Part shown: piece after piece, positions 1-62,771 of the stretch | Layout: every line of letters starts with the position of its first letter | Position numbering within the stretch: the stretch's first letter is position 1 | Assembly: GCF_900110815.1 (NCBI RefSeq) | Contig: NZ_FOIT01000001.1 | Location: forward strand, 83,067-145,837 | From: Aliicoccus persicus | GTDB taxonomy: Bacteria; Bacillota; Bacilli; Staphylococcales; Salinicoccaceae | DNA length: 62,771 bases | Direction: 5' to 3' | The notes under the pieces: model-generated | Databases searched by the model: none | The model's input: only the letters and a program-made list of their open reading frames with translations | What the model was told of the DNA's origin: nothing | Position numbers and translations under genes: made by a program

Positions 1-103
1 GAATCGACAGAGTCGAGTAAGAGGCTCTACCATGCCAATGAGAATCGACAGAGTCGAGCAAGAGGCTCTACCATCCCAATGAGAATCGACAGAGTTACGA
101 TAA
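1..103. repeat. 41-bp tandem repeat array (edge of window)
   Basis: Two full copies and a partial third start at 1, 42 and 83, exactly 41 bp apart. Each unit contains an inverted repeat TCGAC-AGA-GTCGA and a near-palindrome AGAGGCTCT, and ends in CCAATGAGA. The stretch CAATGAGAATCG is shared with the 41-bp array near 16.9 kb, so this looks like a diverged member of the same family in the same orientation. It is cut by the window edge, so its real length is unknown. No coding potential is seen. Confidence 0.85.
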
Positions 104-182
104 CCCCGAGCCACCCCTAGAACCCCACAAAAACCCTGCCACAAAAACCCGACCACAAAAAACTACTCCCAAAAATACAAAC

Positions 183-208
183 AAAAAAAAGCAGATCCGA
201 AGATCCGC
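183..208 (-). terminator. Rho-independent terminator of the 233-718 gene
   Basis: On the minus strand a 7-bp stem (GCGGATC/GATCTGC, one G-U pair) closes a TTCG tetraloop and is followed by eight T residues. It lies 25 bp beyond the stop codon of the minus-strand gene. Confidence 0.85.
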
Positions 209-232
209 CCACCACTCCAAAAATTTAAAATT

Positions 233-718
233 CTATCTAATCTCAATCCCATCCACGTGCACCAACGCTGTTTCTACGCGATCTGCATCAATAAACAACA
301 AATCAAACATGCCATCTTCGTGCAGGCGCTTGCCTTCTTTACAGAAGTAGGCGAAGAGGTTCGCACGCGTAGCATATGGAATCTCAACCGAATCACCCGT
401 CAGGCTATCTGTGAACACAATCACTGCGTCTTCACCAGCATTCGGTTCTGTGTATTCTAAAAACGGTGCCAAAGGAATCGCGAATGTGCCGGTTGTTAAT
501 GCTTCTTTCTTACTTTTATATTGTTTTTCAGTTTTTAAAGTGGGTGGTTTTGATGCACCTTCAATGATGGAACGATTCCATTCGCGCGCGTCATCAAATG
601 TGATGTCTTCTGCAGATAGGTTTTCACCTGATATATCTATTTTACGATCATCAAAAATCCATGTTGATGGATCTAATGTAATTTTAAACGCTACATTTCC
701 CTGAACTTGTATAATCAT
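233..718 (-). CDS. Conserved hypothetical protein (ylaL position)
   Basis: A 161-residue soluble, acidic protein with no signal peptide or membrane segment. It begins MIIQVQGNV and alternates short strand-like segments, such as FKITLDPSTWIFDD near the N-terminus. I recognise it only as a protein conserved upstream of ylaN-ftsW in staphylococci and bacilli. Such proteins are sometimes labelled peptidyl-prolyl isomerase, but I see no motif that supports that label. It is transcribed away from ylaN and ends at its own hairpin terminator with a UUCG loop. The start has a fitting AGGAG-type ribosome site just upstream (GAGTAAGGAAC on the minus strand). Its function is unknown. Confidence 0.7.
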   Translation of the reverse strand: MIIQVQGNVAFKITLDPSTWIFDDRKIDISGENLSAEDITFDDAREWNRSIIEGASKPPTLKTEKQYKSKKEALTTGTFAIPLAPFLEYTEPNAGEDAVIVFTDSLTGDSVEIPYATRANLFAYFCKEGKRLHEDGMFDLLFIDADRVETALVHVDGIEIR

Positions 719-857
719 TGTTCCTTACTCCTTTGTGTCAATATGCTTTAATTGTAACAGACGGAACACTTCCATCAAATAACAATGCACCAAACTAAAG
801 GTATGCGTCAAATCACACTTTCTTACAATTCCATTGCCCCTGAAGGCATGTCATTAC

Positions 858-886
858 TTGCATTTTAATATGGTGTAATATAAAAT
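858..886 (+). promoter_or_regulatory. Sigma-A promoter for ylaN
   Basis: TTGCAT at 858-863 and TAAAAT at 881-886 are separated by exactly 17 bp. They lie 28 bp before the ylaN start, with a GGAGGGGTGA ribosome site in between. Confidence 0.55.
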
Positions 887-914
887 TTAAGAGAGTTTAG
901 GGAGGGGTGAGGCG

Positions 915-1235
915 ATGTTGAAGAGTGAATCGTTAAAAGTCCAAGCGGTTGAACAGCTAGAGAAAGATGCGAATGCCATCATCCAATTAATTAAAGTCCA
1001 AATGGACAATTTGACAGCACCCCAATGTCCGGTTTTTGAGGAAGTGTTGGATACTCAAATGTTCGGGCTTTCAAAGGAGATTTCTTTTGCAGTCAAACTT
1101 GGCCTTATCGATAAAGACCACGGACGTGCAATATTGGATGAACTCGAACAAAAGGTTTCAGAAGTTCACGAAGCATACATGGCAACGGATAGAAAACAAC
1201 CCAACTATAATGTGTCACGGTTGTTGAAAAAATAA
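915..1235 (+). CDS. ylaN: YlaN family protein (DUF1507)
   Basis: A 106-residue helical protein. The segment with [19 protein letters not shown] and [17 protein letters not shown] matches what I remember of Bacillus subtilis YlaN. YlaN homologues bind the ferric uptake regulator Fur and influence iron-dependent gene expression; this is family knowledge, not visible here. The ATG start has a strong GGAGGGGTGA ribosome site about 5 bp upstream. The C-terminal tail (after about residue 88) is longer than in B. subtilis. The gene sits directly upstream of ftsW, as usual, and a hairpin terminator starts 17 bp after its stop. Confidence 0.88.
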
Positions 1236-1251
1236 ATAGTGTGAGTAGTCT

Positions 1252-1285
1252 GGAGTCTAAAGCGGTGAGTCTTTGGACTTTTTTA
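1252..1285 (+). terminator. Terminator/attenuator between ylaN and ftsW
   Basis: GTCTAAAG (1255-1262) pairs with CTTTGGAC (1271-1278) around an 8-nt loop, flanking bases extend the stem, and six T residues follow. It ends just before the ftsW ribosome site, which argues that ftsW starts downstream of it at TTG 1301. Confidence 0.7.
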
Positions 1286-1300
1286 AATGGAGGTGATAGT

Positions 1301-2470
1301 TTGGGACGAATCAATCAGTGGTTTACACGATTTAAAACACATATAAAACAGCTCGATTTATTATTAGTATTAGTATACATAGTACTCAGTTTGATTGGTT
1401 TGGTTGTGATTTATAGTGCGAGTATGGTCCCTTCACAACGTCTGCTTGACGCAACGCCAGACCATTATTTAATACGTCAACTGATATTTGTGACGCTTGG
1501 TTTAATTATTATTGCAATCATATACAACTTCATTCGACCGAGCTTGCTACAAAGCAGTAACTTTCAAATGGTGATGGTACTCTTCAGTATATTCATTATT
1601 TTATACACGTTCTTTTTTGGTACAGAAGTGAACGGTGAAAAGAACTGGATATATTTCGGCAGTATGGGAATACAGCCATCTGAATTTGTTAAAATCGTTG
1701 TGATTTTATATTTAGCACAGGTGTTCCATTCGCGGCGAAATAATCTCAGCTCGATAGATCAATTTTACGGACCAGCAGTCGTCATCGTTATTTTAACAGC
1801 TTCGGTCGTATTCCAAGATTTCGGTACTGGGGCAATTATTATTGCGATCGTCGGAGCAATCATCATGTTCTCAGGCATACCATTTAAATATATTGCATCG
1901 ATTATCGGTGCCGGTGCAGCAGCGATAGCAGCAATACTTGGTGTCAATTATTTACGGACGGGTCAACTGCTTGATACATATCAAATGGGACGAATCCAAA
2001 CATTTTTAAACCCGTTTGAAGATCCACTTTTCCAAGGCTATCAAATTACGAATTCATTGATTGCGATTTCTAGAGGTGGATTTACGGGTAGTGGCATTGG
2101 TGATGGTATTATGAAACTCGGTTACTTACCAGAAGCGCATACGGACTTTATCTTTGCAGTGCTCGCTGAGGAGTTTGGACTAATCGGCGTGCTAACAGTT
2201 ATCGGACTATTCATGATACTCGTCTTCAAGTTATTGTTTTACGCGCTGCGTACACAAGTCATGTTTTACCGTATCGTACTCGCAGGTGTCGCTATTTACT
2301 TTGCTGCTCAAATTTTCTTAAACCTCGGTGGTATTTCTAAAGTGATCCCATTGACAGGTGTTCCATTGCCGCTCATCAGTGCAGGTGGTTCGTCATACTT
2401 AAGTTTTTCAATCGCATTTGGAATCGCCTTGGTCATCATTAAAGAAATCCGAAAACATGAACTAAAATAA
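1301..2470 (+). CDS. ftsW: Peptidoglycan glycosyltransferase FtsW
   Basis: A SEDS-family polytopic membrane protein of 389 residues when started at TTG 1301. It polymerises lipid II glycan chains at the septum together with its partner class B penicillin-binding protein. About ten hydrophobic segments are visible. Family hallmarks include GLVVIYSASM early, NGEKNWIYFGSMGIQPSEF in the central loop, and PLTGVPLPLISAGGSSYL near the C-terminus. I chose TTG 1301 because a GGAGGTGA ribosome site precedes it by 7 bp. An upstream in-frame GTG at 1241 would place a transcription terminator inside the coding sequence. The pycA gene that normally follows ftsW in Bacillales is absent. Confidence 0.93.
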   Translation: MGRINQWFTRFKTHIKQLDLLLVLVYIVLSLIGLVVIYSASMVPSQRLLDATPDHYLIRQLIFVTLGLIIIAIIYNFIRPSLLQSSNFQMVMVLFSIFIILYTFFFGTEVNGEKNWIYFGSMGIQPSEFVKIVVILYLAQVFHSRRNNLSSIDQFYGPAVVIVILTASVVFQDFGTGAIIIAIVGAIIMFSGIPFKYIASIIGAGAAAIAAILGVNYLRTGQLLDTYQMGRIQTFLNPFEDPLFQGYQITNSLIAISRGGFTGSGIGDGIMKLGYLPEAHTDFIFAVLAEEFGLIGVLTVIGLFMILVFKLLFYALRTQVMFYRIVLAGVAIYFAAQIFLNLGGISKVIPLTGVPLPLISAGGSSYLSFSIAFGIALVIIKEIRKHELK

Positions 2471-2507
2471 AATCCCGCATGCTAGAAAATTAGCATACGG
2501 GATTTTT
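2469..2507. terminator. Bidirectional terminator between ftsW and ctaA
   Basis: AAATCCCG-C-ATGCTA pairs with TAGCAT-A-CGGGATTT across a GAAAAT loop. There are T-runs on both strands, placed between two convergent genes. Confidence 0.88.
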
Positions 2508-2508
2508 A

Positions 2509-3402
2509 TCATCTTGCTCGAGTGATTAACATGATGTAGTAACATAGCACTGCGAAAGTCAACGTGATAAAGAGCGCGTGTAACAACGCGATGATTAAGT
2601 TCACTTGAGTGAAAATCATCAGTGCACCAGTCAAGGCTTGCAGTAAAATCATTATGCCAATCGCACCCCAACCATAAATGAGTACGCGATATTGGCTGTA
2701 GTGTCGGAACACATGGATAACGATAAAAATTAACCAGATAATTAATATTCCAGCGAACAATCTGTGACTCATCTGCACCCATTCAAAGAAATTAATCGGT
2801 ATAATGCGGCCGGGCTGACAATGTGGCCATACCGTACAAGCGAGTTCTGAACCAGTGTGACGCACAAGTGCGCCGGTATATATGACGAAATAGATGTAAA
2901 TCGTCACGTAAAAGATCTGATTGCGTAAAAAGCTATGTATACGTAAGCGACGTGCATCGAATTTTTGGTCGATTTCGAAAACGAGCAACGTCAATAGAAA
3001 TACTGACGAGAAACTGATTAATGAAATACCAAAGTGTGCAGCAAGTGCAAAGTCGTTTTGACCCCATACAACTGCAGCAGCACCGATTAATGCTTGAGCT
3101 AAAATAAATCCGATACTCATGTAAATAAGAAAACGTGTTTCTTTTTTATGCGACATTTGTTTCCAAGCCATATAACAGAAAATTAAAACCAAAATGATAG
3201 CGATGCCGCTGACACCACGATGGGCGATTTCTATTATCGTATCGATTGGCCATTCACTTGGAATGAGCTGTCCGTGACAGAGCGGCCACGAAGTTCCACA
3301 GCCTTCACCTGACTCTGTTTTTGTGACGAGTGCGCCACCAATCTGTACAAAGATCATCATGACCGTTGTAATTACTGCAATTATTTTTAAACGTTTATAC
3401 AA
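2509..3402 (-). CDS. ctaA: Haem A synthase CtaA
   Basis: Converts haem O to haem A for the terminal oxidase. It is an eight-helix membrane protein with a pseudo-duplicated fold. Each half has the expected cysteine pair (CGTSWPLCHG near residue 36; CTVWPHCQPG near residue 190). Haem-ligating histidines are visible in EIAHRG, LAAHFG, QMSHRL and LLHAL. I place the start at TTG 3402 (YKRLKIIAVITT), which has GAGGTG 6 bp upstream and gives 297 residues, close to known CtaA lengths. The upstream ATG at 3441 lacks a good ribosome site. The gene is transcribed divergently from ctaB, the usual Bacillales arrangement. Confidence 0.93.
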   Translation of the reverse strand: MYKRLKIIAVITTVMMIFVQIGGALVTKTESGEGCGTSWPLCHGQLIPSEWPIDTIIEIAHRGVSGIAIILVLIFCYMAWKQMSHKKETRFLIYMSIGFILAQALIGAAAVVWGQNDFALAAHFGISLISFSSVFLLTLLVFEIDQKFDARRLRIHSFLRNQIFYVTIYIYFVIYTGALVRHTGSELACTVWPHCQPGRIIPINFFEWVQMSHRLFAGILIIWLIFIVIHVFRHYSQYRVLIYGWGAIGIMILLQALTGALMIFTQVNLIIALLHALFITLTFAVLCYYIMLITRAR

Positions 3403-3667
3403 TGGGGACACCTCAATTAATGATATGAAAGATACTTTCATGTATAGGAATGTTCCTTCTACACGGATATATGGTACTATTTAGTATGTATCTATTCTAG
3501 TGTAATTATAATAGAAGATTGTTACACAAAAGAGTGAAAGTTTGAATATATTATAACATTTATTCAATGATTAACACGTCTTTACAGAATATTGTCATTG
3601 TTTTGTATCTTTTTTACTATTTTCTATACAAATAAAAATAAAAACTTTGAGAAAGAGTAGAAAAAGT

Positions 3668-3696
3668 TTGCTAGATACATTAGAATTAAGATAAAT
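3668..3696 (+). promoter_or_regulatory. Candidate promoter for the ctaB operon
   Basis: TTGCTA (3668-3673) and ATAAAT (3691-3696) are 17 bp apart, 25 bp before ctaB. The 3403-3721 divergent gap is AT-rich and must also hold the ctaA promoter, which I could not place with confidence. Confidence 0.35.
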
Positions 3697-3721
3697 GACC
3701 AAATTGAAAGGGGGCGTATAG

Positions 3722-4636
3722 ATGCGAGAGGATGTATATGAAGCAAATGTACATCATGGTAAAAAAAATATTGATATTGCCAGTATACGGGCGTTGCTCA
3801 AGGACGGTATAATCAAAGCGAATTTGATCCCTGCTTTTGCTGCTGGATTTTTAGCAGTCATGATTCACGGTCTTTCATTTTTTGAAAATATTATTACATT
3901 ACTTGTCATGGTTGTCGGAACGATGCTAGTTATCGGTGGTGTGTGTGCAATCAACAATTACTACGACCGAGACATCGACAGCGTTATGAAGTCGAAGCAG
4001 AACAGACCGAGTATTGATGGCACGTTTACAGGGCAGCAGATTTTAGCAATCGGATTTAGTCTGACGATTATTGGACTTGTGTTACTGTTCTTTATCAATA
4101 TTACGACAGGTATTCTTGGTTTACTTGCAGCGTTTGGCTACGTTGTGTTGTATTCCATTTATACGAAGCGTCACTATGTCAGCAATACTGTGATTGGAGC
4201 ACTTCCCGGTTCGATGCCACCGCTAATCGGATGGGCAGCGATTGATCCAAGTATTCACATATTGCCAATAGCAATGTTTCTGATGATGTTTGCATGGCAG
4301 CCACCTCATTTCTATGCCTTAGCTATCAAGCGTAGCGATGAGTATAGTCTAGCAGGTGTGCCGATGTTACCATCGGTTAAAGGAAATGCTCGAACACAGA
4401 AATCAATAGTGATGTGGATTGTGATCCTTGCACTAACTCCACTTTTGATGTTTAAACTGGGCATATGGTTTGTCGTCCTAACGACAATTCTCAATATTGT
4501 TTGGTTATACATTGCACTCAATGGATTCAAAACTGTTGAGAATTATAATAAATACGCAATGAAGGTATTTATTTTTTCATTAAATTACATTATCATTTTC
4601 TTTGTAATGATGATTGTAGCGGCACTGTTAATTTAA
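3722..4636 (+). CDS. ctaB: Protohaem IX farnesyltransferase CtaB
   Basis: A UbiA-family prenyltransferase of 304 residues that converts haem B to haem O, the step before CtaA. The first aspartate-rich motif, NNYYDRDIDSVM (about residues 78-89), and the second conserved loop, YTKRHYVSNTVIGALPGSMP, bind Mg-farnesyl diphosphate and haem in this family. About nine membrane segments are visible. The ATG start follows an AAGGGGGCG ribosome site. It heads the oxidase operon, with ctaC starting 36 bp after its stop. Confidence 0.95.
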   Translation: MREDVYEANVHHGKKNIDIASIRALLKDGIIKANLIPAFAAGFLAVMIHGLSFFENIITLLVMVVGTMLVIGGVCAINNYYDRDIDSVMKSKQNRPSIDGTFTGQQILAIGFSLTIIGLVLLFFINITTGILGLLAAFGYVVLYSIYTKRHYVSNTVIGALPGSMPPLIGWAAIDPSIHILPIAMFLMMFAWQPPHFYALAIKRSDEYSLAGVPMLPSVKGNARTQKSIVMWIVILALTPLLMFKLGIWFVVLTTILNIVWLYIALNGFKTVENYNKYAMKVFIFSLNYIIIFFVMMIVAALLI

Positions 4637-4672
4637 TAATAGGGCAACAAACGAAAGGTAGGTTATTAAGAG

Positions 4673-5824
4673 ATGAGAAATAGATTTAAAAATACCAAAC
4701 TGGTCGGCTTGATGACTTTTATGTTAGTTTTTCTAGCCGCATGTGGACAGCCTGAGCTGAGTACATTAATTCCAGCAGGTGAAGTTGGTCAAGAACAGTT
4801 TGACCTCATGATGTTATCAGTTGCAATCATGACTCTAGTAGTCGTAGTCGTTGTAATTATGTTTACGATTGCAGTTGTTAAAAGTCGTAGAAGTAAACTC
4901 GGAGAGGACTTCAAACCGAAGCAAGTTGCAGGAAACCATACGTTAGAAGTTATCTGGACAACGATTCCGATTATCCTCATTATTATTCTTGCGATTCCGA
5001 CAGTATACTTAGTTTTTAAACAAGCAGACGTTTCATCGGCGATCAGTCAAGACGGGCAAATTGCTGAAGATGAAATCGTCATCAATGTACGTGCATATCA
5101 ATATTGGTGGGAGTTTGAATATCCGAACGAAGGTGTTGTAACATCACAAGACCTAGTTGTTCCAACAGATACACAAGTGTATTTCACACTACAGGGTACA
5201 GATGTTAAACACTCATTCTGGATTCCAGCAGCTGGTGGTAAACTTGATACGAACATCGATGGTATCAACCACTTCTATCTCGTATTCGATGACGATAAAG
5301 CTCAGGAAGCTGACCGTTTATTCTACGGTAAGTGTGCGGAGTTATGTGGACCATCTCACGCGCTTATGGACTTCAAAGTTAACGCATTACCAATGGATGA
5401 ATACAACCAATGGTTAGCAGATATGAAAACGATGGAAGAGCCGCTTGAAGCAAGTGCTGATGATGCAATTGAAGGTCAAGAAATCTTCAATAACTCTTGT
5501 ATTGCATGTCACGCAGTATCTCAAGGTGGCAACGCTGGTGCGCCAGGACCAAACTTGACGAACTTTGGTGACAGACATCTTATTGCTGGTTATTTAGAAC
5601 ATAACGAAGAAAACTTAAAAGCTTGGATTAGTGATCCAGAAAGCTTAAAGCCTGGTAACTTAATGTCAGGCACATATGATCTAACAGAAGAAGAAATTGA
5701 GAAAGTTGCCGCATATTTAATGGAACTTTCTGTTAAAGAAGGTTCTGGCGATGTTTCAGAAATTGAAGCGTTGAGAGAATCTGGTTCAGAAGATGAAGAC
5801 ACTGAGGAAGGAGGAGAAGAATAA
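4673..5824 (+). CDS. ctaC: Cytochrome caa3 oxidase subunit II CtaC (CuA plus fused cytochrome c)
   Basis: A 383-residue lipoprotein that carries electrons into the oxidase. The lipobox LAAC ends at Cys24. Two membrane segments follow at about 38-65 and 93-118. The CuA centre is the [15 protein letters not shown] segment with cysteines near 221 and 225. A C-terminal cytochrome c domain has the haem motif CIACH at about 276-280, which makes this a caa3-type enzyme. The last 30 residues are very acidic and look like a disordered tail. Its stop codon shares one base with the ctaD start. Confidence 0.95.
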
Positions 5825-7746
5825 TGGCAGCAACTGCTCAAAAAAGAAGTGCTTGGTCAGTGATTTGGGATTATTTAACGACGGTTGACCATAAGAAAAT
5901 TGCGATTTTATACCTAATGGGTGGTGGATTCTTCTTCCTACTCGGTGGTTTAGAAGCAATGCTTATCCGTATTCAGTTAGCTGTACCGAACAATGATTTC
6001 CTTAGCGCTGGTATGTTTAACCAAGTCATCACGATGCACGGTACAACGATGATCTTCCTGGCGGCAATGCCACTCTTAATCGCATTTATGAACGCGGTCG
6101 TACCATTACAAATTGGTGCGCGAGATGTTGCATTCCCGTTCTTGAACGCTTTAGGTTTCTGGGTATTCTTCTTTGGTGGTGTCTTCCTTAACCTTTCTTG
6201 GTTCTTAGGTGGCGCACCAGATGCAGGTTGGACATCTTACGCTTCACTTGCAATTGATTCACCAGGACACGGTGTAGACTTCTACGCCCTCGGTTTACAG
6301 ATAACAGGTGCCGGTACGTTGATGACGGGTATTAACTTCGTTACAACAATTATTACAATGCGTGCACCAGGTATGACATTTATGAGAATGCCGCTGATGA
6401 CATGGACAACTTTAGTTGCTGCTGTGTTGATCGTATTCGCATTCCCACCATTAACAATTGCTTTATTCTTACTGATTTTTGACCGCATGTTCGGTTCAAA
6501 CTTCTTTATAGTCGAAGCGGGTGGTAACACAATAATTTGGGAACACTTCTTCTGGATCTTCGGACACCCTGAAGTGTATATCTTGATTTTACCGGCATTC
6601 GGTATTTTCTCAGAGATCTTCTCAATATTTGCGAGAAAACGACTATTCGGTTATTCATCAATGGTATTCGCAACAGTGCTCATCGGTTTCTTCGGTTTCA
6701 TGGTTTGGGCACACCACATGTTTACAACTGGTTTAGGTGCAACTGCGAACGCAATCTTCGGTGTTGCAACGATGGCGATCGCTATACCAACCGGTATTAA
6801 AATATTCAACTGGATTCTAACTATTTGGGGCGGTAGTATTAAATTCACAACCCCGATGCTTTACGCACTTGCGTTCATACCATCATTTACGATGGGTGGG
6901 GTAACGGGTATCATGCTTGCAACAGTGCCGGCTGACTACCAGTTCCACGACACATATTTCGTCGTTGCACACTTCCACTACGTTATTGTTGGTGGTACGG
7001 TATTCGCAATATTAGCCGGGTTACACCTATACTGGCCATTAATGTTTAATACAATGCTAAATGAAAGATTAGGTAAATGGACATTCTGGTTATTCTTCAC
7101 TGGTTTCCATTTAACATTCTTAATCCAACACTGGTTAGGTCTATGGGGTATGCCACGTCGTGTATTCACTTACTTAGACGGTCAGGGTTACAACTTAGCC
7201 AACATGGTTTCAACCATTGGGGCAGTGCTCATGGCAGTTGCAACACTTATACTTGCGTATAACATCGTGATGACAATTGTCCGTAACGAAAGAGTTGGTA
7301 AGGATCCATGGGGTGACGGCCGTACGTTAGAATGGTCATTGCCACTACCAGTACCTTATTACAACTTTGCACAAATACCACTTATTCGTGGTCTAGACGC
7401 ATACCAAATTGAGAAAGAAGAAAACAACGGTGAAATGATTCCATCTGAACCATTAGATGATTTCCATATGCCGAATAATTCATTCATTCCATTTGTTATG
7501 TCATTCGGTTTATTTGTTACAGGATTCGGTGCATTGTACTTTGCATCTGGTAAAGATTGGGCAATTAACGCAGTAAGTAACATGCCAGTTCATGATTGGG
7601 CACTTTACGTATTAATTGCTGGATTAGCAATCACATTCATTTCTATGGGTGTACGTTCATGGAAAGATGATTTAGGGTATTACGTGAAGAAAGAGGAGCT
7701 TGAACGTGACTTAGCGGCTCTAGAAGAAGAAAGGGGTGCGAACTAA
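5824..7746 (+). CDS. ctaD: Cytochrome caa3 oxidase subunit I CtaD
   Basis: A 640-residue catalytic subunit with about 14 membrane helices. It reduces oxygen at a haem a3-CuB site and pumps protons. Low-spin haem ligands are His72 (HGTTMIF) and His385. The haem a3 ligand is His383 in AHFHYV. CuB ligands are His248 in GHPEVYIL, cross-linked to Tyr252 in the family, and His297-His298 in WAHHMFT. HDTYFVV lies near 375. All canonical residues are present, so it should be active. One-base overlaps with ctaC and ctaE imply translational coupling. Confidence 0.96.
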
Positions 7747-8372
7747 TGGCTGAAATGAGATATAATGTTCCAGATAATCAATGGCCGGACCATCCCGAAC
7801 GCGCGACGCTAGAAGGTAAAAACAAACAGCTTGGTTTCTGGGTGTTCCTTGGCGGTGAGACAGTTTTATTCGCATCACTCTTTGCAACATACTTGGCGTT
7901 AGAAAACTCTGTGCCAAGTGATGATCACTTGTTAACATATGATTTGTTCCAACTAGAACTTGCTTTCGTTATGACGATGTTCTTATTAACATCATCACTA
8001 ACGAGTGTGTACGCTGTTTATCATATGAGAAACAATAACTTTGCGAAAATGCAAATTTGGTTAATCGTTACTGTGCTACTTGGTGCTGGATTCCTTGCGT
8101 TAGAGATATATGAGTTTAGTCACTTTGTGGAGCTCGGACATACCTTTAGATCAAGCGCATTTGCAAGTGCATTCTACTTCTTACTTGGTACGCACGGTTT
8201 CCACGTTGCAGTTGGTTTAGTATGGATTACATTGTTAATCTTAAGAAATGCGCGACGCGGTCTGAGTGTTTACACAGCTGCTAAAGTTAACACAGCTGCA
8301 CTTTATTGGCACTTTATCGACGTTGTTTGGGTATTTATCTTCTCAATCGTTTACTTATTGGGGGTAATTTAA
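7746..8372 (+). CDS. ctaE: Cytochrome caa3 oxidase subunit III CtaE
   Basis: A 208-residue membrane protein with five hydrophobic helices. The conserved subunit III features are GFWVFLGGETVLFASLFATY near the N-terminus, LGTHGFHVAVGLVWI, and the C-terminal YWHFIDVVWVFIFSIVYL. Subunit III stabilises the catalytic core and supports sustained proton uptake in this family. Its ATG overlaps the ctaD stop codon by one base, and ctaF begins 1 bp after its own stop. Confidence 0.95.
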   Translation: MAEMRYNVPDNQWPDHPERATLEGKNKQLGFWVFLGGETVLFASLFATYLALENSVPSDDHLLTYDLFQLELAFVMTMFLLTSSLTSVYAVYHMRNNNFAKMQIWLIVTVLLGAGFLALEIYEFSHFVELGHTFRSSAFASAFYFLLGTHGFHVAVGLVWITLLILRNARRGLSVYTAAKVNTAALYWHFIDVVWVFIFSIVYLLGVI

Positions 8373-8373
8373 T

Positions 8374-8724
8374 ATGGCAGAGTTAAATCAAAAACCATTA
8401 ACAGACGTCCAGTTAAAACAACGTAAACTAGAGCGTAAAATTGAAATGAGACACCATGTAACATCGTTCTCATTAATGATTTTCTTAACATTCGCAGCAT
8501 TTGCTATGGTTGCATTAGAACTTGATCCGTTGATAATTACAGCGGCAGTCATTGTCATGGCATTGGTACAGGTCATCTTGCAGTTCTACTACTTCATGCA
8601 CATGAAGGATAAAGGACATGGATTCATCCGATTATTCATGCTTGTCGGTATGTACTTCGCAATTGCATTCGTACTGTGCTACGTGCTTATTGTTTGGATC
8701 GGTCTACCAATCGGTTCAGTATAA
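8374..8724 (+). CDS. ctaF: Cytochrome caa3 oxidase subunit IV CtaF
   Basis: A 116-residue protein of the bacterial COX IV family with a basic N-terminal segment and three membrane helices. The helix containing VQVILQFYYFMHMKDKGHG is the characteristic family signature. It is the last gene before a strong terminator and is tightly coupled to ctaE. In the family it helps assemble or stabilise the oxidase and has no catalytic residues of its own. Confidence 0.92.
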   Translation: MAELNQKPLTDVQLKQRKLERKIEMRHHVTSFSLMIFLTFAAFAMVALELDPLIITAAVIVMALVQVILQFYYFMHMKDKGHGFIRLFMLVGMYFAIAFVLCYVLIVWIGLPIGSV

Positions 8725-8756
8725 GATGTTAGAGAATTATTAAATTTAGAGTATTT

Positions 8757-8785
8757 AGAGGCCAGTGCTTACTGGCCTCTTTTTT
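8757..8785 (+). terminator. Terminator after ctaF
   Basis: A perfect 10-bp stem, AGAGGCCAGT/ACTGGCCTCT, with a GCTT loop followed by a T-run. It separates the ctaBCDEF unit from ctaG. Confidence 0.93.
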
Positions 8786-8815
8786 GATGATTCACAAGAT
8801 TGTCATGAAGAAAGA

Positions 8816-8844
8816 TTGTATATATACCAAAAAATTCATATAAT
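8816..8844 (+). promoter_or_regulatory. Sigma-A promoter for ctaG
   Basis: TTGTAT (8816-8821), a 17-bp spacer and a consensus TATAAT (8839-8844) lie 31 bp before ctaG and just after the ctaF terminator. This indicates independent transcription of ctaG and the DUF420 gene. Confidence 0.75.
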
Positions 8845-8875
8845 AGTATTATCTGAATTAAAGGAAGTTTTATTA

Positions 8876-9829
8876 ATGGAAAATTTATCATCAATCCGAA
8901 TTTTCGGTTTTGTTGCAAACTGGAGTCCTTTTTTACTCGCATTAATTGTATTTTTTATCGTTGTTTATTTTCTATTAACTAAATTGTGGTATAAAGATAT
9001 CGAAGGCGGACGCCCGTTAAAAGTATCGGAAGGCGTGTTCTTCGTCGCAGCAATGATTATTTTATATGCGATGAAAGGATCACCAGTCAACATTTTAGCG
9101 CACATATCATTTAGTTTTCACATGGTACAGATGGCGTTTGTTTATTTGTTGATGGCACCGATGATGTATTTTGCGATACCTGACTATTTACAGAAAGCAT
9201 TTGTGAAATTACCGATTGCAAAGCAAGTGTTTAAAATTGGTAAAAAACCATTGCTAGCTTTAATTTTATTTGTCGGCGTATTTTCGGTATACCATATTCC
9301 CGTTGTACTTGATTTCTTAAAGACAGAGCCAACGATGCATACAAGCTTTGAAGTTCTATTATTTATTTTAGCGTTGCTCATGTGGTACCCAATGTTTAAT
9401 AAAGTTGAACCACAAGAAGTACATATGGGTGGATTGTGGAAAATACTATATATTTTCGGAATCGGAATGTTGCTCACACCAGCATGTGGACTTATCATTT
9501 TTGCAACGACTCCAATGTATGCATCATATACAGATGGCGATGCTTGGTTAAAAGCGATGGAATTATGTGTACCGGTCGGTGTCTTGAATGGACTAGAAGG
9601 GTCTAGTGCATTAAGTGGACCACAATATTTCTTAAACTCAACAACGCTCGCTGACCAACAAACAGGTGGCGTCATCATGAAGATCTTACAAGAAGTATTC
9701 TTCAGTGCAATGTTAGTTTATATCTTTGTCAGATGGTTTAGAGAAGAGCGTAGCAATCCGGAAGAAACAACACGTAAAGATTTAGAACGTGTACAAAAAC
9801 AAAGAGAACTCGAGAAGTTATATCGTTAA
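8876..9829 (+). CDS. ctaG: Cytochrome c oxidase assembly factor CtaG (caa3_CtaG family)
   Basis: A 317-residue polytopic membrane protein. It belongs to the Bacillus-type CtaG family needed for assembly of active caa3 oxidase, probably at copper insertion. About seven membrane segments are visible. Family-like stretches include AHISFSFHMVQMAFVYLLMAP and GLEGSSALSGPQYFLNSTT. The start is ATG 8876 (MENLSSIRIFG), preceded by AAAGGAAG. An in-frame upstream ATG at 8765 lies inside the ctaF terminator and was rejected. The C-terminus is a charged helix rich in Arg, Lys and Glu. Confidence 0.9.
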   Translation: MENLSSIRIFGFVANWSPFLLALIVFFIVVYFLLTKLWYKDIEGGRPLKVSEGVFFVAAMIILYAMKGSPVNILAHISFSFHMVQMAFVYLLMAPMMYFAIPDYLQKAFVKLPIAKQVFKIGKKPLLALILFVGVFSVYHIPVVLDFLKTEPTMHTSFEVLLFILALLMWYPMFNKVEPQEVHMGGLWKILYIFGIGMLLTPACGLIIFATTPMYASYTDGDAWLKAMELCVPVGVLNGLEGSSALSGPQYFLNSTTLADQQTGGVIMKILQEVFFSAMLVYIFVRWFREERSNPEETTRKDLERVQKQRELEKLYR

Positions 9830-9858
9830 GATTATTTTAAAATTTAGGAGAAATGATC

Positions 9859-10323
9859 ATGCCAATTATTCCAACGATTTGTACGTCATTAATTGTACTC
9901 AGTGCAATTTTTATGACAATCGGGATTAATCATATTAGAAAAAATGATATTCCAAATCACGAAAGATTTATGAAGTACGCAGCATGGTCAGCAATTGGAT
10001 TTTTTATCCTCTATGTTTCACGTACAGCACTTGCAGGAAATACTTCATTTGGTGGACCAGAAGAACTCGTACCGTATTATACGACATTTTTAATCTTCCA
10101 TATTGTTTTGGCGACGACAAGTGCATTTGTCGGTGGTTACCAAATCTACTTAGGAATGAACAAGAAAGATCCAAAGAAAATCGCACGTCACCGAAAATTG
10201 GGACGCATCGTTTACATTATGTGGATGTTCACAGCATTGACAGGCGTCATTGTCTACGTACTCCTCTATGTACTTTACACAGGCGAAACCGTATCGATGT
10301 GGGATGCAATATTTAATAACTAG
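9859..10323 (+). CDS. DUF420 family membrane protein (YozB-like)
   Basis: A 154-residue protein with four membrane helices, typical of the DUF420/YozB family found beside cytochrome oxidase genes in Bacillales. Conserved-looking features include FMKYAAWSAIGFFILYVSRT and the motif with HRKLGRIVYIMWMFTALTGV, whose histidine-basic cluster is shared by the family as I recall it. Start ATG 9859 is preferred over ATG 9853 because TTAGGAG ends 8 bp before it. It follows ctaG by 29 bp and presumably shares its promoter. Its molecular role is unknown; the neighbourhood suggests oxidase biogenesis. Confidence 0.82.
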   Translation: MPIIPTICTSLIVLSAIFMTIGINHIRKNDIPNHERFMKYAAWSAIGFFILYVSRTALAGNTSFGGPEELVPYYTTFLIFHIVLATTSAFVGGYQIYLGMNKKDPKKIARHRKLGRIVYIMWMFTALTGVIVYVLLYVLYTGETVSMWDAIFNN

Positions 10324-10335
10324 ATTTTGATTAGA

Positions 10336-10373
10336 ACCACCGCCGGAGCTCTGAGCCTTCGGGGTGGTTTTTT
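10336..10373 (+). terminator. Terminator after the ctaG operon
   Basis: AACCACC pairs with GGTGGTT, with further inner pairing (CCG/CGG), and is followed by a T-run. It ends just before the repeat field. Confidence 0.85.
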
Positions 10374-10453
10374 GTTGGTTTGATTATGTAGTCTGGGATG
10401 GACCTGTTTTTTCTAGTGTTTTTGGGTGAGCCTGAGGATTATGTGGGTGCTAT

Positions 10454-10759
10454 GCTTACTCAGGCTGTAATAGTAGGGTGAGTTAGCATGGATTTTAGTT
10501 TCGTGCTTACTCAGGCTGTAATAGTAGGGTGAGTTAGCATGGATTTTAGTTTCGTGCTTACTCAGGCTGTAATAGTAGGGTGAGTTAGCATGGATTTTAG
10601 TTTCGTGCTTACTCAGGCTGTAAAATCGTTGTGAGTGAGCACGAATGGGTTCTCGAGTGCCAATTCAAACTTAAAAAGTGACTTGAATTGGCAGCATTCT
10701 TTCATTCTTGCCAATTCAGACAGAAAATATAGCGTGAATTGGCAGATGTTTCATTTTCG
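10454..10759. repeat. 51-bp lattice of inverted repeats, two arm types
   Basis: Units start at 10454, 10505, 10556, 10607, 10658 and 10709, each exactly 51 bp apart. The first three are identical over 51 bp, with arms TGCTTACTCA and TGAGTTAGCA. The fourth keeps only the left part. The last two use unrelated but mutually complementary arms, TGCCAATTCA/TGAATTGGCA. The 51-bp spacing continues across the change of arms. The lattice is followed in register by the 41-bp array at 10761. No gene was found here; short open frames only translate the repeats. Confidence 0.9.
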
Positions 10760-10760
10760 T

Positions 10761-11045
10761 GTCAGTGAGCAAGTTTCATTGAAACGCAGATCAATCTGCG
10801 CGTCAGTGAGCAAGTTTCATTGGAACGCAAATCAATCTGCGTGTCAGTGAGCAAGTTTCATTGGAACGCAGATCAATCTGCGTGTCAGTGAGCGAGTTTC
10901 ATTGGAACGCAGATCAATCTGCGTGTCAGTGAGGAAGTTTCATTGGAACGCAAACCAATCTGCGAGTCAGTGAGCCAGTTCCATTGGAACGCAGATCAAT
11001 CTGCGCGTCAGTGAGCTACTCTCATTGGAACGCAAATCAATCTCA
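10761..11045. repeat. 41-bp tandem repeat array, seven copies
   Basis: GTCAGTGAG recurs at 10761, 10802, 10843, 10884, 10925, 10966 and 11007, all exactly 41 bp apart. Each unit contains CGCAGAT-CA-ATCTGCG or a one-base variant, plus a second imperfect pair CAGTGAG/TTCATTG. Read on the minus strand, mismatched variants become G-U pairs, so the minus strand is the better-folding one. That is also the strand of the adjacent yugN-like gene. The array is the reverse complement of those at 16.9 kb and 52.6 kb. Confidence 0.93.
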
Positions 11046-11091
11046 AATCAACAACCCCAGGTTAACCCAGCTCTTTATCCTCAAAACAAAC

Positions 11092-11124
11092 AAAAAACCA
11101 CAACGCAACTCAATGCGTTGTGGT
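11092..11124 (-). terminator. Terminator of the yugN-like gene
   Basis: A perfect 11-bp stem, ACCACAACGCA/TGCGTTGTGGT, with a 6-nt loop and a T-run on the minus strand, 20 bp after the stop codon. Confidence 0.93.
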
Positions 11125-11144
11125 AGAGCCAACCTCAAATTAAA

Positions 11145-11504
11145 TTATACACGTAGTGTAGATAGATCCGCATGGATGTCGCGGATTTTTTGTACGGCAT
11201 GATCGACAATGCGGTCTGGGAAGTGCTCGTCTTCACCGTATTCAATACCTGTTGGATAGTAGTGTTTACCCATGTATGGTTCCATCAATTGTAATGTTGC
11301 AGCGCGTGCGCCAACATCACCTTCGATTGAATATGCAGGGAATCTTAAATAGTAAATACCTTCTGGCACTTCGTATTTAAAGTCGAATGTCATGCGTTCG
11401 TAGTCCCAATGACCACCAAGTACAAGGCCATGTTTGTTCATGGTGTTGTGTAAAACTGCTTGTGGTACAACAAGCAATTCAATACCTGATTTTTCAAAAA
11501 TCAT
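11145..11504 (-). CDS. YugN-like family protein
   Basis: A 119-residue soluble protein. The stretch GLVLGGHWDYERMTFDFKY followed by YYLRFPAYSIEGDVGA and HYYPTGIEYG resembles the YugN-like family of Bacillales as I remember it (GGxWDYDxxxFDYK, LRIPF, DG). No catalytic motif, signal or membrane segment is visible. The start ATG has AAGGAGGAAGAC just upstream. It is a single gene between a repeat field and divergent ylbF, with its own strong terminator. Its function is unknown. Confidence 0.75.
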   Translation of the reverse strand: MIFEKSGIELLVVPQAVLHNTMNKHGLVLGGHWDYERMTFDFKYEVPEGIYYLRFPAYSIEGDVGARAATLQLMEPYMGKHYYPTGIEYGEDEHFPDRIVDHAVQKIRDIHADLSTLRV

Positions 11505-11637
11505 GTGTCTTCCTCCTTAATCAATATCAATATAATTTTATGACAAATTCGTTGCCGTTGCAATCATCATTACAACTTTGAATTGGTTTACTATACACTT
11601 CAATATTATGATACCATATTATTAAGAGGTGAATGCG

Positions 11638-12081
11638 ATGAATACGACAGAAACTATAGAAATACTTGATCAAATTGATGTCATTATCGACAAAATCAAA
11701 CAGTCAGAGCCTTACGTTAATTTTGTAAAGCAGTCCATCATTCTCGAACAAGATAAAAATGCGCAAGCACTTATAATAGCATTCAATCGTTTAAAGGAAG
11801 ACTTTGAAGAGGTTTCACGTTTCGGTAAGTATCACCCAGATTTTTCTGAGAAGCGTCGCGCATTAAACAAAGCGAAAAAGACTTTAGATATGAACGAATC
11901 AGTCATAGAGTTTAGACGTGCGGAATTCCAACTTCAAACCATGCTGGATACTGTATTGTATGAAGCTGGTATTGGGATTAGTCAACACGTCAATATAGTC
12001 AGTTCAAATCCATTGTTTGCAGTTGGAACTGGCGGCGGGTGTAGCACCGGTGGAAGTTGTGGGTGTTCGACAGCAAGCTAA
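11638..12081 (+). CDS. ylbF: YlbF family regulator (RNase Y-associated Y-complex subunit)
   Basis: A 147-residue helical protein with a cysteine-rich C-terminus (Cys135, Cys141 and Cys143 in CSTGGSCGC). In B. subtilis YlbF joins YmcA and YaaT in a complex that carries iron-sulfur clusters and directs RNase Y maturation of operon mRNAs. The tail cysteines here fit that role. Start ATG 11638 is chosen over GTG 11629 because AGAGGTG ends 6 bp before it. The gene has a clear terminator and lies near ylbG-rsmD-coaD, as in staphylococci. Confidence 0.9.
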   Translation: MNTTETIEILDQIDVIIDKIKQSEPYVNFVKQSIILEQDKNAQALIIAFNRLKEDFEEVSRFGKYHPDFSEKRRALNKAKKTLDMNESVIEFRRAEFQLQTMLDTVLYEAGIGISQHVNIVSSNPLFAVGTGGGCSTGGSCGCSTAS

Positions 12082-12087
12082 AATAAA

Positions 12088-12124
12088 AACATTTGACCAA
12101 AAATCTCTGGTCAAATGTTTTTTA
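12088..12124. terminator. Bidirectional terminator, ylbF and phosphodiesterase gene
   Basis: A perfect 12-bp stem, AACATTTGACCA/TGGTCAAATGTT, with T-runs on both strands, between two convergent genes. Confidence 0.93.
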
Positions 12125-12133
12125 GTTCTAATA

Positions 12134-13042
12134 CTAATTAATTGTTTTTTTTACATGTTCCGCCAAGCCTGGGAAGTCGGTGACGATTGTATGTGCACCA
12201 TTATTGATCAAGCGTTCTATCTCATCTAAATCATTAATTGTCCAATAACCGACAACAACATTTAAGTTCGTTAAATACTGAATGAAATGTGCGTTATCGA
12301 GTCTAAGTGGACCAAAGTTTACTGGAATTTGATATGTCGTTGTATTTGGGTGATACAAGTGACCAAGACCGAATAGATACAAGAAGTAGCCTCTTCGAAC
12401 TTCTTCTACTCCAGCACCTGTCGCGACTTTATTGCGGGCATGTAATTTAAATCGCTGGATTTGATTACCATAGAAGCTCGTGACGAGGATGCGTTCTTCG
12501 GCACCAAATTCTTTAATTAAGTCACTCAATATTTTCGGAACCAATTTACCCGCAATCGTGTCAGGATCATCTTTTATGTCGATGTTTATGAGCTGATTCG
12601 GGAACGTCTCAATCAGTTCTCGCAATGTTACGATTTTAGCAGTGTCGACATCACGGAAAATATAATTCCCATTCGCATCTTTAAAGTGGTAGCCAAAGTC
12701 GAGTTCTCGTAGTTCTTCTAGCGTCAAGTCACTCACTTTTCCACTTCCATTCGATGTACGGTCTACATATAGATCATGCATCACAACGATTTCTAAATCT
12801 TTCGTTAAGCGGATGTCGATCTCGAATCCACTTACACCTGCAGCGTCCGCATTGTTAAATGCGGCCATTGTATGTTCTGGTGCTTCTCCAGCTCCACCTC
12901 GGTGTGCAAAAATATACGGTCCTCGATGTTTGAAGTAGGGACGCAGTGGCTTGATTCGCACATCACTTCTCAAGCGAGTGAATACGTTAAAAGCGGTATA
13001 AACAATTGTTAGAAACACGATAAAATTACGCAATGCTTTCAT
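12134..13042 (-). CDS. Glycerophosphodiester phosphodiesterase family protein, membrane-anchored
   Basis: A 302-residue enzyme of the GDPD family, which hydrolyses glycerophosphodiesters to glycerol-3-phosphate and an alcohol. The catalytic and metal-binding pattern is present: AHRGGAGEAPEHT near residue 48, then GFEIDIRLTKD and VMHDLYVDRTSNG. A hydrophobic N-terminal segment (about residues 6-22) after a short basic start suggests a membrane anchor with the enzyme outside the cell. I chose ATG 13042 because AGGAGG precedes it by 6 bp; the upstream in-frame ATG at 13069 lacks this. Substrate preference cannot be read from the sequence. Confidence 0.88.
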   Translation of the reverse strand: MKALRNFIVFLTIVYTAFNVFTRLRSDVRIKPLRPYFKHRGPYIFAHRGGAGEAPEHTMAAFNNADAAGVSGFEIDIRLTKDLEIVVMHDLYVDRTSNGSGKVSDLTLEELRELDFGYHFKDANGNYIFRDVDTAKIVTLRELIETFPNQLINIDIKDDPDTIAGKLVPKILSDLIKEFGAEERILVTSFYGNQIQRFKLHARNKVATGAGVEEVRRGYFLYLFGLGHLYHPNTTTYQIPVNFGPLRLDNAHFIQYLTNLNVVVGYWTINDLDEIERLINNGAHTIVTDFPGLAEHVKKTIN

Positions 13043-13122
13043 GCTGTACCTCCTATTTAATATGTTCAATCAACGCTTTAAGTGTTATCATAAATTTAAT
13101 ATGAATATGTAAGGTGATTGAA

Positions 13123-13386
13123 ATGATTCAAAAAAGAATCGGGATATACATTTATTATAAACATAATAAATTCATACGGCAGTTAAAACGATTTGGTCAT
13201 TTGATATACGTCAACAAAAACCAACGTTATTTACTGACGTATATCAATGAAGAGGACCTAGACCATACATTAAATCAGTTAAATCAACTGAAATATGTGA
13301 CAAAAGTGCTGACGAGCGAGTACAAAAATATTGCACGTACATATGAGAAAGAGGATTACGAAGCGAAGGATTACCGCGTCATTTAA
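13123..13386 (+). CDS. ylbG: YlbG family protein (DUF2129)
   Basis: An 87-residue basic protein of the YlbG/DUF2129 family, usually found between ylbF and rsmD in Bacillales. It begins MIQKRIGIYIYYKHNK, with a strand-rich pattern (HLIYVNKNQRYLLTYI). Start ATG 13123 follows AAGGTGAT by 6 bp and is preferred over GTG 13114. It runs tail-to-tail against the next gene with no spacer: its stop codon ends at 13386 and the minus-strand stop begins at 13387. Its function is unknown. Confidence 0.85.
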   Translation: MIQKRIGIYIYYKHNKFIRQLKRFGHLIYVNKNQRYLLTYINEEDLDHTLNQLNQLKYVTKVLTSEYKNIARTYEKEDYEAKDYRVI

Positions 13387-13755
13387 TTACAGCATATTTG
13401 GAATTAAATGATTGAGTCGCAAAATCCCAGTGATATATTGATAATATTGTTCAGGTTCGTAAAATTCATCTGGATGCTTCGTATCAAATGTCACGAGCTG
13501 TATGTCAGCATCTTTGAGCCATGATTTTATAAGGCTCAATTTTTTCTGTGGTTCACTCATTGAGATACCTTTGTAAATCGTATAGACCGCTTGAAAATGG
13601 TCGCGTGCAGGTTGCATGATGAGTAAAAATGTTGCGGGTGTTTCACCATGTGTGAGTAGAATGGCTTTATCGATGCGTGGTTTATTGTATTGAATGAGTT
13701 GTTCCAATTCGAAAATCTCGGCATATCCACGGCCGATCTCGATGTACTTTGGCAT
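13387..13755 (-). CDS. Conserved hypothetical protein between ylbG and rsmD
   Basis: A 122-residue soluble protein beginning MPKYIEIGRGYAEIFELEQL. A segment reads AILLTHGETPATFLLIMQPA, and the C-terminus is Tyr- and Glu-rich (EFYEPEQYYQYITGI). I recognise it only as a staphylococcal-type small protein at this locus, possibly of a recent DUF family, and no motif assigns a reaction. Start ATG 13755 has GGGAG 8 bp upstream; the longer frame to 13785 lacks a good site. It diverges from rsmD, whose ATG is only 50 bp away, so both promoters must be compact. Confidence 0.72.
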   Translation of the reverse strand: MPKYIEIGRGYAEIFELEQLIQYNKPRIDKAILLTHGETPATFLLIMQPARDHFQAVYTIYKGISMSEPQKKLSLIKSWLKDADIQLVTFDTKHPDEFYEPEQYYQYITGILRLNHLIPNML

Positions 13756-13805
13756 GTTATCATCTCCCAGCATCCATTTTAACAAATTTTGTCGTAGGTG
13801 ATGAC

Positions 13806-15943
<2,138 letters not shown>

Positions 15944-16010
15944 CAGCAATGCCTCCTTAATAAGGGTACTATACCAAGATTTAGAAAATAAATCATGTTA
16001 AGAAAAAAAC

Positions 16011-16039
16011 TTGACAGTTCAATCTATTTTGAGTAGAAT
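16011..16039 (+). promoter_or_regulatory. Sigma-A promoter for yceD-rpmF
   Basis: A consensus TTGACA (16011-16016), a 17-bp spacer and TAGAAT (16034-16039) lie 30 bp upstream of the DUF177 gene. This is one of the strongest promoters seen in the window. Confidence 0.85.
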
Positions 16040-16069
16040 ATTCTTTGTGCTCCTAAGAGGTGAATGTAA

Positions 16070-16606
16070 ATGAAATGGTCTTTATCACAGCTTAAAAAGT
16101 ATACAAATCATTCTTTAGAGCTTGATGAGAAAGTTCAATTTAATGAAATTTCAAATCGTAGAGATGTTGTTTCCATTGGAGTCACGTCTGTTGGCGGAAC
16201 GATGCATGTCGGTTCGACACGCGTCACGTTCAATCTGGACATCGAAACTTCGATTGTCATGCTGGATAGCAGAACGACAGAAGAGATAACTGTTCCAATA
16301 TCCGTGCAGTCAACCGAAATCTTTGATGAATTACAGGACCCAGACGAAGAGTCAGATGACAACATTCATTTCGTTGATCATACAATTGACCTAACAGCAA
16401 TTGTGAGAGAACTAATTGTGATCAGTATTCCGACGCAGTATACAAAGAGTGAAACTCTTGTAGAAAGTAGCGGGGAAAATTGGTCAGTAATTTCTGAAGA
16501 AGATCTTGAAAAAAGTTCTGAATCTGAAGAAAAAGCGATAGACCCAAGATTATCTAAATTACAATCACTATTCGGTGATGTAGAGAAGGAAAGTAAGGAG
16601 GATTAG
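16070..16606 (+). CDS. YceD/DUF177 family protein
   Basis: A 178-residue acidic protein of the DUF177 family, almost always encoded directly before rpmF. It starts [15 protein letters not shown] central segment reads [20 protein letters not shown] (the IDLxxxVREx(I/L)xLxxP pattern), and the C-terminus is [14 protein letters not shown], all as in the family. In other bacteria the family is linked to 23S rRNA metabolism and L32, but this is not established here. The ribosome site is AAGAGGTGAATGTAA. It is cotranscribed with rpmF (5-bp gap). Confidence 0.9.
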
Positions 16607-16611
16607 TAATC

Positions 16612-16785
16612 ATGGCAGTACCTAAAAGAAGAACCTCAAAAACACGTAAAAGAAAACGTCGTACGCATTTAAACTTATCTGTACCAGGAATGGTTGAATG
16701 TAAGAGCTGTGGCGAGATGAAATTGTCTCACCGCGTATGTAAGTCATGCGGAAGCTACAAAGGCGAAGACGTAGTCGCAAACTAA
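16612..16785 (+). CDS. rpmF: 50S ribosomal protein L32
   Basis: A 57-residue basic ribosomal protein with the start [19 protein letters not shown] typical of Bacillales L32. It keeps four cysteines (Cys30, Cys33, Cys43, Cys46) in two CxxC pairs, so it is the zinc-binding form rather than the cysteine-free form induced under zinc limitation in some relatives. A strong AAGGAGGATTAGTAATC ribosome site precedes the ATG. A terminator follows 21 bp after the stop. Confidence 0.96.
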
Positions 16786-16805
16786 TATTATTGAAGAATT
16801 GATTT

Positions 16806-16839
16806 GGAAACTCATTATGTATGGGTTTCTTTTTTTTTT
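16806..16839 (+). terminator. Terminator after rpmF
   Basis: GAAACTCAT pairs with ATGGGTTTC (one G-U) around TATGT and is followed by ten T residues. The repeat array begins about 20 bp further on. Confidence 0.88.
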
Positions 16840-16860
16840 GGTTGTAAGAGGCACGGTAGT

Positions 16861-17270
16861 GTGCCAATGAGAGTTGCTCACTGGCGTGCAAACGGATTTA
16901 CGTGTCAATGAGAATCGCTCACTGGCATGCAAACGGATTTGACGGACTATGAGATGCGCTCACTGACGTGCAAATGGATTTGACAGACTATGAGGTACGC
17001 TCACTGGCGCGCAAATGGATTTGACGGACTATGAGATGCGCTCACTGACGTGCAAATGGATTTGACAGACTATGAGGTACGCTCACTGGCGCGCAAATGG
17101 ATTTGACGGACTATGAGATGAGCTCACGGGCACGCAAATGGATTTGACGGACTATGAGACTCGCTCACTGGCGCGCAAATGGATTTGACGGACTATGAGA
17201 TGTGCTCACGGACACGCAAACGGATTTATGACAATGAGAGTTACTCACGGATACGCAAACAGATTTTAAA
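16861..17270. repeat. 41-bp tandem repeat array, ten copies
   Basis: ATGAG recurs at 16867, 16908, 16949, 16990, 17031, 17072, 17113, 17154 and 17195 (all 41 bp apart) and at 17234 (39 bp). Most units contain CAAAT-GG-ATTTG, which corresponds by a compensated base-pair change to CAGAT/ATCTG in the other arrays, plus a TGAG/CTCA pair. Positions 16949-17030 and 17031-17112 are identical over 82 bp, a recent duplication of a two-unit block. It lies between the rpmF terminator and the bshC promoter; no gene is seen. Confidence 0.95.
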
Positions 17271-17335
17271 CATCCAAAATAGAAACCCCAAAATAAGCAT
17301 CCCCCAAAAAACACCAGTCGCCCAGTCTCACAAGT

Positions 17336-17364
17336 TTGAATTCTTATCAAAAGATACTTATAAT
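17336..17364 (+). promoter_or_regulatory. Sigma-A promoter for bshC
   Basis: TTGAAT (17336-17341), a 17-bp spacer and a consensus TATAAT (17359-17364), 34 bp before the bshC ATG. Confidence 0.65.
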
Positions 17365-17398
17365 TTTACTTATACATAAAATTAACTGAGGTAATGTT

Positions 17399-18955
17399 AT
17401 GAACTACGACTGTTTACAACTGAACACGGATCCAATGCTTCAAAGTTTCATCAATCGTGAAGCATCGACTCAAAAGTTTTACCAAAATTTAGAATTCAAC
17501 CAATCATCAATCGATGAAGTGGCGAATCGCCCAGCGCACGATCATACTGAAGCGCTCGCCAACATCATCGAAGAGGAGATGGCACCGTTCGGCATCTCAA
17601 AAAAACAACAGGAGAACCTCAATAAATTAAAAAATAACCACAGAGTGATTATCGGCGGTCAGCAGGCTGGGTTACTCGTAAGTCCACAATATATTCTCCA
17701 CAAAGTCTACACGACTTTTATCCTGCAAAAGGAAGTGAAGGAGAAGTATAACTACGATGCGGTGCCGGTGTTTTGGATTGCTGGTGAGGATCATGATTTC
17801 GAAGAGGTCAACCACACATACGTTTATGATAAGCAGCATAAACGTGTGAAGAAGGTGGCGTACAAGCCGAATTTAAATGTACCGATGAGTGTCGGCTTTT
17901 ATGAATACGATAAAAAAGCGATGCGCAACACGTTTACTGAAATCATCAAGATGACGGGTGACTCGAAAATCCACAAATCGCTCATCAATGATATTTACGA
18001 CATGATTGATGACAACACGTATTGGACGGAGCTATTCCATGCGATTGTTCATGCGCTGTTTAAAGATGAAGGTCTGCTCATCGTTAATAGTCACTCAAAA
18101 GCAATTCGTGCGCTTGAACAGCCGTTCTTCGAACGTTTAATCAATGAATCTGAACAAATCGATCAAGCGTTTCGCACGGGTCAAGACGACTTCAATAAAG
18201 AAACAAACACGAATCCGACGATTGAAACGGATACGGATATGCATCTGTTTATCAATGCAACGACAAACAGGGAACTTGTCTCGTCAACTACACACGATAA
18301 TCAAGAGCTCCTCAAGCTGCTAAAAGATTCACCTCATGAGTTCAGCAACAATGTTGTGACCCGACCGATCATGCAAGAGATGTTGTTCAACACGCTGATG
18401 TTTGTTGGCGGTGGGGCAGAAGTGAAATATTGGGGTGAGATATATAAAGTGTTTGAGTATCTTGATATGCCGATGCCAATCATCATGAAGCGCATGGAGT
18501 TCATGTATACGACGGAGTCGACGACGCGTTATTTACAAGATAATGACCTGACGATCGGTAATGATTTAAAGCAACGAGTCGCGTCAAAAAAACAGGCAAT
18601 CATCAAAAAAGAAATCGACAACAACGTCATCAAGGCGATCGAAGATATTCGCGAGGGGATCACGTCGCTATACGTGCCGTTGCATAAATCAATCGACAAA
18701 GAAAAGGAATCACTCGTTAAATCCAACGAAGAAAACCAATTAAAGCAGCTCGATTATTTAGAGCGACGCTACAAACTGGAACAGAAGCGTAAAGTACGCA
18801 AAGAGCTCAACAAACTGGATTCTATTTGTGATCTTTTGTTCCCGCTCTCCACTTTACAGGAAAGAAAATACCATATGTTCGAAATGACGAACAAAATGTG
18901 GGAAATTCCCCCACTTTCTTATACGACAGACTTAGTTCTAATAAAAACCTTATAA
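17399..18955 (+). CDS. bshC: Putative cysteine ligase BshC (bacillithiol biosynthesis)
   Basis: A 518-residue protein of the BshC family, which adds cysteine to glucosaminyl-malate in the last step of bacillithiol synthesis. The nucleotide-binding-like core IIGGQQAGLLVSPQYILHK near residue 83 and PVFWIAGEDHDFEEVNH near 120 are family hallmarks. A long charged coiled-coil-like stretch (about 410-480) follows, also typical. The length is slightly below the S. aureus protein. It sits directly upstream of mraZ, the staphylococcal arrangement, but has its own promoter and a strong terminator, so it is not part of the dcw operon. Confidence 0.92.
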   Translation: MNYDCLQLNTDPMLQSFINREASTQKFYQNLEFNQSSIDEVANRPAHDHTEALANIIEEEMAPFGISKKQQENLNKLKNNHRVIIGGQQAGLLVSPQYILHKVYTTFILQKEVKEKYNYDAVPVFWIAGEDHDFEEVNHTYVYDKQHKRVKKVAYKPNLNVPMSVGFYEYDKKAMRNTFTEIIKMTGDSKIHKSLINDIYDMIDDNTYWTELFHAIVHALFKDEGLLIVNSHSKAIRALEQPFFERLINESEQIDQAFRTGQDDFNKETNTNPTIETDTDMHLFINATTNRELVSSTTHDNQELLKLLKDSPHEFSNNVVTRPIMQEMLFNTLMFVGGGAEVKYWGEIYKVFEYLDMPMPIIMKRMEFMYTTESTTRYLQDNDLTIGNDLKQRVASKKQAIIKKEIDNNVIKAIEDIREGITSLYVPLHKSIDKEKESLVKSNEENQLKQLDYLERRYKLEQKRKVRKELNKLDSICDLLFPLSTLQERKYHMFEMTNKMWEIPPLSYTTDLVLIKTL

Positions 18956-18965
18956 AATCAACAAC

Positions 18966-19007
18966 AGCGCCACTTATCTGACTTTCAGATAGGTGGCGCT
19001 TTTTTTA
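18966..19007 (+). terminator. Terminator after bshC
   Basis: A long stem, AGCGCCACTTATCTGA with TCAGATAGGTGGCGCT, around a CTT loop, followed by seven T residues. Confidence 0.95.
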
Positions 19008-19031
19008 TTTCCAATAAAATTTCTCTAAATT

Positions 19032-19066
19032 TGTGGAAATGTGTGGAGGATTGTGGGGAGTTGTGG
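19032..19066 (+). promoter_or_regulatory. Candidate MraZ operator: four TGTGG repeats at 10-bp spacing
   Basis: TGTGG occurs at 19032, 19042, 19052 and 19062, exactly one helical turn apart, ending 34 bp before mraZ. MraZ proteins are known to bind short G-rich direct repeats upstream of their own gene (TGGG-type repeats in E. coli). The position and regular phasing therefore suggest autoregulation of the dcw cluster. The promoter itself should overlap this stretch, but no clean -35/-10 pair could be fixed. Confidence 0.75.
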
Positions 19067-19099
19067 TAAATTAGTTACTAAGAAGAGGGGGTGGCAAAT

Positions 19100-19531
19100 A
19101 TGTTTATGGGCGAATTCCAACAAAAATTGGATACGAAGGGCCGCATGATTATCCCGAGCAAGTTTCGTGAGTCGCTGACTGAACAATTTGTCATCACGCG
19201 AGGCCTTGATAAGTGTTTGTTCGGCTATACGATGGACGAATGGGCAAAGATCGAGGAAAAGATGAAAACTCTTCCGTTAACAAAAAAAGATGCGCGTAAA
19301 TTTATGCGTATATTCTTCTCTGGTGCAACAGTTGTCGAAATGGACAAGACCGGAAGAATTAACATTCCAGCAAACTTAAGAGAATATGCAACGTTATTAA
19401 AAGATTGTGTCGTTATCGGTGTATCAAGCCGCATTGAAATTTGGGCAGAAGAAGAATGGCAATCATTCTATTCGGATTCTGAAGATAACTTTGAGGATAT
19501 TGCAGAAGACTTAATCGATTTTGAATTATAG
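19100..19531 (+). CDS. mraZ: Transcriptional regulator MraZ
   Basis: A 143-residue protein with two SpoVT/AbrB-like halves; it begins [20 protein letters not shown]. The DxxGR signature appears twice ([10 protein letters not shown] near residue 10 and [10 protein letters not shown] near residue 85), which is the DNA-binding feature of MraZ. The length equals that of S. aureus MraZ. Start ATG 19100 is supported by a G-rich ribosome site 8-12 bp upstream and by homologues; the in-frame GTG at 19091 is not. It heads the dcw operon, rsmH following after 10 bp. The phased repeats upstream are its likely own operator. Confidence 0.96.
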
Positions 19532-19541
19532 GAGGTCAGCG

Positions 19542-20471
19542 ATGTTTAAGCATGAGACAGTTTTGTTAGATGAATCAGTTGAAGGCTTAAATATTAAGCC
19601 TGACGGTATATATGTCGATGCGACGCTCGGTGGTGGCGGGCATTCTAAAGCAATACTCGATAAACTCACGACTGGCCGTTTGATCAGCTTCGACCAAGAC
19701 GATATAGCTATTGAAAATGCGAAAGAGAAACTTGGGGATTACGAAAACCTTACACTCGTGCATGACAACTTTGAATTCCTCGGACATGCACTCGACAAAC
19801 TCGGTATCGATAAAGTAGATGGCGTACTGTATGACCTCGGTGTATCGAGTCCTCAACTCGATATGACGGAGCGTGGTTTTAGTCACTCTAAAGAAGCGCG
19901 TCTTGATATGCGTATGGATCGTAGGCAGCACCTTGACGCATATGAGGTCGTCAACAATTACAGCTATGAAGAACTTGTATCCATCTTTTTCCGTTACGGA
20001 GAAGAGAAATTTTCTAAACAAATTGCACGTGAAATTGAACGTGTCAGACAGATAAAACCCATCGAAACAACAACAGAATTAACAGAGATTATCAAATCAA
20101 AAATTCCACAAAAATTTAGACGCACGGGTGGCCACCCAGCCAAGCGTGTTTACCAGGCGATTCGAATTGCGGTGAATGATGAGCTCGGTGTATTTGAACG
20201 TTCACTAGAAGATGCCATCGACCGACTGAACAAGCATGGTCGCGTGGCAGTGATCACATTCCATTCATTAGAAGATCGCATATGTAAACAAATGTTTATG
20301 GAATATGAAAAAGGTCCGGATTTACCAAAGAACTTACCGTTCATACCCGATGATTATCAAATTACATTAAAACGCGTGAATCGCAAACCAATCACTGCAT
20401 CTGAATATGATCTAGAACATAACCCGAGAGCACGGAGTGCACGGCTAAGAATTGCAGAAAAACAAATTTAA
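19542..20471 (+). CDS. rsmH: 16S rRNA (cytosine1402-N4)-methyltransferase RsmH
   Basis: A 309-residue SAM-dependent methyltransferase acting on C1402 of 16S rRNA. It begins [13 protein letters not shown]. The SAM motif [14 protein letters not shown] is near residue 27, [14 protein letters not shown] near 98, and [10 protein letters not shown] near the C-terminus. Start ATG 19542 follows AGGAGGTCAGCG. It is the second gene of the dcw operon, as in almost all Firmicutes. Confidence 0.96.
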
Positions 20472-20495
20472 CGAGAGATAGAAAAGAGTGATATT

Positions 20496-20891
20496 ATGGC
20501 AATGAGAGAACCGCATCAAGCGTATCAACAATGGAATACTGCACCCCAAACAGCACCCGATCGTAGACAACAACCAAGACCTGCGACGAAAACTGTAAAG
20601 ATTCAAAGAAATGTCGGTTTATCCATGATGGAATTGTTCGTTTACGCAGCGCTTGTTGTAACGATTGCGATATCATTACTTTTTGTGCTATCTTTAAAAT
20701 CGGAAAGCTTCACGATGCAAGCAGAGAAGACAGCGCTAGAGAATGAAATTTATATGACGCAAGGTGAAATTACAGAACTTGAAACGGAAGTGAATCACCT
20801 AGCAAGTCATGAACGTATTTATGATAAGGCGAATGAACTCGGACTGACAATGAATAACAGTAATATAAGGGTTGTTGAGAAAAATGAGTAA
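20496..20891 (+). CDS. ftsL: Cell division protein FtsL
   Basis: A 131-residue bitopic membrane protein. A polar N-terminus of about 42 residues is followed by one membrane helix (about 46-66). A periplasm-side coiled coil (about 70-115) follows, with spaced hydrophobics and the ERIYDKANELGLTM end typical of FtsL. FtsL links DivIC and DivIB to the septal synthase. It is identified mainly by position and architecture, since sequence conservation in this family is weak. It overlaps the pbpB start by 8 bp. Confidence 0.88.
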   Translation: MAMREPHQAYQQWNTAPQTAPDRRQQPRPATKTVKIQRNVGLSMMELFVYAALVVTIAISLLFVLSLKSESFTMQAEKTALENEIYMTQGEITELETEVNHLASHERIYDKANELGLTMNNSNIRVVEKNE

Positions 20892-23028
20892 ATCGAATTT
20901 AAAACAACGCAAAAAGAAACTAAATGTTGGAGCGCTCCTCGTAACCTTGGGTATCGGAGCGTTTTTTTTAGTTCTTATCGTTCAATACACAATCCTCATG
21001 ACGACACAATCGCTCAATGATGAGGATTTAATCGCGCACGGGGAAGCGAAGTATTTGCGTGTCGCAATTAATGAGGCGGACCGTGGTAATATCGTCGATC
21101 GCAACGGTAACGTGCTTGCCAGCGACATGGTGACTTACAACGCTGCGGTCATTACGGATGAAGCTTATTTAGACGAGCCGTTAGACATAGACACAGTTTC
21201 TCGTCAACTGTCTGACATCATCGAGCTGGATTACGAAGAAGTGAGAGAGACAATTGAATATGGTGTAGAAAATTCACGCTTCCAAGTAGAGTTCGGTACG
21301 GCCGGTAGAAATCTTACATATAATGAAAAGCGCGCTCTTGAAGATGCGAACATCCAAGGGCTTGTATTAGAACAGGATAAACGCCGCTTTTATCCGAATG
21401 GTGACTTCGCTTCAAACTTGATTGGGCTTGCTGAAAAGAATAGTCAGACGAATCATCTCGTTGGTCAGATGGGCATTGAAGCAGCGTTTGATGATTATTT
21501 AATCGGTACAGATGGCCGCATCGACTTTACTCAAGATCTTTGGAACTATGTCGTGCCAAATTCGGACACGGCGAGTGAAGCACATGATGGACATACGGTA
21601 AAATTGACGATTGATTCAAACATTCAGTTATTTTTAGAAGATTCACTCGATGAAATGGATGAGCACTTCGAACCAGAAGCAGTGTTTGCGACGGTGATGG
21701 ATGCAAAGACAGGTGAGATACTAGCGACGGGGCAGCGCCCTTCATTTAATCCGGATACACGCGAAGGATTGGACCAGTCATGGTCGAATGTGTTGTATCA
21801 AACTGCATTTGAGCCGGGTAGTACATTTAAAATATTTGGACTCGCTGCAGCGATCGATGCCGGTGAGTATGACCCAGATGACACGGTACGAACAGGATCG
21901 TTTGCCGTTGGAGACACTGTTATCAATGACTGGGATCCCGATGGTTGGGGTACTTTATCGTATAACGAAGCGATGCAATATTCATCGAACGCACTGATGA
22001 TGACGCTGCAAGATCGAGTTGGTACTGACGAGATGCTCGAGTACTATCAAGACTTCGGGTTCGGACAAACGACAGACTCTGAATTTTTAAACGAAGCTGC
22101 TGGTATTATTAACTGGCAATACGAACTCGATAAAAAATCCGTATCATTCGGACAAAGTATTACGGTTACTCCAATCCAAATGATGCAAGGCGCGACTGCG
22201 ATTTTTAACGATGGTATGATGAAAAAACCATATGTTGTGAAATCAGTAACAGATTCAGACAGTGGGGAAGTTGTCTATGAAGGTCAGGAGACTGAAGTAA
22301 GACAGGTGATTTCAGAGGAAGCGGCAGCGGAGACGATTAAAGAGTTAAACACGATGGTGGATGGTTCCACGAATCGTAACCGTGCATTTATGATTGATGA
22401 TTATACAGTGAGTGGGAAAACAGGAACTGCACAAATCATCGATGAGGAGAATGGTGGTTACCTGTTTGGTGACTATCAATATCTCACGTCGTTTATGGGT
22501 TACGCACCCGTTGAAGATCCAGAAATTGTCGTCTATTATGTGCTGCGTCTACCGACAGAAAATCAATCCGATGCCTGGGATTACGGTGTGTCTCTTGGAT
22601 TTACTTCTGTAACAGAACGCACGCTTAAATATTTAGATGCCAATGAAGCGTCGGATACGAACTTCGTCAATGTCGATGATGTGCGTGATTTCACCGGATT
22701 AAATGTTGAAAATCTTAAAAGTGAATTTTCACACAGAGAAGAGAAAAATGTTATTATTGGTGATGGTACAGAAGTCGTTGATCAGTATCCGAAATCCGGT
22801 AAATTATACGGGTTTGAGCATTTCTTTATTCTGACGGATGGTGCAAAGACCATGCCGGACTTTACCGGTGTATCAAAGCGTGATATGTATGCACTAGCTG
22901 AAATGTTAAACATCGACCTATCGATGAATGGAGAAGGGTACGTGTCGAGTCAATCGATCGAAGCTGGAACTGTCATTGATGAAGATACAACGCTCGAAGT
23001 TACTTTACAATCTGATTATCAAAACTAG
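20884..23028 (+). CDS. pbpB: Penicillin-binding protein 1 (class B transpeptidase with PASTA domains)
   Basis: A 714-residue bitopic enzyme that cross-links septal peptidoglycan with FtsW. A membrane helix lies at about 14-36, then a pedestal domain, then the transpeptidase. The transpeptidase has catalytic Ser313 in GSTFK, the SSN triad at 367-369 and Lys512 in KTGTAQ. Two PASTA domains occupy the last 130 residues or so (beginning near VNVDDVRDFTGLN and MPDFTGVSKRD). The order and length match S. aureus PBP1. I use ATG 20884; TTG codons at 20872 and 20875 with AAGGG close by are alternatives. Confidence 0.95.
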   Translation: MSKSNLKQRKKKLNVGALLVTLGIGAFFLVLIVQYTILMTTQSLNDEDLIAHGEAKYLRVAINEADRGNIVDRNGNVLASDMVTYNAAVITDEAYLDEPLDIDTVSRQLSDIIELDYEEVRETIEYGVENSRFQVEFGTAGRNLTYNEKRALEDANIQGLVLEQDKRRFYPNGDFASNLIGLAEKNSQTNHLVGQMGIEAAFDDYLIGTDGRIDFTQDLWNYVVPNSDTASEAHDGHTVKLTIDSNIQLFLEDSLDEMDEHFEPEAVFATVMDAKTGEILATGQRPSFNPDTREGLDQSWSNVLYQTAFEPGSTFKIFGLAAAIDAGEYDPDDTVRTGSFAVGDTVINDWDPDGWGTLSYNEAMQYSSNALMMTLQDRVGTDEMLEYYQDFGFGQTTDSEFLNEAAGIINWQYELDKKSVSFGQSITVTPIQMMQGATAIFNDGMMKKPYVVKSVTDSDSGEVVYEGQETEVRQVISEEAAAETIKELNTMVDGSTNRNRAFMIDDYTVSGKTGTAQIIDEENGGYLFGDYQYLTSFMGYAPVEDPEIVVYYVLRLPTENQSDAWDYGVSLGFTSVTERTLKYLDANEASDTNFVNVDDVRDFTGLNVENLKSEFSHREEKNVIIGDGTEVVDQYPKSGKLYGFEHFFILTDGAKTMPDFTGVSKRDMYALAEMLNIDLSMNGEGYVSSQSIEAGTVIDEDTTLEVTLQSDYQN

Positions 23029-23037
23029 GAGGATGTC

Positions 23038-24009
23038 ATGAATCTACAAATATTCCTGACTTATTTAATTGGTCCATTAATTTTAACGGCAATATTAGTG
23101 CCATTGACCATACCATTATTAAAACGATTGAAATTCGGACAATCGATTCGACTGGAAGGACCGCAGTCACACATGGCGAAAACCGGGACACCAACGATGG
23201 GTGGCTTGACGTTTTTAATCCCGATTATTCTCACGTCTATCATCTTATTATTCATCGTTGAAGAAAAGTCAACGATACTCGTCATGCTCATCGTTACACT
23301 TGGATTCGGCTTGATTGGATTTATTGATGATTACATCATCGTTGTCAAAAAACAAAATGAAGGACTTTCAAGCAAGCAGAAGTTTTTAGCGCAGATTGTC
23401 ATTTCAGTCATCGTGTACTTTTTTATCATCAACATCGATGGTATCAGTACGACATTAAATATTCCTGGAACGGGCATTGATATTCCATTAGGATTTTTGT
23501 TTGTCTTATGGATTATTTTCTGGCAAGTTGGATTTTCTAATGCAGTGAATTTAACGGATGGTCTTGATGGGTTGGCAACTGGGTTATCAATTATCGCTTT
23601 CGGTTCATTTTTAGCGATTGCAATTATGACGGATGCGTTTGAACTTTCACTATTTTTACTCGTTGTCATCGGGAGTTTAATCGGTTTCCTCATCTACAAT
23701 AAAAATAAAGCGAAGCTATTTATGGGTGATACAGGTTCACTCGCACTCGGTGGGATGCTTGCGACTGTGTCAATCATGCTCAACGAAAGTGTGCTGCTCT
23801 TGATCATCGGTATCGTTTTCGTTATCGAAACAGCGTCAGTGATGTTACAAGTCGCATCATTTAAGTTAACAGGTAAGCGCATATTTAAAATGACACCGAT
23901 CCATCATCATTTTGAACTAGTCGGCTGGAGCGAGTGGAAAATCGTCATCGTCTTCTGGTCTGTTGGACTTGTGTTCGGGGCAATCGGTGTATGGCTAGGA
24001 GTGATGTAA
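23038..24009 (+). CDS. mraY: Phospho-N-acetylmuramoyl-pentapeptide transferase MraY
   Basis: A 323-residue enzyme with ten membrane segments that makes lipid I from UDP-MurNAc-pentapeptide and undecaprenyl phosphate. Conserved loops are TPTMGGLTFLIP, FIDDYIIVVKKQNEGLSSKQ (catalytic Asp pair region), NLTDGLDGLATG and the C-terminal FKMTPIHHHFELVGWSE with the HHH motif. The ribosome site AGGAGGATGTC precedes the ATG. murD follows with no gap. Confidence 0.96.
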   Translation: MNLQIFLTYLIGPLILTAILVPLTIPLLKRLKFGQSIRLEGPQSHMAKTGTPTMGGLTFLIPIILTSIILLFIVEEKSTILVMLIVTLGFGLIGFIDDYIIVVKKQNEGLSSKQKFLAQIVISVIVYFFIINIDGISTTLNIPGTGIDIPLGFLFVLWIIFWQVGFSNAVNLTDGLDGLATGLSIIAFGSFLAIAIMTDAFELSLFLLVVIGSLIGFLIYNKNKAKLFMGDTGSLALGGMLATVSIMLNESVLLLIIGIVFVIETASVMLQVASFKLTGKRIFKMTPIHHHFELVGWSEWKIVIVFWSVGLVFGAIGVWLGVM

Positions 24010-25350
24010 ATGGAAACTTCAGAACTTCGTGGTAAAAATGTTTGTGTGCTAGGGTTTGGACGCAGTGGTAAAAGTGCGATTGATGCATTGATTTCACTCG
24101 GAGCGAATATTACGTTAACGACAAACGAGGTTATCGTCGATGAAGATACACGTAGACGCTTAAATAATGAAGATGTGGACATTATCGATGGCCATCATCC
24201 ACTCAGCATCTTAAATGATACAGAGTTAATCGTGAAGAATCCTGGTGTGCCATTTACAATTCCGTTTTTACAAGAAGCGATAAAACGCAATATTCCGATT
24301 ATTACGGAAGTCGATTTGGCTGGGTTGATTGCCAAATGTCCAATCATCGGTATTACAGGTACGAATGGTAAAACGACGGTCACGCACTTAATCGGTGAAT
24401 TTTTACTTGCGGCAGGCAAGCGTCCGATACTATGTGGTAACATCGGTTACCCAGCGAGTCAAGCAGCCCTTGAAGCAACAGAAGATGACATTATGGTTAT
24501 CGAACTATCGAGCTTTCAACTGATGAGCTTGCGTAACTTATCGGTTGACGTCGCGGTGTTTACGAATATATATGAAGCACATATCGATTACCATCAAACA
24601 GTTGAAAATTACCAAAGCGCAAAATTGAACTTGTTGAATCATCTAAAAGATGAGCATTTAGTCGTCTTCTATGAAGGACAAAAATCAATGCTCGTGCCTA
24701 ACGTTACAAATCAAACAGTTAAGTACTTCTCTGTTGAATCACAAGAAGGCGATGTGTATTTAGAAAACGATACGATTATGTACAAAGGTGATACTGTCAT
24801 CAAACTCGATGATGTGTTGTTACAAGGCGTACATAATTTAGAAAATATTTTTTCAAGTATACTTGCCGCAAAATATTTTGATGTATCTACGGGTGTCATT
24901 CGTGAAGTATTGTCAACGTTCAGTGGTATTTCACATCGCATGGAGCGTGTTGCTCAAATCGGTGGCGTCAGTTATTTCAACGACTCTAAAGCAACTAATA
25001 ATCTCGCAACATCATTTGCATTGCGCAGTTTTAACACACCGATCGTGTGGATTGCAGGTGGCATGGATCGCGGGCAATCATTCGATGAGCTCGCAGAGTA
25101 TGTCGAACATGTCAAACAGCTGTTTGCGTATGGCGAAGTTAAAGATAAATTAATGGCATTTGCTCATGAACAAAACATTCCCTGTGAAATTGTAGAAAAT
25201 CCATTTGATGCAGTGGAAGCAGCGCATCGCGTGTCAGACAGTGGTGATACTGTTCTGTTTTCACCCGCTTGTGCGAGTTGGGATCAATATAAAGATTACG
25301 AAGTGCGCGGCAACCATTTTAAAGATGCGGTCAATCAGTTAAACAAATAA
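24010..25350 (+). CDS. murD: UDP-N-acetylmuramoyl-L-alanine--D-glutamate ligase MurD
   Basis: A 446-residue cytoplasmic Mur ligase that adds D-glutamate to UDP-MurNAc-L-Ala using ATP. The N-terminal Rossmann-like VLGFGRSGKSAID binds the uridine nucleotide. The P-loop GITGTNGKTTVTHLIGE is near residue 115, SHRMERV near 308, followed by YFNDSKATN, and the C-terminal domain has LFSPACASWDQYKDYEVRG. All key residues are present. The ATG directly follows the mraY stop codon, with TAGGAG inside mraY as ribosome site. Confidence 0.96.
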   Translation: METSELRGKNVCVLGFGRSGKSAIDALISLGANITLTTNEVIVDEDTRRRLNNEDVDIIDGHHPLSILNDTELIVKNPGVPFTIPFLQEAIKRNIPIITEVDLAGLIAKCPIIGITGTNGKTTVTHLIGEFLLAAGKRPILCGNIGYPASQAALEATEDDIMVIELSSFQLMSLRNLSVDVAVFTNIYEAHIDYHQTVENYQSAKLNLLNHLKDEHLVVFYEGQKSMLVPNVTNQTVKYFSVESQEGDVYLENDTIMYKGDTVIKLDDVLLQGVHNLENIFSSILAAKYFDVSTGVIREVLSTFSGISHRMERVAQIGGVSYFNDSKATNNLATSFALRSFNTPIVWIAGGMDRGQSFDELAEYVEHVKQLFAYGEVKDKLMAFAHEQNIPCEIVENPFDAVEAAHRVSDSGDTVLFSPACASWDQYKDYEVRGNHFKDAVNQLNK

Positions 25351-25368
25351 GTATTGGGAGGTGACACT

Positions 25369-26442
25369 ATGCGGCCAGGTAAAGAAACACGTGACTTACG
25401 CAACAAATTAAAAAGCAATCGCAGTTCCCATAGTGTCATACCAACCCGACCGAAAAAAGAGAAGAAAACGCGGCAGTTTGTATTGATTGAAGAGGAGCAT
25501 GTGCTCTATTCGACAAATCCAAAAGTGGATGAGAAAACATCTAAAGTAGATGAACAACCAACGAAGCACAAGAAAATCATCGATCTAGATAAGTTTAGAA
25601 TTGGTTCAAACGGGGAGACGAAAGAATACTCAGAAGATAAAAACAATAACAAAGTGGCGCTGCGTGTGATGATATACTGCGCCTTTCTAGCGGCAATTGT
25701 GTTGCTTTTTTATTTGATTACACCGCTGAGTACACTTGATCAAGTCAACGTCGGGGGTAACAGTCAGTTAGATGCGCGCGAAGTCTATGAATTGTCGGGC
25801 GTAAGAACAGGGGATAAGATGTACTTTATCCAGCCGGAACGCGTCGTAGAGCAGCTCGAAGAAATACCATTAATCGAGTCAGTAATCGTGACCAAAGAAG
25901 GATTCGGCACGATTAATATACATATTTTAGAAGAGAGAACGGTTGCATACTTACCCAGTGATGAAGGGTTTTATCCGTTGCAAGAAAGTGGTTATATGGT
26001 TCCGAATGCAGTAGAGTCACCGACATTAGGACCACTGCTCTATCATTTCGATCAAGATAATATACGGCCTATGCTCGGATCACTCGGTGCGCTGGACGAA
26101 GAAATCGTTGCAAATATTTCAGAGATTTACGCACGACCGGTTGGAGATAATAAGTCTCGTATCCAGCTCTATATGAACGATGGACAAGTGGTCATTGCAG
26201 ACATCGAGACATTCAGTGACAAGTTCGGCTATTACATGAACTTGCGTGGAGAGATAGAAGATAGCTCAGCCGGTGTGATTGATCTTGAAGTCGGGAACAG
26301 TTTTTTACCATACTCTAGCAGTGAGGCACGTGAGTTAATGGCATCGATTTATGGTGAGTCATTGTCACAAGCTGAGCAAGAACGACGAGACGCGGTTGTT
26401 GCACCGCTTGAAGCGGTTTTTGAGAGCTTCAGTGTGCAATGA
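25369..26442 (+). CDS. divIB: Cell division protein DivIB/FtsQ
   Basis: A 357-residue bitopic protein. A long basic and polar cytoplasmic region (about 95 residues, Lys-rich) is followed by one membrane helix (about 98-118) and an extracellular POTRA domain (LDQVNVGGNSQLDAREVY onwards). The beta domain and a C-terminal helical tail end the protein. It works with FtsL and DivIC to regulate septal wall synthesis. Start ATG 25369 has GGGAGGTGACACT; the frame extends upstream to 25354 without a ribosome site. It is the last gene of this dcw segment, closed by a terminator. Confidence 0.92.
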   Translation: MRPGKETRDLRNKLKSNRSSHSVIPTRPKKEKKTRQFVLIEEEHVLYSTNPKVDEKTSKVDEQPTKHKKIIDLDKFRIGSNGETKEYSEDKNNNKVALRVMIYCAFLAAIVLLFYLITPLSTLDQVNVGGNSQLDAREVYELSGVRTGDKMYFIQPERVVEQLEEIPLIESVIVTKEGFGTINIHILEERTVAYLPSDEGFYPLQESGYMVPNAVESPTLGPLLYHFDQDNIRPMLGSLGALDEEIVANISEIYARPVGDNKSRIQLYMNDGQVVIADIETFSDKFGYYMNLRGEIEDSSAGVIDLEVGNSFLPYSSSEARELMASIYGESLSQAEQERRDAVVAPLEAVFESFSVQ

Positions 26443-26469
26443 TTTTTTATCTTGTTTAGAATATAAATA

Positions 26470-26507
26470 GCGTTACACTGACATTGCTGATGTCAAACGC
26501 TTGTTTT
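26470..26507 (+). terminator. Terminator between divIB and ftsA
   Basis: GCGTT/AACGC and TGACAT/ATGTCA form a two-part stem with a 4-nt bulge and a TGCTG loop, followed by TTGTTTT. This implies ftsA-ftsZ is transcribed at least partly on its own. Confidence 0.7.
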
Positions 26508-26587
26508 GGGGGAATAACTTTGATATAACGTTACAGTTGTATTAAAATTGTTAGAGTGGGTAATAATGTAGTACACATTCAAATGCG

Positions 26588-26593
26588 TATAAT
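26588..26593 (+). promoter_or_regulatory. Candidate -10 element for ftsA-ftsZ
   Basis: A consensus TATAAT lies 47 bp before ftsA. Its -35 (AATGTA at 17 bp) is weak. Another pair, TTGTAT at 26537 with TAATAA at 26561, is also possible. At least one promoter is expected here because a terminator separates divIB from ftsA. Confidence 0.4.
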
Positions 26594-26640
26594 GTAAACT
26601 AAAGAATAGATTAAAAAGTCACCAACTAGGAGGTCAACTT

Positions 26641-28215
26641 GTGGATAAACATTATTATGTTGCCCTTGATATTGGGTCATCGAGTGTTAAAGCAGTCGTC
26701 GGTGAAAAGTTCCATGAAGGTGTGAATATCATCGGAACAGGACAGACATACACAGATGGTGTAATTAAAGGGAATATCAGTAATTTCGAAGCCGTTCGAA
26801 GTGCGATTACTGATACAGTTAAAAAAGCGAAAATTTCATCCGATGTCGATTTGGATGAAGTATTTCTCAAAATACCAACAACCGACTCTCTGTTGGTGTT
26901 CGAAGAAAATCAATTGAATTTCAATGGTGAACCAACAGAAATTAACGGTACACATATCGAAGATTTACTCGAGAATATTCGAGAAAAAATTAACGACCCA
27001 GACCATGAGGTTGTCAATGTTTTTCCGATATATTTCAAAGTCGATAATCTACATGAAGTTGTAGATCCAAAAGAGATGATTGCAACGGAGTCATTATCGA
27101 TACATGCAGGTGCGGTACTTAAAAACCGCTCACAACTCATCAATATCGTAAAATGTGTTGAAGATGCTGGTCTTGAAGTACTCGAACTCTTCTCAGATGC
27201 GACCAATTTTGAGCATATTTTAAGTGAATCAGAAATCGAACTTGGGTCGGTTATCATCGATGTTGGCCACGAAATTACACAATATGCATACTATGAACGC
27301 GGATCACTTCGTGCACTCGGCGCCGTTCCGTACGGTGGTATGGCAATCACATCCGACTTATCCGAAGCATTCAATACGAACTATGAACAAGCAGAGCGTT
27401 TAAAACATCAATATGGTCACGCATTTTACGATCATGCAAACGATGAAGATATTATTAAAATCCCTCAGCGTGATAACTCAGAAGACTTGGAAGTTACTGC
27501 AAAAGATCTTGCAGATATCATTGAACTCAGACTTGAAGAAACGTTGACCGAAGTGTTTAAAGCGCTAGAAGCGAACAAAATCAATCGCGTGAGCGGCGGT
27601 TTCGTCCTCACAGGTGGTACAGTCAATCTATCAGGTGTGAAAGAACTTGTTCAAGATTTAGTCGCAGAAAAAGTACGAATTCATATTCCGAATCAAATGG
27701 GTGCTAGAAAACCCGAATTTTCAAGTGTTATTTCGACTATTTCGTCTGCTATACTATTTGATGAACTACTTGATTATGTTACAATTGATAATCATGAAGG
27801 TATTGAAGAAACACAAGAAGAACAAACGCATGAGGAAGGCAATTTCTTCTCGAACATTTTCAAAATGAGGCGTGAAGAAAATGATTCTAGACTTGGCAAA
27901 AAAGAACCGAAAAAAGTAGAATCAGCACCACCGTCAGAACGTGAAGAAAGTTCGGATCCAGTCGATGATACACCATCATTTATTGAACCTGAGAAAGATG
28001 TTGTAACTGAAGATAAAGAACCAGTGCAAGAATCGGAACCAGAGACTTTTAAACAAGAGGACTATGGTTATGACGGAAACGAATTTAAAACTGACGATGG
28101 CGAAGAATCTCAAGTTGAAACACCTCATGAACCAGAAGAACAACACTCGGGTGAAGAACAAAAAGAAACTAAAGGCGAATATTTCAAAAAACTATTTAGA
28201 AATCTATTTGAGTAA
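26641..28215 (+). CDS. ftsA: Cell division protein FtsA with extended acidic C-terminal linker
   Basis: A 524-residue actin-fold ATPase that tethers FtsZ to the membrane. The N-terminal phosphate loop VALDIGSSSVKAVVGE, VIIDVGHEITQ and LTGGTVNLSGV fit the family. FtsA is usually about 420-470 residues. Here the globular part ends near 385 and about 125 residues rich in Glu, Asp and Pro follow. The protein then closes with an amphipathic helix (EYFKKLFRNLFE) like the membrane-targeting helix. The GTG start has AGGAGGTCAACTT upstream. It lies 24 bp before ftsZ. Confidence 0.94.
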   Translation: MDKHYYVALDIGSSSVKAVVGEKFHEGVNIIGTGQTYTDGVIKGNISNFEAVRSAITDTVKKAKISSDVDLDEVFLKIPTTDSLLVFEENQLNFNGEPTEINGTHIEDLLENIREKINDPDHEVVNVFPIYFKVDNLHEVVDPKEMIATESLSIHAGAVLKNRSQLINIVKCVEDAGLEVLELFSDATNFEHILSESEIELGSVIIDVGHEITQYAYYERGSLRALGAVPYGGMAITSDLSEAFNTNYEQAERLKHQYGHAFYDHANDEDIIKIPQRDNSEDLEVTAKDLADIIELRLEETLTEVFKALEANKINRVSGGFVLTGGTVNLSGVKELVQDLVAEKVRIHIPNQMGARKPEFSSVISTISSAILFDELLDYVTIDNHEGIEETQEEQTHEEGNFFSNIFKMRREENDSRLGKKEPKKVESAPPSEREESSDPVDDTPSFIEPEKDVVTEDKEPVQESEPETFKQEDYGYDGNEFKTDDGEESQVETPHEPEEQHSGEEQKETKGEYFKKLFRNLFE

Positions 28216-28239
28216 TTAAGATAATGGGGGAAATGAATA

Positions 28240-29379
28240 ATGTTAGAATTTGAACAGGGGTTTAATCATATGGCATCATTAAAAGTTGTTGGTGTAGGCG
28301 GCGGCGGTAACAATGCGGTAAACCGTATGATTGACGATGGCATGCAAAATGTTGAATTCATCGCAATTAACACAGACGGACAAGCATTGAATTTATCTAA
28401 AGCTGAGAGCAAGATTCAAATCGGAGAAAAATTAACACGCGGACTTGGCGCGGGTGCTAATCCTGAAATCGGTAAGAAAGCCGGAGAAGAGTCTCGTGAA
28501 CAAATTGAAGATGCAATCCAAGGCGCGGATATGGTATTCGTTACTGCTGGTATGGGTGGCGGTACTGGTACTGGTGCAGCACCAGTTGTCGCTAAGATTG
28601 CAAAAGAGATGGGCGCATTAACTGTCGGTGTTGTCACACGTCCATTTTCATTCGAAGGCAGAAAGCGTCAACAACAAGCATCAGCTGGTGTTGAAGCAAT
28701 GAAAGCTGCTGTTGATACATTAATCGTTATCCCTAACGACCGTTTACTTGATATCGTCGACAAATCTACGCCGATGATGGAAGCATTCAAAGAGGCAGAC
28801 AATGTATTGCGTCAAGGTGTTCAAGGTATTTCAGACTTAATCGCTGTTTCTGGTGAAGTTAACTTAGACTTTGCTGACGTTAAAACGATCATGTCAAATC
28901 AAGGTTCAGCGCTTATGGGTATCGGTGTATCAAGTGGAGAAAACCGTGCGATTGAAGCTGCTAAAAAAGCAATTTCATCACCATTACTTGAAACATCAAT
29001 CGTTGGTGCACAAGGCGTGTTAATGAATATTACTGGTGGCGAGAACCTTTCATTATTCGAAGCACAAGAAGCCGCTGACGTTGTACAAGATGCAGCAGAT
29101 GAAGATGTAAACATGATCTTTGGTACAGTAATTAATCCTGAACTTGAAGATGAAATCATCGTGACTGTAATCGCTACAGGATTTAACGATAAACCAATCA
29201 AGCGTGCAACGGATAACGAAATGAGAGATTCATTTGGCTCAGCACCACAACGCGAAAGATCACCTGAACGTGAAGAAGCGCCGACGCGCGAACGCGACTA
29301 TGGTGGAGAACAAGAAACAGACGAAGATGATGGCGATGTACCAACGTTCTTAAGAAACAGAAACAGACGTCGTCGATAA
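28240..29379 (+). CDS. ftsZ: Cell division GTPase FtsZ
   Basis: A 379-residue tubulin homologue that forms the division ring. It begins [20 protein letters not shown]. The tubulin signature GGGTGTG lies in [16 protein letters not shown] near residue 105, and the catalytic loop in the NxDFADV motif ([11 protein letters not shown]). The variable linker (about 317-365) is short and Arg/Glu-rich. The C-terminal peptide [14 protein letters not shown] binds FtsA, SepF and other partners. The ribosome site is GGGGGAAATGAATA. A terminator follows. Confidence 0.98.
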
Positions 29380-29388
29380 GATATTATG

Positions 29389-29425
29389 AGCCAGAAAGGT
29401 ACACATACCTTTCTGGCTATTTTTA
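29389..29425 (+). terminator. Terminator after ftsZ
   Basis: A perfect 13-bp stem, AGCCAGAAAGGTA/TACCTTTCTGGCT, with a short loop and a following T-rich run. It lies just before pgeF. Confidence 0.92.
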
Positions 29426-29437
29426 TGAGGTGAGCAG

Positions 29438-30211
29438 ATGTTTAAAGATAACGATCATTACGTTGGTGGAATTGTAGATGGTGTGACATTCGGTTATTCA
29501 AAACGTTTGAATGGTGTCAGTCAATTTCCAGAAAATAGTTTGAACTTGGCATTGTATATCGATGATGCATTAGAAAATGTACATGAAAATCAGTTACGTC
29601 TCGGCAACACGATCAACTTCCAACCCGCTGACTGGGTCAGTCCAATTCAAACGCATGGTAACGAAGTACGTGAAGTGACGATTGCAGACAGAGGAAAAAA
29701 CATCGCTGCATTAGGCGACTCTTTAGAAGGTGTCGATGGAGTATTTACACATGATGAAAATGTACTCCTTACAATGAATTATGCAGACTGTGTGCCGGTT
29801 TATGTATATAGTCGGAAGAACAACTTCATCGGACTTGCACATGCCGGATGGAAAGGCACGAGTGGGCGCATAACACAGCGATTGATTGAATCGTATGACG
29901 GTGAGTTAGTAGATCTTGCTGTATTAATCGGGCCAGCCATCAATCATGATGCTTATGAAGTGGATGATCGTGTAATCGATAAATTGCGTGATGTAGGATT
30001 GGATGACACGTGTTTCACACAAACAGAGTCTGGCTATCAACTTGATTTAAAGCAACTCAATAAATTACAAGCGATGAATATCGGTATCGATGAATCTCAA
30101 ATTTTTGTGAGCGATTTAGGAACAGAAGATACATCTCAGTTTTTCTCATATCGTGTTGAAGGTGGAAAGACTGGACGTGCGGTCGCATTTATCGGGAGGA
30201 AATCTAATTGA
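29438..30211 (+). CDS. pgeF: Laccase-domain purine nucleoside phosphorylase PgeF/YlmD
   Basis: A 257-residue member of the YfiH/YlmD family (formerly polyphenol oxidase). Characterised members act on purine nucleosides, and the family has also been tied to peptidoglycan editing. The zinc ligand pattern is present: IQTHGNEV near residue 71, MNYADCVPVYVYS near 112 and GLAHAGWKGTSGRIT near 130. The ATG has GAGGTGAGCAG upstream. It overlaps ylmE by 4 bp and opens the ylmDEFGH group after the ftsZ terminator. Confidence 0.92.
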   Translation: MFKDNDHYVGGIVDGVTFGYSKRLNGVSQFPENSLNLALYIDDALENVHENQLRLGNTINFQPADWVSPIQTHGNEVREVTIADRGKNIAALGDSLEGVDGVFTHDENVLLTMNYADCVPVYVYSRKNNFIGLAHAGWKGTSGRITQRLIESYDGELVDLAVLIGPAINHDAYEVDDRVIDKLRDVGLDDTCFTQTESGYQLDLKQLNKLQAMNIGIDESQIFVSDLGTEDTSQFFSYRVEGGKTGRAVAFIGRKSN

Positions 30212-30852
30212 CAATAAAAGAAAATTACGAGGCTATTTTATCAGAAATACCTGAGAGTACAAATGTTGTCGTCGTGACAAAATATCATACTGTGGAAGAG
30301 ACGCTGGAAGCATATGAGGCTGGGGTGAGACACTTTGGCGAAAATCGCGTCGAAGGATTTTTAGAAAAACGAGCGGCTTTGCCTGCTGATGCGCATGTGC
30401 ACTTTATCGGCACATTGCAGTCGCGTAAAGTAAAAGACATTAGTGAACATTTGGAATACTTACACTCGTTGGAACGTTTATCCGTTGCGAAGAAAATCGA
30501 AAATGAATGTGCGGGTCCGGTCAAATGTTTTATACAAGTGAATGTATCTGGTGAAGAATCAAAGCATGGGCTCCATGTGGATGATGTCGCAGACTTTTTG
30601 GAATCGTTAAAACCGTATAAAAAAGTGCAAGTCGTCGGATTGATGACGATGGCACCACATGTTGATGATGAAGGAGAAATTGAGTCTGTATTCGTAAAAC
30701 TAAAAGAATTAAGTAATCGGCTTGCATTATCGAACGCCGACAATATACAATTAAAGGAACTAAGTATGGGTATGAGTAACGACTACCATATCGCAGTTCG
30801 ACATGGTGCTTCGTTTATTCGCATCGGTAGTAAAATCATGAGTAAGGAGTGA
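30208..30852 (+). CDS. ylmE: YggS/YlmE family pyridoxal phosphate homeostasis protein
   Basis: A 214-residue single-domain alanine racemase-fold protein. It binds pyridoxal 5'-phosphate but has no known catalytic reaction; the family maintains vitamin B6 and amino acid balance. The PLP lysine is in [12 protein letters not shown] near residue 25. [27 protein letters not shown] and [16 protein letters not shown] with RIGSKI at the end fit the family. Start TTG 30208 has GGGAGG 8 bp upstream and overlaps the pgeF stop, suggesting coupling. Confidence 0.93.
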
Positions 30853-30857
30853 ATGTG

Positions 30858-31520
30858 ATGGCCATCGGCAAGTTTTTTAAAAATTTCTTTTCAATCGAAA
30901 TTGAAGAAGAGGTAGAGCCAGAGTTTTACGAAAGTGAAGAAGCACCTTCACAAGAAAACAAAGCGGCCAAACCAACTCCAAAAACTGAAGAAAAACCCGT
31001 ACAACGTGTGAAACAAGAGACAGAAGTAAAATCGAGCACTAATCGTTCAGTATCACAACATCGTAATAATCAAGTGACCGATAAAAAACCAGCGCGAGAT
31101 GAACGCGAGTCTAAAAAATCATTGATGCCTTTCTCATTAAAAGGAAAAGAAACAAGTCAATCAAAAGTTGCTGAAATTAGACGAGATAATCGAAGTTTAT
31201 CTGCAAGAAATGGTGAAAGTAAGGAGTACAATGTGATGAATAATCTTAATAATGATACGAAAGTTCATTTGGTTGAACCACGTGTGTTTTCAGAATCACA
31301 AGATATTGCAGATGAATTGAAACGCAACAAAGCGACACTTGTCAATTTAACACGTGTAGACAATGCGACGAAAAAACGAATTATCGACTTTTTAAGCGGA
31401 ACAGTCTATGCACTTGATGGTGACATACAAAAAGTCGGTCAAGATATTTTCTTATGCTCACCAAATAACTTCGGTGTGTCTGGAGAAATTAGCGATCAAT
31501 ATGAACAATATGAAGATTAA
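30858..31520 (+). CDS. sepF: Cell division protein SepF
   Basis: A 220-residue FtsZ-bundling and membrane-anchoring protein. It begins with the amphipathic membrane helix [12 protein letters not shown] long polar linker (about 20-125) rich in Glu, Lys and Ser is followed by the conserved C-terminal domain ([59 protein letters not shown]). Start ATG 30858 follows AAGGAG by 8 bp and is preferred over GTG 30849. The linker is somewhat longer than in B. subtilis. Confidence 0.95.
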
Positions 31521-31532
31521 GGGGCAATTAAT

Positions 31533-31838
31533 TTGGATTTAATGTGGGCAGTACAAGCAATACAATTTTTAAAAGATTTTTTAAGTGCAGTGTTTCCATT
31601 CTACTTTTTTGGCTGTATTATATATATTTTTAGTTCATGGGTACCTGGACTTAGAGAATCGTCATTTATGCAAGCAGTCGGTATGCTATATGAGCCATTG
31701 ATGGCACCGTTCAGAAAAATCATTCCACCAATCGGCGGCATGATTGATATCACACCAATCATCTTCCTATTTGTTGTACGCTTTTTCTTCATGGGTTTAA
31801 TGATGATCTTGACATGGTTCCAGAACTTGATGATTTAA
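31533..31838 (+). CDS. ylmG: YggT family membrane protein YlmG
   Basis: A 101-residue protein with two YggT-type hydrophobic hairpins. The conserved segment YEPLMAPFRKIIPPIGGMID matches the family signature (ExLLxPFRRxxPxxGxxD). In Gram-positive bacteria ylmG follows sepF and is thought to influence septum or nucleoid placement; its mechanism is unknown. The TTG 31533 start has AAGGGG 8 bp upstream; ATG 31542 is an alternative. Confidence 0.88.
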   Translation: MDLMWAVQAIQFLKDFLSAVFPFYFFGCIIYIFSSWVPGLRESSFMQAVGMLYEPLMAPFRKIIPPIGGMIDITPIIFLFVVRFFFMGLMMILTWFQNLMI

Positions 31839-31870
31839 TTTTGATGAGATTTTATGAAAAGAGTTTAGTA

Positions 31871-31892
31871 GAGGCGCGCAAGCGTCTTTTTT
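31871..31892 (+). terminator. Weak hairpin terminator between ylmG and ylmH
   Basis: A 6-bp stem GAGGCG/CGTCTT with two G-U pairs and a 6-nt loop, followed by a T-run. It may allow partial read-through into ylmH. Confidence 0.45.
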
Positions 31893-31952
31893 ATTTGTGA
31901 CTAAGCATGAGTATGAAATGAATGTTAGTTTCGAGTTGGGAGGAATATTGGT

Positions 31953-32741
31953 ATGAAAGATATTTATCAGCATTTTAGACCAGAAGAAAAAGATACGATA
32001 GATATGTTTAAATCGAAGTTGGAGATTGCGAGTAGAGACTACTTTCCATTGCAACTCGACTTTTTAGATCCACGCGAGCGTTTGATCTTAGAAAGTGTAA
32101 GCGGTGCGTTTGACGATATCGAAATCCATTATTATGGTGGCGGTAAAGTTGGCGAAGAACGCGAACGGATGCGTGCGCTGCTCGTGCCTGAATTGTTGAC
32201 GTATGAGTTGGAAGATTTCGAGATTACTGTATTTGATATGCAGTATCCGGATAAGTTCGTGGCTCTGGAGCACCGAAATGTATTGGGTGCGATTATGAAC
32301 GTCGGTGTTGATCGCAGTAAAATCGGAGATGTTGTCATTGGTGATGACATTCAATTTGCCGTTGCAACACCTTACGTGGACTTGTTTTACGAAGAGTTAG
32401 AGCGCATTAAGCGAGCACCGGTGAATTTGAAAGAAATAGATGTCCGGGATTTTATTAGCAGTGTTGACGACGGCATGTCTAAAAGCGTGCTGAGTTCATC
32501 GATGCGACTGGACACTGTGTTATCCAATGTCATTGGAGAAGGCCGTGCAAAATCACGAGATCGTGTGGAGAAGGGCAAAATTAAGGTGAACCATACACTG
32601 ATTGAGGACCCGGCGTTTACGGTTGAGGTTGGCGACGTGATCTCGGTGAGACATTTCGGAAGAATTGCAGTGAGTGAGCATTTGGGTGAGACGAAGAAGG
32701 ATAAACACCGGTTGGTGGTGAAGGTTTATAGTAGTAAGTAG
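31953..32741 (+). CDS. ylmH: RNA-binding S4-domain protein YlmH
   Basis: A 262-residue protein with a C-terminal S4 RNA-binding domain (SSSMRLDTVLSNVIGEGRAKS ending HFGRIAVSEHLG). Its N-terminal domain is shared with cyanobacterial and plastid relatives. B. subtilis YlmH has been linked to rescue of stalled ribosomes. The ATG has TTGGGAGGAATATTGGT upstream. It is the last gene of the syntenic ylm group; divIVA, normally next, is not present. Confidence 0.93.
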   Translation: MKDIYQHFRPEEKDTIDMFKSKLEIASRDYFPLQLDFLDPRERLILESVSGAFDDIEIHYYGGGKVGEERERMRALLVPELLTYELEDFEITVFDMQYPDKFVALEHRNVLGAIMNVGVDRSKIGDVVIGDDIQFAVATPYVDLFYEELERIKRAPVNLKEIDVRDFISSVDDGMSKSVLSSSMRLDTVLSNVIGEGRAKSRDRVEKGKIKVNHTLIEDPAFTVEVGDVISVRHFGRIAVSEHLGETKKDKHRLVVKVYSSK

Positions 32742-32784
32742 TGGATGTATATAATGGTAAGTCGAGGTAAAGTGAGACCTTTGC

Positions 32785-32821
32785 GAAGTCCTAAGACGCG
32801 TTTCGAAATCGCCTGGACTTC
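32785..32821. other. Intergenic hairpin after ylmH
   Basis: GAAGTCC (32785-32791) and GGACTTC (32815-32821) are perfectly complementary, with a further inner pairing (AGACG with CGCCT, one mismatch). No T-run follows on either strand. It lies between convergent ylmH and the 32857-33339 gene and may act as a weak bidirectional terminator or a junction scar. Confidence 0.6.
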
Positions 32822-32856
32822 ATAATTTATTATTAATCAGATAAAAATCCTCAATA

Positions 32857-33339
32857 CTATGCCTTTTCTTCCTGATTCAACTGGTTGATATACGTGACAT
32901 ACTCAGAATTCAACATGTTCGAGAGCAGGCGTGTCTCCATACCGAACAACTTCATAACAATCATATGCACGCGGGCCTGTGTGAGCGAGTATATGAACCA
33001 CGACAACGTCGGTTTGTATTCATGTAATGCAATCAGTATTTCATCGGTATCTAAAATCCTTCTGAACTCGAGGAGCGCGCGTCCTTCTTCTCTGACAAAG
33101 GCGAATGTCCCACCCTTAATGTAGTAGAGAATTCTGTCATCATACGAGCGGGTTTCTGAATGTTCAAGTATGAGGATGGGATCTTTGAATAGTGGTAGTG
33201 TTATCTCGGCCACTTCACCATCAATAATACTTGTATTCAGCAATCTCCCGCCGATTCGTGATAACCAGTTCACATAGTAATCTGCAACATTATCGACTGT
33301 ACAGTACGCTGGGACTTTAATTCTTTGAATGGATTTCAC
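32857..33339 (-). CDS. Hypothetical protein coupled to an NAD(P)-binding oxidoreductase
   Basis: A 160-residue protein I do not firmly recognise. Its C-terminal part (LHEYKPTLSWFIYSLTQARV then HMIVMKLFG) recalls the end of DUF2867-type proteins. Those are usually fused behind an SDR domain in a single polypeptide. That resemblance is from memory and is weak. The GTG start overlaps the stop of the upstream SDR gene (GTGA, 4 bp), so the two are translationally coupled and probably work together. No signal peptide is present. It ends 35 bp before an intergenic hairpin. Confidence 0.65.
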   Translation of the reverse strand: MKSIQRIKVPAYCTVDNVADYYVNWLSRIGGRLLNTSIIDGEVAEITLPLFKDPILILEHSETRSYDDRILYYIKGGTFAFVREEGRALLEFRRILDTDEILIALHEYKPTLSWFIYSLTQARVHMIVMKLFGMETRLLSNMLNSEYVTYINQLNQEEKA

Positions 33340-34295
33340 ATCGTTCGTTTCAATTTCTTTCTTAATATTGAATCCTTTTTCTTTTTTGACGACTGCTCTA
33401 TTGTCTCGTCAAACGCAATTCTCACAGCTTCTTTAAATGAAGTTGGCGCATCGGAAATACCTTCTACAAAATGCTCTTCACGCATCGTCATATTATGCGT
33501 CAAACTCTCGAGCAGTGGATACACCATTTCTTTTGGCATTTGTGCAATCAAACGCACCCAAAGTTTTGATAAAAATACAGGGATGATCGGTACATCAATC
33601 ATCGGCATTTTTTTATCCATCACTTCTGCCGTTTCTTCAAACATTGCGCGGTAAGTCATTTCATCAGGGCCGCCGATGTCAATCGCTTCATTGTTATCAT
33701 TTTTACGTTTGACCGCTTTTTTAAAGACATCGACCACATCCTTCAAAGCGACAGGATGTGTTTTGTTGTATGCCCATGCCGGCAGCAACAGTCCCGGGAG
33801 CCGTTTAACTAAACTGTGCAGTATTGGGAAAGATGATCCGTTTGGTCCGACAATTAATCCGGCACGGAGTGTTGTGACGGGAACGCCGTATGACCCAAGT
33901 ATCTTTTCACATTCCAGACGGCTTTCCAGATGGTTGGACAAAGGTCTTTCAGCCGGAATAATCCCGCTCAAATATATAATTTTTTTGACGTTTGCGCCAC
34001 GGGCTGCCCGTGCAAAGTTATCTGCTAAGATTGCATCCATGTCTCCGAATGTGCCCTGCGTTAATTTAGATGAAGGCTGCATGGAATGGACTAAATAAAT
34101 TGCAGTGTGGACACCTTCCATTGCTGACTCAATATCGAGTTGAGAATACAGGTCTGCCTTGCGCCACTCAACATTCTCTTCATCTTCCTTATTATCTATA
34201 TTTCTTGAAACCGCAATAATTTCATAGTCTTTTTTCAACTGCGCCATCACATTCCGTCCGATATAGCCTGATGCGCCGGTCAATAATACTTTCAT
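33336..34295 (-). CDS. Atypical SDR, NAD(P)H-binding oxidoreductase/epimerase-like
   Basis: A 319-residue Rossmann-fold protein. The nucleotide-binding motif LLTGASGYIGRNVMAQL is at residues 4-20, and AIYLVHSM and KIIYLSGI follow as expected of NAD(P)H-binding SDRs. The classical YxxxK active site is not clear, so it belongs with the atypical SDRs (NmrA- or UbiH-like quinone reductase and epimerase relatives). The C-terminal tail is Lys-rich. Start ATG 34295 has GAGGCG upstream. It is coupled to the 160-residue protein downstream. Its substrate is unknown. Confidence 0.8.
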   Translation of the reverse strand: MKVLLTGASGYIGRNVMAQLKKDYEIIAVSRNIDNKEDEENVEWRKADLYSQLDIESAMEGVHTAIYLVHSMQPSSKLTQGTFGDMDAILADNFARAARGANVKKIIYLSGIIPAERPLSNHLESRLECEKILGSYGVPVTTLRAGLIVGPNGSSFPILHSLVKRLPGLLLPAWAYNKTHPVALKDVVDVFKKAVKRKNDNNEAIDIGGPDEMTYRAMFEETAEVMDKKMPMIDVPIIPVFLSKLWVRLIAQMPKEMVYPLLESLTHNMTMREEHFVEGISDAPTSFKEAVRIAFDETIEQSSKKKKDSILRKKLKRTM

Positions 34296-34358
34296 GATTA
34301 ATCGCCTCAATTCGAATAAGAATACTCAACCTATACCCTTAGAAAGAAGCAATGAACC

Positions 34359-34859
34359 TTAAAATGGGAGGGTCATCAAATCCTCGTCCAGAAAACGATT
34401 TTCATGTAAAAGCGCCATCGGTTCTGTACCGTAATGTTTAAACCCGAAAGACGCATAAAATCTTTTTGCACGTTCGTTCTCTGAAACAACTGTTAAATCA
34501 ATTTTACGTAAACCGTCGAGCGCGCGTGCTTTTTCAACTAGATATGCCATAACAACTTTGGCAATACCTGTCCCTCTGTAATCTTCATGACAGTACATTG
34601 CGACGACCATCCCTTTATGTGACTCTTTCTTTCCTTGACCTCTTAGAAACGATGCATTACACACCAGGTCTCCACCGATAAAACCCCCGACGACGAAATT
34701 ATCATTATCAGTCTTTAAACGCATCAAAAATCTATCTAATGGAAAATCTTTTTCTCTCTCATATGTGGAGCCAAAAGCTTCCGGGTTTGTTTTGAGTGCA
34801 AGGAGCCTTAGTGTTCTAAATTCTTCTACATCATGCGCAAATAAAATGCGAACCTCCAT
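34359..34859 (-). CDS. GNAT family N-acetyltransferase
   Basis: A 166-residue acetyl-CoA-dependent acyltransferase. Motif A is clear: HEDYRGTGIAKVVMAYLVEK (R/QxxGxG/A site binding the pyrophosphate of acetyl-CoA), followed by IDLTVVSENERAKRFYASFG, the typical beta-strand and NxxAxxFYxxxGF motif. The ATG has AGGTGAAAAA upstream. It lies in the non-syntenic block, divergent from the alcohol dehydrogenase gene. The substrate is not predictable from sequence. Confidence 0.88.
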   Translation of the reverse strand: MEVRILFAHDVEEFRTLRLLALKTNPEAFGSTYEREKDFPLDRFLMRLKTDNDNFVVGGFIGGDLVCNASFLRGQGKKESHKGMVVAMYCHEDYRGTGIAKVVMAYLVEKARALDGLRKIDLTVVSENERAKRFYASFGFKHYGTEPMALLHENRFLDEDLMTLPF

Positions 34860-34958
34860 TTTTTCACCTCTGTTGTTATTTTATCTCCATTATACGTATT
34901 TTAATCTCACGCGTTTAGGGTAGAATTTAAATAATTAATATTTTAAGGTGTGAGTGAT

Positions 34959-36149
34959 ATGAAAAACTTCTTCATGAAGGTGTATCAGAAAATAATGGCT
35001 GTGGCCGTTTATTTTTTACCGTGGCGAGAACCGACGGTCTACAAAGGTGTGGGCATGATTCGAATGCTCCCCGCTGTCATGCGTCAGGCAAATATTAAAC
35101 GTGTGCTCATTGTCACAGATCAGGGGATTAGGGCAAGTGGTATTTTACATAAAGTGTTGGCTGAGCTCAATGTGACATACGTTGTGTTTGATCATGTTGA
35201 ACCCAATCCGGATGAGGAGACTGTTAAAAAAATTCGAACACAATATGTATCATTTGGTGCAGAGGGTCTGATTGGTCTTGGCGGTGGTTCTGTTATCGAT
35301 GCAACGAAAGTTGTTGCAGCACTTGTCAATCAGCCACAGAAAGAAGCGGAAGATTTAAAAGGGCTGCTCAAGGTCAGGGGCAGGACTGCATATACTGTCA
35401 TGATACCGACAACTGCCGGTACCGGTTCTGAAGTGACGTTGGCAGCAGTCATTTCAAGTAAGAGAAAGCGAAAAAAATACACGATCATGGATACAAAACT
35501 CATACCGGATGCAGCGATATTAGCACCGGAATTACTGGCGTCTCTGCCAAAACGTTTAACAGCAGAAACTGGAATGGATGCACTAACTCATGCTGTTGAG
35601 TCCTTTATCAGTGGGACACGAACGAAGCAGACAAAGAAAGATGGTGTGCGTGCTGTAAAGTTGATTCATGAGTATTTGAATCGGTCCTATGATATTCCTG
35701 ATGATTTGAAGGCGCGCTTTGGAATGCTTGAGGCTTCATATTACGCTGGCCGAGCATTCACGCGCGCCTATGTTGGGAATATCCATGCGATGTCGCATGC
35801 GTTGACTGCCTTTTATGGTAGTCCACACGGGCGGACGAATGCGTTGATTTTACCGATTGTGCTCAGGATTTATGGGGAATCTGTACACCCGGAGCTTGCT
35901 GAACTTGCAGATGCGATTGATTTGACTGATGTGAGTGCTTCAAATGAAGAGAAGGCGCTTGCTTTTACTCGGTGGGTTGAGGGAATGAACGACAGGTTTG
36001 AAATTCCGCGTTCCGTTCCTGAGATTGCTGATCAGGATTTAGACGCTTTGATCAGCCACGCGTATAAGGAAGCGAACCCAATGTATCCTGTGCCTGTTAT
36101 TTTTAGTAAAGAGGATTTTCGTGAGGCATTTTTGAAAGTGAAGGGATGA
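34959..36149 (+). CDS. Iron-containing alcohol dehydrogenase family protein
   Basis: A 396-residue group III dehydrogenase. The NAD(P)-binding GLGGGSVIDATK is near residue 110, and PTTAGTGSEVT near 150. Metal ligands fit the family spacing: Asp207 and His211 in DALTHAVESF, His276 in GNIHAMSHAL and His290 in SPHG. It should therefore be catalytically competent, acting on an alcohol or aldehyde not identifiable here. Start ATG 34959 follows AAGGTGTGAGTGAT. Its closest neighbours are unrelated; it is the last gene before the ileS leader, where divIVA-ileS spacing would be expected. Confidence 0.9.
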   Translation: MKNFFMKVYQKIMAVAVYFLPWREPTVYKGVGMIRMLPAVMRQANIKRVLIVTDQGIRASGILHKVLAELNVTYVVFDHVEPNPDEETVKKIRTQYVSFGAEGLIGLGGGSVIDATKVVAALVNQPQKEAEDLKGLLKVRGRTAYTVMIPTTAGTGSEVTLAAVISSKRKRKKYTIMDTKLIPDAAILAPELLASLPKRLTAETGMDALTHAVESFISGTRTKQTKKDGVRAVKLIHEYLNRSYDIPDDLKARFGMLEASYYAGRAFTRAYVGNIHAMSHALTAFYGSPHGRTNALILPIVLRIYGESVHPELAELADAIDLTDVSASNEEKALAFTRWVEGMNDRFEIPRSVPEIADQDLDALISHAYKEANPMYPVPVIFSKEDFREAFLKVKG

Positions 36150-36379
36150 ATATAAGAAGAGTGACTATGAGGGGAGCTCAAGAACACTTTGTGTCGTCAA
36201 CTGTTCTTCCCGAAGCAAAAATGGGGTGTTGAGAAAGATCTTGATCAGTCAAATATTCAACTCGAGGCTGAAATCGTTTGCCGCAGTTCAGTTTGAGAGA
36301 ATAAATGTGTTTCAAGTTCAAAAGTCCTGTCATGCCTCATACTTAATTCTGTTCTGCCGCACACTTCAATTAAATACAT

Positions 36380-36408
36380 TTTACATTTCTAGTAAAACTG
36401 ATTATAAT
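36380..36408 (+). promoter_or_regulatory. Sigma-A promoter of the ileS T-box leader
   Basis: TTTACA (36380-36385), a 17-bp spacer and a consensus TATAAT (36403-36408) lie immediately before the predicted 5' end of the T-box RNA. Confidence 0.7.
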
Positions 36409-36414
36409 TATATT

Positions 36415-36658
36415 AGTAAATTAGACGTGCTGTGTGCATCGAATGGATAAGCGACCAGAGGTGGGTGAAAGCTCTGGCATCTCGGACACAATCAGACATC
36501 ACTAATTTAAAATGGTTTCAACAGAGCAGCAACTGAAACCAATCAAAATCATAAACACAAACTTAATAATAATGAAGTGGACTCTGTATGTGGGTCAATT
36601 TGGGTGGTACCGCGGTTACTCAACAATCGCCCCAATTGATGCATGTATAGAGTTTTTA
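36415..36658 (+). promoter_or_regulatory. T-box riboswitch controlling ileS
   Basis: The T-box sequence GGGTGGTACCGCG is at about 36602-36614. Stem I is closed by AAATTAG (36418) and CTAATTT (36502). Its apical part has CCAGAG/CTCTGG around GGTGAAA. A likely specifier codon ATC (isoleucine), followed by A, is at 36491-36493 just after a TGTG/CACA helix. An 8-bp stem (TGGTTTCA/TGAAACCA) lies in between. The terminator pairs 36581-36604 with 36630-36653 and ends in T5. Uncharged tRNA-Ile would stabilise the antiterminator and allow ileS transcription. The stretch 36150-36400 has no gene, only an incomplete hairpin at 36172-36211. Confidence 0.92.
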
Positions 36659-36680
36659 ATTGTATAAAGGGGAGAAAAAA

Positions 36681-39431
36681 ATGGACGAGAACAAAATGCA
36701 CTACAAAGACACATTATTAATGCCGAAAACGGATTTTAAAATGCGCGGTGGACTTATTAACAAAGAGCCTGCGTATCAAAAAAAATGGGAAGAGATGAAT
36801 CTCTACGACAAGAAGTTGAAGATGAATGAAGGGAACACGCCTTACGTGCTGCATGATGGTCCACCATATGCGAATGGTGACCTGCACATGGGTCACGCAT
36901 TAAACAAAGTAATCAAAGATATTATTGTGCGTAACAAACAAATGCAGGGTTACTATGCGCCATATGTGCCAGGATGGGATACACACGGTCTACCGATTGA
37001 GCAGGCACTCACAAACAAGGGTGTGGACCGTAAGTCTATGACAACAGAAGAGTTCAGAAAGAAATGTTTAGAGTTTGCATACTCTCAAGTTGATTTACAG
37101 CGAGCGGGTTTCAAGCGCATGGGCATCGATGGTCATTGGGATACACCATACCTTACATCTGACTATGAAGTTGAAGCAGCGCAGGTGCGTGTGTTAAAAG
37201 ATATGGTTGAAAAAGGATTAATTTACCGCGGGAAGAAGCCGATTTACTGGTCGCCTGTCAGTGAGTCATCACTTGCCGAAGCGGAACTTGAATACCAGGA
37301 TAAAGTTTCACCCTCAATCTACGTGACGTTTAAAGTAGATGATGGTAAAGGCGTACTCGATTCAGGCGTTAATTTTGTCATCTGGACGACGACACCATGG
37401 ACAATTCCTTCAAACCTAGGATTAGCTGTGCATCCGAATCTGAACTATGTGCAATTTAATTATGAAAGTGAAGAATACATTGTCGCTGAAGATTTACTTG
37501 ATTTCTTCTGTGAAGAAGTTGAATTCGACAAAGATAAAGTAACACGTACGAAAGAATTCCAAGGGCAGCAATTAGAATATATTACGGCACGTCATCCATT
37601 GTATGACCGTCCAAGTTTAGTCGTTCTCGGCAATCATGTAACGACTGAACAAGGTACGGGGGTTGTTCACACAGCACCGGGTCACGGGGATGATGACTAT
37701 CAGATGGGACTTCTATACGATTTAGAAATTCTCAGTCCAATTGATGACAAAGGTGTATTTACATCTGAAGGCGGTAAATACGAAGGATTATTTTACGATG
37801 ATGCGAACAAAGTGATCACTGCAGATTTGGAGCAAAAAGATGCTTTGCTTAAGTTAAAGTTCTTCAAACACTCATATCCACATGACTGGCGTTCAAAAAC
37901 ACCGGTTATCTTCAGAGCAACACCGCAGTGGTTTGCTTCTGTTAAAAATGTGCGCGCAGACGTGTTGGAACAATTAACCAACACTAAATTCCAAATTGAA
38001 TGGAACCGCGAACGCATGATGAACATGATTAAAAACCGCGGTGACTGGGTCATTTCTCGTCAGCGTGTATGGGGTGTACCATTGCCATTCTTCTTTGCTG
38101 AAGATGACACACCAATCATTGATGTCGATGTCATCGAACATGTCGCACAATTAATTGAAACACATGGTACTGATGTGTGGTTTGAAAGAGAAGCGAAGGA
38201 TCTATTACCTGAAGGTTTCACACATGAAGGTTCTCCAAACGGCGAGTTCAGAAAAGAAATGGACATCATGGATGTATGGTTTGATTCCGGTTCGACACAC
38301 CGCGGTGTGTTAGAAACGCGTGACTACTTATCATATCCGGGAGACTTATACTTTGAAGGATCCGATCAATACCGCGGCTGGTTCAACTCATCACTAATTA
38401 CAAGTGTCGCAACACGCGGCGTTGCACCGTACAAAGAACTTCTTTCGCACGGTTTTGTTATGGACGGGGAAGGTAAGAAGATGAGTAAGTCTCTCGGTAA
38501 CGTGATTTTACCGACAAAAGTAATGCAGCAGATGGGTGCAGATATCATTCGTCTGTGGGTTATGTCTTCAGATTTTGAAGAAGATGTACGTATCTCTGAT
38601 GACATTTTAAAACAGGTGTCGGAAGTATACCGTAAAGTCCGTAACACATTTAGATTCCTGCTTGGTAACGTGAACGACTTTAACCCGGATAAAAATACAG
38701 TCGCATACGCTGACTTACTTGAAGTCGATAAGTTTATGTACAATCGTTTTGCAGAGCTTAAAAACTTCTTATTAGATGCGTATGAACGCTATGATTACGT
38801 ATCGATGTACCAGACATTGCAGAACTTTATCAATGTGGAGTTATCAAACTTCTACTTGGATTACGGTAAGGATATTCTGTATATTGAAGCGGAAGACAGT
38901 CACATCCGTCGCAGCATGCAGACGGTGCTCTATAAGATTTTAACAGAGCTGAATACATTGCTCGCACCTGTGCTTGTGCATACGGCTGAAGAGATTTATG
39001 AATTCACGCCGCACACAGAGAAGGAAAGTGTGCACCTTGAGTTATATCCAGAAAAAGAAGATGTAGATAATGCATTGCTTGAAAAATGGAAGTATTTCAT
39101 GGATGTACGTGATGATGTATTAAAAGCGTTGGAAGTTGCGCGTAGTGAGAAGACGATTGGTAAGTCACTCGAAGCCAAAGTGACTGTGACTCAGCCGGAG
39201 AACCTAAACTATAGTGACTTAAACAGTCCGCTTGAACAGCTGTTTATTGTTTCTCATGTTGAAATTGTTGATCAGCTTGATGATGCGCCAAAGTATAAGC
39301 ACATTCATGTCGATGTGCAGCATGCCGATGGCGTGCGATGTGAACGTTGCTGGAACTATAGCTCAGATGCATCAATTGTAGAAGGCGACTCTGATATCTG
39401 TTCAAGATGTCAAGACGTGCTACAAAAATAG
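36681..39431 (+). CDS. ileS: Isoleucyl-tRNA synthetase
   Basis: A 916-residue class I synthetase that charges tRNA-Ile. The HIGH-type motif is HMGH (in [12 protein letters not shown], about residue 70), and the KMSKS loop is at about 600. The editing domain lies between them ([29 protein letters not shown]). A C-terminal zinc ribbon has cysteine pairs CERC and CSRC. This is the bacterial, mupirocin-sensitive type by overall similarity to staphylococcal IleS. Start ATG 36681 follows AAAGGGGAG. It is controlled by the T-box leader. Confidence 0.97.
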
Positions 39432-39444
39432 GAGGTTATATTAT

Positions 39445-39948
39445 ATGAAGAAAAAATCGTATCGACTCTTGCCGATCGGCCTTATGACGCTCGGTATTAT
39501 CGGACTCGATCAACTGACAAAACAGCTTGTAAAACGCAACATGGAAATCGGTGAATCCATTGAAGTTTTTGGAGAATATTTAAAGATTACTTCTCATCGA
39601 AACGAAGGTGCAGCATGGGGAATTATGCAGGGACAGATGGTGTTTTTCTATATTGTCACTGCAGTTGTACTCGCTGCGATGACTTATATTTACTATAAAG
39701 AAGCGAAGGGTAAGCCGATGTTACAAATCGGTATCGGCTTCCTTGTCGCTGGTGCGATTGGTAATTTAATTGATCGTGTCATCTATCAGCGCGTCATTGA
39801 TTTTGTGGATGTGTTGATTATCAACTATAGCTTTCCAATCTTTAACGTTGCAGATGCTGCACTGACAGTCGGTGTGGCGACGTTGATCATCTACTTCTTA
39901 TTCTTTGATAAAGAAGAGAAAAAAGGTGAGTTAAATGCAGACAATTAA
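39445..39948 (+). CDS. lspA: Lipoprotein signal peptidase LspA
   Basis: A 167-residue aspartic membrane protease with four helices that cleaves prolipoproteins (such as CtaC here) before the lipidated cysteine. Conserved boxes are TSHRNEGAAWGIMQG, AGAIGNLIDRV with the first catalytic Asp, and FPIFNVADAALTVG with the second. The ATG has GGAGGTTATATT upstream. It overlaps rluD by 14 bp, and the ileS-lspA-rluD order is standard. Confidence 0.96.
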   Translation: MKKKSYRLLPIGLMTLGIIGLDQLTKQLVKRNMEIGESIEVFGEYLKITSHRNEGAAWGIMQGQMVFFYIVTAVVLAAMTYIYYKEAKGKPMLQIGIGFLVAGAIGNLIDRVIYQRVIDFVDVLIINYSFPIFNVADAALTVGVATLIIYFLFFDKEEKKGELNADN

Positions 39949-40843
39949 TGTAATAGAGGAATACGTTGGTGAGCGTCTGGATAAGTTTTTGTCTGAAGTA
40001 TTAGAAGATACATCGAGAAGTGATATTCAAACGCGCATCAAGTCTGGCAATGTGCAAGTGAACGACAATATTGTAAAGCCGAACTATAAGCTGAAGGCCG
40101 ATGACATCATCGAAATTAGCGAACGCGAAGTCATCGACTCTGACATCGTGCCTGAAGACTTAAATCTAAATATTATTTATGAAGATAATGATGTTGCCGT
40201 CGTGGAAAAACCGCGAAGCATGGTCGTCCATCCGTCAGCTGGCCATCATACCGGAACGCTCGTCAATGGGCTGATGCATCAGCTCGATTCACTCTCTGGT
40301 ATTAATGGAGAGTTGCGTCCGGGCATCGTGCACCGAATTGACAAAGACACGAGTGGTTTGCTCATGGTTGCAAAGCATGATGTTGCGCACCGCGACCTCG
40401 TTGATCAACTCGTTGAAAAGTCTGTAACACGAAAGTACATCGCGCTTGTGCACGGTGTTATTACACACGATAAAGGCACGGTTGATGCGCCGATTGGACG
40501 CAATCCGAAGAGCCGTCAAGACATGGCGGTTGTGGACGATGGTAAGGAAGCGGTGACGCATTTTAATGTGCTTGAACGCTTTGAAGAACACACATTGATT
40601 GAATGTTTCTTAGAAACAGGTCGAACGCACCAAATTCGTGTCCACATGCAATATATCGGATTTCCACTCGTCGGTGATCCGAAATATGGTCGACGAAAGA
40701 CGATGGATACGGATGGTCAGCTACTGCACGCTGCAATGATTGGATTTGTTCATCCGACGTCAAAAGAAGCGATTCAATTTGAAACGCCATTACCGACGAT
40801 GTTCAGTGATATATTAGACGATTTAAGAAAGCGCATGAGCTAA
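39935..40843 (+). CDS. rluD: RluD-type rRNA/tRNA pseudouridine synthase
   Basis: A 302-residue enzyme. An N-terminal S4 domain (ERLDKFLSEV to VNDNIVKPNYKL) is followed by the catalytic domain. The active-site aspartate is in HRIDKDTSGLLMVAK near residue 140, and the C-terminal motif is ETGRTHQIRVHMQY. It isomerises uridines in large-subunit rRNA in characterised relatives; the exact sites are unknown here (B. subtilis homologue YlyB). It starts inside the lspA 3' end. Confidence 0.93.
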   Translation: MQTINVIEEYVGERLDKFLSEVLEDTSRSDIQTRIKSGNVQVNDNIVKPNYKLKADDIIEISEREVIDSDIVPEDLNLNIIYEDNDVAVVEKPRSMVVHPSAGHHTGTLVNGLMHQLDSLSGINGELRPGIVHRIDKDTSGLLMVAKHDVAHRDLVDQLVEKSVTRKYIALVHGVITHDKGTVDAPIGRNPKSRQDMAVVDDGKEAVTHFNVLERFEEHTLIECFLETGRTHQIRVHMQYIGFPLVGDPKYGRRKTMDTDGQLLHAAMIGFVHPTSKEAIQFETPLPTMFSDILDDLRKRMS

Positions 40844-40859
40844 TTTTTAAATATATACA

Positions 40860-40888
40860 TTGACATTCAAGCGTAGAAGGGATATCTT
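40860..40888 (+). promoter_or_regulatory. Sigma-A promoter of the pyr operon
   Basis: A consensus TTGACA (40860-40865), a 17-bp spacer and TATCTT (40883-40888). It begins 17 bp after the rluD stop and drives the attenuator leader. Confidence 0.8.
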
Positions 40889-40919
40889 TATTAAGAATTA
40901 AATAACCGATATATGAATA

Positions 40920-41046
40920 CGTCTTTAAATACGGTCCCGTGAGGCCGTAAAGACATGAATATAAACCGTATCACTGGCACCAGTAGGACCAGTGTGTGTT
41001 TTCGGGTACTTACATACTCATGTCAATAGACATGGGTATTTTTTTA
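40920..41046 (+). promoter_or_regulatory. PyrR-dependent transcription attenuator
   Basis: A PyrR-binding hairpin lies at 40921-40954: GTCTTT/AAAGAC and ACGG/CCGT stems around a loop containing GTCCCGTGAGGCC, like the conserved PyrR loop. An Rho-independent terminator at 41014-41046 has the stem ATACTCATGTC/GACATGGGTAT followed by seven T residues. By family knowledge, UMP-bound PyrR stabilises the anti-antiterminator and so promotes termination. This is the only such element in the operon, because the downstream gene junctions overlap or are too short. Confidence 0.9.
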
Positions 41047-41067
41047 TCGGCAAAATAGGAGGCACAC

Positions 41068-41601
41068 ATGAAAAAACGCACGATTTTAGACGAAGCACAG
41101 ATTGGTCGAACGCTGACACGAATCTCTCATGAAATACTTGAGCGTAACAAGGGCAGTAAAGATTTGGTGTTGCTCGGTGTAAAAACACGAGGTGAGTATT
41201 TAGCACGTCGCTTAAAGGAAAAAATCGAATCGATTGATAATTCTACGGTGCAGATGGGTACGATAGACATTACCAATTACCGAGACGATAAAGAACCAAC
41301 GCACGCAGAAGCAGATAACGCACTAGACGTCACAGCCTCACTCGTCAATCAACATGTTGTCATCGTCGATGATGTACTCTACACAGGGCGTACAATTCGC
41401 GCAGCTTTGGATGCTATTTTATCGCGTACGAGACCGGATAAAATTTCACTTGCAGTATTGATTGATCGCGGTCATCGGGAGTTACCGATTCGCGCGGATT
41501 ACATCGGGAAAAACATTCCAACATCTAAATCAGAAAAAGTTGTCGTACACATGCAAGAAATAGATCAAGAAGATATTGTATATATAAGTGAGGGTGAGTG
41601 A
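41068..41601 (+). CDS. pyrR: Bifunctional PyrR: pyr attenuation protein and uracil phosphoribosyltransferase
   Basis: A 177-residue phosphoribosyltransferase-fold protein that binds the pyr leader RNA when UMP is present. The PRPP motif [20 protein letters not shown] is near residue 95. The surrounding [16 protein letters not shown] and [15 protein letters not shown] match PyrR. The ATG has AGGAGGCACAC upstream. It is the first gene of the operon it regulates, directly after the attenuator terminator. The stop overlaps the region of the uraA ribosome site. Confidence 0.96.
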
Positions 41602-41603
41602 GT

Positions 41604-43794
<2,191 letters not shown>

Positions 43795-43795
43795 T

Positions 43796-45064
43796 ATGAG
43801 ACGTGTCATTAAAAATGGTTTTGTGTTAGAAAACAACGAACAGGTCCAAAAAGATATTGCAGTTGAAGATGGTAAGATCGTTGAAATTAGCGATATGATT
43901 GATAATTACGATGAAGTCATCGATGCAAAAGGCATGCTGGTTACACCAGGATTTGTCGATGTCCATGTACATTTACGTGAGCCTGGCGGCGAACATAAAG
44001 AGACGATTGAGACGGGTACAAGAGCAGCGGCGCGCGGTGGATTTACTGCAGTGATGCCAATGCCAAATACACGTCCAGTGCCGGATAATGCTGAGACTCT
44101 AACAAATATTTTAGACCGCATTAAAGAGACTGCACACGTTAAAGTTTTGCCATATGCTTCGATTACGACGCGCCAACTCGGTAAAGAATTAACGGACTTT
44201 AAAGCACTAAAAGAAGCTGGAGCATTTGCATTTACAGATGATGGTGTTGGTGTACAAAGTGCAGACATGATGTATCAAGCGATGAAACAAGCAGCTGCAC
44301 TTGATATGGCAGTTGTTGCACACACAGAAGAAAACACACTCATTCATGGCGGGGCAATCCATGAAGGGAAGACAAGTGAAACGCTTGGTATTCCTGGCAT
44401 CCCGTCAGTTTGTGAATCGACACAAATTGCGCGCGATGTGCTGTTAGCAGAAGCAGCAAATTGTCATTATCACGTATGTCACGTCAGCACGAAAGAAAGC
44501 GTGCGTGTAATCCGTGATGCGAAACGCGCGGGTATCCGTGTGACAGCGGAAGTGACGCCACACCACCTTGTACTTGATGAAAATGATATTACATCAGCAG
44601 ATACAAACTTTAAGATGAATCCACCATTACGTGGTAGCGATGACCGTGAAGCATTGATCGAAGGCCTACTTGACGGTACGATTGACTTTATTGCGACGGA
44701 TCATGCACCACATGCAGAAGACGAGAAAAATGTGGAAATTACTTCAGCACCGTTCGGTATCGTCGGTAGTGAAAATGCATTCCAATTGTTATATACGAAG
44801 CTAGTGAAGACAGGCGTGTTCACACTACAACAACTTGTCGACTGGTTGACAGTAAAACCATCTGAGACATTTAACTTACCGATGGGTGAGCTAAAAGTAG
44901 ATCGAGATGCTGACATTACACTGATTGACTTAGATAAAAAATATACATTAGATAAGACAGAATTTTTATCGAAATCACAAAATACACCGTTTGATGGTGA
45001 AGCATTAATTTCTGATATTTATATGACACTTGTCAATGGCAACGTTGTATATAAGGGGGCATAA
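43796..45064 (+). CDS. pyrC: Dihydroorotase PyrC
   Basis: A 422-residue zinc amidohydrolase that cyclises carbamoyl aspartate to dihydroorotate. The metal site [14 protein letters not shown] is near residue 59, and [10 protein letters not shown] near 302. [16 protein letters not shown] carries further ligands. It is a complete class I enzyme, longer than the E. coli type. The ATG follows AGGGAGAATA, 1 bp after pyrB, and carA follows after 2 bp. Confidence 0.95.
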
Positions 45065-45066
45065 GC

Positions 45067-46152
45067 GTGTTAAAGGATAAGCGATATTTAGTACTAGAAG
45101 ACGGTACAGTTTACGAAGGTTACCAGTTTGGTGGAAAAGCAGATCGTGCGGGTGAACTCGTATTTAACACATCGATGTTCGGTTTCCAAGAGATGATTAC
45201 AGACTCTGCGTATGCGAATCAAATCGTAACGTTTAGCTATCCACTCGTTGGCAATACTGGATTCAACAGTGAAGACTCTGAAACGATGAAACCAACAATC
45301 GCTGGAATCGTCGTGCGTGAAGCGGCATTATTACCATCGAACTTCCGTACGAATGAAACGTTGCATGACTATTTAGAACGTCATAACATCCCTGGTATTT
45401 CAGGCATTGATACGCGCAGCATCGTTAGAAAAATTCGCGATGGTGGTACGTTAAGAGCGGTGCTGAGTGACTCGGATGATGTGGATGCTGTCATTGAAAC
45501 GCTTAAATCAACGGATGAAACTGTACATTCAGTGCGTGATGTATCGACAAGCAGTCCTTACATTTCAACCGGTGTCGGTAGTCGTGTCGTACTCATCGAT
45601 CTCGGTAAGCAAGAAAGTCTCGTTAGAAGTTTAAACAGTGCCGGTTGTGAAGTGACGGTCGTACCACACGATACACCGACCTATGATATTTTACGCATGA
45701 AGCCTGATGGTGTCATTATATCAAGCGGTCCGGGTTCACCGGAAGATATTCCGTCAATTGTCGATAACGTACGTACGATTGCGGAACAGGTACCAGTATT
45801 CGGTGTTGGTCTCGGTCATCAAGCGATTGCTTTAGCATTTGGCGCTAAGATCGAAGCATTGCCATTTGGACACCGTGGTTCAAATATACCTGTACGTAAC
45901 ATTGAGAGAAAAACTGTAGAAATCACATCACAAAATCATGGTTTTGCTGTCAGTCGTGAATCATTGGAACAGACGGACTTAGTGATTACACACGAAGCAA
46001 TCAATGACGACTCAGTCGAAGGTATTCGTCATAAATCATTGCCGATCATGAGCGTTCAGTACTATCCTGGTGCAATTGATGGACCAGATGATTCAAGCTA
46101 TATTTTAGAAGAATTTATAAACCGTATGAATAAGGAGAATAACCATGCCTAA
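45067..46152 (+). CDS. carA: Carbamoyl phosphate synthase small subunit with a lost glutaminase triad
   Basis: A 361-residue CarA homologue. The N-terminal interface domain is normal ([40 protein letters not shown]). The class I glutamine amidotransferase domain is aberrant: the canonical GICLGHQ reads GVGLGHQ (Cys to Gly248), and the canonical QYHPEA reads QYYPGA (His to Tyr333, Glu to Gly335). The oxyanion region reads SSGPGSPED in place of SNGPGNP. The frame is intact and tightly coupled to carB (8-bp overlap), so it is not a pseudogene by decay. It likely serves as a structural partner while CarB uses free ammonia. The GTG start has AAGGGGG upstream. Confidence 0.93.
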
Positions 46153-49100
46153 ACGAACGGATATTAAATCAATATTAGTAATCGGTAGTGGACCAATCAT
46201 CATCGGTCAAGCAGCAGAGTTTGATTATGCAGGAACACAGGCGTGTTTGTCACTCCGTGAGGAAGGCTACCGTGTCATCTTAGTAAACTCAAACCCTGCG
46301 ACAATTATGACAGATAAAGAAATCGCAGACGTTGTGTACATCGAACCGTTAACACCGGATTTCATCGCACGTATTATCCGTAAGGAACAACCGGATGCAC
46401 TGTTGCCAACGCTCGGTGGACAAGTCGGTTTAAACATGGCGGTTGAGCTCGATCGTCTCGGCGTACTTGAAGAAAATAATGTGGAGCTGCTTGGTACGAA
46501 GCTTGATTCAATCAAACAAGCTGAAGACCGCGATTTATTTAGAAACTTAATGAATGACATGAATATTCCCGTGCCTGAGTCAGATATTATTACGACGCTT
46601 GAAGGTGCTTACCGATTCAAGGAGCAGGTCGGCTATCCGTTCATCGTGCGACCAGCATATACGATGGGTGGTACCGGCGGTGGTATTTGTTATAACGATG
46701 ATGACTTAAAAGAAATCGTTACAAATGGACTCAAATATTCACCGGTGAACCAGTGTTTACTTGAAAAATCTATCGCTGGATATAAAGAAATTGAATACGA
46801 AGTGATGCGTGACTCAAACGATACAGCAATCGTCGTTTGTAATATGGAAAACATCGATCCAGTCGGTATCCATACAGGAGATTCAAACGTTGTGGCACCG
46901 ACGCAAACATTGACGTTAAAAGAAACGAACATGCTGCGTGACGTGTCATTATCTGTTGTCCGTGCACTTGGCATTGAAGGTGGCTGTAACGTGCAGCTAG
47001 CACTCGATCCACACTCGTTTAATTATTACATCATCGAAGTGAACCCGCGTGTCTCACGTTCGTCAGCGCTCGCTTCTAAAGCTACAGGTTTCCCGATTGC
47101 GAAACTTGCAGCGAAAATTGCTGTTGGTATGAACTTAGATGAAATGAAAAATCCTGTAACAGGTACGAGCTACGCAAGTTTTGAACCGTCTATCGACTAT
47201 GTCGTGACGAAAGTTGCACGCTTCCCATTTGATAAGTTTGAAAAAGGTGAACGTAAACTTGGCACACAGATGAAGGCGACAGGTGAAGTCATGGCAATCG
47301 GTCGTACGTTTGAAGAATCGATTCTAAAAGCTATTCGTTCATTAGAATACGGTGTGCACCATTTAGGATTACCGAATGGCGATGACTTTACTTTAGAGCA
47401 AATAGAGAAGAAGATAAAAGAACAGAGTGATGAACGCTTATTCTATATCGGTGAAGCGTTGCGCCGCGGTATTTCTGTCGATGAGATTCATACGTGGACT
47501 GAAATTGACTATTTCTTTATCAATAAGTTTAAGCATATCATCGATATCGAGCATGAATTAAAAGAAAATGTCGATTCAATCGACCATTTAAAATGGGCGA
47601 AAACGTATGGTTTTAGCGACCGTGTTATCGGTCACCGATGGGGTAAAGATACGGATGAAATTTATCAGATGAGAAAAGATCATGGTATATTCCCAGTGTA
47701 TAAAATGGTCGACACGTGTGCGGCTGAGTTTTCTTCAGATACACCGTATTTCTACGGGACTTATGAAAAAGAAAACGAAGCTGTTGCGAGTGATCGAGAA
47801 AAGATTTTAGTACTCGGTTCTGGTCCGATTCGTATCGGTCAAGGTGTCGAGTTTGATTACGCGACAGTGCATGCAGTGTTTGCGATTCAAGAAGCAGGAT
47901 ACGAAGCAATCGTCGTCAACAACAACCCAGAGACTGTGTCGACAGACTTTACGATTTCTGACAAGTTATACTTTGAACCACTCACTGAAGAAGATGTCAT
48001 GAACATTATCGAGAACGAAAAACCGATGGGTGTTGTCGTTCAGTTCGGTGGACAAACGGCAATCAATTTAGCAGAGAAGTTAGAGCGACACGGCGTGAAA
48101 ATTTTAGGTACGACGTTAGACGATCTAGACCGTGCAGAAGATAGAAAGCGTTTTGAAGCATTGCTGAGAGAAATCGATGTGCCACAACCACTTGGTAAAA
48201 CAGCAACAAACGCTGCTGAAGCTGTAGAAAATGCTGAAGCGATTGGTTATCCAGTACTCGTGCGTCCGAGCTATGTACTCGGTGGTCGTGCGATGGAAAT
48301 CGTTCATAGTAAAGCAGAGTTAGAAAACTACATGACACAAGCGGTTAAAGCATCGCCTGAACATCCGGTACTAATCGACCGCTATTTAATGGGTAAAGAG
48401 ATTGAAATCGATGCGATCTGTGATGGAGAGAACGTCATTATTCCAGGTATTATGGAACACATCGAACGCGCTGGTGTACACTCGGGTGACTCGATGGCTG
48501 TTTATCCGCCGATTACATTGACAGAAAGTGAAATTGAAACACTTGTGGCTTATACAGAAAAATTAGCACTCGGACTAAACACAGTTGGACTCATCAATAT
48601 CCAGTATGTGTTATCAGACGGTGAAGTCTATGTACTTGAAGTGAACCCACGCTCAAGTCGTACTGTACCATTCTTAAGTAAAATTACAGACATTCCGATG
48701 GCAAGACTTGCGATGAAAGGTATTTTAGGACAGAAATTTACGGATTTAGATTATGAGTTAGGCTTACAAAAAGTTCAAGACGGTCACTATGTTAAAGCAC
48801 CGGTGTTCAGCTTTAATAAGTTGAAAAACGTTGACATCACACTCGGTCCTGAAATGAAATCAACTGGGGAAGTTATGGGTAAAGATTCATCACTTAACAA
48901 GGCATTGTATAAAGCACTTGTCGCAAGTGGTCTTGAAGTGAAAGATAACGGAACAGCACTCTTCACAGTTGCAGACAAAGATAAAAAAGAAGCAACGGAA
49001 CTCGCCCAGCGCTTGAGCAAAATCGGATATAGAATTATGGCAACGTCAGGTACGGCTGATGTTTTATCAGAAGCGGGCATCTCAGTCGTTAAAGTAGAAA

Positions 49101-49321
49101 AAATTGATGCGGTAGAAAATAGCCTACTTGATATGATTAACAACGGTAAGGTACAAATTGTCATCAACACGATGACGAAAGGTAAGACGGTAGAACGTGA
49201 CGGATTTAGAATTAGACGTGAATCTGTGTACAATGGTATTCCTTGTTTAACATCCCTTGATACTGCGCGCACATTGATTGAAGTCATTGAGAGTATGACA
49301 TTTAGCATGGACAGAATGTAG
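46145..49321 (+). CDS. carB: Carbamoyl phosphate synthase large subunit
   Basis: A 1058-residue duplicated synthetase that makes carbamoyl phosphate from bicarbonate, ammonia and two ATP. The two ATP-grasp halves begin [20 protein letters not shown] and [20 protein letters not shown] (near residue 553). Glycine-rich loops [13 protein letters not shown] and [14 protein letters not shown], and metal sites in [14 protein letters not shown] and [14 protein letters not shown], are intact. The C-terminal MGS-like allosteric domain ([19 protein letters not shown]) is present. Unlike its partner CarA it shows no sign of degeneration. Confidence 0.97.
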
Positions 49322-49329
49322 GTGATTGT

Positions 49330-50984
<1,655 letters not shown>

Positions 50985-51002
50985 ACATTAAGGAGTGCTT
51001 GA

Positions 51003-51692
51003 ATGAACCGTCCAATAATCGCTTTAGATTTCGAAAACCGTGAGCAAGTGGAACAATTTCTTAATCGCTTTGATGAGTCACTATTTGTAAAAGTTGGCAT
51101 GGAGTTGTTCTATGCTGAAGGACCACAAATTGTCCAAGAAATTCATGCACGTGGCCACGACATATTTTTAGATTTAAAATTGTATGATATACCAAATACC
51201 GTCGGCCGAGCGATGTCCGTGCTTGGTGGATTGAATGTCGCGATGACGAATGTCCATGCCCATGGCGGCGTCGCAATGATGAAGCGCGCTGCTGAATCAT
51301 TCAAAGATAAAAATCCAGATGGCAAGTTGATTGCAGTGACGCAGCTGACGTCGATGAACGAATTGAATGTGAGTGATGAACAACAATCAAAGTTGTCTTT
51401 GGATGATAGCGTCGAACATTTGGCACGACTCACTTTATCAGCAGGACTGGATGGTGTTGTATCATCACCTCTAGAATCGAAACGCATCCATGAAACGTGC
51501 GGAGATGACTTTTTAACAGTCACACCAGGCATCCGCTTAAGTGAAGATTCGGTGGATGACCAAGTGCGCGTTGTTACACCAGACGAATCACGCGCACTGG
51601 GCACAGATTACATCGTCGTCGGTCGTTCGATTACGACGAGTGAAGACCCGGTTGGTAAATATAAAGTTGTGAAATCGTTGTGGCAAGGTTAA
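51003..51692 (+). CDS. pyrF: Orotidine 5'-phosphate decarboxylase PyrF
   Basis: A 229-residue barrel enzyme that forms UMP from OMP. The catalytic D-K-D motif is in IFLDLKLYDIPNTVG near residue 60, ALDFENREQ is at the N-terminus, and the phosphate loop is IVVGRSITTSEDP near the C-terminus. The ATG has AAGGAGTGCTTGA upstream, 18 bp after pyrD. Confidence 0.96.
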   Translation: MNRPIIALDFENREQVEQFLNRFDESLFVKVGMELFYAEGPQIVQEIHARGHDIFLDLKLYDIPNTVGRAMSVLGGLNVAMTNVHAHGGVAMMKRAAESFKDKNPDGKLIAVTQLTSMNELNVSDEQQSKLSLDDSVEHLARLTLSAGLDGVVSSPLESKRIHETCGDDFLTVTPGIRLSEDSVDDQVRVVTPDESRALGTDYIVVGRSITTSEDPVGKYKVVKSLWQG

Positions 51693-51724
51693 TTTTTGGA
51701 ATTTAAAATTCGTGGAGGTAACGT

Positions 51725-52330
51725 ATGAGAGAAGAAAGTATAGCGGGTATTTTACTCGACATCAATGCAGTGATGATTCGTCCGAATGATAAGTTTACGT
51801 GGGCGAGTGGCATACAGTCACCGATCTATTGTGACAACCGTAAAATCATTGGTGACGTGGCAGCACGTCGAGCCGTTTCGAAGCGCTTCGTTGAGTTGAT
51901 CGAAGGTAAAAATGTGGATGTGATTGCAGGTACTTCTACTGCGGGTATTCCACATGCGGCTTTTATTGCTGAAGAAATGTCACTGCCGATGAGCTATGTG
52001 CGTGGTAGTAAGAAAGCGCACGGAACAGGTGCACAAATAGAAGGTGCCGACGTTAAAGGAAAACGCGTCGTGTTGATTGAAGATTTAGTGTCAACAGGCG
52101 GATCGAGCTTAGAAGCAGTGAGCGCGTTAAAAGAAGCCGGTGCTGAAGTTGTCAACGTGACTGCGATATTTACGTATGAGTTGGACCGTGCGCGAGAAAA
52201 CTTTGAAGCAAGTGGGGTAGAGTTGCTGACGTTGAGTAACGTTTCAACTTTGTTAAGTGTGAGCGTCGATCGCGGTGACTTATCTGAAGCAGATGTAGAA
52301 GAAGTACGTGAGTTTTTGAGTAATTTGTAG
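51725..52330 (+). CDS. pyrE: Orotate phosphoribosyltransferase PyrE
   Basis: A 201-residue enzyme that makes OMP from orotate and PRPP. The PRPP-binding motif is VVLIEDLVSTGGSSLEA near residue 118, and FTWASGIQSPIYCDNRK is the N-terminal orotate region. It is the last gene of the ten-gene pyr operon and is followed by a strong terminator and then the third repeat field. The ATG has GGAGGTAACGT upstream. Confidence 0.96.
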   Translation: MREESIAGILLDINAVMIRPNDKFTWASGIQSPIYCDNRKIIGDVAARRAVSKRFVELIEGKNVDVIAGTSTAGIPHAAFIAEEMSLPMSYVRGSKKAHGTGAQIEGADVKGKRVVLIEDLVSTGGSSLEAVSALKEAGAEVVNVTAIFTYELDRARENFEASGVELLTLSNVSTLLSVSVDRGDLSEADVEEVREFLSNL

Positions 52331-52366
52331 AGTTTTTGGATTGTTTATAGAGTTTGGTGTGTTTTT

Positions 52367-52411
52367 CTCCCTTTGAGTTGGTATTGTTGCCGGCTTGAGG
52401 GGAGTTTTTTT
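52367..52411 (+). terminator. Terminator of the pyr operon
   Basis: CTCCCTTTGAG pairs with CTTGAGGGGAG (with G-U pairs), followed by seven T residues. The 41-bp array starts 25 bp later. Confidence 0.88.
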
Positions 52412-52435
52412 GGATTTTGGGAGTTTATCTGGACA

Positions 52436-52797
52436 ATGAGTGAGGCTCACGGGCTTGCAAATGGATTTGACGGACTATGAGATGAGCTCACGGTCTCGCA
52501 AATGGATTTGACGGACAATGAGGTTCGCTCACGGTCACGCAAACTGATTTGCGTTCCAATGAAGCTCGCTCACAGCCACGCAGATTGATTTGCATTCCAA
52601 TGAGACTGGCTCACAGACACGCAGATTGGTTTGCGTTCCAATGAAGCTCGCTCACAGACACGCAGATTGGTTTGCGTTACGATGAAGCTCGCTCACAGAC
52701 ACGCAGATTGATTTGCGTTCCAATGAAGTTCGCTCACAGACACGCAGATTGATTTGCGTTCCAATGAAGCTCGCTCACAGCCACGCAGATTGGTTTA
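52436..52797. repeat. 41-bp tandem repeat array, nine copies, mosaic
   Basis: ATGAG or ATGAA recurs at 52436, 52477, 52518, 52559, 52600, 52641, 52682, 52723 and 52764, all exactly 41 bp apart. The first two units carry the CAAAT-GG-ATTTG type seen at 16.9 kb. From about 52540 on, the units carry CAGATTGATTTG-type hairpins that match the reverse complement of the array at 10.8 kb. One array thus joins both variants in phase. It lies between the pyr terminator and the pgcA terminator; no gene is present. Confidence 0.95.
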
Positions 52798-52803
52798 AAC
52801 ACA

Positions 52804-52839
52804 CAAAAAAACGTACCCCCACTAAACAGAGGGGCACGC
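52804..52839 (-). terminator. Terminator of pulA-pgcA
   Basis: On the minus strand CGTGCCCC pairs with GGGGTACG (one G-U) across an 8- to 9-nt loop, followed by seven T residues. Confidence 0.85.
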
Positions 52840-52850
52840 ACTCACTAAAA

Positions 52851-54500
52851 TCACTCACCAAACACTAAATCATTGATGATCTGTGCTTCGGTCATTAAAT
52901 CGTCGGTGTCGATTGAGATGTACAATTTAATTTTTGCTTCTGTACCTGACGGGCGGAGTGCAATCCAGCCATCTTTGAAATGCAATTTAATGACGTTCGC
53001 TGCAGGCAAGTCTATATCAATATGCTCCCCAGTTTCTACATCAAATCTTGATTGCTCTAAATAGTCTTCGATTGCAACGACGTCTCGACCATCGATTGTC
53101 AGTGGGGTTTGCTCTCTAAAGTCACGCATGATCTTATCAATTTTCGCTCTACCTTCTGACCCTTCAAATGTGTGGCTCCACAAATGTTCTTGGCGATGTC
53201 CGAACTTTTTATAAATATCGTTCAGCTCATCAATTAACGTACGTCCTTCATTTTTCAATTCCGACGCATATTTCACAACATACGGTACGACCTGTATTGC
53301 ATCTTTGTCACGGACAAATGGTCGGAGTAAATAGCCATAGCTTTCTTCGTATCCAAGCACGAATTGTCTATCCGCATCATCTTCCATCGCCAGCAACTGT
53401 TCTCCGATATATTTGAATCCTGTCAACACTTCTATCATTTCTCCACCAGCTCCCTCAATAATCTTCTTACCGAGGTCACTCGTGACGATTGATTTTATGG
53501 CAACTGGTGTTTTATCAGCTGCGATGCCTTTCACCGCACGGTTCAACAACAAAATACCAATTTGGTTGCCTGTTAAATGTTCGTAACTATCTTCGTGCTT
53601 CACGACAATTCCCATACGGTCTGCATCGGGATCTGTTGCGATTAATACATCTGCACCGATTTCTTTACCGAGTTCCACAGATAAAGTAAATGCCTCCGGA
53701 CTTTCCGGGTTCGGTGATGGTGTTGTCGGGAAGTCGCCATCGGGTACACATTGCGACTCAACCAATGAATATTGATTAAAGTTGAGTGCCTCAAGTAACT
53801 CTGGCACGATTGGCACACTCGTGCCATGCAAACTGCTAAACACGATGCTCAAATCAGATTTGGGAATTTCACCGATGAAATCCATCACTTCTTTTCGATA
53901 TGCCTGCTTGACTTCATCTGATACATATTCAACATCGCCATCTTTAACAGCCGTTTCAAAATCTTTGTTCTCTATCGAAAATACATCTTCAATTGCATTG
54001 ATATATTTGCTCAGTGCTTCTGATGGTTCATCAATCAGCTGTGAACCGTCTTCACCGTACACCTTAATCCCGTTGTATTCCGGCGGGTTGTGACTTGCTG
54101 TAATCATGATCCCAAGGTCACTCTTATACGTGCGCACGAAATATGATAACTCTGGTGTTGACGTATAGTCCGGTGTGACGATGACTTTTACACCAGTCGC
54201 ACTCAACACTTCGGCAATAATTTGCATGAATTCTAATGAAAAGTGTCGCGTATCAAAGCCGATTACAATACGTGGTGAGTCGGTTTTATCGTGTAAAAAT
54301 TGACCGATACCTGCTGCTACTTTTTGCACGGTATACTTGTTTAATCGATTCGGGCCGAGTCCAATCTTACCCCGTATGCCAGCAGTACCGAACGACAGCG
54401 TATCAATAAAGCCTTCTTCTTTTTCCTTATCGGTTAACAATGCGTATGATTCTTTCGTAATGAGACTACCCTCAATGTTTTTCTCCCATAATTCTCTCAT
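52851..54500 (-). CDS. pgcA: Alpha-phosphoglucomutase PgcA
   Basis: A 549-residue phosphohexomutase interconverting glucose-6-phosphate and glucose-1-phosphate. The phosphoserine loop ITASHNPPEYNGIKVYG is near residue 135, and the metal loop DPDADRMGI near 290. GYEESYGYL (sugar specificity) and the C-terminal phosphate site RPSGTEAKIKLY follow. The minus-strand start has AAGGAG upstream, 24 bp after pulA, forming a two-gene operon. It supplies glucose-1-phosphate for GlgC or drains it after glycogen breakdown; in staphylococci PgcA also feeds UDP-glucose synthesis. Confidence 0.95.
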   Translation of the reverse strand: MRELWEKNIEGSLITKESYALLTDKEKEEGFIDTLSFGTAGIRGKIGLGPNRLNKYTVQKVAAGIGQFLHDKTDSPRIVIGFDTRHFSLEFMQIIAEVLSATGVKVIVTPDYTSTPELSYFVRTYKSDLGIMITASHNPPEYNGIKVYGEDGSQLIDEPSEALSKYINAIEDVFSIENKDFETAVKDGDVEYVSDEVKQAYRKEVMDFIGEIPKSDLSIVFSSLHGTSVPIVPELLEALNFNQYSLVESQCVPDGDFPTTPSPNPESPEAFTLSVELGKEIGADVLIATDPDADRMGIVVKHEDSYEHLTGNQIGILLLNRAVKGIAADKTPVAIKSIVTSDLGKKIIEGAGGEMIEVLTGFKYIGEQLLAMEDDADRQFVLGYEESYGYLLRPFVRDKDAIQVVPYVVKYASELKNEGRTLIDELNDIYKKFGHRQEHLWSHTFEGSEGRAKIDKIMRDFREQTPLTIDGRDVVAIEDYLEQSRFDVETGEHIDIDLPAANVIKLHFKDGWIALRPSGTEAKIKLYISIDTDDLMTEAQIINDLVFGE

Positions 54501-54524
54501 GTCAAAACTCCTTATTAAATATGA

Positions 54525-56582
54525 TTATTTCACACGTAAAATAATAACTTCAAACGGTTTTAACAGGATGCTATGTTCATAAGTTGCTTCGTCTTTCACT
54601 CTAACATTCGATAAAACGACTTCAAACGTTTCACCGTCAGCAATGAAGAAGTAATGATCTTCAGTACGTGGATTTGCAAGGATGATATGCGTTTCATCGT
54701 TGTGTGTCACACGTAATGCGAAAAATTCTTCCTGCTCATCACGCATAATATAGCTCACGCACGGATGAATTTCTTCAGCTGTTTTAAATTGGAACACTTC
54801 ATGATCTTTTCTGAACTGAATCAAGTCACGCACAAATTGAATGTTGTCTTGATAATGTGCAGCGCGGTCCCAGTCCATCTTGTTGATGTCATCCATCGCG
54901 TTGTAAGAATTTTCATGTCCATCTTTCGTGCGCATGAACTCTTGACCCGCATGTATGAATGGTGTACCAAACGCTAATATACCAAGCGCTGTCGCCATCT
55001 GGTGTTGACGCTCAATGACAATTGGATGCCAATCATCACCATTCAAACGGTCAAACAATGTATGGTTATCATGCGCTTCAACATAGTTAATCGACATCGA
55101 TGGATCAAACGGTTCCATATTGCCGATAAAGACCTCGCGTAGCTCATGTGAATATTCTCCAGAGCCATGTACGTAACCACCAATTTCCATTTTAAATGTA
55201 TCGCCTTTAAGCGCGTCGCGCAGACGATCGTTAAAGAAGTGGACGCCTGGTACTTGTGATTTATTTTCAGGTACGGTCTTTTTATCTTCCGGTAGATTTG
55301 TGTTTAAATGCCAACCTTCACCGAGTAAAAATACGTCGCGATCTAAATTGTATGAAGCTTCTCTTAACGCATGAATCGTATCCGTGTCCATCGCACCCAT
55401 CAAGTCAAAGCGGTAACCGTCAATGTTGTAAGCTTCTAACCAATACATAATCGTTTCAACGACAAACCGACTCAACATTTTACGTTCTGTTGCTAAATCA
55501 TTTCCTACACCAGTGCCATCGCTTAACGTAAAGCTGTCCGAATTGAATCGGAAGTAGTAGTTTGGTGCAAGCTTATGAAAGCTGTTGTCTTCGACTGCAA
55601 ATACATGGTTTAAAACGACATCAAAGATTACTTTTAAGCCGTTCGCGTGGAAGCGATTAATCAATGTTTTTAATTCTTTAACACGACTGATCGGATCGTT
55701 CGGATTTGTCGAGTAACTGCCTTCAGGTGCCATAAAATACGCCGGGTCATATCCCCAGTTATAGCTTTCATGCTGATTCAATTCATCGACAGTTTGAAAG
55801 TCGTTGACTGGCAGGAGTTGTACATGCGTGACACCGAGTGACTTGATGTAATCGATGCCTGTCGGCAAACCATATGATGAGGATTGACCGCTATTAATTC
55901 CGGTAAACTTCCATCGTAAATCTTCATCGACACCTGAATTGATATGACTTGTCATATCGCGCACATGTGCTTCGTATATAATGACATCACCATTCTCAGG
56001 TGAAATTGTTGATTCGAGTGTTTCGTCTGGCACAATGCGGTCGATGTCAATAATCATCCCACGGGCACCGTTTGCTGTCAGTGTTTTAACGTATGGATCA
56101 TTGACAATATGCGTTACATTATTGTGCGATACTTCGTAGTGAAACAGCTGTTCATGCAAGTCACCATCCACAGTCACTTCGAAATATCCATCGATTTTAT
56201 TCATTTTAATGCGTTCATTTTCAAGTCGTAAATTCATTTCGAATGCCGTCGGTGCAAACACACGGAATGTCGTCGATTCTTGTGTATATATAGGACCCAT
56301 TGGTAAATCAGTCGCATACGTTTGATCGAATTGGGGCGTTGTTGGATATTTACCAATCTCAAGTGGTAATTTATAGCCATTAAATTGAATCATTGTTTGT
56401 CGTGATAAGTTGATATCTTCTGCTAACACAATCGTTGTATGTGTATCATTGTCAGTGATCGATTCCACTGGTATTTCATCATCATCTTGCTTAACGCTAA
56501 TTTTCACATCTTTTTCTGTATCTTTTTCTTCGTCGTAAACAAGAGCGATGACATTTCTGTCATCTAAATATGCGATAGGCAT
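54525..56582 (-). CDS. pulA: Type I pullulanase / glycogen debranching enzyme (GH13)
   Basis: A 685-residue alpha-amylase-fold protein without a signal peptide, so it is cytoplasmic. N-terminal beta domains (to about 180) include a CBM48-like region (STTFRVFAPTAFEMNLRL). The type I pullulanase signature YNWGYDPAYF is near residue 270. Catalytic residues follow: the Asp nucleophile in GYRFDLMG, Glu in LLGEGWH, and Asp in VEAHDNHT. It hydrolyses alpha-1,6 branches. The ATG has AGGAGGACCATAT upstream. It diverges from glgB across 125 bp holding two palindromes. Confidence 0.93.
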   Translation of the reverse strand: MPIAYLDDRNVIALVYDEEKDTEKDVKISVKQDDDEIPVESITDNDTHTTIVLAEDINLSRQTMIQFNGYKLPLEIGKYPTTPQFDQTYATDLPMGPIYTQESTTFRVFAPTAFEMNLRLENERIKMNKIDGYFEVTVDGDLHEQLFHYEVSHNNVTHIVNDPYVKTLTANGARGMIIDIDRIVPDETLESTISPENGDVIIYEAHVRDMTSHINSGVDEDLRWKFTGINSGQSSSYGLPTGIDYIKSLGVTHVQLLPVNDFQTVDELNQHESYNWGYDPAYFMAPEGSYSTNPNDPISRVKELKTLINRFHANGLKVIFDVVLNHVFAVEDNSFHKLAPNYYFRFNSDSFTLSDGTGVGNDLATERKMLSRFVVETIMYWLEAYNIDGYRFDLMGAMDTDTIHALREASYNLDRDVFLLGEGWHLNTNLPEDKKTVPENKSQVPGVHFFNDRLRDALKGDTFKMEIGGYVHGSGEYSHELREVFIGNMEPFDPSMSINYVEAHDNHTLFDRLNGDDWHPIVIERQHQMATALGILAFGTPFIHAGQEFMRTKDGHENSYNAMDDINKMDWDRAAHYQDNIQFVRDLIQFRKDHEVFQFKTAEEIHPCVSYIMRDEQEEFFALRVTHNDETHIILANPRTEDHYFFIADGETFEVVLSNVRVKDEATYEHSILLKPFEVIILRVK

Positions 56583-56619
56583 ATATGGTCCTCCTAATAA
56601 ATGTTAAGATTGTTAAAAT

Positions 56620-56669
56620 ATAGAATTCTATTCATACTATTTCATAATCATAGTATAATTAAATTATAC
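56620..56669. promoter_or_regulatory. glgB promoter with overlapping palindromic operators
   Basis: TTCATA (56631-56636), 17 bp and TATAAT (56654-56659) form a promoter for glgB. The -10 lies inside a perfect 17-bp palindrome GTATAATT-A-AATTATAC (56653-56669). A second palindrome ATAGAATTCTAT (56620-56631) abuts the -35. Symmetric sites in the only gap between the debranching and synthesis operons suggest a dimeric regulator acting on both. No regulator gene is seen nearby. AT-rich palindromes can arise by chance, hence moderate confidence. Confidence 0.55.
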
Positions 56670-56707
56670 AATAAATAGAGCAATATATACTGAACAGAGG
56701 TGATTCT

Positions 56708-58603
56708 ATGAAAAAACATGAGGATCGTTTGGAGATGGATCAATACTTGTTTCACCAGGGTACACACTACAATGCGTATGAGTTCCTTGGCGCACATGTA
56801 CTCGATGATAATCGCATGCGGTTTATCACGTGGGCACCGAATGCACACCATGTCCAACTGATGTGTAATTATAACCATTTTAGCGGAGATGGATTTGATT
56901 TTGAACGGTTGAACGATCAAGGCTTATGGGTGTTATACACAGATAAAGTACATGTTGGTGATGTTTATAAATATAAAATACATCATGCAGATGGTTACAA
57001 TGTAAAGTCTGACCCATACGCGCAATACTCCGAAGTACGACCGAATAATGCAAGCATCGTTTATAAGAGTGATTTTAAGTTTACTGACGATGATTGGATG
57101 GCGCGTCGAAGAAATTCAAACATTTACGAATCTCCAATTAACATCTATGAAATTCATCTCGGCTCTTGGAAACGCCACTTTACGGATGACCAAAATCCGA
57201 ACGGCACATATTTTTACACTTATCAGCAATTCATTGACACCTTGATTCCATACTTACAAGAAATGAACTACACACACGTTGAGTTTTTGCCACTCGGTGA
57301 ACACCCGTTTGACGCATCATGGGGATATCAAATGACCGGTTATTTTTCAGCAACGAGTCGCTACGGGACACCCGATGAATTAAAACAATTGATCAATGCG
57401 CTACATCGCGCTGGAATCGGCGTCATTATGGACGTCGTACTCGCTCACTTTAATAAGGATGATCATGGATTAAGACGCTTTGACGGCACGCCGACGTTCG
57501 AACATCCAGATGAATATATTGCGAACAAGCGTGCATGGGGGACATTAACATTTGATTTCGGTCGCAATGAAGTTCAATCATTTTTAGTTTCGAGTTGCCT
57601 CTTCTGGATAAAAGAATTTCATATCGATGGACTGCGTGTCGACGCGGTGCATAGCATGATTGACTTAAACTTTGAAAATTATGAAGAACACGAAAAAATT
57701 TACAACGAACATGGTGATGATCGAAACATTGCGGGTATTGAAATTATAAAAAAAATTAATACAGCGGTGTTTAAAGAAGATACATCAATTTTAATGATGG
57801 CAGAGGATTCATCAGATATTCCATTGATTACCCATCCGATAGACAACGGTGGACTCGGCTTTAATTTCAAATGGGATCTCGGCTGGATGCACGACCGATT
57901 GAAATATATTTCAAAATCATTTGATGAGCGCATGCATTATCATGACAAGATGACATTTACGATGATGTACAAGTATAACGAAAATTACGTGTTGCCACTG
58001 TCACATGATGAGGTCGTCCATTATAAGAAAAGTATTTTAGATAAACAACAAGGTGACCAATGGCAACAATTCGCTGGCGTCCGCGTACTGTACGGCAACC
58101 AGATGAGTGAGCCAGGAAAGCAATTGTTATTTATGGGTCAAGAGATTGGCATGTACCACGAATGGAAAGATCACGAAGAAGTAGACTGGCATTTACTCGA
58201 GTTTCCATTACATCAACAACTGAAACTTTACATTAAAGATTTAAACGCACTATACCGTGACAATCCGGAATTTTATCAGCTGGATTATGAGCAGGAAGGA
58301 TTCCAGTGGATGGTCGTCAATGACCGAGACAATGGCGTGTTTGCTTATACGCGTTCAAGTCGAGACGGGTTTAAAGTGTGTGTACTGAACTTTAAACCCG
58401 ATGTCCATTACGATTATTCAATCCCTGTGCCTTTGGGTGGAGAATACAAAGAAATATTTAACAGCGATCATGCAAAATACGGTGGTTCTGGCGTCATCAA
58501 TGGCACGCATCAAACGATTGATCAAGCAATGAACAACCAAGACCAACATATAAAGATAACAGTCTCGCCACTTGCTTTTATAGTTTTCGAGTTTAAAAAT
58601 TAG
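56708..58603 (+). CDS. glgB: 1,4-alpha-glucan branching enzyme GlgB
   Basis: A 631-residue GH13 enzyme that introduces alpha-1,6 branches. The N-terminal CBM48 region ([20 protein letters not shown]) is followed by [26 protein letters not shown], the Asp nucleophile in [12 protein letters not shown], Glu in MMAEDSS, and [10 protein letters not shown] near the end of the barrel. The length fits the shorter Bacillus-type branching enzymes. The ATG has CAGAGGTGATTCT upstream. It is the first gene of the glgBCDA operon. Confidence 0.95.
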
Positions 58604-58614
58604 GAGGGCTATAT

Positions 58615-59775
58615 ATGAGCCAAAAAACTGTTGCTATGTTACTTGCTGGAGGAAAGGGAACGCGCCTCGGAGAATTGACAAAAGATATCGCTAAACCTGC
58701 AGTGCCATTTGGTGGTAAGTATCGAATTATTGATTTTACAATGAGTAATCTTGCAAATTCTCGCATTTCAACAGTCGGTGTTCTTGTTCAATACTCACCG
58801 CTTATGTTGAACAAACATTTGGGTATTGGGGCACCGTGGGGACTCGATCGTCAAGCGGGTGGACTCAGTACGCTGTCGCCATATAGCGACCGCACGAGAA
58901 GCTCTTGGTTTAGCGGTACGGCAGATGCTATCGTTAAAAATATTCATTACATCGAACAGTTTGAGCCGAAGTATTTGCTCGTTTTAAGTGGTGACCATGT
59001 CTATCAGATGAACTATCGACAGATGATAGACTTCCATGAAGAGAACGAAGCGGATGCAACCATTTCAGTCATTGAAGTGCCATTTGAAGATGCCCATCGA
59101 TTTGGTATTTTGAACACAAATGAAGATGGCAGCATATATGAATTTGAAGAAAAACCAGAAAATCCGAAGAGTAACAATGCTTCGATGGGTATCTATGTCT
59201 TCACATGGGATGTCGTCAAGCCATATTTAATCGCTGATGAACAGGATGAAACGAGCGATCACGATTTCGGTAAAGATATAATTCCCGCACTTTTAAAAGA
59301 TAAAAGACGACTGTATGCTTATACTTTCGAAGGCTACTGGAAAGATGTAGGAACAATTCAAAGTTACTGGGAATCCAATATGGACCTTCTCGATGATAAC
59401 AATCAAGAACTCGTCACATCGCGTTCTTGGGAAATTTATCCGAATGAGAAAAATTTGCCACCTGAATATATTGGGGAGGATACTGAAATATCAAATAGCA
59501 TGATTTCACCCGGATCATTCATCGAAGGTCGTATTAAAGACTCCATTTTATTTAATGCTGTAGAAACTGAAAAAGATGTTTCGATACAGTCATCCATCAT
59601 TCATCCAGACGTCATCGTGCGTAGTGGTGCAGTGCTCGACCGGGTCATCGTGATGGAAGGGGTCGAAGTGCCAGCAGGTGCAGTTATAAAAACACCAGAA
59701 GGTCAAGAACCAATCGTCATCAGCCAATCGAATATACGCGCATTGATTCAATCGGGAGGTCATGAAAATGAGTAA
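58615..59775 (+). CDS. glgC: Glucose-1-phosphate adenylyltransferase GlgC
   Basis: A 386-residue catalytic subunit that makes ADP-glucose. The nucleotide loop [13 protein letters not shown] is at residues 10-22, [16 protein letters not shown] follows, WFSGTADAI is near 100, [13 protein letters not shown] near 123, and [20 protein letters not shown] binds the sugar phosphate. A left-handed helix domain ends the protein. It is coupled to glgD (8-bp overlap), and the two subunits form the active complex in B. subtilis-type systems. Confidence 0.96.
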
Positions 59776-60868
59776 TGAAATTTTAGGACTTATTAATCTT
59801 GTAGAGGATAATGACAACTTAGATGAACTCACGTATTTTAGAAACGCAGCAGCCATACCTTTCATGGGACGCTACCGTGTAATTGACTTTAAAATCTCTA
59901 ACTTCTGGTATTCCGGTGTCAATGTCATCGGCGTGTTCGCTAACAACAAGTTCCGCTCATTGCTCGACCATTTGAACCGTGAAGAGGATTTTGGTATGGA
60001 AGGTAGAAAATCTAGAATTTTTGTCCTCCCACCCGACTGGAACGATCCGACAGATATTTCTCGCGGCGATTTAAAATATTACCATAACCACATGGACTTG
60101 TTTACACGCTCATCCAGTGAACATGTGATCATCTCTGACTTAACTTATATTACGAACGATGATTTTAGAAAAGCGTTTCTACATCATAAAGAAGTGGATG
60201 CAGACATTACATTGATCGGCGAAGTGCACGACAATGCACCGACTGGTTCGATGCTCCGCATGTCCACAGAGGAAGACCGCGTGACTGGACTTAATTATGA
60301 TGAGAGCAATCCGCATGTGTATACAGGGGTCTTTATCATTAAAAAAGATCTTTTGATTGATATCATTCGCTACTGTGTAAACAATTTCAAAGAAAGCATG
60401 TTCCACCAAGGGATTCGCGAGCGACTCAGTGAATACAAGGTGTCACATTACAATATGAACAGCACATCATTTTACTTTGGTACTGTTGAGCGTTATTTTA
60501 ACAACAGTATGAAGTTACTCGATAAGGAAACGTACCGTGAGTTTTTATATGGGAAGAATCGAGTGATGACGAAGATTAGCACGCGACCATCAACGCTATA
60601 TAAAGCGGACAGTAAAGTAAAGAACTCTGTATTATCTAACGGCGTTGTCGTACGCGGTACGGTTGAGAATTCTGTCTTATCTCGGAACGTTGTCATCGAA
60701 GCGGGTGCAACGATTAAAAACGCAGTAATATTTGCAAATAGTGTTGTGAATAGCGGCGCCTATTTAGAAAACGTCATCATCGATAAGGATGTTGTCATCA
60801 AAGAGAATCGCCAGTTGATTGGCACAGAAAACAAACCGTTTATTGCAGCAAAACGCACGCACATTTAA
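59768..60868 (+). CDS. glgD: GlgC-like regulatory subunit GlgD
   Basis: A 366-residue paralogue of GlgC that lacks the glycine-rich GGKGTRL loop and starts [18 protein letters not shown]. It keeps the following [17 protein letters not shown] and the hexapeptide-repeat C-terminus ([13 protein letters not shown]). GlgD proteins act as non-catalytic partners that stimulate GlgC. Start ATG 59768 follows GGGAGG by 7 bp; ATG 59762 is too close. The start lies inside the glgC 3' end. Confidence 0.94.
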
Positions 60869-60891
60869 TCATAAAAACTAGGAGTAATCCA

Positions 60892-62298
60892 ATGAAAAAC
60901 ATTTTATTTGCAGCCAGTGAATGTGCACCTTACGCCAAGAGCGGAGGGCTAGGAGATATCATCAGCAGTTTGCCAAAAGCACTCAACGATAAAAAGCATC
61001 GTGTCACTGTGATGTTGCCATTGTATGAACAAATTAAAGAGAGCGAAGTATTTAACGCAATGGTAGAAGTTGCGGAATACAATACGACCGTTGTATGGCG
61101 CAATAAACAGATGCGACTATTTAAGTATGTGAAGGATGGCATCACGTATTTATTTGTGGATAACAAATATTACTTTGGCCGTGATAATTTATATGGCTAC
61201 TTTGATGATGCGGAGCGTTTTATCTATTTTTCAAATGCAATTATGGACTATTTGAATGAGACGGATGAAGTGTATGATGTCTTGCATTGTCATGACTGGC
61301 AGATGGGTTCACTCGTAGCAAGTGCAAAAATATTGAAACCACAGCCGTTTAAAATCGTCTATACTATTCACAATATCCATTACCAGGGCTGGTTCAATAC
61401 GGATGATTACGATAATCTAATCGAGCTCGATCGCATTCATTTTGATGGGTTTTTATTTAACGGGCAAATGAACTTGATGAAAGCTGCAATTTTCCATGCG
61501 GATGTTGTGACAACAGTGAGTGAAACGTATGCGAATGAAATTTTGTCACCGTTCTTCGGTGAAGGATTAGAAAATCTGTTGTATTCACGGTATGACGATT
61601 TGTATGGTGTTCGTAATGGACTCGACACACAGAGTTATGATCCGAACCGTGACCGATCGATTACGGCACGCTACAGGACATCGAGAAAATCAAAGATGAG
61701 AAACAAGTTGGCCTTGCAACATGAATACGGATTTGAAGTGTCAGAAGACATCCCGATGTACGGACTCGTTACGCGTTTGATTGAGCAAAAAGGAATCGAC
61801 TTAATCATGCGTATTTTTGAAGAGTTTATGGACACACACCCAGAAGCACAGTTTGTCATGGTAGGAAATGGCGAGGAGCAGTACGAAGACTACTTTAGAA
61901 TGCTCGAGTCGAAGTATCCTGATAGAGTGCGGGCGACGATTGGATTTAGCGAAGACTTGGCAAGAAAAATCTACGCATCAAGCGACTTCTTTTTGATGCC
62001 AAGTCTATTCGAACCATGCGGACTGGGGCAGTTAATTGCAATTCGCTATTTAACTTTGCCGATTGTTCGAGAGACAGGCGGGTTGCGCGATACTGTGACG
62101 CCGTTTAATGAATTTGACATGAGCGGTAATGGATTCTCGTTTGCGAATTACAATGCGCATGACTTTTTGAACGTACTGAACTACAGTTACGATGTGTTCT
62201 ATGACGATGCTGCTATGAAGGCGTTGTTTGTGAATATGAAGTCATCGAAGCTCGGTTGGGATACATCGGCGGACCAGTATATAAAGATTTATGAGTAG
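60892..62298 (+). CDS. glgA: Glycogen synthase GlgA
   Basis: A 468-residue GT5 glycosyltransferase that extends glycogen from ADP-glucose. The N-terminal ADP-glucose loop SECAPYAKSGGLGDIISSLP (KxGGL motif) is at residues 6-25. VLHCHDWQMGSLV is near 133 and the GT-B signature PSLFEPCGLGQL near 368. The ATG has AGGAGTAATCC upstream. It ends the operon as seen: no glgP follows within the 470 bp left in the window, only repeats. Confidence 0.96.
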   Translation: MKNILFAASECAPYAKSGGLGDIISSLPKALNDKKHRVTVMLPLYEQIKESEVFNAMVEVAEYNTTVVWRNKQMRLFKYVKDGITYLFVDNKYYFGRDNLYGYFDDAERFIYFSNAIMDYLNETDEVYDVLHCHDWQMGSLVASAKILKPQPFKIVYTIHNIHYQGWFNTDDYDNLIELDRIHFDGFLFNGQMNLMKAAIFHADVVTTVSETYANEILSPFFGEGLENLLYSRYDDLYGVRNGLDTQSYDPNRDRSITARYRTSRKSKMRNKLALQHEYGFEVSEDIPMYGLVTRLIEQKGIDLIMRIFEEFMDTHPEAQFVMVGNGEEQYEDYFRMLESKYPDRVRATIGFSEDLARKIYASSDFFLMPSLFEPCGLGQLIAIRYLTLPIVRETGGLRDTVTPFNEFDMSGNGFSFANYNAHDFLNVLNYSYDVFYDDAAMKALFVNMKSSKLGWDTSADQYIKIYE

Positions 62299-62337
62299 TG
62301 GATTGTAGTTTTTGTAATTTTTAGTTGAAGCGTTCAA

Positions 62338-62771
62338 AGTGGGACTCCCGTGGTGAAAATCATGGTCTGAGTCCCACTATTGTGCGTTTAGTGGGACTGC
62401 CAGGTCGAGAAACATGGTCTGAGTAACACTTCGAGTGAAAAGTGTTCCACAGCACCATGATTTTAACTCGTGAGGAACAGTAAACGATGGTCCAAAGTGT
62501 TCCACAGCTCCGGTTTTTAGCTCGTGAGGAACAGTTTACAACCTAAAGTTTTCCACAGCTCTGATTTTTACGTCATGAGGAACAGTAAACGATCCTAAGT
62601 GTTCCGTAGCGCCGATTTTTACGTCGTGAGGAACAGTTTACAACCAAAAGTGTTCCACAGCACCGATTTTTAGCTCGTGAGGAACAGTTCACCGATCTAT
62701 CTGTGTGTCAGCTCAAGATTATTCGTCCTGACGCACACTTTGCAACTCTATCTGTGCGTCAGCTCAAGATT
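62338..62771. repeat. About 51-bp lattice of inverted repeats with three arm types
   Basis: Units start near 62338, 62390, 62440, 62495, 62546, 62597, 62648, 62703 and 62754, spaced 50-55 bp (mostly 51). Arms change along the array: AGTGGGACTC/GAGTCCCACT, then GTGTTCC/GGAACA (five units), then GTGTGTCAG/CTGACGCAC. A core related to CCATGATTTT followed by TCG or CACC lies between the arms, inverted in the first two units. The 41-nt gap after glgA holds nothing else recognisable. The array runs off the window end. Confidence 0.9.

Follow-up and report, generated by a model that had tools for sequence, protein, structure and literature searches.

How does a bacterium obtain carbamoyl phosphate when the small subunit of its only visible carbamoyl phosphate synthetase (CPS) lacks the residues that cleave glutamine? 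This question is raised by the pyrimidine locus of Aliicoccus persicus, contained in a 62,771-nucleotide stretch of DNA that is analysed here and referred to as the window. In E. coli the nitrogen used physiologically by CPS comes from glutamine, whose hydrolysis requires both Cys-269 and His-353, according to a review (PMC6245113). The data presented below suggest that the window probably encodes an ammonia-dependent bacterial CPS, in which CarA would be kept as a structural or regulatory subunit, and that the change is recurrent in the class.

The pyrimidine operon and its CarA

The operon is complete, in the order pyrR-permease-pyrB-pyrC-carA-carB-pyrK-pyrD-pyrF-pyrE, with carA adjoining carB. 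Its features, and the codons discussed below, are as follows.

40918..41047, + strand, PyrR-binding leader RNA RF00515 (53.6 bits; the Rfam gathering score, 54, is narrowly missed)
41068..41601, + strand, pyrR (family match)
41598..42926, + strand, NCS2-family permease, uracil-permease-like (passes the cut-off for NCS2 but not the one for the uracil permease model)
42829..43794, + strand, pyrB, aspartate carbamoyltransferase (ORF as listed; family match from residue 32)
43796..45064, + strand, pyrC, dihydroorotase (family match)
45067..46152, + strand, carA, CPS small subunit with a predicted dead glutaminase site (ORF, family and domain matches)
45208..45210, + strand, Ala48 codon; Ser in 67/67 Cys-bearing CarA rows (E. 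coli Ser47; alignment)
45610..45612, + strand, Gln182 codon; Lys in 67/67 Cys-bearing CarA rows (E. coli Lys202; alignment)
45724..45726, + strand, Ser220 codon; Asn in 67/67 Cys-bearing rows (SNGPG loop; E. coli Asn240; alignment)
45808..45810, + strand, Gly248 codon GGT, replacing the nucleophile Cys (E. coli Cys269; alignment)
46063..46065, + strand, Tyr333 codon TAT, replacing the triad His (E. coli His353; alignment)
46069..46071, + strand, Gly335 codon GGT, replacing the triad Glu (E. coli Glu355; alignment)
46145..49321, + strand, carB, large (synthetase) subunit, overlapping the end of carA (ORF, domains, conservation)
49330..50079, + strand, pyrK, dihydroorotate dehydrogenase electron transfer subunit (family match)
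50076..50984, + strand, pyrD, dihydroorotate dehydrogenase (family match)
51003..51692, + strand, pyrF, OMP decarboxylase (family match)
51725..52330, + strand, pyrE, orotate phosphoribosyltransferase (family match below the curated cut-off)

The start of pyrB is probably further in than listed, because the family match begins only at residue 32.

The carA reading frame has a GTG start and encodes 361 amino acids. The protein contains both PF00988 and PF00117, and scores 419 bits against TIGR01368 (curated cut-off 307) and 428 bits against NF009475 (curated cut-off 221); since both scores exceed the curated family cut-offs, it is a true CarA. The triad regions, however, read VFGVGLGHQ and SVQYYPGAI, so that the Cys-His-Glu triad by which a glutamine-hydrolysing class I amidotransferase is recognized is Gly-Tyr-Gly in the window. 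The initial annotation, which had assigned glycine, tyrosine and glycine to these positions, is exact at each codon, and alignment to E. coli structures agrees: Gly248 lies opposite residue 269 of the small subunit, which is Cys in PDB entry 1bxr and Ser in 1c30/1c3o (the E. coli C269S protein), while Tyr333 and Gly335 lie opposite His353 and Glu355. Among relatives the triad is conserved. Cys-His-Glu was present in all 29 of the CarA loci aligned first; in a set of 41 rows it was found in 39, with Cys-His-Asp in one (a divergent carAB of genome G005) and Gly-Tyr-Gly in the window, and Cys and His were retained in 40/40 aligned relatives from the family and order. Loss of the glutaminase triad from the window CarA is thus confirmed at the level of sequence. 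A class I glutaminase is expected to be inactive once its nucleophile, general base and the partner of that base are missing. As all three are gone, together with part of the glutamine site, the window CarA should be unable to hydrolyse glutamine.

It could be argued that these codons reflect a sequencing or assembly error, as the comparison set holds only one genome of the window's genus and the relatives searched include no further one. The reading frame is clean, however, with many other changes besides the three triad codons, and the same type of change occurs in genomes of other families (see below). An error is therefore scarcely credible, and the earlier view that the loss is real holds.

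The suggestion that carA remains intact next to carB is likewise supported. The gene is full-length and overlaps carB at 46145-46152, the two being separate reading frames and not a single fused chain, and CarB is conserved. CarB contains two stretches each of PF02786 and PF25596, followed by PF02787 and PF02142, and so has the plan of a CPS synthetase, with two ATP-grasp halves and oligomerisation and allosteric domains. Its identity is 80-83% to CarB of the 17 relatives from the family in which the CarA of the pyr operon carries Cys-His-Glu, and 62% to the divergent G005 copy. Among 21 Cys-bearing systems 444 CarB columns show no variation, and the window keeps 438 of them. In a leave-one-out comparison the window broke 13/605 CarB columns, compared with 0-9 for the other rows and 89 for the G005 copy. 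Only columns 272, 323 and 740 were altered in at least three lineages with a Cys-less CarA, and they formed no clear tunnel pattern.

Changes beyond the triad

The triad residues are not the only conserved positions of CarA to have changed. Across the class, 78 columns were at least 97% invariant in 67 Cys-bearing CarA rows, and the window CarA keeps 70 of these. The eight that differ are the equivalents of E. coli Ser47, Lys202, Asn240, Ile268, Cys269, His353, Glu355 and Leu366; when the Cys-bearing rows were left out in turn, the median number of near-invariant columns changed was 0 and the maximum 6. The changes fall in four of nine glutamine-site columns and in four of 69 others (Fisher p 0.005), a value that is descriptive, the triad positions having prompted the question, and that depends on a nine-column set based on the E. 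coli structure. In E. coli, Ser47, Gln273 and Asn311 are glutamine contacts; the Ser47 equivalent is lost in the window and those of Gln273 and Asn311 are kept. The residues retained in the window CarA include Gln252, Asn290, Gly292 and the glycines of the GPG loop. Against the family and order alone, the leave-one-out comparison showed that the window breaks 17/120 near-invariant CarA columns, compared with 0-2 for 39 of the other 40 rows and 14 for the divergent G005 copy.

Cys-less CarA proteins elsewhere in the class

To the question of whether the loss is clade-wide among related genera the answer is divided: among the family genomes read the window stands alone, and yet the Cys has been lost in other lineages of the class. 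In total 398 Bacilli genomes were scanned for the motif FG[IVM]xxGHQ with any non-Cys nucleophile codon, after which CarA was read directly. The motif matched in 34 + 2 genomes in two scans, and the match was CarA in 15 + 1 of them; at the remaining matches there was no Pyr protein at the locus, or the match was placed away from the CarA of that genome (second motif matches in G382 and G400 were left out of the reading). The Cys-less CarA proteins found in this way belong to the window, to nine genomes of another genus, g84, and to G091, G255, G247, G335, G064 and G161. When CarA was read directly in a selection of 32 genomes, including 12 comparison genomes with no motif match, G193 and G087 were added, giving at least 18/398 genomes from eight genera and six families. 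This is a lower bound because two of the 12 motif-negative comparison genomes, G193 and G087, proved to have a pyr copy that lacks the Cys. In 16 of the 18 genomes the searches gave no Cys-bearing CarA, and in 13 the Cys-less protein is the single full CarA. Three genomes of family f33 (G255, G247 and G335) have two CarA proteins each, a pyr copy and a second copy, both of which are Cys-less, while G193 and G087 combine a Cys-less pyr copy with a Cys-bearing second copy. The Cys-less pyr copies adjoin carB and mostly lie between pyrC and carB; in G091 and two genomes of family f9 no adjoining pyrC was seen. One g84 genome, G328 (99% complete), had no CarA match, compared with a Cys-less CarA in the other nine.

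The Cys-less proteins differ in how far the glutamine site has changed. Cys is replaced by Gly in all except G161 (Ser) and G193 (Asn), and His by Tyr in the window and three g84 genomes, by Gln in G161 and by Asp in G193. Asp stands for Glu in f9 and in the second copies of G335 and G247, and the G255 second copy has a gap at that site. Seven of nine g84 genomes, G091, genus g127 and f9 no longer have the Asn311 equivalent, and the second copies of G255 and G247 have also lost the Ser47, Lys202 and Asn240 equivalents. These sequences can be placed in stages. Considering the triad and Asn311, Cys alone is lost in the pyr copies of G255 and G247; Cys and Asn311 in seven of nine g84 genomes and G091; Cys and His in three g84 genomes, G161 and G193; and all three triad residues, including an acidic third residue, only in the window among the rows read.

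The pattern of these losses bears on the possibility that the dead CarA serves as a glutamine sensor or allosteric domain, which binds glutamine or another ligand uncut and tunes CarB. Retention in the window of Gln252, Asn290, Gly292 and the GPG loop glycines is in keeping with such a role. The Ser47 and Asn240 equivalents, however, are lost in the window and the Asn311 equivalent in the other lineages named above, indicating that the glutamine pocket is not conserved among Cys-less CarA proteins, and we consider a sensor improbable.

The CarA tree requires about nine changes in Cys state, at least seven of them forced by supported branches, a count that comes from a quick method with long branches and does not distinguish loss from gain. 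The tree covers 63 of the 88 rows in the alignment, including 15 of the 40 from the family and order of the window, and 11 site columns were masked. A single origin of the Cys loss does not fit this tree.

Selection on the glutaminase domain

It might be proposed that carA is simply decaying, becoming a pseudogene that remains open only through the translational coupling of carB. Several observations point in this direction. The carA and carB genes overlap, 17 near-invariant columns are broken in the family-level comparison, G328 of g84 is without any CarA match, and the glutaminase domain is the fastest evolving part of the system. With the CarB topology fixed, the end branch of the window had a length of 0.23 in CarB, 0.66 in the N domain of CarA and 1.05 in the glutaminase domain; relative to CarB, with ratios scaled by tree totals, the N domain evolved 1.7x and the glutaminase domain about 3.3x faster. 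The window ratio is the highest among end branches longer than 0.06 in CarB, but the ratio alone is no proof, as some short branches, mostly in genus g2, show similar or higher values (up to 5.2).

Against decay, the 361 codons are open, the length is preserved and 70/78 of the class-wide near-invariant residues are kept. By its rate the glutaminase domain of the window is relaxed, not free. More telling are the g84 genomes, in which seven close pairs, drawn from six of the nine genomes, gave dN/dS values of 0.029-0.092 for the Cys-less glutaminase domain by a simple Nei-Gojobori count, pairs with saturated dS being excluded. In a control 11 Cys-bearing pairs, with four g84 pairs recomputed alongside, gave 0.024-0.127 for the same domain. 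Such low values go beyond what coupling alone would give and imply that a domain not expected to hydrolyse glutamine is conserved as a protein, beyond the mere upkeep of an open frame. The Cys-less domain of g84 is therefore a maintained pseudo-glutaminase under strong purifying selection. It should be emphasized that this selection after the loss is seen in g84, a genus other than that of the window, and that constraint is weaker in g105, where dN/dS is 0.225 (pyr copy) and 0.137 (second copy) for the glutaminase domain and 0.174 and 0.334, respectively, for the N domain. These values, relaxed but below 1, count against the ammonia-dependent reading with a retained CarA. Taking both sides together, decay of carA appears unlikely.

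Other sources of carbamoyl phosphate and ammonia

The window genome (2.06 Mb in eight contigs, 99.5% complete) contains one carA and one carB. A second, intact carA elsewhere, which would have made this copy redundant, was searched for in the genome and not found. PyrB was the one carbamoyltransferase match; neither ornithine carbamoyltransferase nor carbamate kinase was found in the genome. With no second carB, carbamate kinase or ornithine carbamoyltransferase found, PyrB is left without any other obvious source of carbamoyl phosphate, and since PyrB requires this substrate and the pyr operon is complete, CarB is its sole visible source.

It could also be argued that ammonia is passed to CarB, via the dead CarA, by another glutaminase or amidotransferase, an alternative raised in the initial annotation. 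The genome does contain six other class I amidotransferase loci, four with intact GICxG and HPE motifs (the motif script reported none for the two weakest matches). By size and motif, however, the class I loci look like parts of GuaA, PyrG and TrpG/PabA-type enzymes; a GlsA-type glutaminase was not found in any of the 34 genomes searched, that of the window included, and the pyr operon carries no extra gene. The search thus yielded no candidate, and a second glutaminase feeding CarB seems very unlikely. As regards free ammonia, neither an ammonium transporter nor a urease alpha subunit was found in the window genome, which counts against the use of ammonia, although the transporter is absent too from the six g2 genomes searched.

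A CPS that may depend on ammonia

On balance, ammonia dependence is the most economical reading, although the use of ammonia is deduced from sequence. CarA would act as a pseudo-glutaminase, and CarB, an intact synthetase as judged by its sequence, would form carbamoyl phosphate with bicarbonate, two ATP and free NH3 as its substrates, the NH3 reaching the carboxyphosphate site from solution. CarA may still be required as a physical part of the complex, whether for stability, for conformation or for closing the old ammonia tunnel, a role suggested by the purifying selection seen in Cys-less relatives. The likely cause, which is speculative, would be a habitat or physiology rich in free NH3, such as high pH. 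With the charge of Pyr proteins as a proxy for habitat, CarB of the Cys-less g84, G091 and G161 is slightly more acidic than in sister rows; that of f33 is not more acidic, and f9 has no sister row.

Precedents exist for several parts of this proposal, and CarA, CarB and the logic of a pseudo-glutaminase, as in CPS I, are already known. In E. coli the large subunit can form carbamoyl phosphate with ammonia as the nitrogen donor, and CPS can use ammonia at very high concentration, but the review considers that reaction likely to be physiologically irrelevant, which counts against an ammonia-dependent enzyme in the window (PMC6245113). Closest in logic is vertebrate CPS I, which has Ser for Cys, an inactive glutaminase-like domain and a requirement for ammonia only (PMC4655335 and PMC6022934). 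As in human CPS1 (PDB 5dot/5dou), the window retains a glutaminase domain from which the catalytic Cys is absent and which is probably inactive. In contrast with the window, CPS I is one fused chain that requires N-acetylglutamate and serves the urea cycle; in the window a pyrimidine operon encodes two bacterial subunits, Gly stands for Cys, and the changes extend to His, Glu and other residues of the glutamine site. With respect to the route of ammonia, human CPS I may take it up by an alternative tunnel, and in E. coli external ammonia can still be used by variants whose tunnel has been blocked or perforated (PMC4655335).

The window proteins share their family and subunit plan with E. coli CarAB; unlike the wild-type E. 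coli enzyme, which uses glutamine, they show a loss that is natural. An E. coli C269G mutant reportedly exists, and changing Cys269 is said to make the E. coli enzyme ammonia-only. In the soda-lake fish Alcolapia, which lives under very alkaline conditions, CPS III has independently moved from glutamine towards ammonia; unlike the window CarA, however, that enzyme keeps the triad, has lost a glutamine-binding residue and serves an animal urea cycle (PMC7657897). Similarly, the anabolic carbamate kinase of Pyrococcus uses free ammonia to form carbamoyl phosphate and involves no glutaminase (PMC6022934), but this kinase is unrelated to CarAB.

No report of a natural, recurrent Cys-less bacterial CarA was recognised in the literature searched, which held few subscription papers. 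The 16 genomes without a Cys-bearing CarA argue against extending to them the review's statement on the glutamine donor, and repeated loss in related bacteria points to free ammonia as the nitrogen source for carbamoyl phosphate in some bacteria. The Cys-less genomes are natural replicates, at different stages, of the loss behind vertebrate CPS I, and they raise the question of why purifying selection acts on a whole glutaminase domain predicted to be unable to cut glutamine. More broadly, we think it likely that ammonia-dependent CPS with a pseudo-glutaminase arose many times independently in Bacilli, driven by free ammonia, with both paralogues Cys-less in some genomes and carAB missing in related genera, as a recurrent counterpart of the step from CPS III to CPS I.

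Relatives without carAB

In the window's family, genera g3, g5 and g6 (except G005) were without carA and carB matches, as was G021 of g2, perhaps because this genome is only 80% complete. The pyr operons of G010, G002, G004, G009 and G020 (loci L086, L087, L088, L092 and L094, respectively) are otherwise intact, with pyrC directly before pyrK; that of G002 additionally lacks the permease gene. The family thus spans a glutamine CPS, a glutaminase-dead CPS and no CPS. Carbamate kinase was found above the curated cut-off in all nine carAB-less members examined (G002, G004, G007, G009, G010, G012, G014, G017 and G020), and this full enzyme, encoded elsewhere in the genome, is a possible source of carbamoyl phosphate. 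These relatives may obtain the compound from carbamate kinase or from a catabolic transcarbamylase. In G010 (L089:2598-7331) the carbamate kinase lies two ORFs after an FdrA-type gene, a type that belongs to oxamate/allantoin breakdown, and in G002 (L090:6927-9123) it lies beside a CynX-like transporter that scores below its curated cut-off. A review regards thermophilic archaea as possibly the only organisms with an anabolic carbamate kinase (PMC6022934), and for Thermococcus kodakarensis another paper names an arginine pathway instead (PMC13260591).

The idea that the window represents a halfway step towards the carAB-less g3, g5 and g6 was considered and rejected. A tree of pyrBCKDFE separates them, grouping the five sampled carAB-less genomes together (support 98) and with g2 (96), while the window branches off early on its own (support only 77), so that loss of the triad and loss of carAB look independent. 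In the CarB tree the window lies beside g4. The exception in g6, G005, has a divergent carAB (locus L064; 45% and 62% identical, Cys-His-Asp) with no other pyr gene in the stretch, and this pair is perhaps a horizontally acquired replacement.
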